NCBI GenBank assembly: GCA_944392975.1
Contig: CALXYN010000016.1
Span: 1 to 42,563 of the forward strand
DNA: 42,563 bases
Origin: an uncultured Spirochaetaceae bacterium
GTDB taxonomy: Bacteria > Spirochaetota > Spirochaetia > Sphaerochaetales > Sphaerochaetaceae
Direction of reading: 5' to 3'
The notes under the pieces are model-generated. The model was given only the letters and a program-made list of their open reading frames with translations. It did no database searches and was not told the DNA's origin. The position numbers and the translations under genes were made by a program. This document shows, piece after piece, positions 1 through 42,563 of this stretch (position 1 is its first letter; every line of letters begins with the position of its first letter).

Positions 1-6
1 GAGAGA

Positions 7-2175
7 ATGAGCATTAAAATTGCACTTGCAGGAAATCCGAACTGCGGTAAGACGACGATGTTCAATGCCCTTACCGGTGCGAATCAGTATGTTGGCAACT
101 GGCCAGGTGTCACTGTGGAAAAGAAGGAAGGCAAGCTTAAGGATAAAAAGCATGGTGATATCATCGTGACGGACCTTCCTGGTATCTATTCGCTTTCACC
201 GTATACACTTGAAGAAGTTGTAAGCCGTAACTACATCCTCAAGGAAAACCCAGATGTAATTGTAGACCTTGTCGATGCTACCAATATTGAGAGAAACCTC
301 TATCTCACTACACAGCTTATTGAGACAGGAACACCTGTTGTGATTGCACTTAATATGGCAGATCTCCTTGAGAAGAGAGGCCTCAGAATTGATGTATCCA
401 GACTTTCAATGCTGCTTGGCTGCCCTGTAGTTGAGACAAGCGCACTTAAAAAGACAGGATTGGAAGAACTCATCAGCATAGCTGTCAAAACAGCAGAAAA
501 GAAAGAAATAAAGAAACCTGCTGAAATTTTCTCAAAGGAAATTGAAAATGCGATCCTTGCAATCGAAGGAAATCTTCCATCTTCGATTTCTGCAGAGAAA
601 AGAAGATGGTATGCAGTTAAGGCGCTTGAGAATGATGAGAAAGTAAATGCAGAGATACCGCTTCCTCTTGAAGCTGTCTCTCTCAGAGGTGAGATTGAGA
701 AACTTCATGATGACACTATGGAGTCCATCATCACTGATGAGCGGTACAAGTATATCCAGAAAATTGTTAAGACAACAGTGACAAAGAAAGGGGAGAAGCT
801 TTCTGTTTCTGATAAAATCGACCGCATCGTCACAAACAGAATCCTTGGTATTCCTATCTTCATTCTTGTCATGTTTGTCGTTTACTACATATCTGTAACA
901 ACTGTCGGCACATGGGTTACGGACTGGACAAATGATACATTCGGAGGCTGGGTTGCATCTCTCTTTACGTCGGGACTTGCTGCAATTGGTGCCGGAGACA
1001 TGGTTACAAGCCTTGTTGTTGATGGTATTGTCGGAGGCCTTGTTGCTGTTCTCGGGTTTGTTCCTCAGATGGCAATTCTCTTCCTTTTCCTCTCGATTCT
1101 GGAAGATTGTGGTTACATGGTCAGAATTGCATTTGTCATGGACAGGGTTTTCCGCCACTTCGGCCTTTCCGGAAAGAGCTTCATCCCACTTTTGATATCA
1201 TCAGGATGCGGTATCCCTGGAATCATGGCTTCGAGAACCATTGAACAAGATAATGACAGAAGGCTGACCATCATGACAGCAACATTTGTACCATGTGGAG
1301 CAAAGCTTCCTGTAATTGCTCTGATGGCTGGTGTCATTGCCGGTTCTGCAATGGGATATGCAGAAGCTGCATGGGTTGCTCCATTGATGTATTTCATTGG
1401 AATTGCTGCTGTTCTTGTTTCTGCAATTATTCTCAAAAAGACAAAACCGTTTAGCGGGAAGCCTGCACCATTTGTAATGGAGCTTCCTTCTTATCATATT
1501 CCGTCAGTTAAGACAGTTCTTCTTCATGTATGGGAGCGTCTTAAGGGATTCATCATCAAGGCTGGAACAATTCTCTTCCTTGCCTGCGTTGTCATGTGGT
1601 TCCTTTCAGGATTCGGTTTCGGTCCGGATGGATTTGGAATGGTCGAAGATTCAAATGACTCTCTGCTTGCTGCTATTGGCGGTATTATTGCTCCGCTTTT
1701 TGCACCTCTTGGTTTTGGAGAATGGCAGCCAGTTGCGGCATCTCTATCAGGCTTTACGGCAAAGGAGGCAATTGTTTCCACAATGGGCGTCCTTGCAAAT
1801 GTAGCTGGAGATGTTGAGGATGCAGCAAATGTTGCACCTGGTGTATCTCTGTGGTTCCCAAGTGCAATTGCAGCTTTCAGTTTCTTGATGTTCAATCTTC
1901 TTGATTCACCTTGTCTTGCAGCTATTGCGACAATGGCCCAGCAGCTTCAGTCAAGAAAATGGTTCTGGTTTGCAATTGTTTTCCAGAATGTGTTTGCTTA
2001 TGTTCTCTCCTTGATTGTATATCAGCTTGGAACATTCTTCGCAGGTGGCGCTTTCGGTATGGGAACGGCTGTTGCATTCGTGCTTCTTGCATTGCTTCTT
2101 TTCCTCTTGTTCCGTCCAGATCCATACAAGGATCTCAAAGTATACTCAAAGCGTTCTCTGGAAGCTGCAGTCTGA
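7..2175 (+). CDS. feoB: Ferrous iron transporter FeoB
   Basis: Inner-membrane GTPase-coupled Fe(II) importer, 722 aa, normal for the family. The N-terminal G domain shows the G1 P-loop GNPNCGKT at residues 9-16, the G3 motif DLPG near residue 57 and the G4 motif NMAD near residue 117. The C-terminal half holds the polytopic membrane region, with the Cys-containing segments SSGCGIPGI and TFVPCGAKLP typical of the permease core. The ATG follows a purine-rich GAGAGA at the window edge, so a ribosome site and any upstream feoA lie partly outside. It heads an operon with three small membrane or metal-binding genes. Identification is secure; upstream regulation, for example a Fur box, cannot be seen here. 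Confidence 0.97.
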   Translation: MSIKIALAGNPNCGKTTMFNALTGANQYVGNWPGVTVEKKEGKLKDKKHGDIIVTDLPGIYSLSPYTLEEVVSRNYILKENPDVIVDLVDATNIERNLYLTTQLIETGTPVVIALNMADLLEKRGLRIDVSRLSMLLGCPVVETSALKKTGLEELISIAVKTAEKKEIKKPAEIFSKEIENAILAIEGNLPSSISAEKRRWYAVKALENDEKVNAEIPLPLEAVSLRGEIEKLHDDTMESIITDERYKYIQKIVKTTVTKKGEKLSVSDKIDRIVTNRILGIPIFILVMFVVYYISVTTVGTWVTDWTNDTFGGWVASLFTSGLAAIGAGDMVTSLVVDGIVGGLVAVLGFVPQMAILFLFLSILEDCGYMVRIAFVMDRVFRHFGLSGKSFIPLLISSGCGIPGIMASRTIEQDNDRRLTIMTATFVPCGAKLPVIALMAGVIAGSAMGYAEAAWVAPLMYFIGIAAVLVSAIILKKTKPFSGKPAPFVMELPSYHIPSVKTVLLHVWERLKGFIIKAGTILFLACVVMWFLSGFGFGPDGFGMVEDSNDSLLAAIGGIIAPLFAPLGFGEWQPVAASLSGFTAKEAIVSTMGVLANVAGDVEDAANVAPGVSLWFPSAIAAFSFLMFNLLDSPCLAAIATMAQQLQSRKWFWFAIVFQNVFAYVLSLIVYQLGTFFAGGAFGMGTAVAFVLLALLLFLLFRPDPYKDLKVYSKRSLEAAV

Positions 2176-2187
2176 TAGGGGCTTGAA

Positions 2188-2385
2188 ATGGCAGATTTGA
2201 TTATCATTCTGATTATTGCCGCATACTGTATTTATCTCATCGCTGGCATGCTGCGTAAGCGAAAGACAGGTAAGGGCGGCTGCGGATGTGGCTGTTCTGG
2301 AAGCTGTTCATCCTGTTCAGGTTGCTCTGCTTTCGATATCGACAAGTTGATAAAAGAAGCGAAGGAGAAGGCTGATGACAGGTGA
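2188..2385 (+). CDS. FeoB-associated Cys-rich membrane protein
   Basis: Small protein of 65 aa starting 12 nt after the feoB stop. It has one N-terminal transmembrane helix (about residues 4-21), a short basic stretch (RKRKTGKGG), then a cluster of six Cys within 16 residues (GCGCGCSGSCSSCSGC) and an acidic/basic C-tail. This matches the FeoB-associated Cys-rich membrane protein family found directly after feoB in many anaerobes. Its job is not established; a role in iron delivery or in stabilising FeoB is the usual proposal. The family call rests on position, length and the TM-plus-Cys layout. The next gene starts inside its last codons. Confidence 0.85.
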   Translation: MADLIIILIIAAYCIYLIAGMLRKRKTGKGGCGCGCSGSCSSCSGCSAFDIDKLIKEAKEKADDR

Positions 2386-2506
2386 AGGTGGCTCCTCAAT
2401 GTTCTACATGGTTGCAATCTTTCTCGTTGCTTATGTAGTTGGAATGGGAATTTATCTTGCCGTAGAGAAAGTCAGGAAACGAAGGAGGAATAAAGAAAAT
2501 GGTTGA
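2375..2506 (+). CDS. Unrecognised 43-aa single-helix membrane protein in the feo operon
   Basis: A 43-codon frame that overlaps the preceding gene by 11 nt and the following gene by 8 nt, so all three would be translationally coupled. An AAGGAG site lies about 8 nt before its ATG. The product has a short polar start (MTGEGGSS), one hydrophobic helix (about residues 9-30, FYMVAIFLVAYVVGMGIYL) and a strongly basic tail (EKVRKRRRNK), a positive-inside pattern for a bitopic protein with a cytoplasmic C-terminus. I do not recognise a family. The tight overlaps, good ribosome site and clean topology argue for a real gene; it is short enough to be missed by most gene callers. Confidence 0.7.
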   Translation: MTGEGGSSMFYMVAIFLVAYVVGMGIYLAVEKVRKRRRNKENG

Positions 2507-2867
2507 TGCTGTTATCATCCTGATTGTACTTGTCCTCTTGTTCATAGCACTGAAGGGTAGCGTTAAGCATTTCAAGGGAGAAGGTGCTTGTTGTTCTGGT
2601 TCTTCCTCAACTCTCCTGAAGACTGCAGAAAAGCATCTTGATGGCCCCGTGATTGCGGAAAGAATGATAACAATCAGCGGCATGCACTGCCAGAATTGCA
2701 GTGAACGTGTTAAACGCGCACTGGACAGTATTGACGGTGTCAGCGCTGTTGTCGACCTGAAAAACGGTACTGCAGTTGCAAGAATGGACAGACCAATCGA
2801 CGAGATTGTGTTGAAGAAAAAGATTGAAGAGGCCGGATATACAGTGCTTTCGGTTTCTCAGAAATGA
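2499..2867 (+). CDS. Membrane-anchored heavy-metal-associated (HMA) domain protein
   Basis: A 122-aa protein with one N-terminal transmembrane helix (residues 2-18), a small Cys pair (ACCSGSS, about residue 30) reminiscent of the Cys-rich protein two genes upstream, a linker, and a C-terminal HMA domain (about residues 55-120). The HMA domain carries the metal-binding loop GMHCQNC and the expected beta-alpha-beta pattern (VKRALDSIDGVSAVVDL). Such domains bind Cu(I) or other soft metals and pass them to partner proteins. Here the domain is tethered to the membrane beside FeoB, so a metal-relay or metal-sensing role in iron uptake is possible but inferred. An AAGGAGG site lies upstream of the ATG. 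It is the last gene before a terminator. Confidence 0.88.
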   Translation: MVDAVIILIVLVLLFIALKGSVKHFKGEGACCSGSSSTLLKTAEKHLDGPVIAERMITISGMHCQNCSERVKRALDSIDGVSAVVDLKNGTAVARMDRPIDEIVLKKKIEEAGYTVLSVSQK

Positions 2868-2916
2868 GTCTGTTATTCTATTTATAGGAAAGATATAACA
2901 GAGACAGTCAATCTCT

Positions 2917-2945
2917 CTCCCGGGTAAAACCGGGAGTTCTTATTT
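2917..2945 (+). terminator. Intrinsic terminator of the feo operon
   Basis: A perfect 7-bp stem CTCCCGG/CCGGGAG around a GTAAAA loop, followed by a T-rich stretch (TTCTTATTT). It lies 50 nt after the HMA gene stop. The remaining 135 nt to ppdK are AT-rich; I saw no convincing -35/-10 pair there. Confidence 0.85.
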
Positions 2946-3080
2946 CAATTAATGGAACATTGTTTCATTTTAATAAAGGTAATTTACTATTATATTAGAA
3001 TTTACATTTACAATTGTGATTGACCATAACCCTCTGAATGGATAACATCAAACCGAAAAATATTTATTAGGAAGAAGAAA

Positions 3081-5789
3081 ATGGCAGAAACAAAAAAGTA
3101 TGTTTATTTCTTTGGAGATGGCAAGGCAGAGGGAAGAGCCGATATGAAGGATCTTCTCGGAGGCAAGGGTGCAAATCTTGCTGACATGACAAGCATTGGT
3201 CTTCCAGTACCTCCAGGATTCACGATTACAACAGAAGCATGTGCATATTGGGACCAGCATAAGGCTTACCCAGAAGGAATGAGGGAGCAGGTTCTTGAAA
3301 ACCTCAGAAAACTTGAGGATATGATGGGCGCAAAGCTTGGAGACAAGGAAAACCCTCTTCTCGTATCTGTTCGTTCCGGTGCTGCTCAGTCAATGCCTGG
3401 CATGATGGACACAGTTCTTAACCTCGGTCTTAATCCTGATTCTCTTCAGGCTCTTATCAAGAAGACTGGTAATGAGCGTTTCGCATGGGACAGCTACAGA
3501 CGTTTTATCCAGATGTTTGGTGATGTTGTCATGGGAGTTCCTCACTCAAGCTTTGAGTATGCCCTTCAGTCTGTCAAGGATGAGAATGGTAAGCACTTTG
3601 ATACAGAGCTTGATGTAGACAACCTCAAGGAAGTCATCAAGCGCTACAACATCATCTACAAGAAGGCTACAGGCGAGGATTTCCCGACAGATCCTGAGTA
3701 CCAGCTTTTTAAGACAATTGACGCTGTTTTCCGCTCATGGAACAACGACAGAGCTATTAAGTACAGACTCATGAATGACATCCGTGGACTTCTTGGTACA
3801 GCTGTAAACGTACAGTCCATGGTCTTCGGCAACATGGGAGAGACTTCCGGTACAGGTGTTGCATTCACACGTGACCCGTCTTCCGGTGAGAACAAGTTCT
3901 TTGGCGAGTATCTGATGAATGCTCAGGGCGAGGATGTCGTTGCAGGTATCCGTACTCCACAGAAGATAGATACTCTCATGAAAGCAAATCCTGATGTATA
4001 TGCTCAGCTCTGCAAAATCCGTGAAATTCTCGAGAAGCATTATCACGATATGCAGGATATCGAGTTCACAATCCAGGAAGGCAAGCTCTTCATGCTCCAG
4101 ACAAGGAACGGAAAGAGAACAATCTTTGCATGGCTTAGAAGCCAGGTCGAGATGGTCGAGGAAGGACTCATTGACAAGAAGACTGCTGTATCTCGTGTTC
4201 CTGCAGCTGAGTTCAATAAGCTCTTTGCTCCTATTCTTGACAACACATATATCCGCGACCTTGGTCTTAAGGAAGCAACACATGGTCTTAACGCTTCACC
4301 TGGTGGAGCCTGCGGACAGATTTATTTCACAGCAGCAGAGGCTGAAGAAGCTGCAGCTATGGGTAAGGATGTTCTTCTTGTACGTACAGAGACATCTCCT
4401 GAGGATATCGGAGGAATGGCAGTTTCCAAGGGTATTGTCACATGCCGTGGTGGTATGACAAGCCATGCAGCTGTTGTCGCAAGAGGTATGGGATGCCCAT
4501 GTGTATCTGGCTGTGGAGAGATCCATATTGATGAGCATAAGAAGACTCTTGAGGTCAATGGTCAGGTCCTCTCTGAGGGTGATTACATGTCCATCGATGG
4601 ATTCACAGGTGCAGTATATGCACAGAAGATTCCTGTAAAGCCTTCTGAGATCATGCAGGTTCTTGAAGGAACAATGAAGGAAAGTGAGTCCGTTCTCTAC
4701 CAGAACTACAGCAAGTTCATGGGTTATGTAAGCGAACTCAAGACAATGGCGGTACGTACAAATGCAGATACACCATCTGATGCACATCATGCTGTACAGC
4801 TTGGTGCTGAAGGTGTTGGTCTCTGCCGCACTGAGCATATGTTCTTCGGTGGCAAGAGAATCATTTCCATGAGAAAGATGATTCTTGCAGATACATATGG
4901 CGAACGTCAGATTGCTCTTTCCGAACTTCTGCCAATGCAGAGAGAGGATTTCATCGGTATCTTCCGTGAGCTCCAGGGACTTCCTGTAACAATTCGTCTT
5001 CTTGATCCACCTCTTCACGAGTTCCTCCCGAATGACCATACATCACGCCATGAGATGGCTCTCCAGCTTGGAACGACAGTCGAGCAGATTTCCAAGAAGA
5101 TCAATGCTCTTCAGGAATTCAACCCAATGCTTGGTTTCCGTGGTTGCCGTCTTGCTATTGTTTATCCGGAAATTCTCGAGATGCAGGTAAGGGCAATTAT
5201 TGAAGCTGCTATCACAGTGAAGAGACAGGGTGTTGATGTTCATCCTGAAATCATGATTCCGCTTGTAGGCATCTACAAGGAGTTTGATTTCTGCAAGAAG
5301 CATGCAGAAGCTGTTATCGAGAAGGTATTCGAGGAGCAGGGTCTCAAAGTAGAGTACAAGCTTGGTACAATGGTTGAGGTTCCTAGAGCTGCAATCACGG
5401 CAGATGAGATTGCAAAGTCTGCAGAGTTCTTCTCATTTGGAACAAACGACCTCACACAGATGACATGTGGTTTCTCTCGTGATGATGCCGCTTCCTTCCT
5501 CTCACACTATGTAAACGATCCGGACAAGCAGTTCTATCCGTATGATCCGTTCCAGACTATCGATTTCGATGGTGTTGGAAAACTCATCAAGACAGCTGTA
5601 GGACTTGGCCGTGGTGTAAGACCTGGTATGAAGATGGGTATCTGCGGTGAGCATGGTGGAGATCCGAAGTCAATTGCATTCTGCCAGTCAGTTGGACTTG
5701 ACTATGTTTCCTGTTCACCATTCAGAGTACCTATTGCAAGACTTGCTGCAGCTCAGGCAGCTATTGCACAGGGCACAGAGAAGAAGTGA
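3081..5789 (+). CDS. ppdK: Pyruvate, phosphate dikinase
   Basis: A 902-aa cytoplasmic enzyme that interconverts pyruvate + ATP + Pi and PEP + AMP + PPi; full length for the family. In order: N-terminal ATP-grasp nucleotide domain (with SVRSGAAQSMPGMMDT), central swivelling phosphohistidine domain with the motif GGMTSHAAVV (catalytic His about residue 462), and C-terminal PEP/pyruvate TIM barrel with GLCRTEHMFF, the GTNDLTQM segment and the catalytic Cys in GICGEHGGDP (about residue 855). The start is supported by a GGAAGAAG site. It is monocistronic between two terminators. In fermentative spirochaetes it probably works in the glycolytic direction with PPi-linked energetics; that role is inference. 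Confidence 0.98.
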   Translation: MAETKKYVYFFGDGKAEGRADMKDLLGGKGANLADMTSIGLPVPPGFTITTEACAYWDQHKAYPEGMREQVLENLRKLEDMMGAKLGDKENPLLVSVRSGAAQSMPGMMDTVLNLGLNPDSLQALIKKTGNERFAWDSYRRFIQMFGDVVMGVPHSSFEYALQSVKDENGKHFDTELDVDNLKEVIKRYNIIYKKATGEDFPTDPEYQLFKTIDAVFRSWNNDRAIKYRLMNDIRGLLGTAVNVQSMVFGNMGETSGTGVAFTRDPSSGENKFFGEYLMNAQGEDVVAGIRTPQKIDTLMKANPDVYAQLCKIREILEKHYHDMQDIEFTIQEGKLFMLQTRNGKRTIFAWLRSQVEMVEEGLIDKKTAVSRVPAAEFNKLFAPILDNTYIRDLGLKEATHGLNASPGGACGQIYFTAAEAEEAAAMGKDVLLVRTETSPEDIGGMAVSKGIVTCRGGMTSHAAVVARGMGCPCVSGCGEIHIDEHKKTLEVNGQVLSEGDYMSIDGFTGAVYAQKIPVKPSEIMQVLEGTMKESESVLYQNYSKFMGYVSELKTMAVRTNADTPSDAHHAVQLGAEGVGLCRTEHMFFGGKRIISMRKMILADTYGERQIALSELLPMQREDFIGIFRELQGLPVTIRLLDPPLHEFLPNDHTSRHEMALQLGTTVEQISKKINALQEFNPMLGFRGCRLAIVYPEILEMQVRAIIEAAITVKRQGVDVHPEIMIPLVGIYKEFDFCKKHAEAVIEKVFEEQGLKVEYKLGTMVEVPRAAITADEIAKSAEFFSFGTNDLTQMTCGFSRDDAASFLSHYVNDPDKQFYPYDPFQTIDFDGVGKLIKTAVGLGRGVRPGMKMGICGEHGGDPKSIAFCQSVGLDYVSCSPFRVPIARLAAAQAAIAQGTEKK

Positions 5790-5817
5790 GATAATCATTT
5801 CAAAGATAAAATTCTGA

Positions 5818-5842
5818 AGCAGGGCCAAAAGCCCTGCTTTTG
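5818..5842 (+). terminator. Intrinsic terminator of ppdK
   Basis: Perfect GC-rich stem AGCAGGGC/GCCCTGCT with a short CAAAA loop and a TTTTGT tail, starting 29 nt after the ppdK stop. Confidence 0.9.
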
Positions 5843-5927
5843 TCATAAAGACAAGATTGTAAATTATTAAAACATGAATCAGATTTCGGGATAAAAGTGG
5901 AGACTTAGGAAAATAGTACGGAATTAA

Positions 5928-6202
5928 TTTTTTCTAATCAGATTAATTCAGCCATTAAAAATAAAAAGCATTAGAAACATTGAAACCGAAAACGGGGATG
6001 AGATTAGAATGGAAATTGCCACTAGTGCTGTTGGTTTTACAGCTGAGACAGATGTTCGCTTTGCATTTCTTTTGCATTTCAGAACAGAATGCCTCCGTCA
6101 ATTGCCAATGGATTCGTGAAAAAGAATCCATCACCAGGTATAAGACCTTATGAGACAGATGAATTCTGGTATGTATTGGAACGAACAGGGGAAGATATCT
6201 AA
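5928..6202 (+). pseudogene. Short gene remnant disrupted by an 11-nt tandem duplication
   Basis: Within the 572-nt stretch between ppdK and the next gene, one frame is open from 5928 to the stop at 6117-6119, and a second from about 6065 to the stop at 6200-6202. If one copy of the tandem TTTGCATTTC(T/A) at 6060-6081 is removed, the frames fuse into a single stretch of about 87 residues that reads through motifs such as EIATSAVGF, DVRFAFQNRMPPS and GIRPYETDEFWYVL. There is no convincing start or ribosome site, and the 5' side is closed by a stop at 5925, so this is probably the decayed part of a larger gene. The pattern loosely recalls an Ig-like or macroglobulin MG1-type domain, but I cannot assign a family. 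Confidence 0.45.
6060..6081 (+). repeat. 11-nt tandem duplication
   Basis: Two adjacent copies, TTTGCATTTCT and TTTGCATTTCA, identical at 10 of 11 positions. Because 11 is not a multiple of three, the second copy shifts the reading frame of the surrounding remnant. Confidence 0.75.
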
Positions 6203-6262
6203 CGTTTAATCGGAAAACTGTTCGTTAACTTATTGCAAATTTGCTTTAGATATGCAATTATT

Positions 6263-6313
6263 GCCACGTTTTGTATGTTTTATCTGCATGCAGCCGTGGC
6301 TTTTGCTTCTTTG
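6263..6313 (+). terminator. Possible weak terminator-like hairpin
   Basis: GCCACG (6263-6268) can pair with CGTGGC (6295-6300) and is followed by TTTTGCTTCTTT. The loop is long (26 nt), with a nested TGCATGCA self-complementary segment. It could end transcription before the lipoprotein operon or sit in its leader. Confidence 0.35.
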
Positions 6314-6361
6314 TGCGAAATTGCCTGAAAATTACGAAATTCAATAGGCGGTTCTTACCGA

Positions 6362-8842
6362 ATGAGATTAACAAAACTGGTTTTTACGATTGTTGCAATT
6401 CTTACAATGGCTATTTCCTGTTCCATTTCACCTGATAATTCCGGAGTGGATGTTGTCGTTTCTCTTGAAGATAAGAGCATTACTGAAAGTACTCTTATTC
6501 CTGATCATATTCCGGATGTGGAGACGTATACTGTCAGCCTGGCAGAAATTGTCTATAAAAATGGGGAATGGCAGATTGCCGATGGTTATTCAAGAATAAC
6601 GGAGAATTTTCCCGGAAGTACTAAGGAATTCAGATTTGAAAATGTAAGACTTGGTACATATGCAGTCTCTATCGAAGCTCTGGATGAAAAATCATTGCCA
6701 ATTCTAAATGGATCGGGGGTAGAGAATCTCTCTGTAACGGCTAATGGCTTGAATACTGTTACTGTTGAGCTTGCAGCAATCAGCGACGCAACTTACACAG
6801 GTTCTGCCTCCATGACTTTCGACTGGGCAGATGTCGCACTTACGAATGACACAGTGAAGAACGCCATGGAAGAGGGTGGTCTTGTTTTCATCCTTTACAG
6901 ATATGATGAAGCTGAAAAGACATGGATTGAGGCCGGACGGAGCGAAGCAACAGGAAAAGAGGCGACCCGTCTTGAGTTCGTTGTAGATAAACTTCCTGTA
7001 TCATCAGGACTCAGGCTAAAATATGCCATTGCAACGGCAAGCGGCATGATGCTTAATCCAATTCTAACCACTCCAATTGCCCAGATCTATGCAAACCTCA
7101 CATCTGTACAGGATGTGAATGGCGATAAGATCTACCGCATCAATGCAAATGAAATCAGCAGTGCAACCAATGTCTACGATGTTCAGTGGGCATATGGTCC
7201 AACGGAGGGTAGCTCTGTGACCGTCTCCTGGAAGAACCAGAAGATGGGAAATGAAATACTTTTCGATTATGTTGTCTTGAAATATGCATCAACATCAGGT
7301 AAGAGCCATGAGGAACGAATTGATGTTACATCAGAAAATTCCTCTTACATCATTTCTGATATGGAAATGGGAGATGAGTATACGCTCTCTTTCCAGGCAC
7401 ATCACAAGACAGGGCTTGTATCTCCTGTTTATACATATCCTGAGAAAATCAGTGCAGAAGTATTGTTGGCTGCTCCTGAAAACTTGAAAGCAGAGAAAGA
7501 CCTCAATGCAATAAATCTTTCTTGGGATTCTGTGTCCGGTGCAAAGAGCTATATCGTTTACAGAAGTGTTGATGGTAAAGAGTTTGCGGAACTTGCTACA
7601 GTTGAGACTGCTAACTATGCAGATTCCGCTCTTTTTGCAGATAAGGAGTATGCATATAAAGTTATCGCTGTAAGAGATGATGTCAAAAGCGATTTCAGTG
7701 AAGCGACAGAGACTCTCAGAATTGCAGCAAGCATCATCACGATTACGACAACAGCCCCGGATAACAACTTTGCTATTTCCATAAATGAAAGCGATAAAAT
7801 GGTTATCACCCCGGATTCTCCAGAGCTCACTGTCTCTGTTGATCAGATAGAGAATGTCTTTCTTTATACCTGGTATATAAACGGCACTGAAGTTAAATCT
7901 GCAACAGCGGAAGAGGGTGGTACATTCATCACTTTCACAAAGGAAACAGATGGTATCAGGACAGATGTCGTTAATGGACTCAATACTCTTATGCTTGAGG
8001 TGACAACAGCAAAGGAATCATTCAGCGATGAAGTCAAGTTCTCCGTTGTCTCAGTTCTTGATGAAGGCGTTGTCGTAACTGTTCCAGATAATCAGACCCG
8101 TCTTTCAACAGAATTTGAAAATGGCGAGAAGAGAACAGTACAGCTTATAGCTAAGGTTTTGCCAGACAATGCAACATTGCAAAGTGTTACCTATGTTTCT
8201 GATAACGAGGAAATAGCTTCTGTCAATGCAGCTGGAATCATTACATTCACAGGTGGTAATGGAAAGGTGACCATCACGGTTTCTCCGTCATATGGTCACT
8301 CTGAGAGTGTTGTCTTTGATATTTTTGAGGCAAGTTTCAACAGTGCAGAAGAAATCGTGAATGCTGTAAACAAGGAACTAAACAAACATGTTGCGGCTGC
8401 GAACAGCAAGTTTGGTGGTGACTGGTGGCCGGGTGAAATAGCTAAAGGCTATTCATCGGATGGAATATATATCAAAGAAAGTACAGGGGCTAGTCAGAAA
8501 GCTGGATATATTGAATTCTCCTCATATACTGCAGAGACTGAAATTGGACCAATTACTATAGATGGGAAACTGATGGTTTATGCAGATAATCCTGATGGAT
8601 GGGGCTACCTAGGAACTGAACCACTTCAGTTCATTGGTTATGGTGATGATACAAATACGCTTACTGTTTCGCTTCCAGGCAATCAGGGAACTGTCAGCAT
8701 TAAATACAGCAAAGTTGATGTTATAAATCGTGGAGGCAGCTATGCCCTCACATTCTCAGAAACTGTTGGCTACAAGGAAGGACAGTTCCATGGAGGAAGT
8801 GCAACTGTACCAGATTCCTCTTCAATTTCTGAAATTCTCTGA
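6362..8842 (+). CDS. Large lipoprotein with FN3 and BIG2-type Ig-like domains
   Basis: 826 aa with a lipoprotein signal: basic n-region, hydrophobic core and a lipobox ending at Cys20 (TMAISC). The middle holds a fibronectin type III domain (about residues 370-455, from APENLKAEKD with NLSWDSVSGAKSYIVYRS and YAYKVIAVRD). After it come an Ig-like segment and a BIG2-type domain (about residues 570-655, with VSDNEEIASVNAAGIITF). The last 170 residues match nothing I recognise. The protein is expected to be anchored in an envelope membrane and surface or periplasm facing; such domains usually serve adhesion or protein contacts. It heads a three-gene coupled operon. A weak AGGCGG site precedes the ATG. 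Confidence 0.85.
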   Translation: MRLTKLVFTIVAILTMAISCSISPDNSGVDVVVSLEDKSITESTLIPDHIPDVETYTVSLAEIVYKNGEWQIADGYSRITENFPGSTKEFRFENVRLGTYAVSIEALDEKSLPILNGSGVENLSVTANGLNTVTVELAAISDATYTGSASMTFDWADVALTNDTVKNAMEEGGLVFILYRYDEAEKTWIEAGRSEATGKEATRLEFVVDKLPVSSGLRLKYAIATASGMMLNPILTTPIAQIYANLTSVQDVNGDKIYRINANEISSATNVYDVQWAYGPTEGSSVTVSWKNQKMGNEILFDYVVLKYASTSGKSHEERIDVTSENSSYIISDMEMGDEYTLSFQAHHKTGLVSPVYTYPEKISAEVLLAAPENLKAEKDLNAINLSWDSVSGAKSYIVYRSVDGKEFAELATVETANYADSALFADKEYAYKVIAVRDDVKSDFSEATETLRIAASIITITTTAPDNNFAISINESDKMVITPDSPELTVSVDQIENVFLYTWYINGTEVKSATAEEGGTFITFTKETDGIRTDVVNGLNTLMLEVTTAKESFSDEVKFSVVSVLDEGVVVTVPDNQTRLSTEFENGEKRTVQLIAKVLPDNATLQSVTYVSDNEEIASVNAAGIITFTGGNGKVTITVSPSYGHSESVVFDIFEASFNSAEEIVNAVNKELNKHVAAANSKFGGDWWPGEIAKGYSSDGIYIKESTGASQKAGYIEFSSYTAETEIGPITIDGKLMVYADNPDGWGYLGTEPLQFIGYGDDTNTLTVSLPGNQGTVSIKYSKVDVINRGGSYALTFSETVGYKEGQFHGGSATVPDSSSISEIL

Positions 8843-8849
8843 GGTTGAT

Positions 8850-10655
8850 ATGAGAATCCTTATTATTCTTACAATCCTTCTTTCAACCATTGGCTGTACC
8901 CCGATGTATTATAAAGATCTTGGGCAGGAAGCATCACCATCGCTTTCTTTTGACAGGGACAAATATTCATTTGAGGCTGAGGATAATGGAGAGAATATTG
9001 AAATGCATTTTGAGGCTATTTCAAATGCTCGTTCCTATGGCTATGGAATAAGTGCCAAGAATGTTATCAGATTCAATGAAGGGGATATCACATTTGAAAA
9101 TGGTGTCTATACAGCAACGATTCCCAAGTCTTCTGATGCGTTGAGATCGTATTCTCCAGTTTCCTCATTAAACTCGTTTTCCAGAGAAGCAGGAAAGCTT
9201 GATCTCATAATATTTGCATCTACAAAGGATGTGCCTGAGGATGACTGGATTATCGTGAAATCCACGAGTGTCGATTTAGTGCTTTCCGGTGCTCCTTCCT
9301 TGTCATTCACAGACAGAAAAGAGAACAGCGTCGTTCTTGAGAGCCGGGATGCTGTTGAAGATATAACTTACAGCGTATCTGTTAATGGGGAACGCACCAT
9401 CGAATTTGATTCATCTGCACTTCCATACACCATAGACAATATTGGAATGGAAGCTTTGACTCTTACAATTTCCCACAAGTATACAGGGACGGACAGCTTC
9501 TCTGATGAAATACAGACTATTGATATCCCCGCGTATGATATACGACAGTCTGAGATTCAGTACGCACTGGAAGAAGATGGTGCTATAATCGTCTCCAATC
9601 TTCCAGAAGGTGAATACAAGCACATTGGTCTCTATAAAACAGGTTCCGATGGCTCTCTTACAGAATTGAGTGTCATTGATTATGATGGAACAGGAGGCGA
9701 GCGTGTTTTTTCTTCCGATGTGCTTGGTAGCGGATTCTTTGCGTCCTCGTTGAAAATTGTGGTATTCAATGAGAATGCTGATGAAGAGAATGCTAAACTC
9801 AGTAGCGTCTTTTCTGTCGAAAGAGATATCGAGAGACAGAATGAGAAAATTGGTCGTCAGAGCTACAGTGTCCAGATTCCGGTTTCTCCTCTTGTTTCCC
9901 TCACTGCTGAGAGCATCAGATTGTCAGGAATAAATGATGCTTCAGTAACTGTCTCTGATGGATTCATAAATATATCGATAGCAGCAGGAACACTTATAAG
10001 CCGGACAAAGTATTCCCTGAAGCTTACTATTACAGTTCCTGATTATGGTCCTGTTACGAAGACAATAGATTTTGAAACAAAGAGCTTTGCCGGTGAATAT
10101 ATATGGGAAGCCACAAAGACAGGAGGTGCCGAACAGTTTGCAGTTCTTGTTGAGCATGCACCTGAGAGTAGTAAGGCAAATTACTATATCTATACTTCTC
10201 CGAATGATATCGCATTCAGTTCCGGAAACTATGAGAAACTGCGCATTTCTCCGCTATATGAAAATGATTCTGATATCCCATCTTCCGGTGTTTCCTATAA
10301 TGACTCACCTCAGGCATATAAATGGAACAATGCAAAATGGAATAATTCGGACCAGAAACCGATTTCACTCTCATATCTGAAAACAACATATAATTCTAAG
10401 GATTATGTGTCCGCAGTTGTTGGCTCAACTGCTAATGCTCTCATTACGACAATCACGGTTGAGACAACATCCTCTGTACAGTTTATCGAGAAGGAAGATG
10501 GCACCTGTCTTATGGTCTTCTATAACAAGATGACAGGAGGCGCATCAATTGGAGTGGATATGGGAAACAAAGCCTTGTTGAAGAATCCTGCTCCGAATTC
10601 CGATAATTTCGAAACTGACGAGTATCACTATGCATTGATTCTCCAGGAGAAGTGA
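8850..10655 (+). CDS. Uncharacterised lipoprotein, second gene of the envelope operon
   Basis: 601 aa. I chose the ATG at 8850, not the upstream in-frame ATG at 8730, because a GAGG site lies 5 nt before it and the resulting N-terminus is a clean lipoprotein signal (MRILIILTILLSTIGC, lipid-anchored Cys16). The mature part is rich in Ser, Thr, Asp and beta-prone segments and has no family I recognise. Its Asp/Tyr-rich beta pattern is similar in style to the preceding lipoprotein, which suggests a shared extracytoplasmic setting. It starts 8 nt after the previous stop, and its own stop overlaps the next start (GTGA), so the three genes are probably made in fixed ratio. Confidence 0.8.
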   Translation: MRILIILTILLSTIGCTPMYYKDLGQEASPSLSFDRDKYSFEAEDNGENIEMHFEAISNARSYGYGISAKNVIRFNEGDITFENGVYTATIPKSSDALRSYSPVSSLNSFSREAGKLDLIIFASTKDVPEDDWIIVKSTSVDLVLSGAPSLSFTDRKENSVVLESRDAVEDITYSVSVNGERTIEFDSSALPYTIDNIGMEALTLTISHKYTGTDSFSDEIQTIDIPAYDIRQSEIQYALEEDGAIIVSNLPEGEYKHIGLYKTGSDGSLTELSVIDYDGTGGERVFSSDVLGSGFFASSLKIVVFNENADEENAKLSSVFSVERDIERQNEKIGRQSYSVQIPVSPLVSLTAESIRLSGINDASVTVSDGFINISIAAGTLISRTKYSLKLTITVPDYGPVTKTIDFETKSFAGEYIWEATKTGGAEQFAVLVEHAPESSKANYYIYTSPNDIAFSSGNYEKLRISPLYENDSDIPSSGVSYNDSPQAYKWNNAKWNNSDQKPISLSYLKTTYNSKDYVSAVVGSTANALITTITVETTSSVQFIEKEDGTCLMVFYNKMTGGASIGVDMGNKALLKNPAPNSDNFETDEYHYALILQEK

Positions 10656-11929
10656 AGGTGAGGAAAGCATTCATTCTTTTATTTCTTTCTCTTTGTTCAT
10701 CCTTGTCTGCCGCTTATTTCATACCGGTAAAGAGAATTCAGGACAATGATATTTTTCAGAGTCCTGCACTTCTTGCTGCAGAGGATAATGAGAATAATTT
10801 CTCCATTGATGTGAAAAGCTACGCGGATTTTGATATGTTGGAATTCTTCAGTGACCCAGCATCTGTATTGACAGGTGCTGCTTATTATCTGAGGGATTTT
10901 ATACTGGATAAAGATGATCAGTATCTTCTTGATAATTACGACATTATTAAGAACATATTCTCCTTCGACCCGGGGTTTCCCTCAAAGCATCAGAATGTTT
11001 CGGAGAATGCACATTACATCAGGGAATATCTGAATAAGAATTTTGAAAACATCGGCAAAGGAAACCGTGCAAGAGCTGTCTTAAACGCACTTTCTTCAAA
11101 TCTTAGCGTGTTCCCTCAGGATACTTCATCCTTAGTTGATGGCAATCTCGATCTGTCTTTAGCTCTAAATTGGAACGGTATCAGCGACGGCTTTGGCTGG
11201 AAGGGTGGAGTAGACATTGTCTATGATGGAGCTTCTTCTCTTCTGGATTCTTTTTCATATTCTGGCTATGACTATGGCAGTACTCTTTATTTCACACTTG
11301 GTGCTTCGGTAGGATATGGAACATATGTTTCAGATAAGGTTGCTGTAGGAATTTCCTTTACACCGCGATTCATTTTCAGGACAACAACATTGAATACATC
11401 TCTTCTTGAATCCAGAATCAGTGGAAGTTTCATACAGTTCCTGGCTTCAAATCGTTTTGATTTCGGAGCCGCCATTGAACTCGATTTCGGTCTTATGCTT
11501 AATGCCGGGGAGAATGCTAGAATACTTCTTGATTTCAGAAGCCTTCCTTCGATTGAAATGTTCTGGTATTTCTCTGCATCCGATGTGATGGAGAACTTCT
11601 CATTCCATGAGGATGAGAATATCTATTACTCTATGCCGGATATTGCTGTCGGCGTAATCTGGGAGAAGGGAAGTATGGAAATGAAAGCTGAAATAAGCAG
11701 TATCATGAGTCAGGTTCTTTTGGTTAAGAAGCTTCCATTCTTTTCCTTTGATATTCTTTCCATTCCGCGTTTTTCATTTACATATGGCTTTTCAGATATG
11801 CTTTCCGTTGAAGCCGGATACAGGGAAAGACTGGTATATGCAAAAATAATGTATTCATTTTTCAATGCAGAGTTTTCAACGCGGGTTGACAGGCCTGGAA
11901 TCGGATTTTCTGCCGGATTCGAATTCTGA
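10652..11929 (+). CDS. Putative outer-membrane beta-barrel protein
   Basis: 425 aa with a Sec signal peptide (about residues 1-20, cleavage near LSAAY) and no lipobox Cys. The second half alternates polar and hydrophobic residues in strand-length runs with many aromatics (for example LYFTLGASVGYGTYV and FSFTYGFSDMLSVEAGY), and the chain ends in Phe (GIGFSAGFEF), as expected for an outer-membrane barrel C-terminal strand. The start is GTG at 10652 with AGGAG just upstream, overlapping the previous stop by four bases. Together with the two lipoproteins it may form an envelope complex. The barrel call is from pattern only; no named family is recognised. Confidence 0.75.
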   Translation: MKVRKAFILLFLSLCSSLSAAYFIPVKRIQDNDIFQSPALLAAEDNENNFSIDVKSYADFDMLEFFSDPASVLTGAAYYLRDFILDKDDQYLLDNYDIIKNIFSFDPGFPSKHQNVSENAHYIREYLNKNFENIGKGNRARAVLNALSSNLSVFPQDTSSLVDGNLDLSLALNWNGISDGFGWKGGVDIVYDGASSLLDSFSYSGYDYGSTLYFTLGASVGYGTYVSDKVAVGISFTPRFIFRTTTLNTSLLESRISGSFIQFLASNRFDFGAAIELDFGLMLNAGENARILLDFRSLPSIEMFWYFSASDVMENFSFHEDENIYYSMPDIAVGVIWEKGSMEMKAEISSIMSQVLLVKKLPFFSFDILSIPRFSFTYGFSDMLSVEAGYRERLVYAKIMYSFFNAEFSTRVDRPGIGFSAGFEF

Positions 11930-11955
11930 TAAGGCCTTGAAATCATCAGAACCTC

Positions 11956-11984
11956 TTGCAATATCTTCCTTGATTATGTAGATT
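11956..11984 (+). promoter_or_regulatory. Promoter for tRNA-Thr
   Basis: TTGCAA, 17-nt spacer, TAGATT; the -10 box ends 10 nt before the tRNA. A weak AT-rich inverted repeat (11924-11951) just upstream may end the preceding operon. Confidence 0.6.
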
Positions 11985-11994
11985 ATCATGGAAC

Positions 11995-12066
11995 GCCAAA
12001 GTAGCTCAGTGGTAGAGCAGCTCACTCGTAATGAGCAGGTCGCGGGTTCGACTCCCATCTTTGGCT
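11995..12066 (+). tRNA. tRNA-Thr (CGU)
   Basis: 72-nt cloverleaf: acceptor GCCAAAG/CTTTGGC, D stem GCTC/GAGC, anticodon stem GCTCA/TGAGC with loop CTCGTAA, giving anticodon CGT at 12027-12029. The T arm has the normal TTCGACT loop, but its stem GCGGG/CCCAT contains one C-A mismatch and one G-T pair. CCA is not encoded. Confidence 0.95.
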
Positions 12067-12078
12067 ATAATCCAGATG

Positions 12079-12102
12079 GCACCTTGAAAAGGTGCTTTTT
12101 CT
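12079..12102 (+). terminator. Intrinsic terminator of tRNA-Thr
   Basis: Perfect stem GCACCTT/AAGGTGC with a GAA loop and five following T, 13 nt after the tRNA. Confidence 0.9.
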
Positions 12103-12123
12103 GTCTTGGATGAAGTGAAAAAT

Positions 12124-12137
12124 ACGCATATATGCGT
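12124..12137. promoter_or_regulatory. Perfect 14-bp palindrome upstream of the small gene-tsaD promoter
   Basis: ACGCATATATGCGT reads the same on both strands. It lies 28 nt before the -35 box of the next promoter, so it could be an operator. Its flanks (AAAAAT and TTTTATT) would also allow a second weak terminator after tRNA-Thr. Confidence 0.4.
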
Positions 12138-12165
12138 TTTATTCCGTGTTTTTTCATAAGCTTGT

Positions 12166-12193
12166 TTGCAAATCAGGATTATTGTTTTATATT
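12166..12193 (+). promoter_or_regulatory. Promoter for the 73-aa gene and tsaD
   Basis: TTGCAA, 16-nt spacer, TATATT; the -10 box ends 44 nt before the first ATG. Confidence 0.5.
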
Positions 12194-12237
12194 GTCTGTA
12201 GTAAAGTTTTAATATATTTTCCTGACAGGAGGAATCC

Positions 12238-12459
12238 ATGGAGGAAATTAAGCTGGAAGATTCTTTCGGCTATGATGATATAGGTATCGCGATTTTCAAT
12301 GCCATTACCGAAAAAGCTCGTAAGGAAGGAGTTCAGATCGGTGTGCCTTGGACAAAGGAAGTCTACGATTATCTTTTTGAAGTTTCACCTGATGCAGATC
12401 TGGAGGAAATCCTCGGACTTGTATCTGACACATCTTACCACGATCTGGATACACCCTGA
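12238..12459 (+). CDS. Uncharacterised small acidic protein coupled to tsaD
   Basis: 73 aa with a strong AGGAGG site 6 nt before the ATG. The sequence is acidic and probably helical, with a central IGVPWTKEVYDYLFEVSPDADLEEIL segment shorter than a known domain, and no Cys/His metal motif, signal or membrane helix. Its TGA shares one base with the tsaD ATG (TGATG), which implies translational coupling. I do not recognise the family. The position suggests a cytoplasmic partner or co-regulated neighbour of TsaD, but nothing in the sequence proves it. It is not TsaB or TsaE: it is far too short and lacks a P-loop or ASKHA fold signature. Confidence 0.75.
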   Translation: MEEIKLEDSFGYDDIGIAIFNAITEKARKEGVQIGVPWTKEVYDYLFEVSPDADLEEILGLVSDTSYHDLDTP

Positions 12460-13472
12460 TGATAGTACTTGGAATAGAAACTAGCTGTGATGAATGCAGC
12501 GCTGCCGTTGTTCGCGATGGGCATGAAATAATGTCTAATGTCATTGCGACTCAAATTGAGCTCCATAAGCCTTATCAGGGAGTTGTGCCTGAGCTTGCAT
12601 CAAGACTTCATACCGAATGGATACAGCAAGTTGTTGAGGCTGCTGTGAAACAGGCAGGTATTACAAACAAAGAGCTTGATGCTGTTGCCGTGACATCCAG
12701 ACCAGGTCTTCTTGGCTCCCTTCTTGTTGGTGTCAGTTTTGCAAAATGCTATGCCTCTGCACTTGGTATTCCATTTATTGGCATAGATCATATCAGAGCA
12801 CATCTCTATGCTTCTCAGATAGAGACACCACTTGAATACCCATATCTTGGAGTGCTTGTTTCTGGCGGACACACTGTAATATGCCGTGTTGATGACTATG
12901 ATAAGGTAGAAGTCCTTGGTACAACCATCGACGATGCAATAGGAGAGGCCTTCGATAAAGTTGCAAAGTTCTATGACCTTGGTTTTCCCGGTGGTGTAGT
13001 TATTGACAGATTGTCTCAGAAAGGAGACCCGACAGCATTTCTATTTCCTGGTCCTTCTCTTGATGGAGACGAGCATCGCTATGATATGAGCTATTCAGGA
13101 TTGAAAACTGCTGTTATCAATCAGAAAGATAGATTCAGAAAAGAAGGAGCAGAGGATACTCCTGAAAATATTGCAGCTTCATTCCAGCGACAGGCCGTTG
13201 GCATTCTGATGAAGAGGGTAAAGCTTGCACTTCATGATACAGGACTTAAACGTGTCTCTGCAGGTGGTGGAGTTGCTGCGAATTCATTACTCCGTGCTGA
13301 ACTCAAGAATCTTGAGAAATCTGGATATACAGTGACATTTCCTTCACTCAAGCTTTGTACAGACAATGGTGCAATGGTTGCAGGTCTTGGATATAGGTAT
13401 CTGAAAGATGGAATAACAAGTGATGCGTATCTCTCTGCTACAGCTAGAGTTACTGCATTCAAGAAAAATTAG
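12459..13472 (+). CDS. tsaD: tRNA threonylcarbamoyladenosine transferase TsaD
   Basis: 337 aa, standard length. TsaD transfers the threonylcarbamoyl group from TC-AMP onto A37 of ANN-decoding tRNAs, working with TsaB and TsaE, which are not in this window. Visible signatures: N-terminal phosphate loop GIETSCDECS, the metal-binding HIRAHLYA (His111 and His115), SGGHTVI, the GEAFDKVAKFYDLGFPGG segment, SYSGLKTAV, and the C-terminal SAGGGVAANSLLR and CTDNGAMVAGLGY motifs. The ATG shares a base with the upstream stop. A tRNA-Thr, one of its natural substrate tRNAs, is encoded just upstream, which is probably coincidence. Confidence 0.98.
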   Translation: MIVLGIETSCDECSAAVVRDGHEIMSNVIATQIELHKPYQGVVPELASRLHTEWIQQVVEAAVKQAGITNKELDAVAVTSRPGLLGSLLVGVSFAKCYASALGIPFIGIDHIRAHLYASQIETPLEYPYLGVLVSGGHTVICRVDDYDKVEVLGTTIDDAIGEAFDKVAKFYDLGFPGGVVIDRLSQKGDPTAFLFPGPSLDGDEHRYDMSYSGLKTAVINQKDRFRKEGAEDTPENIAASFQRQAVGILMKRVKLALHDTGLKRVSAGGGVAANSLLRAELKNLEKSGYTVTFPSLKLCTDNGAMVAGLGYRYLKDGITSDAYLSATARVTAFKKN

Positions 13473-13505
13473 TACTAAAATTTTAAAGTTTTTTTACTGA
13501 TTCTA

Positions 13506-13534
13506 TTGACACAAACTCTCCGTTCCTTTAGTAT
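13506..13534 (+). promoter_or_regulatory. Strong promoter for the tRNA-Gln/tRNA-Glu pair
   Basis: Consensus TTGACA, 17-nt spacer, TAGTAT, ending 19 nt before the first tRNA. Confidence 0.85.
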
Positions 13535-13553
13535 GTCGAAGGATTCGGAAAAT

Positions 13554-13624
13554 TGGGATGTGGTGTAACGGTAACACTGCAGATTCTGGTTCTGCCTTTG
13601 GGGGTTCGAGTCCCTCCATCCCAG
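13554..13624 (+). tRNA. tRNA-Gln (CUG)
   Basis: 71-nt cloverleaf with acceptor TGGGATG/CATCCCA (U1-A72, as usual for tRNA-Gln), anticodon stem GCAGA/TCTGC, loop TTCTGGT and anticodon CTG at 13586-13588. The T loop is TTCGAGT. CCA is not encoded. Confidence 0.96.
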
Positions 13625-13633
13625 GAGTAAAAT

Positions 13634-13705
13634 GGTCCCTTCGTCTAACGGTTAGGACGGGAGATTCTCAGTCTCTAAATAGCGGTTCGATTCCGCTAGG
13701 GACTA
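13634..13705 (+). tRNA. tRNA-Glu (CUC)
   Basis: 72-nt cloverleaf, 9 nt after tRNA-Gln and cotranscribed with it. Acceptor GGTCCCT/AGGGACT (G1-U72 wobble), anticodon stem GGAGA/TCTCT, loop TTCTCAG, anticodon CTC at 13667-13669, T stem AGCGG/CCGCT. CCA is not encoded. Confidence 0.95.
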
Positions 13706-13706
13706 T

Positions 13707-13730
13707 AGCGGCTGTTTAGCCGCTTTTTTT
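13707..13730 (+). terminator. Intrinsic terminator of the tRNA-Gln/Glu unit
   Basis: Perfect AGCGGCT/AGCCGCT stem, GTTT loop and a run of seven T starting directly after the tRNA-Glu gene. Confidence 0.93.
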
Positions 13731-13746
13731 ATCTTGGTACAACTTC

Positions 13747-14448
13747 ATGCGACGAAACTATATTTTAAGAATTCTGATATACCTTTCCGGCCTGATAATA
13801 TTGGCATTAGGTATAACCCTTAATGTAAAAACAGGTCTTGGTGTTTCTCCTATAATTTCTGTTGCTCATGTTTTTGCAGTCATTCTATCTCTTCCAATAG
13901 GAGATGCTACATTCGGGTTATATACAGCGTTTGTCATTGCGGAGATGATTATTCATCTGAGGCTGTATAAAAAGAATAATCTGCTCTCGGTAAAATCTAT
14001 TTTGATCAAGGACATATTGCAGCTGCCTTTTTCTCTCGTGTTCACGCAGATAATGAATGTCTTTGAAAGCATTATCCCTCAGCTTGATCAATTGCCCGAT
14101 AGTGTGTTTTTTGGCACTTTCGGAGGTCGCATTCTAGCTCTTTCATTTGCAATTGCCGCAACGGGTATAGGAGCCGCTGCTTCCCTTGATATGAGAATTG
14201 TCCCCAATCCTGGCGATGGAATTGTTCAGGCCATTTCAGACCTTTCTGGTAAGGAAACAGGGATTGTGAAGAACATTTTTGATGGTTGCAATGTGATGCT
14301 TTCAATTGTATTCGGGCTTTTATTTGCGGGAGGAATTGTTGGCATAGGAATCGGTACAATACTTGCATTTCTAGGTGTTGGCAGGTTTGTATCACTTTTC
14401 AATCGATTTTGTTTTCCTTTGGTTAAAAGCGTTGTCTCAAATTCATGA
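13747..14448 (+). CDS. YczE/YitT-type integral membrane protein
   Basis: 233 aa with about five hydrophobic helices (first near residues 7-25; last pair near 178-215). The phrases ITLNVKTGLGVSPIIS near the start and AASLDMRIVPNPGDGIVQAIS in the middle match the YczE/YyaS group of DUF161-related membrane proteins. Function in this group is not settled; some members influence antibiotic or peptide production, others are called putative transporters. There is no clear Shine-Dalgarno site; a TATCTT box 11 nt before the ATG would give a very short leader. It is a single gene, converging on the nuclease gene. Confidence 0.8.
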   Translation: MRRNYILRILIYLSGLIILALGITLNVKTGLGVSPIISVAHVFAVILSLPIGDATFGLYTAFVIAEMIIHLRLYKKNNLLSVKSILIKDILQLPFSLVFTQIMNVFESIIPQLDQLPDSVFFGTFGGRILALSFAIAATGIGAAASLDMRIVPNPGDGIVQAISDLSGKETGIVKNIFDGCNVMLSIVFGLLFAGGIVGIGIGTILAFLGVGRFVSLFNRFCFPLVKSVVSNS

Positions 14449-14475
14449 AAAACTCTCCCAATTTAACGGGAGAGT
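14448..14475 (-). terminator. Intrinsic terminator of the nuclease operon
   Basis: Perfect 8-bp stem ACTCTCCC/GGGAGAGT. On the minus strand it is followed by TTTTT, and it ends within the stop codon of the convergent membrane-protein gene. On the plus strand there is no T tract. Confidence 0.85.
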
Positions 14476-14499
14476 CCGGTAATTTCTTGATCTGTATTT

Positions 14500-15462
14500 T
14501 TATGGCTTGCATGTTTTGCAAGGTGAGTATCCAAATGCAATTACATCTTCGCGTGTCATATCAGTTGCAAAGTAGCTATCAGAATCTACTTTTGGAGCAC
14601 GGGAACAGTCAGGACGGTGGAACTTCTCTGTTTCCAGGTTCAGAATATATGTTGCATCTTCTGGCGCGACTTCTTCTGGTTGCTCAGGAGGAGCGTCATC
14701 ACCATTTGCCCAGTTCTCTCCTGTCCTGTAATTAATCGTCACTCCTGGTTGCTTGTTGAACATATAGACATTGAAATAGATATCATCACACTGCAGACAA
14801 TCAGCTTCGTAATATTCGCCATGTGGCATCATGTATCCATTGCCAAAATCTGGTGTTACACGGATAAGAACTTGATGCATCGGTTCTCCGTTTGTTCCAT
14901 CCATTTCCTCCAGATGATCTGCAATCAGGTTTTCATATGCAAGATTCCCTTCAATATTGAAAAAACGCGTACCTGTCAGAAGGTTTTCTTTGACATCATT
15001 CAAACCGCTTATTTGAAAACCTAGGATGTGGCATCTGTTATAGATCCAGCCTGCCTCAACAAAATCATATTTACAGTTGTTGTTCTTCTTTCCATCCGTT
15101 TTCCATCCAGTTGGTGTAACAGAATCAATATCTCCTCTTTCCTCATCTGGCATGTGTTCGGCATCAAAAAGACCTATTGCAACTCCTACTCGGCCAAGTT
15201 CATCAAGAGGGGTGAGTTTGTAGTAATACATACCGTTATTGAAATCTTCTTCGGTAAATTGCGGTTTATTATCATTTACCTCTATGAATGCTAGGTCGTC
15301 ACTCATCGGAGTAGAGATTATCGCCTCATGATTCATAAAGGAATCAATACTATCTGTTGCTGCATCATCTGATGGAGGGAATAAATTGATTAACAAATCA
15401 CATGAAGGAAAGCTGGCAATGGTTGTAAGTGTAATAAGTATTGCGATAAGACGCGTCTTCAT
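14500..15462 (-). CDS. Secreted DNA/RNA non-specific endonuclease, lipoprotein
   Basis: 320 aa from the ATG at 15462, chosen because AAGGAG lies 11 nt upstream and it gives a lipoprotein signal (core LIAILITLTTIA, lipobox SFPSC with Cys21). An in-frame ATG 24 codons earlier would bury the signal. The middle domain is an EndA-type beta-beta-alpha-metal nuclease: the motif WIYNRCHILGFQISG carries the catalytic His, followed by NLLTGTRFFN and VLIRVTPDFG. After a Pro/Glu-rich linker, the last 50 residues form a separate small domain (YILNLETEKFHRPDC ... YSPCKTCKP), an Ada-like Cys/His motif often attached to such nucleases. It probably degrades extracellular nucleic acid for nutrition or uptake. 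It is coupled (ATGA) to the small gene upstream. Confidence 0.9.
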   Translation of the reverse strand: MKTRLIAILITLTTIASFPSCDLLINLFPPSDDAATDSIDSFMNHEAIISTPMSDDLAFIEVNDNKPQFTEEDFNNGMYYYKLTPLDELGRVGVAIGLFDAEHMPDEERGDIDSVTPTGWKTDGKKNNNCKYDFVEAGWIYNRCHILGFQISGLNDVKENLLTGTRFFNIEGNLAYENLIADHLEEMDGTNGEPMHQVLIRVTPDFGNGYMMPHGEYYEADCLQCDDIYFNVYMFNKQPGVTINYRTGENWANGDDAPPEQPEEVAPEDATYILNLETEKFHRPDCSRAPKVDSDSYFATDMTREDVIAFGYSPCKTCKP

Positions 15463-15836
15463 TTTATGTAAATCTCCTTTGTGATTTTTGAATGTGAATA
15501 TCCCGTGAGAAAGGATTCTTCTGTTTTTCGCCATCCATTTGCTTTTGGACTGTATTTCTTATTTGATGGATAATGTCTGTTCCATCTGTACACGATAAGA
15601 GTATTTGCTTTTTCCGGTATGTCCTCAGTTTCTAGAAAGAGCACCATGTTATCTGGAATCTGAGAGGGAAGTGGTATTAAATTCCCACCATTTTCAAAAA
15701 GTTCCCGGCTGTAATCTGAGACAGCGATCTTATCAAATGAATTAATCATATCGCTGATCATTTCCCGGTCTCGTGAAAGACGTTTACCGAAAAGTGTATA
15801 CCCATCCTTATCATCAAGTGCAATGATAACTGTCAT
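15459..15836 (-). CDS. Small conserved cytoplasmic protein paired with the nuclease
   Basis: 125 aa from the ATG at 15836, which has GGAGG 7 nt upstream; a longer in-frame start lacks a site. There is no signal peptide. The start MTVIIALDDKDGYTLFGKRL, the central NTLIVYRWNRHYPS and the end SHSKITKEIYI resemble short proteins that I recall beside DNA-entry-type nucleases in Firmicutes, sometimes mislabelled ribonuclease Z; it lacks the HxHxDH motif of real RNase Z. The role is unknown. Position, size and cytoplasmic nature would suit an inhibitor, chaperone or regulator of the nuclease, which is inference. It is the first gene of the two-gene unit. Confidence 0.75.
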   Translation of the reverse strand: MTVIIALDDKDGYTLFGKRLSRDREMISDMINSFDKIAVSDYSRELFENGGNLIPLPSQIPDNMVLFLETEDIPEKANTLIVYRWNRHYPSNKKYSPKANGWRKTEESFLTGYSHSKITKEIYIK

Positions 15837-15866
15837 AAAACACCTCCAAAACGGTATCTGTCTTTT

Positions 15867-15893
15867 ATTATATCCAGTTGTTTTGTTGTGCAA
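15867..15893 (-). promoter_or_regulatory. Promoter of the nuclease operon
   Basis: On the minus strand: TTGCAC, 15-nt spacer, consensus TATAAT, with the ribosome site starting about 15 nt further downstream. The spacer is short. Confidence 0.5.
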
Positions 15894-16152
15894 TACTTAA
15901 CTTATGATATCTTAATTATATGAGTATTATAAAAAATTATTTATTTTAATAGAAATATAGTCAGTTAACTATATTATTTTATATAAAAATTATCATTAAA
16001 TCATATATACGATTTCTTTTTATTAGTGATATCGGCATTGCTAACTTTACTGATGAAAAGATTTTTAAATGCATAGCATAATACTGTTTATTTAATGTTT
16101 TCCAGCATAGACATAGAAGTTTTTGCTTTATAAAATTTATTTGGAGGTTTGT
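15894..16152. other. Very AT-rich divergent intergenic region
   Basis: It separates the nuclease operon from the poly-G lipoprotein gene. No ORF, tRNA or clear repeat was found. On the plus strand a TAGACA-17-TAAAAT pair (16108-16136) exists, but its start point would fall on the ribosome site of the lipoprotein gene, so it is doubtful. Confidence 0.5.
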
Positions 16153-18100
16153 ATGAATCTTACAACGAGGATTGGAAGAAGATTTCGTCGTAAAGCTTTA
16201 ATACTGGGGGGGGGTACTTCTTCTCTTAGTTGCTTTTCTTACTTCTTGTAGACAGGTGGTTGTCATGTTTCCACCAATATCACAACCTGGTAATGAACCT
16301 GAGACTTGGGATGGAACAAGTGACATATCTTGGTACAGTAAAAGCAGAAATACTTTTGCACTGGATACTGCAGAAGAGCTTGCTGGTTTAAGTGAGCTTG
16401 TAAATAGTGGAAATTCTTTTGAAGGGAAAACCATCAGACTCAGAAGCTCAATTGACCTGAATGGTTTTGAATTCACTCCGATTGGCTCCAATAATATTCC
16501 ATTTAAAGGGATATTCGATGGTGGAAACAATACAATATATGGTTTCGATAATGACAATACGGGCGTATGTGATGACGGTGGAAACCGCTATTTTACAGCA
16601 TTTTTCACTAGTGTTGATGGCGGTACTATCAAAAACATTTCATTTGAAGATTTCAATGTGGAGATGAATGAGAATGTTCCTACTGACAGAGTGAATCAGA
16701 GAATGGTTTCTGTTGCTGTCGGAAATCTCATGAATGGTGGAACTGTTGAAAATGTAACAGTAGGAGAAGGTGTTGTTGTAAGCCCTGTTAGAGCTGCTGG
16801 TGTTGTTGCAAGAGCTTCTAATGGAAGTGAAGAGAATCCAAACAGAATCATTAACTGCACCAATTATGCAGATGTTTTCACCGAAACTATAGGTGAGGAC
16901 CATGTTGCAGAATTAACGTATGGAACAGCTGGAGGAATTCTTTCAACAACGGCAGGTGGCCTTGTCGTTATTGAGCAGTCAGAAAATTATGGAACCGTAG
17001 AAGGAATGGTTTCTGGTGGCATTTTGGGGGATGCTCAAAGTACTGTTGAAATTAGTGGTTGTAACAACAACGGCAATATCAGAGGTGCTTTCTTTGTTGG
17101 TGGTATCATTGGTGATTTCTGGCACAATGGAGGAAATGGTACGATTTCCGACTGCCACAACCTCAAGGGTGCAGTCGTCGAAAGCCATGAAAGTTTCCAA
17201 ACAGCTGATGGAAAGCCTAATGATGGAACATTTGGAGATGTGAATATCGGAGGAATTGCCGGTGCTGCTGGTGTAGATGGAAATGTGACCATTGAAGATT
17301 CCTCGAATGAAGGGACGCTGATTAATCACACAGAGCAAATTCTTGCCTCTGTTGGGGGTATCATCGGAACAGGAATCAGTTCAAGTACTACACGCATCGA
17401 GATTATAGATACGACAAGTACAGGTATTATCCAGAATGCCGCAAAAGAGTCACCAGATGATAGAGGAATTTATTTTCAGAATAGAAACAAATGGACAACC
17501 GGCGGTGTTATTGGATATGCAAGGGGAATGAACTATTTGTTCAAGAATTCCTATGGTTATTATCCCGACTTCTCCGATGATTACTATGAATTTGGTGATA
17601 TCGCTGGATCATTAAATGCAGGAGATCAGGAAGGTACAGTAACAGTAGAATTCTCTGAACCATTTGAAAGTGAACAGCTATTTGGCATAGTACGTAATTT
17701 CAGTGCATCCAACTCTAAGATTTCTTTTGAAAACGTTCATGCCATCGAGCAGAATTTTGCACTGTGTAAAGACGAAATGATGAACCTTACACTGGATTCA
17801 GGTAGCCATATCGAGACAGCCATTCAACTCTATATCGGAGATGATGGAGATTCTAGCTATGGTATGGCAAGTATTTCAGGTAATATTGATAATCTTGTAA
17901 TCTATCCAAAGGCAAATGGGACTGGCGACAGTTATGGTCGTGGTTATCCTAACTGGGGAGAATGGACTAATTCTGTAAATGTAGTGAATGATCCTGATGG
18001 ATTTAGTTGGAAATGTCCTGCTGTGAAATATGTTGTTGATTCAGTTTCAATATTAATTAATAGCAACAAAATCTTAGATGTATCAGGTTCTGTACAATAG
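16153..18100 (+). CDS. Beta-helix-like surface lipoprotein, out of frame here at a poly-G tract (candidate phase-variable gene)
   Basis: The ATG at 16153 follows a strong GGAGG site and encodes the basic n-region of a signal peptide (MNLTTRIGRRFRRKALIL). It then enters nine consecutive G and runs into a stop at 16249. The rest of the gene is open in another frame from 16202. Removing one G joins them into a 648-aa protein whose signal reads GGVLLLLVAFLTSC, with the lipid-anchored Cys at about residue 32. The mature protein has many repeats of the type GGTVENVTV, VGGIIGDF and NIGGIAGA, with short NC or NN turns, as in right-handed beta-helix and GLUG-like surface proteins. A downstream-only GTG start (16256) would lack any export signal. 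It is probably a surface protein switched by slippage; a sequencing error in the G run is the main alternative. Confidence 0.82.
16206..16214 (+). repeat. Poly-G tract (nine G)
   Basis: An uninterrupted run of nine G inside the signal-peptide codons. Eight G (or eleven) keep the lipoprotein frame open; nine, as here, close it. I noticed no other G or C run of this length in the window. Confidence 0.97.
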
Positions 18101-18133
18101 AATTTGACCGTATATGAAAATCTACGGAAATTC

Positions 18134-18168
18134 AAAGCACTCATGGTCATAATGACCTTGGGTGCTTT
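18134..18168 (+). terminator. Long hairpin after the poly-G lipoprotein gene
   Basis: AAAGCAC-TCA-x-GGTCA pairs with TGACC-x-TGG-GTGCTTT: about 15 bp with one T-T mismatch and a TAA loop. The T-rich part is inside the stem (CTTT) rather than after it, so termination is probable but not classic. Confidence 0.6.
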
Positions 18169-18270
18169 AGCTATGAAATTGCGGAACGCAAAGAATGATT
18201 TTGAAAATCCTCAATTTTGCTGAATGCACATTGTTTATGTGATATCATCCTCATTCGTTGAGGACTGGAT

Positions 18271-19961
18271 ATGAATCTTGATTCGTATGATGATTATGTT
18301 TCCCTTCTTTTTGAATTATTGAATCCATTGAAGCCTTTCTATTCAAAAGAGTGTGCAAGAGTCCGTTTCAATGGTCCTGGTGCTCTCTATGATCAGAACG
18401 CAATTGAAATGGAAGCGTTCGCAAGGCCATTATGGGGACTTTCTGCATTATGGAAGGGTGGTTATAGAAACGACGATTTTCATTCTCTTTATTGTAAAGG
18501 CATTATAAATGGCACAGATCCTTCCTCTCCTGAATATTGGGGAAATCCATCTGACAATGACCAGCGTTTTGTGGAAATGGTCCCATTGCAGTTGCACTTC
18601 TTTCTGCTCCTGATTTACTTTGGAATCCGTTATCAATGGAAGAAAAAGAAAGTGTTGCAGCGTATCTTAGAACAATCAATGAGCATGAACTTCCAAAATG
18701 TAACTGGTTCTTCTTCCGCATTCTTGTCAATACAGCGTTGAAAACTCTCGGCATGGATTATAGCAGTGCGATGCTTGAGAGTGATTTTGATTTCATTGAA
18801 TCATGCTACATAGGTGATGGCTGGTATAAAGATGGAATCTCTGAGCGCCGTGATTACTACACTTCATTTGCAATGCATTTCTATAGTCTGCTTTATTCTG
18901 TTTTGACAGATGATGAAAATTATAGAGAAAAGGCGCTGGAAAGAGCTGAGATTTTTGCTCGTGACTTTGCTTACTGGTTTACAAATTCCGGTGAGGCTCT
19001 CTGCTTTGGCCGTTCTCTGACATACCGGTTTGCTCAGAGTGCTTTCTGGTCGATTTATATTGTTGCAGGTGGAAAAAAACAGGCAGAAGCAAAGGGTTAT
19101 CTTGGCCGGAATATAAGAAGCTGGATGGAAAAAGATATCTTTGATAATTCTCATATTCTCTCCGTTGGTTACGAATATCCTGATTATCAGATGGCTGAAA
19201 ACTATAATGCTCCAGGAAGTCCATATTGGGCTCTGAAATCCTTTGCAGTACTGATGCTTGGGAAGAATGATGATTTCTGGAATAAACATGAAAAACCATT
19301 TTCCGTGGTTAAAGGTATCCGTGTTATTGAGAAGGCCCGGATGGTCATTCAGCATCTTGGAAATGACACAATAGCTTTTGTTCCGGGAATGCTTGGAATG
19401 GTATCTCTGGGGCATTTTACAGAAAAATACGATAAGTTCGCATATTCAGCTATTTTCCCATTCTCCGTCTCGCACTCTGCGGAAAACGTTATGGAAAATG
19501 CTCCAGACTCGATGCTTGCTTTTGTTATCGATGACACTGTTTTCGTAAGAAAGGGTAGTATTGAGTATGAGATTACGGCAAATGGAATCCGTTCGTTGTG
19601 GTCTCCTCATCCGTCTATAAAAGTGAATACTGAAATAGTGATCAAAAACGATTCCCATATCCGTATTCATGAAATAACCAGTGAAATTGAATGTGTTGCT
19701 TATGACTCCGGTTTTTCGATAGGACGAGAAGGATGTGATGTACAGCTAATGGATAACATGCTTGAAATAACGAACGGAGATTTTATAAGTTCGGCAACAC
19801 TTGTTGAAGGTGAAGGGGAGTGCACATTCATTGAAAGTGCTCCTAATTCTTCTCTTCGATGGAGAAATGCGCTTATTCCTTCAATAAGGATTCGGATTGG
19901 AAAAGGGATGACAAGAATTATTACAGAATTCAGAGCTGTTATGAGGAAAGTGAATGCTTAG
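18271..19961 (+). pseudogene. DUF2264 family protein gene with one frameshift
   Basis: The first 104 codons and the rest of the gene lie in different frames. The break is at the short C run at 18582-18584: adding one base between 18580 and 18585 fuses FVEMVP with IAVALLSAPDLLWNPLS and gives one 563-aa protein. DUF2264 hallmarks then run in order: NPLKPFYSKECARVRF, AIEMEAFARPLWGLSAL, FVEM, NWFFFRILVN, GDGWYKDGISERRDYY and FAMHFYSLLY. After about 350 residues a beta-rich C-terminal half follows. Members are (alpha/alpha)-toroid proteins in polysaccharide-utilisation loci with poorly defined function. GAGG lies before the ATG. The next gene overlaps its end, so the operon looks otherwise intact and the lesion may be recent or a base-call error. 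Confidence 0.85.
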
Positions 19962-21681
19962 GGAGAAATGCATAGGCCTTCTTGCTTTGTGGTGTGAGAA
20001 ACTTCTATCACTGCAGTATCGGAATACCGGAAAAAAAGAGCTTGATGGTGGGATATTCTGTCCTCAGTGTGGAATTATTCATGGCAGGTGTTTTGATGCT
20101 ATTTACCCATTCCTGACAATGGCATCCATTACTTCAGATCCAAAATGGGAAGAAGGAGCAGAGAATCTCTTTTCTTGGGCTGAGAACAATGTCTCATTAC
20201 CAGACGGCCTTTACCTTAATGATATCGGCAGCGACTGGAAAGGAACTACTGTTTTCTCGGTAATAGGTCTTTGTGATTCATATCTTCATTATGGAAAGTA
20301 CCTGCGAAAGGAATTTGCAGACAGAATATATGAAAGAATAAGGAGAGCCGGGGAGGCGCTTTTATCATTTGATGAACTGAAAAGGAATAACATCAATTAT
20401 GCTGTTTCAAATGCCCTTGCTCTCTTTGAATGCTGGCTTGTAATCGGGGAAGAGAGATACAGAAAAGGTTCTCTTGAGTTCTTAGCTGCTAGTGAAAAGG
20501 CAATGCTTCCAGATGGAATGATTATAGGAGAGGGTATTCCGTGGCACAAGAAAAGCGAGAGGGGAAATTATCCTGTTGATATAGGATATAATGCAGAAGA
20601 GTCCGTTCCAGCAATTACAAAACTTGCCTTGCTTTCTGGTGATGATGACCTTTTACAGAAAGCTGTTTCCTCAATGAGAATGCTTCTTTCTTTCATGCTT
20701 CCAGATGGAGCCTGGGATAACAGCTTTGGCACACGCTCCTTCAAATGGTCTTACTGGGGAAGCCGTACTGCAGATGGTGCCTTTGAGGCACTTCTTGGCC
20801 TGTCAGATTATAATCCTTCGTTCATTGAGGCAGCTGAAAGGAATATTGATCTGATGGTAGCCTCTACTTCTGAAGGTCTCCTGATGGGTGGAATGATGTA
20901 TCAGGATGCGGGAGAAGAAAGCTGTGTTCATCACACATTCACGCATGCAAAACCTCTTGCAGCTGTCGTCCACTCTGGAAAGGATTATGAGAGTGTTCAT
21001 ATAGGACTTCCAAGAGAAAAAGAATACGGAATCAGATGCTTCGATACTTTGTCCACATGCATCGCATCTTATCAAGGTTATACAGTCACTATTACGGCAT
21101 ATGACTGGAAATATCTTGAAAGAGGTCATATAAGCGGAGGCATGATTTCCATGCTTTATGGGATGAATCCAGGGCCCGTAATTGCTTCCGGAATGATGGA
21201 TTATAGAATCGTTGAAGCTTTTAACATGCAGCTTCCATCAGATAGTCAGCTCCTTGAAAACATGGCATTCAGAATTGAGAAGGAAACAGAGGGGACACTC
21301 TATTCATCAGTTTATGAAACAAGGGCTGAGATGGATATAGGAAATGATGAGATTGCAGTCTCTGGAATGCTTAAATCTGCTGCCGAGGAGACATGTCCGG
21401 ATGAGGGAGAGTATTCCATACATTATTCATTCTTTCCTGGACACTTCTCGGTATTGGTGAGAGCAAAAGGCGCTAAGGTAATCATTCCAGTGATAGCCTC
21501 TGAATCTGATGATATAGAGTGTTTATCTCAATCGATGAGGAAGAATGGCCTTATTATTTCAGCTCTTTCCATTCTTTATCCATATGGAGATAAAAGGATA
21601 TTTGCACCTGTTCCAGGCTTTCAGGCTGTTCGTATGGATATTCCTGCAGATAATGCTCTGATTGATTTCCGTTTTGATTGA
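19954..21681 (+). CDS. Uncharacterised toroid-type protein coupled to the DUF2264 gene
   Basis: 575 aa, cytoplasmic (no signal). The ATG overlaps the DUF2264 stop by 8 nt and has AGGAAAG upstream. The N-terminal 320 residues are a series of paired helices with aromatic/Gly turns (SLPDGLYLNDIGSDWKG, GMIIGEGIPWHKKS, MLPDGAWDNSFGTRSFKWSYWG), which suggests an (alpha/alpha) barrel of the heparinase or glycoside hydrolase toroid type. A conspicuous HHTFTHAKPLA motif follows near residue 330, and the remainder is beta-rich. CPQCG and GRCFD near residues 36-47 could bind metal. I cannot name a family. Pairing with DUF2264 suggests work on the same oligosaccharide or uronate substrate; this is inference. 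Confidence 0.7.
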   Translation: MLREKCIGLLALWCEKLLSLQYRNTGKKELDGGIFCPQCGIIHGRCFDAIYPFLTMASITSDPKWEEGAENLFSWAENNVSLPDGLYLNDIGSDWKGTTVFSVIGLCDSYLHYGKYLRKEFADRIYERIRRAGEALLSFDELKRNNINYAVSNALALFECWLVIGEERYRKGSLEFLAASEKAMLPDGMIIGEGIPWHKKSERGNYPVDIGYNAEESVPAITKLALLSGDDDLLQKAVSSMRMLLSFMLPDGAWDNSFGTRSFKWSYWGSRTADGAFEALLGLSDYNPSFIEAAERNIDLMVASTSEGLLMGGMMYQDAGEESCVHHTFTHAKPLAAVVHSGKDYESVHIGLPREKEYGIRCFDTLSTCIASYQGYTVTITAYDWKYLERGHISGGMISMLYGMNPGPVIASGMMDYRIVEAFNMQLPSDSQLLENMAFRIEKETEGTLYSSVYETRAEMDIGNDEIAVSGMLKSAAEETCPDEGEYSIHYSFFPGHFSVLVRAKGAKVIIPVIASESDDIECLSQSMRKNGLIISALSILYPYGDKRIFAPVPGFQAVRMDIPADNALIDFRFD

Positions 21682-21683
21682 CA

Positions 21684-22547
21684 TCAGATTTCTTTGAGCA
21701 TTTTGTTTAGTCTTCTGTAATATCCCCTGTAAAGAAACGGTAATTCATTAAGGGGAATACTCTCTGGGATTGTCTCATCAGAGAGTATTCTCTTGAAATC
21801 ATATGGGCCATTGACCTTCCATCCTTCAAGAAGGCCGATGGAAATAGCATTTTCTGGACAGGAGAAGGAACAACGGACACAGAGAATACAGTTTTTCATA
21901 AATACAGGATGGCCATCTACCATTCTTATATTGTTCATCGGACAATTACGGGCACAAAGCCCACAACTGCTACAGTCTTTATTCACCTTCATCAGCCTGC
22001 TTTGCTTTTGTGCATAAACCCACTCGATACGGAAGATTGAGGATATCAGGTGCCTTAAAGGCATATGCTGTTCTCTTTCAAATCTTTCCGCTCTAATTGC
22101 CACGGCATGAACTTTTACAAGCTTCTGCATATATGTGACCATATGCCGGACCATTTCATCGCTGTGCCGGTAAATCATATTGTATGGCATCACATAATGC
22201 CGTTCTGAGAGGATTGAAAAGTTTTTCTTGAGAATTCTCCTGATTTGTATCGAAGATGAATCATTGAATGGTAATCCTTCTCCGCCTGTATGGAATATAA
22301 AAAGCTTCTTTTTTGTTGCCACTTTGAGTGTTTTCACGAATTTGACTACTATTTCTGGCGGATTGAATGCATGAACAGGATAGCCTATACCGACAAGATC
22401 ATAATAATCGGGGGATGGCAAAGATTTATAGGATGAGGTTATTTCCATGATTTCCGTATCAAGTTGCAGTTCTTTCCTGTATCTTTCTGCAACAAGCCGG
22501 GTGTTTCCGGTGCCTGAGAAGACATATATGATGCAACGGCTGTCCAT
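21684..22547 (-). CDS. EFR1-type flavodoxin/ferredoxin fusion protein
   Basis: 287 aa. The N-terminal flavodoxin-like domain (residues 1 to about 165) starts with the FMN phosphate loop FSGTGNTR and has GYPVHAFNPP and FHTGGEG. The C-terminal part carries two 4Fe-4S motifs, CSSCGLCARNCP and CILCVRCSFSCP, then a tail with PFLYRGYYRR. This layout is that of EFR1 family ferredoxin proteins of anaerobes, presumed electron carriers with unknown partners. Its stop lies 2 nt from the stop of the convergent gene. No Shine-Dalgarno site precedes the ATG; a -10-like AAGAAT lies 6 nt upstream, so the mRNA may be leaderless. Confidence 0.9.
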   Translation of the reverse strand: MDSRCIIYVFSGTGNTRLVAERYRKELQLDTEIMEITSSYKSLPSPDYYDLVGIGYPVHAFNPPEIVVKFVKTLKVATKKKLFIFHTGGEGLPFNDSSSIQIRRILKKNFSILSERHYVMPYNMIYRHSDEMVRHMVTYMQKLVKVHAVAIRAERFEREQHMPLRHLISSIFRIEWVYAQKQSRLMKVNKDCSSCGLCARNCPMNNIRMVDGHPVFMKNCILCVRCSFSCPENAISIGLLEGWKVNGPYDFKRILSDETIPESIPLNELPFLYRGYYRRLNKMLKEI

Positions 22548-22553
22548 ACCCGT

Positions 22554-22582
22554 ATTCTTGCCTTATCGCAGCACTTTGTCCA
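22554..22582 (-). promoter_or_regulatory. Promoter of the EFR1-type gene, leaderless geometry
   Basis: On the minus strand: TGGACA, 17-nt spacer, AAGAAT, then only 6 nt to the ATG, which places the start point at or next to the initiation codon. The -35 box lies inside the inverted repeat at 22571-22590. Confidence 0.5.
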
Positions 22583-22590
22583 CAAGGTGC
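22571..22590. promoter_or_regulatory. 20-nt inverted repeat, candidate operator
   Basis: GCACTTTGT-CC-ACAAGGTGC: nine-base arms with a single mismatch. It covers the -35 box of the leftward promoter and ends 6 nt before the -35 box of the rightward promoter, a good site for a dimeric repressor acting on both genes. Confidence 0.5.
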
Positions 22591-22596
22591 TAATTG

Positions 22597-22625
22597 TTGA
22601 CACTAAAAAGAGCAATTGCTAACAT
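22597..22625 (+). promoter_or_regulatory. Promoter of the ABC-F/coaX unit
   Basis: TTGACA, 17-nt spacer, TAACAT. The -35 box is perfect; the -10 box is moderate. Confidence 0.6.
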
Positions 22626-22678
22626 AGCTGCGGTTTTCAGGTGTCCTAGAATATATAACTAATGAGGTAAATTGAGTA

Positions 22679-24316
22679 ATGATAACAGCTTCAAATATTT
22701 CGCTGTCTTACGGAACCCAGGTCCTTTTCAAGGATGTCAATATAAAATTCACTCCAGGTAACTGTTATGGCATTATCGGTGCAAACGGTGCAGGTAAGTC
22801 AACATTCCTGAAGATTCTTTCGGGAGAGATTGAACCGGATACAGGAGAGGTTATTATCACTCCCGGCGAACGTATGACCGTTCTCCGTCAGGACCACTTT
22901 GCTTTCAATGAGTATCGCGTCATTGATACTGTCATCATGGGGTATCAGAAGCTCTATGATGTGATGAAGGAACGAGATGCGATTTACGAGAAGTCCGATT
23001 TCACAGAAGAGGATGGTATCAGGGCTGCAGAGCTTGAAGGAGAATTTTCAGAGCTTGGAGGCTGGGAAGCCGAGGCAAATGCCGGTCAGATGCTGGATGG
23101 CCTGGGAATTCCTCAGGATCTTCATGAGAAGAAGATGGCTGAAATCGAGGATAACCTGAAAGTCCGTGTACTTCTTGCACAGGCTCTTTTTGGAAATCCT
23201 GATATTCTTCTTCTTGACGAGCCTACCAACCACCTTGATCTGGAATCTATCCACTGGCTCGAGGACTATCTTGAGGATTTTAACAATACGGTTATTGTCG
23301 TTTCCCATGACCGTCACTTCCTGAACACTGTCTGTACGCATATCTGCGATATAGACTATGGAAAAATCCAGCTTTATGTCGGTAACTATGATTTCTGGTA
23401 CATGTCATCACAGCTTGCAGCAAAGCAGCTCAAGGATGAGAAGAAGAGAAGGGAAGACAAGATTGCAGAACTCAAGGAGTTTATCCAGCGCTTCTCCTCA
23501 AACGTTGCAAAGGCAAAGCAGGCAACGAGCCGCAAAAAGCTTATTGATAAGCTTACTATCGATGATATCAAACCATCATCGAGACGCTTCCCGTATGTAG
23601 CTTTCAAGCCTAATCGCGATATCGGAAAGAACGTACTTGAAATCAAGAATCTTTCAAAAACAATTGAAGGCGAGAAGGTTATTGATAATCTCTCACTTGT
23701 AATCAATCCGGGAGACAAGGTCGCATTCGTCGGTCCGAATCACTACGAGAAGACTGTTCTTTTCCAGATTCTGGCAGGGGAGATGGAACCAGATGAAGGT
23801 TCTTTCACTTGGGGAGTGACAACTTCTCTTTCATATTTCCCGAAAGATAATACGGGGATGTTCAAAGAGAATGAGTCAATTGCAGATTATCTCCAGCAAT
23901 TTTCAAAAGAAGATGATGACACATATGTGCGCTCCTTCCTCGGACGAATGCTCTTTACAGGTGATGAAGCACTTAAACCATGCAATGTTCTCTCAGGAGG
24001 AGAACGTGTCCGTGTTGTCCTTGCTCGCATGATGCTTGAGGGGGCAAACTGCATGATTTTCGATGAGCCTACATCCCATCTCGATCTTGAAGCTATTCAG
24101 GCTCTCAACAATGGACTCATTGATTTTAAAGGCGTTGTTCTTTTCAACTCTCACGATCATCAGTTTGTTGACTCAATTGCAAACCGTATCATTGAGTTTA
24201 CTCCAAATGGAATCATCGATCGTATGATGAAGTTTGATGATTACATCAATGATGAGAATATCAAGGCCCTCAGAGCTTCTGCTTACGAGGATGTTAAGGG
24301 AGTTGTGCTTCTCTGA
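22679..24316 (+). CDS. ABC-F ATPase of the YbiT/YkpA type
   Basis: 545 aa, soluble, with two ABC domains and no membrane segment; ABC-F proteins act on the ribosome. NBD1 has an intact Walker A (GANGAGKS, residues 34-41) and Walker B (LLLDEPTNHLD), but LSGG is replaced by IEDNLKVRV. The inter-domain linker is rich in charged residues with RFSSNVAKAKQATSRKK. NBD2 has a good signature (VLSGGERVRVVLARMM), Walker B (IFDEPTSHLD) and H-loop (NSHDHQF), but its Walker A is GPNHYEKT (352-359), with Glu for the last Gly. As I recall, YbiT lacks LSGG in NBD1 and Bacillus YkpA has a degenerate second Walker A, so these are lineage traits rather than damage. GAGG precedes the ATG; coaX follows with a one-base overlap. 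Confidence 0.93.
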   Translation: MITASNISLSYGTQVLFKDVNIKFTPGNCYGIIGANGAGKSTFLKILSGEIEPDTGEVIITPGERMTVLRQDHFAFNEYRVIDTVIMGYQKLYDVMKERDAIYEKSDFTEEDGIRAAELEGEFSELGGWEAEANAGQMLDGLGIPQDLHEKKMAEIEDNLKVRVLLAQALFGNPDILLLDEPTNHLDLESIHWLEDYLEDFNNTVIVVSHDRHFLNTVCTHICDIDYGKIQLYVGNYDFWYMSSQLAAKQLKDEKKRREDKIAELKEFIQRFSSNVAKAKQATSRKKLIDKLTIDDIKPSSRRFPYVAFKPNRDIGKNVLEIKNLSKTIEGEKVIDNLSLVINPGDKVAFVGPNHYEKTVLFQILAGEMEPDEGSFTWGVTTSLSYFPKDNTGMFKENESIADYLQQFSKEDDDTYVRSFLGRMLFTGDEALKPCNVLSGGERVRVVLARMMLEGANCMIFDEPTSHLDLEAIQALNNGLIDFKGVVLFNSHDHQFVDSIANRIIEFTPNGIIDRMMKFDDYINDENIKALRASAYEDVKGVVLL

Positions 24317-25080
24317 TGCTTGTTGCTTGCGACATAGGAAATACCAATATTGTTCTTGCGCTCTTCGATGAAGGGCGCTTTGTTGATTCATGGCGTGTAT
24401 ATACCGATACCAAAAAGACAAGCGATGAGTATTTTGTAGTATTCAACGCGCTTTTTCGTGAGGGTGGAATCAAGTCTGATATGGTGGACAGTGCCATCAT
24501 CTCATCGGTTGTGCCAAACATGACCCGTTCTGTTGAGAAGAACATTCAGCGCCTTTTTCATATTCAGCCGCTGATTGTCACTCACGATGTGAAGACCGGC
24601 CTTGTCCGTTCCTCAATTCCAGGAGAACTTGGTACTGATATTCTTTCAAATCTTGCCTATGCTCATTATGAGAAACCCGATGAAGCTGTGATGGTTGTTG
24701 ACTTCGGTACAGCCTTGACGCTGTCTGCTGTCAATAGCAGGGGAGAGGTTCTCGGATGTTCAATCGCACCTGGTCTCGTAACTGCTGTAAATGCGCTCTT
24801 TGGAAGTACTGCCCAGCTTCCGCAGGTTGAACTCAAGCTTCCTGATACCCCGATGGGAAGGGATTCCCAGCAATCAATAAGAGGGGGTATCATGCTCGGT
24901 TATGCAGGCCTTGTCGATTCAATCATCAAACGAACTGAGGATGAAATAGGGGAAAAACTCTGGGTTATTGCCACTGGAGGCCTTTCTCAGACGATATCTC
25001 CCCTTATCCCGCGTCTAGACTTAGTAGATGGACTTCATACTCTGAAGGGACTCAGTCTTATTGCTTCTCTCAATAAATAG
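24316..25080 (+). CDS. coaX: Type III pantothenate kinase
   Basis: 254 aa, normal length. It phosphorylates pantothenate, the first step of coenzyme A synthesis. ASKHA-fold signatures are visible: the N-terminal phosphate loop DIGNTNIVLALF, the PGELGTDILSNLAYA segment (usually GxDR; here TDI), VVDFGTALTLSAV, GCSIAPGLVTAVNALFGSTAQLPQ, and GGIMLGYAGLVDSII followed by IATGGLSQTI near the C-terminus. The ATG shares its first base with the stop of the ABC-F gene. The later CoA enzyme CoaD is encoded at the other end of the window in a separate unit. The stop lies 2 nt from the stop of the convergent gene. Confidence 0.95.
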   Translation: MLVACDIGNTNIVLALFDEGRFVDSWRVYTDTKKTSDEYFVVFNALFREGGIKSDMVDSAIISSVVPNMTRSVEKNIQRLFHIQPLIVTHDVKTGLVRSSIPGELGTDILSNLAYAHYEKPDEAVMVVDFGTALTLSAVNSRGEVLGCSIAPGLVTAVNALFGSTAQLPQVELKLPDTPMGRDSQQSIRGGIMLGYAGLVDSIIKRTEDEIGEKLWVIATGGLSQTISPLIPRLDLVDGLHTLKGLSLIASLNK

Positions 25081-25082
25081 GA

Positions 25083-26228
25083 TCACTCTTCTTTTATAAA
25101 GCCATCTTCCATTATAACAAATTCATTTCCATCCCTGTCCTCGGCTGTTATGATTGCAGTATCTGAACCGACAGGGATTGTTAATGTCAGAAGGGAATCG
25201 TTGGCTTTTTCCCTTGCTTCAGCAGTTTTCAGACTATCTGGTCTAGGACCACCGAGCGTGATAGAAGTACTTCTCATTCTGTCCCATTCAGGCAGGGCGA
25301 AATACTCGATACATCCAGCGCTCGTGCTTTCTTCTGCAAGACTCAGCTCTGAAACATATCCCGCATTCTCATCCTGCTCAAGGTAGAGCCTTATAAGACG
25401 GCTGGATACATTATCAGTGGAGTAATTCTCAATCTTTCCATTCTTCACTTCAGCAGAGAAATATCTTACGATATGTCCGAAAAGCATGAATGGGCGCGTT
25501 GCGGAGAAATATCCATTCACTGACGTCTTATCGAGTGCGCGGAAGATATCTGAAGAGTAGATAGTCGGAATGAAGCTTCTGCCATTTTTCAATGTTGTTA
25601 TTGTTGTTGCAAAATCTGATCCAGGGAGAAAAGAGAACTCTAGATCCGTACCTTCTTCATCTCTGAGGCTTCCCTTTACAAGCTCTAGTTCATTAAGCCT
25701 GTCCCGTTCATAAATAAGAAGAGAAGAGTCTTCCTTCTCGTCCAGATAATCATCTTCTCCAAGTCCGAGGAGGTCTGACAGTACAGATGCTGCTAGCGCA
25801 AGATTCCCATCTTCATCAAGAACCTGTCCCCAGTCGGCAGATGGAACTGGAGCGGATGCAAAAGGAATCATTGGCTCAGAGTTGTCCAATGGTTCTGAAA
25901 GATGTCTGAATCTCTGTATTTCAGGAGCTGAGAGGACCGTTGCATCCTCAGCCTCTTTGTAACTTCTGTATACAGGCAGGTAGAGCAGGGCTGTCGGCTT
26001 TTTCTCAATAGGAAAATCCGTAGCGGCCTCTTCAGTCTCTATCACTTTTCCATTCTCGATATTCTGTATGTAACTGCCATTTCCTGTTATGATTTTTGCC
26101 TTGTTTGCAACAAGATGTGCGAAATCGCTGTTTTCTTCTTCCGTATTTATTGAAAGAACATCTCCCTGCTGAAGGCGCAAGGCCTTTCTGAGGATGATGT
26201 CTGCATATCTTTCCATCAGCATGTTCAT
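25083..26228 (-). CDS. Degenerate M29-family aminopeptidase homologue
   Basis: 381 aa, cytoplasmic. The N-terminus (YADIILRKALRLQQGDVLSI), the TDLEFSFLPG strand, the SVNGYFSATRPFMLFGHIV segment and the ENAGYVSELSLAEES block follow the order of AmpS/PepS metallo-aminopeptidases. The residues expected to bind the metal pair are changed: the PTEEVF motif reads PTIYSSDIF, the GE of the GELALV block is SE, and the DENAxxHIALG motif is replaced by EWDRMRSTSITLGG with no His. It is therefore probably inactive as a peptidase or has a new role. There is no Shine-Dalgarno site; a perfect TATAAT lies 8 nt before the ATG. Homology is moderately sure, loss of activity an inference. Confidence 0.78.
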   Translation of the reverse strand: MNMLMERYADIILRKALRLQQGDVLSINTEEENSDFAHLVANKAKIITGNGSYIQNIENGKVIETEEAATDFPIEKKPTALLYLPVYRSYKEAEDATVLSAPEIQRFRHLSEPLDNSEPMIPFASAPVPSADWGQVLDEDGNLALAASVLSDLLGLGEDDYLDEKEDSSLLIYERDRLNELELVKGSLRDEEGTDLEFSFLPGSDFATTITTLKNGRSFIPTIYSSDIFRALDKTSVNGYFSATRPFMLFGHIVRYFSAEVKNGKIENYSTDNVSSRLIRLYLEQDENAGYVSELSLAEESTSAGCIEYFALPEWDRMRSTSITLGGPRPDSLKTAEAREKANDSLLTLTIPVGSDTAIITAEDRDGNEFVIMEDGFIKEE

Positions 26229-26236
26229 AATGCCGG

Positions 26237-26242
26237 ATTATA
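26237..26242 (-). promoter_or_regulatory. -10 box directly upstream of the M29-like gene
   Basis: A consensus TATAAT on the minus strand, 8 nt before the ATG, without an obvious -35 box at normal spacing. It would give a leaderless or nearly leaderless transcript. Confidence 0.5.
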
Positions 26243-26278
26243 CAGAAACGATGAAAATAAATCATCAATGCAGAGAAA

Positions 26279-26305
26279 CAAAAAACTCCTCGGTCTGAGG
26301 AGTTT
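26279..26305 (-). terminator. Intrinsic terminator of tRNA-Gly
   Basis: On the minus strand, stem AACTCCTC/GAGGAGTT with an AGACC loop and a following T run. Confidence 0.9.
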
Positions 26306-26309
26306 GTAG

Positions 26310-26381
<72 letters not shown>

Positions 26382-26400
26382 ATTGACGCTAACGGACAAG

Positions 26401-26429
26401 ACATTACACAAAAGAGAAAACAGTGTCAA
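26401..26429 (-). promoter_or_regulatory. Promoter for tRNA-Gly
   Basis: On the minus strand: perfect TTGACA, 17-nt spacer, TAATGT, ending 19 nt before the tRNA. Confidence 0.8.
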
Positions 26430-26495
26430 TAAGAATTATTAAGTTTTTTACTATCTGTATAGCTCAATCATTGAATATCATGGACAGAAACTGAT

Positions 26496-27470
26496 TCATT
26501 CTCTTTTTTCATCCCTCCATTCCTGAGGAGAGCAGCCTGTTTCTTTTCTGAATACCTTTATGAAGTAGCTTGGATAGGAGTATCCACACATCTCTGCAAT
26601 ATCTTTGACTTTCAGGTTTGTCGTATTGAGAAGCTGCTTTGCATTAGATAGTCTCTTCCTTGTCAGGTACTGCGAGAAATGAATTCCCGTTTCCTTGCTG
26701 AATATTGCGGAGAGATACTGTGTACTGTATCCAAGCTCATCTGCAATCATATCAAGGCCAATCGAAGGATTCCTGAAATTCTCATCAATATTTGCTGTTA
26801 TTCTTTGCATGAGATCCTTTGAATAAGAGCCGTCTGAGATGCTAGATGTGGACCTTTCAAGAAATGAAACCTGCATTCTGTAGTCATCCTCATCTTTTCC
26901 GAACCGTTTAGCAAAGAATGCAGGATCAATGGGAATGGCTTTCTCTTCACTTTTCTTTTTCCATTCGCTGAGTGTGTTGAAGAATGCCTGCCCACCTTCT
27001 TGGAAAGAAGCTGCAAGATTCTGTATGCAGCCAGAGAGTTCCAGCGCTTTTCTCTCATCCAGGATTGACCATGCAGTTTCAAGACTGAGTCCGAGGAAAT
27101 GGTTTCTTTCCTCATCCATCAGAATCTTCTCTATTGTACTGTAGCGTACAGGCTTCAGAATGTAATCCTTTATACCGAGTTTTATTGCTTTCTGGGCATA
27201 TTCGAATTCCCCGAAGCCAGATATTATATAATAGTTTGTTGTTTCGCTCTCCACAGCCTGTTTAATCTCATAAATAGCTTCAAGCCCGGAAAGATCCGGC
27301 ATCCTGATGTCTGAAAAAACAATGTCAGGAGGGGACTGCAGGCAAGCATTTCTAAGAGCTTCCCCAGTGTCGACAATCATATAATCCGTATATGGCGATG
27401 GATACTGCTCCATAAAGTGCGAGAGAATAGATCTCATCGCGTTCTCGTCATCAGCTATCAGAATTTTCAT
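26496..27470 (-). CDS. YesN-type response regulator with AraC DNA-binding domain
   Basis: 324 aa. The receiver domain (about 1-120) has the acidic pair DD at residues 7-8, the phosphoacceptor Asp54 in FSDIRMPD and the conserved Lys106 in YILKP. A variable helical linker follows, then a C-terminal AraC-type double helix-turn-helix (about 225-322, with IADELGYSTQYLSAIFSKETG and IAEMCGYSYPSYFIKVFRKETG in turn). It overlaps the end of the kinase gene by 20 nt, with GGAG 8 nt before its ATG, so the two are coupled. Such pairs normally control an adjacent carbohydrate ABC operon, here the divergent one. Confidence 0.95.
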   Translation of the reverse strand: MKILIADDENAMRSILSHFMEQYPSPYTDYMIVDTGEALRNACLQSPPDIVFSDIRMPDLSGLEAIYEIKQAVESETTNYYIISGFGEFEYAQKAIKLGIKDYILKPVRYSTIEKILMDEERNHFLGLSLETAWSILDERKALELSGCIQNLAASFQEGGQAFFNTLSEWKKKSEEKAIPIDPAFFAKRFGKDEDDYRMQVSFLERSTSSISDGSYSKDLMQRITANIDENFRNPSIGLDMIADELGYSTQYLSAIFSKETGIHFSQYLTRKRLSNAKQLLNTTNLKVKDIAEMCGYSYPSYFIKVFRKETGCSPQEWRDEKRE

Positions 27471-29178
27471 GGATATTTATCTCCACAGTGCAACCGCATC
27501 CGGGACTGCTTGTTATTTTCACATCCGCCTCGCTATCCATTATCCTTATTCTCTCAAGGCTGTTTGAGATACCAATTGATGAATGATAATCGGTAGCAGT
27601 CATGTCAAAACCAGCTCCGTTGTCACTTATTGTGATATTCAGAATTCCGTTTCTCAGGTTGCTTGTAATCTTTATCGTACATGTTTTACCACTAGGCTCT
27701 ATTCCATGTATCACCGCATTCTCCGCAAAGGGCTGTATCAGCAGACGAGGAACATTTAGGCTTCCTGTCATTTCTCCTTCCTCTACAACATATTCGAGAC
27801 GCTCTCCAAATCTTATCTTCTGCAGCAGGAGATAAGACTTTATGAAGTTCATTTCCTCCGAGAGTGTGACGAGATTGTCCTTACGGAGCACATAGCGGAG
27901 AAGCTCGGAGAGGCTATACAGACCTTCCGCCAGTTCTGGGTATTTCATATCGTAAAGCAGGGCGATGAGGCTATTGAGCGTATTGAACAGGAAGTGTGGC
28001 TGAAGCTGTGATATCAATGCTCTGTTCTCTGCCTTCTCCTGTGCAAGTTTTGCGATATAGTTTTTCTCAATGAGTTTTCTCAGATCCTCTGCTGCATGAT
28101 TGAGGCTTTCTCCGAGTTCCTCAAGCTCCCATCCTGTACGGCTGTGATAAACAGCGTTGAAATTGCCTTTCTCAATCTCTGAAAGGACCTCCTGCATGGC
28201 TGCAATTGGTTCTGAAATTCTTCTTGTGAATTGTCTGTTCAGGAATAGCGCTATGAGGAAGGCGACAATATAAGCAATTATTCCTATCACATAGATTGAG
28301 ACGGTTTGTCTTGTCATCGTTGCTTTGTCGAGAAGAATGTTGAGTGTATAAGGCGTTTTCGGGATTCTCTCTGAGAGATGTTCCAGAAGCCCTGGATCAT
28401 GTTCCGCAATCTTCAGCTGTCCGTTATCTTCCTCGGTTCTAAGCTTGTCATTCATGAAATCATCTGAAGCCATAGAGAATATAAGGTTGCCATCGTTATC
28501 TTCTATATATGCGATATAGGGGATATCGAAACGGAGATTCTCGAAAAATGCGCTGAAAGATGAAGGGAGAATATCGATTTTGATTACTGCATATGGCATC
28601 TTTGTTACAAGATTTCTGAGTGTGCATACAAGAGATATCCGCACCTTGTCATCTGCAGGACTGTAATATGGAGCGACATGTGGTGGAACGAACACAATGC
28701 TTCCATCAGCTTCTATCGCGTCCTTGTACCACTTTTCCTCCGTCCAGTCGTAATCATTTATAGGTGAGGAGAGGTTTATATTTGAATTGGAGTAGATTGT
28801 TCCGTTATCGCAGACAATCAGCGCACTGTAGAAATCATTGCTGACATAACGTATTGAGGAGATGAGGTTACCAAATGCATTGCCGAACCTGGTCTGATCA
28901 ACAAAGCTGATATTTTCCTGTTTTGAGAATCGGTTGAGCATCTGCATCACCTGATCACTGAAATAGGGCAGGATGATTATCTGCTCCAGATTATTGAGAT
29001 ACATTGAGATATTTTCAGCTGTACTGTTTATATATCCATTCATTAGCGTGATAACACGCATTGATGAGCGATGCTGCATCACTCCAGCTGCTATCATGAT
29101 GATGGAAATAAACGGGATTGCAGTACTGAGTATGAAGTATTTTGTCAGCTTGTTCAGCAGTTTTCCTTTTTTCAGCAT
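27451..29178 (-). CDS. YesM-type sensor histidine kinase
   Basis: 575 aa. Transmembrane helix 1 (about 15-33) and helix 2 (about 294-313) enclose a 260-residue extracytoplasmic sensor, probably of the Cache type. A HAMP segment (about 314-366) follows, then the His_kinase domain with phosphoacceptor His395 in QLQPHFLFNT, and an ATPase domain with N box FAENAVIHG and G boxes DNGAGFD and GISNSLERI. It phosphorylates the coupled AraC-type regulator. There is no Shine-Dalgarno site; an extended -10 (TGTTAGAAT) ends 6 nt before the ATG, which suggests a leaderless mRNA. A 14-bp palindrome just upstream of that box may serve autoregulation. Confidence 0.95.
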   Translation of the reverse strand: MLKKGKLLNKLTKYFILSTAIPFISIIMIAAGVMQHRSSMRVITLMNGYINSTAENISMYLNNLEQIIILPYFSDQVMQMLNRFSKQENISFVDQTRFGNAFGNLISSIRYVSNDFYSALIVCDNGTIYSNSNINLSSPINDYDWTEEKWYKDAIEADGSIVFVPPHVAPYYSPADDKVRISLVCTLRNLVTKMPYAVIKIDILPSSFSAFFENLRFDIPYIAYIEDNDGNLIFSMASDDFMNDKLRTEEDNGQLKIAEHDPGLLEHLSERIPKTPYTLNILLDKATMTRQTVSIYVIGIIAYIVAFLIALFLNRQFTRRISEPIAAMQEVLSEIEKGNFNAVYHSRTGWELEELGESLNHAAEDLRKLIEKNYIAKLAQEKAENRALISQLQPHFLFNTLNSLIALLYDMKYPELAEGLYSLSELLRYVLRKDNLVTLSEEMNFIKSYLLLQKIRFGERLEYVVEEGEMTGSLNVPRLLIQPFAENAVIHGIEPSGKTCTIKITSNLRNGILNITISDNGAGFDMTATDYHSSIGISNSLERIRIMDSEADVKITSSPGCGCTVEINIHENSDS

Positions 29179-29184
29179 ATATGG

Positions 29185-29193
29185 ATTCTAACA
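29185..29193 (-). promoter_or_regulatory. Extended -10 promoter of the kinase/regulator operon, leaderless geometry
   Basis: TGTTAGAAT on the minus strand (TG-n-TAGAAT), 6 nt before the kinase ATG. The -35 position is poor (ATACGG), in keeping with an extended -10 promoter that needs an activator. Confidence 0.6.
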
Positions 29194-29196
29194 TGT

Positions 29197-29210
29197 CGGA
29201 TAATTATCCG
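29197..29210. promoter_or_regulatory. Perfect 14-bp palindrome in the kinase promoter
   Basis: CGGATAATTATCCG, identical on both strands, occupies the space between the -10 box and the -35 position of the kinase promoter. It is a candidate operator. Confidence 0.55.
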
Positions 29211-29240
29211 TATATTAATTTTAAGTTAGTTTATGATAAA

Positions 29241-29260
29241 GAATTGCATGCATTCAATTC
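29241..29260. promoter_or_regulatory. 20-bp imperfect palindrome between the kinase and ABC operons
   Basis: GAATTG-c-ATGCAT-t-CAATTC: self-complementary except for one symmetric pair. It lies 88 nt before the binding-protein ATG, a suitable distance for an activator site. Confidence 0.45.
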
Positions 29261-29347
29261 TATTGTAAGAAAGTATTATTCCATATGAAAAAAGTATCAT
29301 TTACGAATTCATGACGGGCATTAAGAATATGACAAAAGGAGTTTCAG

Positions 29348-30607
29348 ATGAAAAAACTTTTCACAATTGTATTAGTTTCTTTTTGTACCATTGCTTCCCT
29401 GATGGCAGGTGGTTCAAAAGAGCAGGCTGCTGATGATGGAGCCCTTCATGGATCACTTACTGTAGCAACGAATGCATCTTCTCCAACATTCGAGGCAGTG
29501 GAAAAGGTCATAGAGCTTTTCATGGAGGAGAACCCTGGTGTAGAAGTAGAGTATACAACTTATGGAAGTGATTATGAAAACCTGATGAAAGCCAGGATGG
29601 CTGCAAATGATCTTCCTGATGTATTTGCAACACATGGATGGGCTGTAAACAGATATGCAGAATACCTGATGCCACTTAATGACCTGGAGCTCTCACAGCG
29701 CATATCCCCATCTGTCATCGACACTGTCACAACAGATGATGGAAGTATTGTGGCAATGCCAATCACGATGGAGCAGAGTGGTATCATTTACAATAAGACG
29801 ATTCTCAAGGAAGCTGGCTGGGATCATGTACCTCGCACTCTTGATGAGTTCTATCAGTGCTGTGAAGATGTGAAGGCACTTGGTATAGCACCTGTATATA
29901 TCACCGGAAAGGATACTCGTATACAGGCAAATATGATGGATATCATGGCTGTCTCGATGCTGATTACATGTAACGATGCCGGAGACAATGCTGAGCGTCT
30001 GTATGATGGCACATTCGACTGGTCAAAATGGGCACCTGTATCATCATTCATAACAGAACTCCGCGACAGAGGTTATACAAATGTCGATGCCACAACAGCT
30101 GATCCTATTTATACACAGGAGAAACTTGCTTTCGGCGAAGCTATGTTCAATTTCAATAATCAGGCAATGATCACATCAGCCTGGGAACTTAATCCAGATG
30201 CAGATCTTTCGATGATGCCGGTTCCTGCATTCCACGAAGATGATGAGCAGATATGGATTGGTGGTGAGAGAGAATGCTATGGAATCTGGAAGGACAGCCC
30301 AAATAAAGAGCTTGCAATTGCGCTCCTTGAATTCATGGCAAGACCAGAGAATGCGAAGATCGTCTGTGATATGGCTGGAATGCCTGCAGGTTTTATCGAT
30401 ATTGATTCCGAGCAGAAGCTCTCTGAAGATTATGCGCAGTTTGCTGATCTCAAGATTTATCCATACTTCGATCGTGAATGGTTGCCATCAGGTATGTGGG
30501 CAACAATGAGAACGATAGGAGGTGCTCTTACAGCTGGAGAGATGTCTGTTGAGGACTCCTGTCGTGCAATGAGTGATAGCTATCTTTCGCTTATGTCGCA
30601 GCAGTGA
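29348..30607 (+). CDS. Carbohydrate ABC transporter substrate-binding protein
   Basis: 419 aa, family 1 extracellular solute-binding protein for sugars or oligosaccharides. AAGGAG lies 7 nt before the ATG. The signal peptide (core TIVLVSFCTIASLM) ends in AGGSKEQ, where many relatives have a lipobox Cys; here it is Gly, so the mature protein should be free in the periplasm. Further features: FEAVEKVIELFMEENPGVEVEY, LPDVFATHGW, GIIYNKTILKEAGW and a C-terminal helical lobe with ALLEFMARPENAK. It is followed by a hairpin and two permease genes; no ATPase gene is in the cluster, so a shared MsmK-like ATPase must be encoded elsewhere. Confidence 0.93.
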   Translation: MKKLFTIVLVSFCTIASLMAGGSKEQAADDGALHGSLTVATNASSPTFEAVEKVIELFMEENPGVEVEYTTYGSDYENLMKARMAANDLPDVFATHGWAVNRYAEYLMPLNDLELSQRISPSVIDTVTTDDGSIVAMPITMEQSGIIYNKTILKEAGWDHVPRTLDEFYQCCEDVKALGIAPVYITGKDTRIQANMMDIMAVSMLITCNDAGDNAERLYDGTFDWSKWAPVSSFITELRDRGYTNVDATTADPIYTQEKLAFGEAMFNFNNQAMITSAWELNPDADLSMMPVPAFHEDDEQIWIGGERECYGIWKDSPNKELAIALLEFMARPENAKIVCDMAGMPAGFIDIDSEQKLSEDYAQFADLKIYPYFDREWLPSGMWATMRTIGGALTAGEMSVEDSCRAMSDSYLSLMSQQ

Positions 30608-30614
30608 TAAAAAC

Positions 30615-30639
30615 GGGAGCCTCCGGGCTCCCTTTATTT
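30615..30639 (+). terminator. Intrinsic terminator/attenuator between binding-protein and permease genes
   Basis: Perfect 7-bp GC stem GGGAGCC/GGCTCCC with a TCCG loop and TTTATTT tail, placed 7 nt after the binding-protein stop and just before the ribosome site of the next gene. Partial readthrough would give an excess of binding protein over permease. Confidence 0.8.
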
Positions 30640-30651
30640 CAAGGAGATATG

Positions 30652-31560
30652 ATGAAAAAGGAAAAACAGAGCATGAGGCGTTTCATCGGTTCTGATCCAC
30701 GGGCTCTGACGCTTCTTACGCTTCCAGCTGTCATTCTGTTCATAATGTTCGTTGTCGTCCCAATCATCTCAGGTATCAACATCTCTTTCACGAACTGGAA
30801 CGGATACTCACAGAATTACTCATACGTCGGTTTTGATAATTATCGTAAGATGGTGACCGATCCACAGGTATGGACATCGTTCCGCAATACCCTTATTTAT
30901 GGTTTTGGTTCAACACTCATACAGACAATACTCGGACTGGCATTGGCAATGCTTCTTTCAAGCAAATTCTTTTTCAGAAGTGGAGCAAGGACCGTTATCT
31001 ATCTTCCAGCTATGGTCGCGCAGTTGATCATAGGATATATATGGTACTTCATCGTTACATATGAACGCGGTGCGCTCAATGATATCATCCTTCTCTTTGG
31101 AGGAGATAAAGTTGACTGGATGAGCAAAGGATTCCGTGCCGTGATGATCATCACGTTCATTAACTCGATAGCATACTGCGGAAAAACCATGATCATATTT
31201 CTTGCAGGACTGCAGTCAATTCCTGCAATGTACAGGGAAGCTGCTTCAATTGACGGTGCGAATGCATGGCAGTCATTCAGACACATAACGGTTCCTCAGC
31301 TCCTTCCAGCATTCACGACAAGCCTTGTTTTGAATATCATCGGTGGACTGAAGATGTTCGGTCTTGTTGTCTCAATGACCAATGGTGGTCCTGGTTATGC
31401 CTCCCATTCACTCTCATCGCTGATTAACACTCTGTATTTTGCAAATCAGCAGGCCGGATATTCTGCTGCTGTCGGAATGTTCAGTTTTGTATTCATCGTA
31501 TTTGTCAATGTTCTGCTGAATAAATATCTGCAGAAGAAGGAGAGGCAGTATAATGGCTAA
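30652..31560 (+). CDS. Sugar ABC transporter permease (MalF/UgpA type)
   Basis: 302 aa from the ATG at 30652, which has AAGGAG with a 5-nt gap; the neighbouring ATG at 30649 is too close to it, and a longer frame back to 30604 would run through the hairpin. Six transmembrane helices are expected, starting with LLTLPAVILFIMFVVVPII. The cytoplasmic EAA loop that contacts the ATPase reads EAASIDGANAWQSFRHITVP. GGPGYAS and the C-terminal FVFIVFVNVLLNKYLQKKE are typical of the family. It forms the membrane channel with the next gene product, which starts inside its last codons. Confidence 0.95.
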   Translation: MKKEKQSMRRFIGSDPRALTLLTLPAVILFIMFVVVPIISGINISFTNWNGYSQNYSYVGFDNYRKMVTDPQVWTSFRNTLIYGFGSTLIQTILGLALAMLLSSKFFFRSGARTVIYLPAMVAQLIIGYIWYFIVTYERGALNDIILLFGGDKVDWMSKGFRAVMIITFINSIAYCGKTMIIFLAGLQSIPAMYREAASIDGANAWQSFRHITVPQLLPAFTTSLVLNIIGGLKMFGLVVSMTNGGPGYASHSLSSLINTLYFANQQAGYSAAVGMFSFVFIVFVNVLLNKYLQKKERQYNG

Positions 31561-32389
31561 AAAAAGAAGCACACTCGGTACAAGGTGGAACTGGCTCAAA
31601 TCCATTACAGCATTGGCTGTTTCGGTTTTCTTCTTTGCTCCTTTCTATATAATTCTTTCGCTTTCCTTCAAGCCTCGTACGGACAGGACAAGCTACTGGC
31701 TATTTCCCAAGGAACCGACATTTGATGCGTATGCATATGCACTTGACAGGGGAGATATAGGACTTGCAATCATTAACACTCTGATTGTCACGTTCTTCTC
31801 CGTTATCCTTGTCCTTATATTCGGGGCTATAGCGGCATATCCTCTTTCGCGGCATAAGACACGCCTCAATACCCTGATTCTCTCATGCTTTGTGGGCGTG
31901 ATGATGGTTCCGCCTCTGTCAGTACTTGTTCCAATTTATAAGGAACTTGTAACACTTGGTGGTATAAACACATACTGGGGAATCATACTTCTCACGGTAA
32001 CATACAGCCTGCCGATGTCTGTTTTCATGTTCACGAACTTTATCAAAAGCATCCCGAAGGAACTTGATGAAGCTGCATTGATTGACGGCTGTTCACAATT
32101 CATGATATTCCCGCGTATCATACTTCCGAACATGGCACCGGTAATCTCATCTGTGCTTATACTCACTAGCGTATCAATCTGGAACGATTACAGCTTCCAG
32201 CTCTATGTCCTTCAGAAGCCAAAGCTTAAGACAATCACACTTGCGATAAGCTCATTCTTCACTGAGGGAAACAGCAACATGCCAGCAGCTGCGGCTGCAA
32301 CCGTGCTTTCAGTTCTTCCTGTTGCTATAATCTATCTCTGTTTGCAGAAGTACTTTATACAGGGAACTATGGATAGTGCAATCAAATAA
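31553..32389 (+). CDS. Sugar ABC transporter permease (MalG/UgpE type)
   Basis: 278 aa, the second channel subunit. The ATG overlaps the first permease gene by 8 nt and has AGGAG about 10 nt upstream. Six transmembrane helices are expected; the N-terminus has FFFAPFYIILSLSFKP, typical of MalG-like subunits, and the EAA loop reads EAALIDGCSQFMIFPRIILP. The end (YFIQGTMDSAIK) resembles the GLTAGAVKG-type end of the family. The next gene starts 20 nt later with its own AAGGAGG-like site, so the operon continues. Confidence 0.95.
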   Translation: MAKKRSTLGTRWNWLKSITALAVSVFFFAPFYIILSLSFKPRTDRTSYWLFPKEPTFDAYAYALDRGDIGLAIINTLIVTFFSVILVLIFGAIAAYPLSRHKTRLNTLILSCFVGVMMVPPLSVLVPIYKELVTLGGINTYWGIILLTVTYSLPMSVFMFTNFIKSIPKELDEAALIDGCSQFMIFPRIILPNMAPVISSVLILTSVSIWNDYSFQLYVLQKPKLKTITLAISSFFTEGNSNMPAAAAATVLSVLPVAIIYLCLQKYFIQGTMDSAIK

Positions 32390-32409
32390 AACAATGCAAG
32401 GAGGATTAT

Positions 32410-33096
32410 ATGTGGAACGATGATATCTGCTTCGGGCAGAGTGTCGGAATGAAATTCGATGAAAATGGGGAAGCTCTGTTCTTCCCTGGCAATACGATGA
32501 TATGCCTTCTCGATCACAATAGCGAGGTATTCGATAGGGTAAGAAAGGAGCGGGATACAATCTCTGCTGAATTCCCGAAAAACGTATTCACGCCTCTTCC
32601 GGACGAAAGTCTTCACATGACAGCCATTGAAGGTGTCTGTGACAGAGTCAGGAACAAAGAACATTGGACAAGCTTATTACCTCTCGATGCCCCACTTTCT
32701 GAAACTGATGATCTCTTTGAGGAGAAATGGAATAGTGTTCCGGCATTTCCTGAAGTGAGGATGCGTTTCGATAATCTGTGGATTGAAAGCGGAATCTGTG
32801 TTGGACTATATCCAGATACGTATGGCGATGATGTCAGAATCAGAAACTGGCGGGATGCTGTGAGCGAAATAATGGGCCTTCGTTTCCCCGGACATGACAG
32901 ATATCGTTTTCACATCAGCCTCGGTTATGGCATAAGCATGCCTGATAGCCGGGAAATGGAGATACTATCCAGATTCAAGAATGATTTCGATGCAGAATGC
33001 AGAAAAGAGGGCTTTTCCTTCATTGTTCCTCCTGCAAGTATGACATATTTCGACAGCATGCTGTATTTCAGCCGCACGAGGATTCCAAGGCACTGA
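32410..33096 (+). CDS. DUF1868-type 2H phosphoesterase-like protein
   Basis: 228 aa, soluble. It has the two HxT/S motifs of the 2H phosphoesterase superfamily: LHMTAIEG (His69, Thr71) and RFHISLGYG (His168, Ser170), about 100 residues apart, with FFPGNTMICLL before the first. AAGGAGG lies 7 nt before the ATG. 2H enzymes hydrolyse cyclic phosphates such as 2',3'-cyclic nucleotide or ADP-ribose 1'',2''-cyclic phosphate ends; the substrate of the DUF1868 group is not known to me. Location downstream of a sugar importer suggests a cyclic-phosphate sugar or nucleotide derivative, which is inference. The next gene starts on its stop codon. Confidence 0.85.
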   Translation: MWNDDICFGQSVGMKFDENGEALFFPGNTMICLLDHNSEVFDRVRKERDTISAEFPKNVFTPLPDESLHMTAIEGVCDRVRNKEHWTSLLPLDAPLSETDDLFEEKWNSVPAFPEVRMRFDNLWIESGICVGLYPDTYGDDVRIRNWRDAVSEIMGLRFPGHDRYRFHISLGYGISMPDSREMEILSRFKNDFDAECRKEGFSFIVPPASMTYFDSMLYFSRTRIPRH

Positions 33097-33773
33097 TGGA
33101 TGAAATAAGGTTTCTTACCGATGGAGCAATTGCATTCAGAATACTGTTTTCCCTCCTTCTAGGAGGGATACTTGGTCTTGAACGAGGTCTGAAGAACAGA
33201 CCTGCCGGGCTAAGGACATATATTCTTGTATGTATGGGATCATGCATTGTCATGATGACGAATCAGTACGTATATCAGGTGTATGATACAGGAGATCCTG
33301 TAAGGATGGCTGCCCAGGTAATCAGCGGTATAGGCTTTCTTGGAGCTGGGACGATTATCGTTACAAGGAGGAATCAGATTAAAGGTCTTACTACAGCTGC
33401 TGGTCTCTGGGCATCTGCCTGCGTTGGATTATCTATCGGAATAGGATTATACGAAGTTGCAGTTATCGGTGGGGCTGCAATATTCGTGGTCCTGACGCTT
33501 CTGAATCATTGGGATTTCTTCATCCGTAATCGTGCCCGCGATGCCGAGGCATATGTCGAGATACCTCTTGATATGTCGTTCAGTGTTTTTCTTCATGAAG
33601 CAAAGATGCGCGGAATAATGGTCCGCAATGTCCAGTCAGAGGTAGAGGAGGGCAGTGCGGAGGGCAAGTTCTGCTTTATCTGTACACTTCGTGGAACAAA
33701 ACGAATGGAACATATAGAGATGCTCAGTCTTATCAAAGCTATATCGGAGGGAATTTACGTAGAGGAAATATGA
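33096..33773 (+). CDS. MgtC/SapB family membrane protein
   Basis: 225 aa from the ATG at 33096, which shares a base with the preceding stop (TGATG); a longer in-frame extension has no ribosome site and overlaps the 2H gene. The N-terminal part has four to five hydrophobic helices with the family core LLGGILGLERGLKNRPAGLRT, the Cys/Met segment LVCMGSCIVMMT, and SGIGFLGAGTIIV followed by GLTTAAGLWASACVGLSIG. The C-terminal 80 residues form a soluble ACT-like domain. MgtC proteins support growth at low magnesium and, in pathogens, survival in phagocytes. Its presence at the end of a sugar operon is unusual. Confidence 0.93.
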   Translation: MDEIRFLTDGAIAFRILFSLLLGGILGLERGLKNRPAGLRTYILVCMGSCIVMMTNQYVYQVYDTGDPVRMAAQVISGIGFLGAGTIIVTRRNQIKGLTTAAGLWASACVGLSIGIGLYEVAVIGGAAIFVVLTLLNHWDFFIRNRARDAEAYVEIPLDMSFSVFLHEAKMRGIMVRNVQSEVEEGSAEGKFCFICTLRGTKRMEHIEMLSLIKAISEGIYVEEI

Positions 33774-33822
33774 GTCAGGCTTTTAACAAGTTTTACGTTC
33801 AAATTGTCTCTGTACAGGTGTA

Positions 33823-33850
33823 TTGTTTTTCTGCAGGCATTATGGATAAT
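33823..33850 (+). promoter_or_regulatory. Promoter of the PUR-domain gene
   Basis: TTGTTT, 16-nt spacer, GATAAT, about 95 nt before the ATG. The long leader between them shows no clear structure. Confidence 0.45.
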
Positions 33851-33945
33851 ATATGTGCAAGCAGCTTGTGATTTTTGCAAGTTGGAGTATCTTATTCCTT
33901 ACGTCGTGGGGAGTTTTTCATAGATAATTGAAGCGGAGGAGCCAT

Positions 33946-34248
33946 ATGGGTGAGCGTGGAGAAGTTTTTTCAACGAAACTTGTTAAAGATGACAGGACTT
34001 ATTTCTTTAATGTAAAAGAGAATATCTACGGAGATCTTTTTCTGAACATTGTTGAGTCCAGACCAACAGATACAGAAGGCAGATATCTCAGACAGTCCAT
34101 CATTGTCTATCAGGAAGATATCGGTGAGTTCATCAAGGAATTCCAGAAGTCTATTGATTTCATAAAGATAAACGGCACAAGAAGGCCCCGTCCAACAACG
34201 ATGGTCCGCCGTCGTCACGCCGATACAAGCTCAAAGAAAGAGGACTGA
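33946..34248 (+). CDS. PUR-domain nucleic-acid-binding protein (BpuR-like)
   Basis: 100 aa from the ATG at 33946, preceded by GGAGGA with a 6-nt gap; an in-frame TTG six codons earlier is less likely. The sequence GERGEVFSTKLVKDDRTYFF, then VKENIYGDLFLNIVES and EFIKEFQKSIDFIK, matches the bacterial PUR (DUF3276) fold, a single PUR repeat that binds single-stranded DNA and RNA as a dimer. The Borrelia homologue BpuR is a known transcriptional and RNA-level regulator. The tail is very basic (RRPRPTTMVRRRH), adding nucleic-acid contact. As in Borrelia, rnhB and an SMC-type gene are adjacent. Confidence 0.9.
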   Translation: MGERGEVFSTKLVKDDRTYFFNVKENIYGDLFLNIVESRPTDTEGRYLRQSIIVYQEDIGEFIKEFQKSIDFIKINGTRRPRPTTMVRRRHADTSSKKED

Positions 34249-34869
34249 TTAGAAAAGTGAGGGTGTTTCATCCTCGCTTTTTGTCATGAATGTCTTTCTT
34301 GCTATTGGAGATGGCCCGTATTTTTCTATCAAGGCAATATGCTCCTTTGTAGGGTAGCCCTTATGCTTTGAATAGCCGTACTGGGGCCATTTTTCATCAC
34401 ATAGTTTCATGATTCTGTCCCTTTCCGTCTTTGCAAGAATGGATGCAGCCATGATCTCCGGAATCTTCTGATCTCCTTTCACTACAGCATGGCATTCTAT
34501 GCCTACATCCGGGCGTTTGTTGCCATCCACATAGAGAATATCAACATGAGTCTTTTCAGAGACTTTCTCATAAGATAGCTTCATTGCAAGAAGCGATGCC
34601 TGGAGAATGTTGATTTTATCAATCACAAGATGGCTGAGGGATACAATTCCCCATGCAACGGCTTTTTCCTTGATGATAGCCGCAGCTTCTTCTCTTTCCT
34701 TTTCCGTCATCTTCTTCGAATCGTTGAGGATCTCTATTGGAAAGTCCGGAGGAAGAACAACAGAAGCCGCGGTCACAGGACCTGCAAGCGGACCGCGCCC
34801 AGCTTCATCTGAACCGCAGATGATGCATCCGTCATCGTTGAAATTCGTATCGAATAGACCATTTTCCAT
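34249..34869 (-). CDS. rnhB: Ribonuclease HII
   Basis: 206 aa from the ATG at 34869; an in-frame TTG eight codons upstream is possible, and no ribosome site is clear for either. It cleaves the RNA strand of RNA-DNA hybrids and single ribonucleotides in DNA. Motifs: the catalytic DEAGRGPLAGPV near residue 22, LNDSKKMTEKEREE, VDGNKRPD, and the C-terminal KHKGYPTKEHIALIEKYGPSPIARKTF. The 3' end contains a hairpin that also serves the convergent PUR gene: the two stop codons are directly adjacent. It is divergent from smc, with overlapping promoter elements. Confidence 0.95.
   Translation of the reverse strand: MENGLFDTNFNDDGCIICGSDEAGRGPLAGPVTAASVVLPPDFPIEILNDSKKMTEKEREEAAAIIKEKAVAWGIVSLSHLVIDKINILQASLLAMKLSYEKVSEKTHVDILYVDGNKRPDVGIECHAVVKGDQKIPEIMAASILAKTERDRIMKLCDEKWPQYGYSKHKGYPTKEHIALIEKYGPSPIARKTFMTKSEDETPSLF
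34253..34282. terminator. Bidirectional terminator inside the rnhB 3' end
   Basis: AAAAGTGAGG pairs with CCTCGCTTTT (one G-T pair) around a 9-nt loop and is followed by TTTTTG on the plus strand and TTTTCT on the minus strand. It would end the PUR transcript on the plus strand while lying within rnhB coding sequence. Confidence 0.7.
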
Positions 34870-34884
34870 AATCTGCAACAATGC

Positions 34885-34890
34885 TATAAT
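34885..34890 (+). promoter_or_regulatory. -10 box of smc, overlapping a reverse -10 of rnhB
   Basis: TATAAT on the plus strand, 31 nt before the smc start codon; the -35 at 17 nt is weak (TTTTCC). The same bases read on the minus strand give GATTATAGC, with TATAGC 13 nt before the rnhB ATG, so the two promoters may compete. Confidence 0.4.
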
Positions 34891-34921
34891 CAACGGGATT
34901 CAGTTTCAAGGAGGATTGAGC

Positions 34922-37753
34922 TTGTTCCTCAAGTCCCTAGATATTTATGGCTTCAAGAGCTTTGCAGATAAAACACATATAGACTTCGCGGGTGGTATCA
35001 CATCGCTCCTTGGTCCTAATGGATGCGGCAAGTCAAATATCGTTGATTCTATAAAATGGGTTCTCGGCGAAAAGAGTACTAAGTCACTTCGTGCTGGAAA
35101 GATGGAAGATGTGATTTTCAACGGTACTGATACACGAAAGCCGATGCCATTTGCAGAAGTCGAGCTCACAATTGACAATTCTGAGCATCAGCTGCCGACG
35201 GATGTGGCTGAGGTTGCAATAAAACGTCGATATTTCCGCACCGGTGAAAGTGAGTACTTTCTCAATGGTCAGAAATGTCTGCAGAGGAATATCAGGGAGC
35301 TCTTTTTTGATACAGGTGTAGGTAAAAGCGCATATTCAATCCTTGAACAGGGAAAGATTGACCAGATTCTCTCTACAAAACCGGAGGACAGACGTTATCT
35401 CTTTGAGGAAGCTGCCGGTATTTCGAGATATAAGGAACAGTGCCATAGTGCTGAACTTGATCTTGAGAAGACTGCGCAGAACATAGATGACATCACACGG
35501 TCGTACAATGAAGCGAAACGCGCCTGTGACAGATCAAGAAGCCAGGCCGAGAAGGCGAAGAAGGCAAGAGAACTTGAAACAAGGGCGTTCGACCTCGATG
35601 TCAGATACAATCTAGCCAGAATCCGCACGTACTCGATGCTGAAAGAGCAGAGGGAGAAGTGGAAAGCCAATGCAGAGAATGAAATAGCGAGGCTTCAGGA
35701 TCTGATGCGTACCCTGACTGCAGATATCGAGACTTCCCAGGCAGAACTGAAAAGCCGGAATGAAGAGCTTTATCAGGCACAGCTTGGTATCAACAATCTT
35801 GAGAACAACATCAAGATGGCTGAGGAGAGGATTAACATCTGGACTGAGAATTTCCAGGATGCCTCTATCAGACTCAAGAGTTCCGATGAGAGGATTGCCG
35901 GTATCCAGAGCACTATAGACAGACTCCGGGGAGAGGTTGAGAGTCTTGAGGACAGTCTTTCGTTGAAACAGGATCAGGCTGATGAAGAGCTAAGGCAGAT
36001 TACTGCCATGACTAAGATGCAGGAAGAGAAGAAAGTCCGCATTACTCAGCTTGAAGAGGAGATAAAGAGCAGGGAAGACCGCAACACAGTTCTTGATGAG
36101 GAGCTTCTGAGCCTTACCGAAGAGCTGAAGAAAGTCATTGAGGATCTCGTTACTGAAGTAGATGAGAATACCGATACGGCATATTCTGGCGAGCGGAGAG
36201 ATAAGGCTGCATCTTCTTTCTTGAAAAAGGCAGAGGAAGTTAAGGGTATTGTTTCCAATAGAATCTCATTCCTGAAATCGCTTGATTCGGATGCTCTTGT
36301 CTCAAGAGAGATTGCGGAGAAGGATTTCAATGTCTTTCTCGCTTCAGTTGATGACCTTATTGTCCTTTTTGAAGAATACAGAGCCTCAATTCCTCCTATT
36401 GTCGATAAGCTTCTCTCTTCGGAAGGCCTCATTGCCAGAAAGAGGGATATTGAGAAAAGAGAAGTCGAGATACGGAAGGAAAGCCAGGAGAACAGGACTA
36501 AAATCCAGTTATCACGTGATGAGGTTGCCGTTCTCCGGCACGATGTTGAATTGCTTTCAGAGACAATTGATCAACAGAAAGAGCACTACAGATCGGTGCT
36601 CAGCAATCTTGATATCGCAAAAAGTTCTCTGCAATCCGTTCTTTCTTCGATAGAAGAGAAGGAAAACGAGAAGGAGAGTGCATATCTTGATTCTGAAAAA
36701 GACCGCAATCTTGTCCAGGAATACAATGACAGAATCAAGAGCGAAGAAGAGAACAAAAGGGAAATGAAGCGTGAGCTGGAAGAGAAAAGCCGCGCTACGG
36801 AAGGCGAGAGGGCAATAGTTGCTGACCTGACAGCTGCATTGCAGAAAAAACGCAATGACAAGGAAGCTGCTTATTCCGACTTGAATGAAGCCAACAGGAT
36901 TCTTTCCGAGCAGAACGCCAATATCGGTTCAACTGATACTCTTATTGAAAACGTTGTACAGTCATTTTTCGCCAAGTATTCAAGAAACCTGGGTGAATTC
37001 CAGAAAATCATTGATGAAGAGGATCTTCCCGATGATACGCTTTTGATGAATGAGCTTTCTGAAGTAAACAAAGAGCTGGAGAAGCTTGGTACTGTAAACT
37101 ATCTTGCTGAGGATGATTACAATGCTGCAAAAGAACAATTTGACTTCTATGCAAAGCATCTCGAGGATCTCAATAAAGCAAGAGTTGACCTTGAAAAGGT
37201 CCTGGAAGAGATTCAGAACAGGGCAAAAGAGCTCTTTTTGAAAACATACAACGAAATAAGCGACAACTTCCAGGCTATGTTCACACGTCTTTTCGGAGGT
37301 GGTATTGCAAAGCTTACACTCGAGGATCCTGAGAATGTGCTTACATCAGGTATCGACATCTTTGCTCAGCCGCCTGGAAAGAAACTCGTGACACTTTCAC
37401 TTCTGTCAGGTGGTGAGAGGAGTATGACCGCCGTCGCGCTTCTTTTTGCTACGTATCAGGTAAAGCCGTCTCCATTCTGTATCCTGGATGAGCTTGATGC
37501 TGCTCTCGATGACAAGAACATTGGATACTTTCTTGATGTGCTTGTTGATTTCGGAAAAACCAGCCAGTTCATTATCATCACGCATAATAAGCATACGGTT
37601 ACAGGTTCTGAGACACTTCTTGGTGTCACGCAGATGGAAGCAGGTGTTTCAACGACTGTCAGTTATCGTCTCGATCGCATTGCAGGTAAGCCTGTTATCC
37701 TTAACGACGATGACAATGTTGTTGATTTTGATAGCGATGGCAAGCTCCAGTGA
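34922..37753 (+). CDS. smc: SMC-type chromosome segregation ATPase
   Basis: 943 aa from a TTG at 34922, supported by AAGGAGG with a 7-nt gap; the open frame extends further upstream only through rnhB antisense sequence. The N-terminal head has LDIYGFKSFADKT and Walker A GPNGCGKSN; the C-terminal head has signature LLSGGERSMTAVALL (near residue 826) and Walker B FCILDELDAALDD. Between them are two long coiled-coil arms (about 170-400 and 505-720). The part between the arms (about 410-505) lacks the Gly-rich SMC hinge signature and seems all helical. The total is about 200 residues below typical bacterial SMC, as for the P115-type proteins of Borrelia. Role: chromosome organisation, probably with ScpA/B encoded elsewhere. 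Confidence 0.88.
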   Translation: MFLKSLDIYGFKSFADKTHIDFAGGITSLLGPNGCGKSNIVDSIKWVLGEKSTKSLRAGKMEDVIFNGTDTRKPMPFAEVELTIDNSEHQLPTDVAEVAIKRRYFRTGESEYFLNGQKCLQRNIRELFFDTGVGKSAYSILEQGKIDQILSTKPEDRRYLFEEAAGISRYKEQCHSAELDLEKTAQNIDDITRSYNEAKRACDRSRSQAEKAKKARELETRAFDLDVRYNLARIRTYSMLKEQREKWKANAENEIARLQDLMRTLTADIETSQAELKSRNEELYQAQLGINNLENNIKMAEERINIWTENFQDASIRLKSSDERIAGIQSTIDRLRGEVESLEDSLSLKQDQADEELRQITAMTKMQEEKKVRITQLEEEIKSREDRNTVLDEELLSLTEELKKVIEDLVTEVDENTDTAYSGERRDKAASSFLKKAEEVKGIVSNRISFLKSLDSDALVSREIAEKDFNVFLASVDDLIVLFEEYRASIPPIVDKLLSSEGLIARKRDIEKREVEIRKESQENRTKIQLSRDEVAVLRHDVELLSETIDQQKEHYRSVLSNLDIAKSSLQSVLSSIEEKENEKESAYLDSEKDRNLVQEYNDRIKSEEENKREMKRELEEKSRATEGERAIVADLTAALQKKRNDKEAAYSDLNEANRILSEQNANIGSTDTLIENVVQSFFAKYSRNLGEFQKIIDEEDLPDDTLLMNELSEVNKELEKLGTVNYLAEDDYNAAKEQFDFYAKHLEDLNKARVDLEKVLEEIQNRAKELFLKTYNEISDNFQAMFTRLFGGGIAKLTLEDPENVLTSGIDIFAQPPGKKLVTLSLLSGGERSMTAVALLFATYQVKPSPFCILDELDAALDDKNIGYFLDVLVDFGKTSQFIIITHNKHTVTGSETLLGVTQMEAGVSTTVSYRLDRIAGKPVILNDDDNVVDFDSDGKLQ

Positions 37754-37755
37754 AG

Positions 37756-37784
37756 TTGACAGTGAGCTTGCATTATTGTATAAG
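37756..37784 (+). promoter_or_regulatory. Promoter of the ffh operon
   Basis: Perfect TTGACA, 17-nt spacer, TATAAG, beginning 3 nt after the smc stop and ending 31 nt before the ffh ATG. Confidence 0.8.
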
Positions 37785-37815
37785 CATTAAGGCTGTAAAT
37801 TTGGCTTGGTAAGAC

Positions 37816-39150
37816 ATGTTTGATAGTATTGCAGGAAAATTCACAGGTATTATGAGAACTCTCTCCGGCAAGGGGAAGATTTCGGAGAAGAATGTACGTG
37901 ACGCAGTCGAAGAAATCAAGGAAGCACTCCTTGATGCTGACGTCAATCTCCGTGTTGTCCGACGTTTTGTCAATTCAACGCTTGATGAAGCGCTTGGAGA
38001 GAAGGTTCTGTCATCGGTCAACCCTGGCCAGCAGTTCACCAAAATTGTCTATGACAAGATGGTTGAGCTTCTTGGAGGAGCTGGAAACACATCCCTTAAT
38101 CTGAAGGGAAAGGATACTACCTCCATCATACTTCTCATGGGTCTTCAGGGCTCGGGTAAGACAACAGCCGCTCATAAGCTTGCATATAAACTCAAGAAAG
38201 AAGGTCGAAAGGTAATGCTTGTTGCTGCAGACCTTGTCAGACCAGCCGCGATCACACAGCTTCAGGTTCTTGGAGAGAAGGCAGGAGTGCCTGTTTTCAC
38301 GCTTCCAGGCGAGAAGGATCCTGCAAAAGTTGCAGAAGCTGCTGTTTCAAGAGCAAAGCATGATCTTTTTGATACTGTAATCATCGATACTTCTGGCCGT
38401 ATGCATCTCGATCAGGCGCTGATGGAAGAGATTCAGCGTGTGGCCAAGGTGACGCATCCTGATGAAACACTTTTCGTTGCAGATGCGATGACGGGACAGA
38501 GTGCTGTCGATATTGCAAAAGAGTTTGAGGAGAAAGTCGGCATATCCGGTGTCATCCTCACTAAATTTGATTCCGATACCAGAGGTGGTGCGGCTCTGTC
38601 GCTCCGTGCTGTTGTCGGTAAGCCAATCAAATTCATTGGTACAGGCGAGAAGATGGAAGATCTTGAAGTATTCCATCCAGAGCGTATTGCTACCCGTATT
38701 CTCGGTATGGGTGATATCGTCTCGCTTGTTGAAAAGGCACAGGAGCAGTTTGATCAGGCTGAGGCTGAGAGACTTCAGAAGAAGATGGAGAAGAACACCT
38801 TCGATCTGCAGGACTATCTCGACCAGCTTGAGAATCTGAAGAAAATGGGTTCTGCAGATAAGCTTCTGGAAATGATTCCAGGTGCGAAGGGGAATATCTC
38901 GGAAGAGGATCTTCATCTGGAGGAACTGGAGAAAGAGAAAGCTATCATCCGTTCGATGACACGCTTTGAGAGAAGTAATTACAGAATCATCGGGCCATCA
39001 CGCCGTAAGCGTATTGCAAAGGGTTCAGGAACATCTGTAGCAGAAGTCAACAGGCTTCTGAAGAAGTTTGAGAAATCCCGTCTGATGATGAAAAAGGTAA
39101 TGACAAATAAGAAATTACAGGCTGCTATGCTGAAGCAGTTCGGCATGTAG
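37816..39150 (+). CDS. ffh: Signal recognition particle GTPase Ffh
   Basis: 444 aa, standard length. With 4.5S RNA (not in this window) it binds signal sequences of nascent membrane proteins and docks to FtsY. Order: N domain (1 to about 90), G domain with P-loop GLQGSGKTT, DTSGRMHLD, the TKFDSDTRGGAALS motif (usually TKLDGD; here F and S) and the ILGMGDI closing loop, then the Met-rich M domain with the RNA-binding segment RIIGPSRRKRIAKGSGT. The ribosome site is weak (GGTAAG). It is first in a unit with ribosomal and tRNA-modification genes, a common bacterial arrangement. Confidence 0.97.
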   Translation: MFDSIAGKFTGIMRTLSGKGKISEKNVRDAVEEIKEALLDADVNLRVVRRFVNSTLDEALGEKVLSSVNPGQQFTKIVYDKMVELLGGAGNTSLNLKGKDTTSIILLMGLQGSGKTTAAHKLAYKLKKEGRKVMLVAADLVRPAAITQLQVLGEKAGVPVFTLPGEKDPAKVAEAAVSRAKHDLFDTVIIDTSGRMHLDQALMEEIQRVAKVTHPDETLFVADAMTGQSAVDIAKEFEEKVGISGVILTKFDSDTRGGAALSLRAVVGKPIKFIGTGEKMEDLEVFHPERIATRILGMGDIVSLVEKAQEQFDQAEAERLQKKMEKNTFDLQDYLDQLENLKKMGSADKLLEMIPGAKGNISEEDLHLEELEKEKAIIRSMTRFERSNYRIIGPSRRKRIAKGSGTSVAEVNRLLKKFEKSRLMMKKVMTNKKLQAAMLKQFGM

Positions 39151-39176
39151 CTTTCAAGCAGTATAAGGAGAATACC

Positions 39177-39437
39177 GTGAGCACAACAATGAGACTTAAG
39201 CGTTTCGGCACAAAGAAGAGACCTTACTACAGGGTCGTCGTACAGGACAATCGTCTTGCTACATCTTCAAAGACAATCGATGAGGTTGGAACATATCGCC
39301 CAGTCGAGGCAGAGAATCAGCTTACCCTCAATGAGGAGAAGGTGAAGGAGTGGCTTGGCAAGGGTGTCGTAGTTTCCCCGACTGTCAAGGATCTTCTCAA
39401 TTCGCAGGGTATCCAGATTAATCGCAAGCAGAACTAA
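39177..39437 (+). CDS. rpsP: 30S ribosomal protein bS16
   Basis: 86 aa, normal size. The start is GTG at 39177, with AAGGAG 7 nt upstream; the ATG four codons later is the alternative. MRLKRFGTKKRPYYRVVVQD and the later LNEEKVKEWLGKGVVVSPTVKDLL are diagnostic. bS16 binds 16S rRNA early in 30S assembly. It lies 26 nt after ffh and 14 nt before khpA. Confidence 0.97.
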   Translation: MSTTMRLKRFGTKKRPYYRVVVQDNRLATSSKTIDEVGTYRPVEAENQLTLNEEKVKEWLGKGVVVSPTVKDLLNSQGIQINRKQN

Positions 39438-39451
39438 TTCCAGGAGGGCCT

Positions 39452-39685
39452 ATGGAAAAGGAACTTGTGGAATTTATGGTCAGGAGCCTTGTTGACCAGC
39501 CTGAAGAAGTCAGCGTGAATGTTATCGAGGGAGAGAAATCCACGATTCTCGAGCTTCATGTTGCAGAAGGCGATGTCGGTAAGGTCATAGGCAAGCAGGG
39601 CCGTATTGCGAAAGCTATCAGAACAATTCTGTCAGCTTCTGCAACACGTGACGGTAAGCGTGCCGTTCTGGAGATTCTTGACTGA
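39452..39685 (+). CDS. khpA: KH-domain RNA-binding protein KhpA
   Basis: 77 aa consisting of one type-II KH domain. The RNA-binding GxxG loop is in VGKVIGKQGRIAKAIRTIL, followed by the last strand RAVLEILD. AGGAGG lies 7 nt before the ATG. In other bacteria KhpA works with KhpB as an RNA chaperone affecting cell division; the position between rpsP and rimM is conserved widely. Its stop shares a base with the rimM start (TGATG). Confidence 0.95.
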   Translation: MEKELVEFMVRSLVDQPEEVSVNVIEGEKSTILELHVAEGDVGKVIGKQGRIAKAIRTILSASATRDGKRAVLEILD

Positions 39686-40191
39686 TGCAAGAGCTTCTCT
39701 CTACCGCAACTATTGGAAGAACACATGGTGTCGAGGGCTTTCTCAAGATATATTCGCTTTCTGGCGAATATGCTCATCTGAAAAGGCTTAAGAGTGCTGT
39801 TGCAGTTTTTCCTGACGGGAAGGAGAAGCTTCTTTCTGTCTCACAGGTCCGTTTTCAGGGCGATTTGCTTCTTATGAAGTTCTCCGGGTATGAGACACCT
39901 GAGAGTGCAAGACTTCTTTCTGGAGCAATCCTGAAAGTAAAACGCGAAGATGCCAGAAAACTCAGGAAAGGCGAATATTATATCGCGGATCTCTATGGGC
40001 TTTCGGTTGTTTTCAACGGAGAGAAGGTCGGAACTGTTAAAGATGTATCTGATGGTGCGCAAGCACCTCTTCTGCAGGTTGAGAGGAATGGAAAAATTTT
40101 TCTTGTTCCCAATCTTCCTGTATTTGTTTCTGCGCCAGACTTTGGAAAAGGGGAGATTGAACTTCTGATGGGAGATCTTCTTGAGTTATGA
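39685..40191 (+). CDS. rimM: Ribosome maturation factor RimM
   Basis: 168 aa, typical length. The N-terminal RimM barrel begins ATIGRTHGVEGFLKIYS and has KFSGYETPESARLLSG; the C-terminal PRC-barrel has EYYIADLYGLSVV and VPNLPVFVSAPDFGKGEIEL. It assists 30S head assembly around the uS19/16S rRNA helix 33 region. It shares bases with khpA at its start and overlaps trmD by four bases (ATGA) at its end, so translation is coupled along the operon. Confidence 0.95.
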   Translation: MQELLSTATIGRTHGVEGFLKIYSLSGEYAHLKRLKSAVAVFPDGKEKLLSVSQVRFQGDLLLMKFSGYETPESARLLSGAILKVKREDARKLRKGEYYIADLYGLSVVFNGEKVGTVKDVSDGAQAPLLQVERNGKIFLVPNLPVFVSAPDFGKGEIELLMGDLLEL

Positions 40192-40946
40192 GAATAACAA
40201 TCCTCACACTCTTTCCTGAGATGGTTGAACCCTTTTTCTGCTCTTCAATAATGAAGCGTGCAGTCGAAAAAGGGCTAGTGGAATATCAGATAATCAATTT
40301 CAGGGATTTTGCCTCAGGCGTACATAAGAAAGCAGATGATATCCCTTATGGCGGAGGAGCTGGCATGGTCCTCATGCCGGAACCAATCTCCAAAGCGCTC
40401 GATTCTGTAGGAGCGAAAGGTAAGCGTGTTGTATTTGCGACACCTTCCGGAAAACCTTTGACAGAGCGTTATGCAGAAGAGCTTTCCAGGGAAAGCGAGC
40501 TTGTTTTCATATGCGGTCATTATGAGGGACTTGATCAGCGTGTGATAGATGAATATGTTACCGATGAGATAACGATAGGGGACTATGTTCTCTCTTCGGG
40601 AGAAACGGCGTCAGTTGTCATCATTGACGCTCTTTTCCGTCTCATAGATGGAGTGATTGCCTCAGAAAGTCTTGAAGATGAGAGTTTTTCTGCTGCACTA
40701 CTTGAATATCCTCAGTATACAAGACCCGAGAGGTATTGCACTAAATCCGTCCCCGATGTATTATTAACCGGTCATCATGCCCATATTACCCAATGGAGAC
40801 TTGATGAAAGGCTGGCGAAAACGATGCGGAACCGGCCGGATCTGCTCTCTGATGCCCCTCTCAGCATCGATGAGCGGAGAAGACTTCTATCGATACTAGA
40901 ACAGGATAAGAGGACTTGTCAGAAATGGATATTATCAGAGCTGTAG
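40188..40946 (+). CDS. trmD: tRNA (guanine37-N1)-methyltransferase TrmD
   Basis: 252 aa, full length. It methylates G37 of tRNAs next to the anticodon using S-adenosylmethionine. Visible motifs: N-terminal [42 protein letters not shown] and the knot segment [12 protein letters not shown] (here [12 protein letters not shown]), then ASVVIIDA and [12 protein letters not shown] near the interdomain linker. The C-terminal end runs 22 nt into rplS. The reading frame overlap with rimM is ATGA. Confidence 0.97.
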
Positions 40947-41281
40947 AAGCAAAGCAGATTAAAGAGAACGCCGAGAATTTCAGCATCGGCGACACAGTTC
41001 GCGTTTCATTCAAAATCGTTGAGGGAACAACTGAAAGAATTCAGGTTTATGAGGGTATTGTCATTGCTAAGAACAATACTGGAATCAGAAGAACTTTCGT
41101 AGTAAGAAAGATCAGCTACGGTGTTGGTGTTGAGAGGATCTTCCCACTTCACTCTCCAAGAATCGAGAAGATTGAAGTTGTAAGAAGAGGCCGTGTCAGA
41201 AGAGCAAAGCTTTATTATCTTCGCTCCCGCGTTGGCAAGGCTGCAAAGGTTCCAGAGCTTCTTATCAAGAAGAATGCATAA
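40925..41281 (+). CDS. rplS: 50S ribosomal protein bL19
   Basis: 118 aa from the ATG at 40925, giving the canonical [13 protein letters not shown] start; an in-frame TTG three codons upstream is less likely. [43 protein letters not shown] and [17 protein letters not shown] are diagnostic. bL19 sits at the 30S-50S interface. It is the last gene of the ffh operon and overlaps trmD by 22 nt; a terminator follows. Confidence 0.97.
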
Positions 41282-41287
41282 GTTCAG

Positions 41288-41316
41288 CGGCAGGTTTACC
41301 TGCCGTTTATTTTTTA
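41288..41316 (+). terminator. Intrinsic terminator of the ffh-rplS operon
   Basis: Perfect CGGCAGG/CCTGCCG stem with TTTA loop and a T-rich tail, 7 nt after the rplS stop. Confidence 0.93.
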
Positions 41317-41325
41317 CCCTTTTGA

Positions 41326-41334
41326 TGGTAGAAT
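41326..41334 (+). promoter_or_regulatory. Extended -10 promoter of the next gene, leaderless geometry
   Basis: TGGTAGAAT (TG-n-TAGAAT) ends 6 nt before the ATG at 41341, and no Shine-Dalgarno site is present. The spacing predicts a start point on the A of the ATG. The layout is nearly identical to the kinase promoter at 29185-29193. Confidence 0.6.
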
Positions 41335-41340
41335 TTTCCC

Positions 41341-41778
41341 ATGACAAATAAAAAGCCTTCCAGACAGAAGGACAAGAAGAAAAAGAAGAATTCAGGTATT
41401 ACAGGTTTTTCAACACTCAATCAGGTTGCAGGAGTTCCAAAGCCAAGAGAGTACAGATCATCACTTCCTGTTGAAACTCCGGGAACTATCAAGGAGCCAC
41501 ATCCTGTCTGCTCAATCTGTGGCAATACGATTATGAATATAGCTGCAGCTTTTAATGCACCAGATGGCAGTTATGTGCATTTCGATTGTGTCCTGGATCA
41601 AATAAAGCAGTCCGAGCATCTTGGAGAAGGGGAGACTGTTTCATATATAGGATCCGGTAATTTCGGTATCATTGGAAAAGATGAAGACGGAAAGCCGGTT
41701 ATACTTAGAAGAATCCCTTATGAGACTGGAGAGAGAGTCAAGGCAATGAGGGAGTACGTTGCTTCTCTCAGGAGCTGA
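41341..41778 (+). CDS. Uncharacterised protein with a Lys-rich N-terminus and a zinc-type Cys/His motif
   Basis: 145 aa. The first 17 residues are dominated by Lys, Arg and Gln (KKPSRQKDKKKKK), as in ribosome- or nucleic-acid-associated proteins. The middle holds CSICGNTIMN and, 26 residues later, HFDC, a plausible CxxC...HxxC metal site. The rest (GSGNFGIIGKDEDGKPVILRRIPYE) is beta-rich. I do not recognise a named family; it resembles conserved spirochaete hypotheticals. It lies between rplS and coaD, and its stop is immediately before the coaD start, so it is cotranscribed with coaD. There is no ribosome site; a leaderless start is likely. Confidence 0.8.
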   Translation: MTNKKPSRQKDKKKKKNSGITGFSTLNQVAGVPKPREYRSSLPVETPGTIKEPHPVCSICGNTIMNIAAAFNAPDGSYVHFDCVLDQIKQSEHLGEGETVSYIGSGNFGIIGKDEDGKPVILRRIPYETGERVKAMREYVASLRS

Positions 41779-41779
41779 T

Positions 41780-42265
41780 ATGAGTATTGCATTGTTCCCT
41801 GGTTCCTTCGATCCGCCGACACTTGGCCATATTAACATAATCGAACGTTCCACCGCTCTTTTTGATGTTCTTCATGTCGTTGTTGCAGATAATATCGCCA
41901 AGAAGTATCTCTTCACACCGGAAGAAAGGATTGAGTTAATCAGAGAATCTCTTCCTGAAGCAAAAAACATCGTCTACAGCGTTCATTCTGGTCTCACTGT
42001 TGATTATGCAAAAAAGAATGGCATCAACATCATGGTACGAGGTGTCCGTGGAGCAGGGGATTTTTCATATGAGCTTGAAATGGCCATGACCAACAAATTG
42101 CTGTACCCTGAACTGGAAGTGCTTTTCATGCCGACTGATTCAAGATATTTTCTTATCAGGGCATCCCAGATAAAAGAGCTCGCACAGTTCGGTGCAGATT
42201 TCTCTTCAATGGTGACAAAACCGGTGCTTGAAGCATTGAAAAAGAAGTTCCCGTCCAATGTGTAA
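41780..42265 (+). CDS. coaD: Phosphopantetheine adenylyltransferase
   Basis: 161 aa from the ATG at 41780, with AGGAG 5 nt upstream; an in-frame start seven codons earlier has no site. It adenylates 4'-phosphopantetheine, the penultimate step of coenzyme A synthesis. Motifs: ALFPGSFDPPTLGHINII (nucleotidyltransferase TxGH), VRGVRGAGDFSYELEMAMTN and the C-terminal RASQIKELAQFGAD, corresponding to the usual ISSSxxKE motif with small changes. It follows the unknown gene at a 1-nt distance. No clear terminator follows; an AT-rich 60 nt separates it from the tRNA promoter. Confidence 0.96.
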   Translation: MSIALFPGSFDPPTLGHINIIERSTALFDVLHVVVADNIAKKYLFTPEERIELIRESLPEAKNIVYSVHSGLTVDYAKKNGINIMVRGVRGAGDFSYELEMAMTNKLLYPELEVLFMPTDSRYFLIRASQIKELAQFGADFSSMVTKPVLEALKKKFPSNV

Positions 42266-42325
42266 TCTACAATTCTTTAGATAGGAAGAAATTAAATTTT
42301 TATTAATTATTCTTTCAATAATCTA

Positions 42326-42354
42326 TTGACTAAATCATTGTTTTCCGGTTTAAT
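42326..42354 (+). promoter_or_regulatory. Promoter for tRNA-Tyr
   Basis: TTGACT, 17-nt spacer, TTTAAT, ending 14 nt before the tRNA. Confidence 0.65.
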
Positions 42355-42368
42355 ACTCATGGTTTTAT

Positions 42369-42450
42369 GGAGAGGTTCCCGAGCGGTCAAAGGGGGCAGA
42401 CTGTAAATCTGTTGGCTAAGCCTTCGAAGGTCCGAATCCTTCTCTCTCCA
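42369..42450 (+). tRNA. tRNA-Tyr (GUA)
   Basis: 82-nt class II cloverleaf with a long variable arm. Acceptor GGAGAGG/TCTCTCC, anticodon stem GCAGA/TCTGT, loop CTGTAAA, anticodon GTA at 42403-42405, T loop TCCGAAT. CCA is not encoded. Confidence 0.95.
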
Positions 42451-42453
42451 CTG

Positions 42454-42485
42454 GGTCATGTGCCTAATGGCATATGGCCTTTTTT
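42454..42485 (+). terminator. Intrinsic terminator of tRNA-Tyr
   Basis: 11-bp stem GGTCATGTGCC/GGCATATGGCC (two G-T pairs), TAAT loop and six T. The remaining 78 nt of the window show no gene I can support. Confidence 0.88.
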
Positions 42486-42563
42486 ATGGCTCTGTTCAGA
42501 AAGTTGTGGGATTGAAGAAATAACAAAGTAACAAAAGAGGGATGAAATCCTTTAAGATTTGAA

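Follow-up and report, generated by a model that had tools for sequence, protein, structure and literature searches.

A nine-base G tract splits the signal peptide of a candidate phase-variable lipoprotein in an uncultured spirochaete with a probable genus-wide set of G-tract switches

The window, i.e. the whole stretch of 42,563 nucleotides that was analysed, comes from an uncultured Spirochaetaceae bacterium and carries, between positions 16153 and 18100, a large gene divided over two reading frames at a run of nine G. The following elements were recognised at the locus:

16108 to 16136, plus strand: candidate sigma-70-like promoter TAGACA-17-TAAAAT, without a G run, with only 10 of 12 consensus matches
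16143 to 16147, plus strand: GGAGG ribosome-binding site, read from the sequence
16153 to 16251, plus strand: truncated frame with ATG at 16153, 32 codons and a stop (16249-16251), encoding a basic n-region MNLTTRIGRRFRRKALI
16202 to 18100, plus strand: open frame of the lipoprotein body, under purifying selection relative to its closest homologue (dN/dS 0.15)
16206 to 16214, plus strand: G tract, nine long and followed by TA, the proposed slippage switch; the same tract is present in the closest homologue (L074)
16214 to 16249, plus strand: hydrophobic segment and lipobox VLLLLVAFLTSC, in the downstream frame

The initial annotation had reported the GGAGG site, the ATG, the nine G and the early stop, all of which were seen, the nine G at exactly 16206-16214, and had described the rest of the gene as open in another frame up to 18100, which was confirmed. 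Within this downstream frame, a GTG-initiated open reading frame (16256-18100, the stop ending at 18100) encodes 614 amino acids, and these 614 codons of the lipoprotein body hold no further lesion. The split of a lipoprotein signal by the tract was likewise found as described there: judged by eye and not by a signal-peptide predictor, the gene possesses a basic n-region, a hydrophobic core and a Cys lipobox, but in the assembled copy the first precedes the tract, while the core and the lipobox LTSC follow it in the other frame, with about 600 codons after them. The candidate promoter is the top-scoring promoter-like site of the region. The tract was also considered as a promoter spacer and rejected as such, since no -35 box lies at a proper distance and TACTTC does not resemble TANNNT. 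The next gene in the 3′ direction, a DUF2264 gene (18271-19961 of the window), is itself represented by two overlapping frames, with a breakpoint at about 18636-18741, near GAAAAAG, which could reflect either a frameshift or an assembly error.

The window protein gave no match in Pfam or PDB sequence searches, the GLUG motif (PF07581) being absent at E ≤ 1, and an AlphaFold model made without an alignment was discarded at a mean pLDDT of 34. The beta-helix-like repeats initially ascribed to it found no confirmation, given the absence of a Pfam match and the uninformative single-sequence model. GLUG (PF07581) is matched by a paralogue in the same genome (L038, on contig C35), which shares 30% identity with the window protein over 455 residues. 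In this paralogue the G tract lies in the promoter spacer, and in the window gene it lies in the signal peptide, so that related lipoproteins of one genome carry the tract at two different sites.

The tract is the sole G/C run of at least 7 in the 42.6-kb window, and when the window alone was shuffled with dinucleotides preserved, 25 of 100 shuffles equalled it, which is not significant. The excess emerges at the level of the genome. A 400-kb genome sample, taken without regard to tracts, contained 709, 87, 9 and 1 G/C runs of 4, 5, 6 and 7 bases, respectively, and none longer, i.e. the counts drop about tenfold with each extra base. Extrapolated to 2.07 Mb, approximately 0.55 runs of at least 8 and 0.06 runs of at least 9 would be expected, while genome-wide pattern counts gave 14 and 11, with a mode of 9. 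Measured against a simple dinucleotide model, runs of 9 or more are clearly in excess (11 observed vs 2.35 expected), and those of length 8 are not. A chance origin of the tract was rejected on the 14 runs of at least 8 against about 0.5 extrapolated, and homopolymers longer than expected by chance do occur here in promoters or 5′ coding regions.

Ten of the other 13 tracts of the genome lie within -35/-10 spacers, mostly of lipoprotein genes. Nine of the 13 fit the pattern TTGAC-spacer-G(n)-TANNNT, for which the reversed control gave 0; eight of these are situated directly upstream of long open frames of 381-1018 codons, and the ninth, on contig C18, ends at a contig edge. The genes behind the promoter tracts mostly start with a lipoprotein-like N-terminus. 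The tenth spacer tract has the same layout, with nine C (C9) as the spacer, and the lipoprotein downstream of it shows KQYVFVPG after the glycine next to the lipobox cysteine. A further tract, on contig C14 (8 G; L032, 4816-4823), lies upstream of a PapD-type chaperone gene, and tracts of 8-10 G upstream of PapD-type chaperone genes are found in three species (L032, L253 and L285), and in a fourth species (L334) the tract of a PapD-type gene lies close to the gene start. In L032, L253 and L285 the tract is followed by TAANNT and no TTGACA box is present, and these tracts could possibly belong to an activator-dependent promoter.

Matches to the window gene were present in 18 of the 48 genomes of the genus. 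The closest homologue (L074, contig C72 of genome G016) belongs to another species and is 62% identical in the search and 61% identical over 398 aligned codons; its n-region is quite different, yet it holds nine G at the same place and is likewise out of frame. Between these two out-of-frame genes dN/dS is 0.15 over the 398 codons, with silent sites near saturation, and the gene is therefore regarded as maintained. In other words, the tract is conserved and the frame behind it is kept by selection. Among more distant relatives the tract lies inside the signal peptide, in either phase (L076, L077, L081, L089, L095, L096, L099), right after the lipobox (L093, L102) or in the promoter (L075, L078, L080, L082, L084, L086), and some others have no tract nearby. 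An unrelated lipoprotein (L332) shows the same signal-peptide layout in frame. An in-frame copy of the window gene itself was not seen, both the window copy and its closest homologue being out of frame at the same tract length. The initial annotation had called for a comparison of homologues, and relatives keeping the same codons always in frame without a G run were not what was found.

The same architecture extends over the genus. Promoters with a TTGAC-type spacer tract occur in most genomes of the genus, often 5-15 in each, and the control patterns gave almost nothing; among 108 listed promoter examples, the commonest G length is 9, and the -35/-10 distance, which ranges over 14-22, is most often 18-19. 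Gene starts with G/C tracts were collected from sampled members of the genus, taking an ATG or GTG with a ribosome-binding site within 160 bases of a non-promoter tract of at least 7 and at least 120 open codons beyond. By this rule, which is crude and may have misassigned a few starts, the 23 starts divide into 9 in-frame and 14 out-of-frame cases, which fits the one third expected by chance (two-sided 0.70), and both states are represented among relatives for this class of genes. Mixed phases and promoter positions together led us to reject the tracts as ordinary, constrained Gly codons.

Changes of tract length can be read directly from sister copies. One copy with 9 G (L307) and two with 10 G (L308 and L309) show 0/60 and 0/42 mismatches in their near flanks, and the pairs L294 (9 G) and L297 (8 G), and L300 (10 G) and L301 (9 G), have identical near flanks and differ by one G. 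All these copies are separate loci or repeats, and not a single locus entered twice, because their more distant flanks differ. These sister tracts lie in genomes G064, G019 and G028, and they show directly, at the sequence level, that tract length changes more rapidly than the DNA around it.

Tracts within a gene or at its start were seen in the genus for, among others, HsdS, a type ISP restriction enzyme, a cytosine methylase, glycosyltransferases and a Gp10-like phage baseplate protein. Genes of these kinds are what bacterial contingency loci typically contain; an exception outside the surface theme is a GARS (purD-like) gene (L347) with a tract at its very start. At L295, two adjacent genes each have nine G near the start and are both out of frame, and one of them matches the C-terminal domain of phage baseplate protein Gp10. 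This locus recalls the poly-G switching reported for Campylobacter phages, as cited in a passage of PMC11868660. A genus devoid of mismatch repair was considered and rejected, as MutS and MutL, which would restrain slippage, are both kept in the genus; the apparently short MutL frame of the genome under study is accounted for by a contig edge.

Taken together, the conserved tract and the mixed phases among relatives make the candidate phase-variable surface lipoprotein, OFF here, as the initial annotation had put it, the best reading of the locus. In all likelihood, the large surface lipoprotein gene at 16153-18100 is subject to slipped-strand phase variation and is OFF in this assembly. Replication slippage (slipped-strand mispairing) at the signal-peptide G tract would add or remove one G; one length class of three would place signal peptide and body in a common frame, and the other two would end translation early and leave the lipoprotein absent, the majority length in this assembly being an OFF length. 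The window locus would then belong to a phasome, a collection of G-tract switches spread over the genome and the genus. Within this collection, the tract of a lipoprotein gene mostly occupies the -35/-10 spacer, where its length would alter promoter spacing; in a minority of these genes, including the window gene, it is part of the coding sequence. More generally, many runs of this kind, in the organism studied and across its genus, very probably act as random on/off switches of surface and phage-related genes. We infer that slippage takes place in the living population, that the lipoprotein is exposed at the surface and that switching is of benefit, through evasion of phages or of host immunity.

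Other readings have to be weighed against this one. Transcriptional slippage can arise at long G runs, and if RNA polymerase or the ribosome slipped on the nine G, some full-length protein would always be made, and the tract would set its level and not an on/off state. The tract length of nine, shared by the window gene and its closest homologue, would suit such constant slippage, but correction of the frame is impossible for tracts in promoter spacers and for tracts that are C runs, and where sister copies match in their near flanks, their tracts differ in length in the DNA itself; we consider this reading improbable. Less probable still is a miscount of the tract in assembly or base calling, with a gene that is simply in frame. 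The sequence stems from one metagenome-derived assembly of 109 contigs, homopolymers are error-prone and the adjoining DUF2264 gene also looks frameshifted. However, the closest homologue, at about 61% protein identity and with silent sites close to saturation, has kept the tract, which is nine long there too; an out-of-frame state is shown by 14 of the 23 comparable gene starts, and a length off by one would still leave a long, conserved G tract. The caveat of the initial annotation that a base-call error would look the same holds for one sequence, and a lone error is unlikely given this conservation and the out-of-frame starts. Finally, a decaying pseudogene, which the out-of-frame window copy would allow, is hardly credible for 614 codons otherwise lesion-free and a dN/dS of 0.15 towards a homologue that is likewise out of frame.

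The slipped-strand switch proposed here has known counterparts, and this kind of bacterial switch is established, including the poly-G switches of the spirochaete Treponema pallidum (tprE/G/J, tprL and tp0126), to which the initial annotation had pointed. There, poly-G tracts are located in tpr promoters, between -35 and -10 of tp0126, and in other cases within genes; they measure about 7-11, mostly 9 for tprL, and vary in length within an isolate (PMC7864442). Comparing the switch logic with that paper, the two systems share the phylum, the mode of 9 and the combination of promoter and intragenic tracts. They differ in that the T. pallidum genes encode Tpr or OmpW-like outer-membrane proteins, whereas large lipoproteins of an uncultured gut genus are concerned here, and in the fixed 3′ TA, which is a feature of the present genus. 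The gut habitat is presumed, based on the types of record to which its relatives belong. In Neisseria meningitidis, poly-G between -35 and -10 tunes transcription at the porA (a poly-G spacer) and opc promoters, as mentioned in a passage of PMC7864442, similarly to the promoter-type sister tracts, whereas the window gene combines a tract in the coding sequence with an ordinary promoter. Closer to the window gene are meningococcal hmbR/hpuAB and nalP/mspA, where, according to passages of PMC3786947 and PMC3723659, a homopolymer in the ORF switches translation; these proteins are unrelated, and here the tract lies between the n-region and the hydrophobic core of a lipoprotein signal. The 5′ poly(A) tract of Listeria inlA, which causes reversible truncation to a very short peptide (PMC2831843), is also a homopolymer at the 5′ end, but it is poly(A) and affects a single gene. 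By its sequence features, the window locus would behave like the intragenic class of poly-G switches.

An earlier report of genus-wide poly-G switching in this genus was not found in the literature searched, most subscription journals lying outside its coverage. What appears new is that one lipoprotein family of an uncultured gut genus would have two levels of switching, in the promoter spacer for some members and in the signal peptide for others, together with the TA signature described below. Up to about 30 tracts occur per genome, and the genes concerned encode lipoproteins, glycosyltransferases, restriction systems, pilus chaperones and a phage baseplate protein. Any one assembly of such a bacterium would represent just one phase of its surface, and the genus could offer a gut-commensal counterpart for comparison with surface switching of the syphilis type.

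In the 48 genomes of the genus, TA directly follows 479 of 650 (74%) runs of at least 8 G, the window tract included, against 79 of 1163 (6.8%) such runs in 24 other genera of the class and 6-8% of runs of 2-5 G in the genome under study; shared ancestry between tracts inflates the significance of this bias. Among intragenic tracts, with coding status defined by an open frame only, TA follows 19 of the 30 tracts whose G lie on the coding strand and 11 of the 12 that read as C there. No amino acid accounts for it, because the junction codon is read as Val, Tyr or Gly depending on the gene, and TA as a mere -10 box was rejected, since the rule also holds inside genes, on both strands, and for tracts located elsewhere. 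A tentative and rather doubtful explanation would be that TA marks a dedicated process creating, targeting or maintaining hypermutable G tracts, e.g. a GGTA-recognising enzyme, which would make them a specified class of mutable elements and not homopolymers kept by selection alone.

Promoter, ribosome-binding site and signal-peptide region are near-identical between different lipoprotein genes of one genome (L300/L301 and L307/L308/L309), and many contigs of the genus break at the 5′ region of lipoprotein genes, a pattern that suggests recombination or gene conversion of a 5′ cassette. Similar promoters were also encountered elsewhere. Streptobacillus notomytis (G085, L158) has 21 promoters of the form TTGACAAAA-spacer-G(n)-TATAAT, with a reversed control of 0, and a report of phase variation in this species was not found in the literature searched. 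Two rabbit-gut Bacilli assemblies, G073 (L178) and G076 (L175), hold 32 and 42 TTGACA-spacer-G(9-11)-TANNNT promoters, respectively, per genome of 1.4-1.7 Mb, again with a reversed control of 0, and this set of poly-G promoters is apparently independent and larger.
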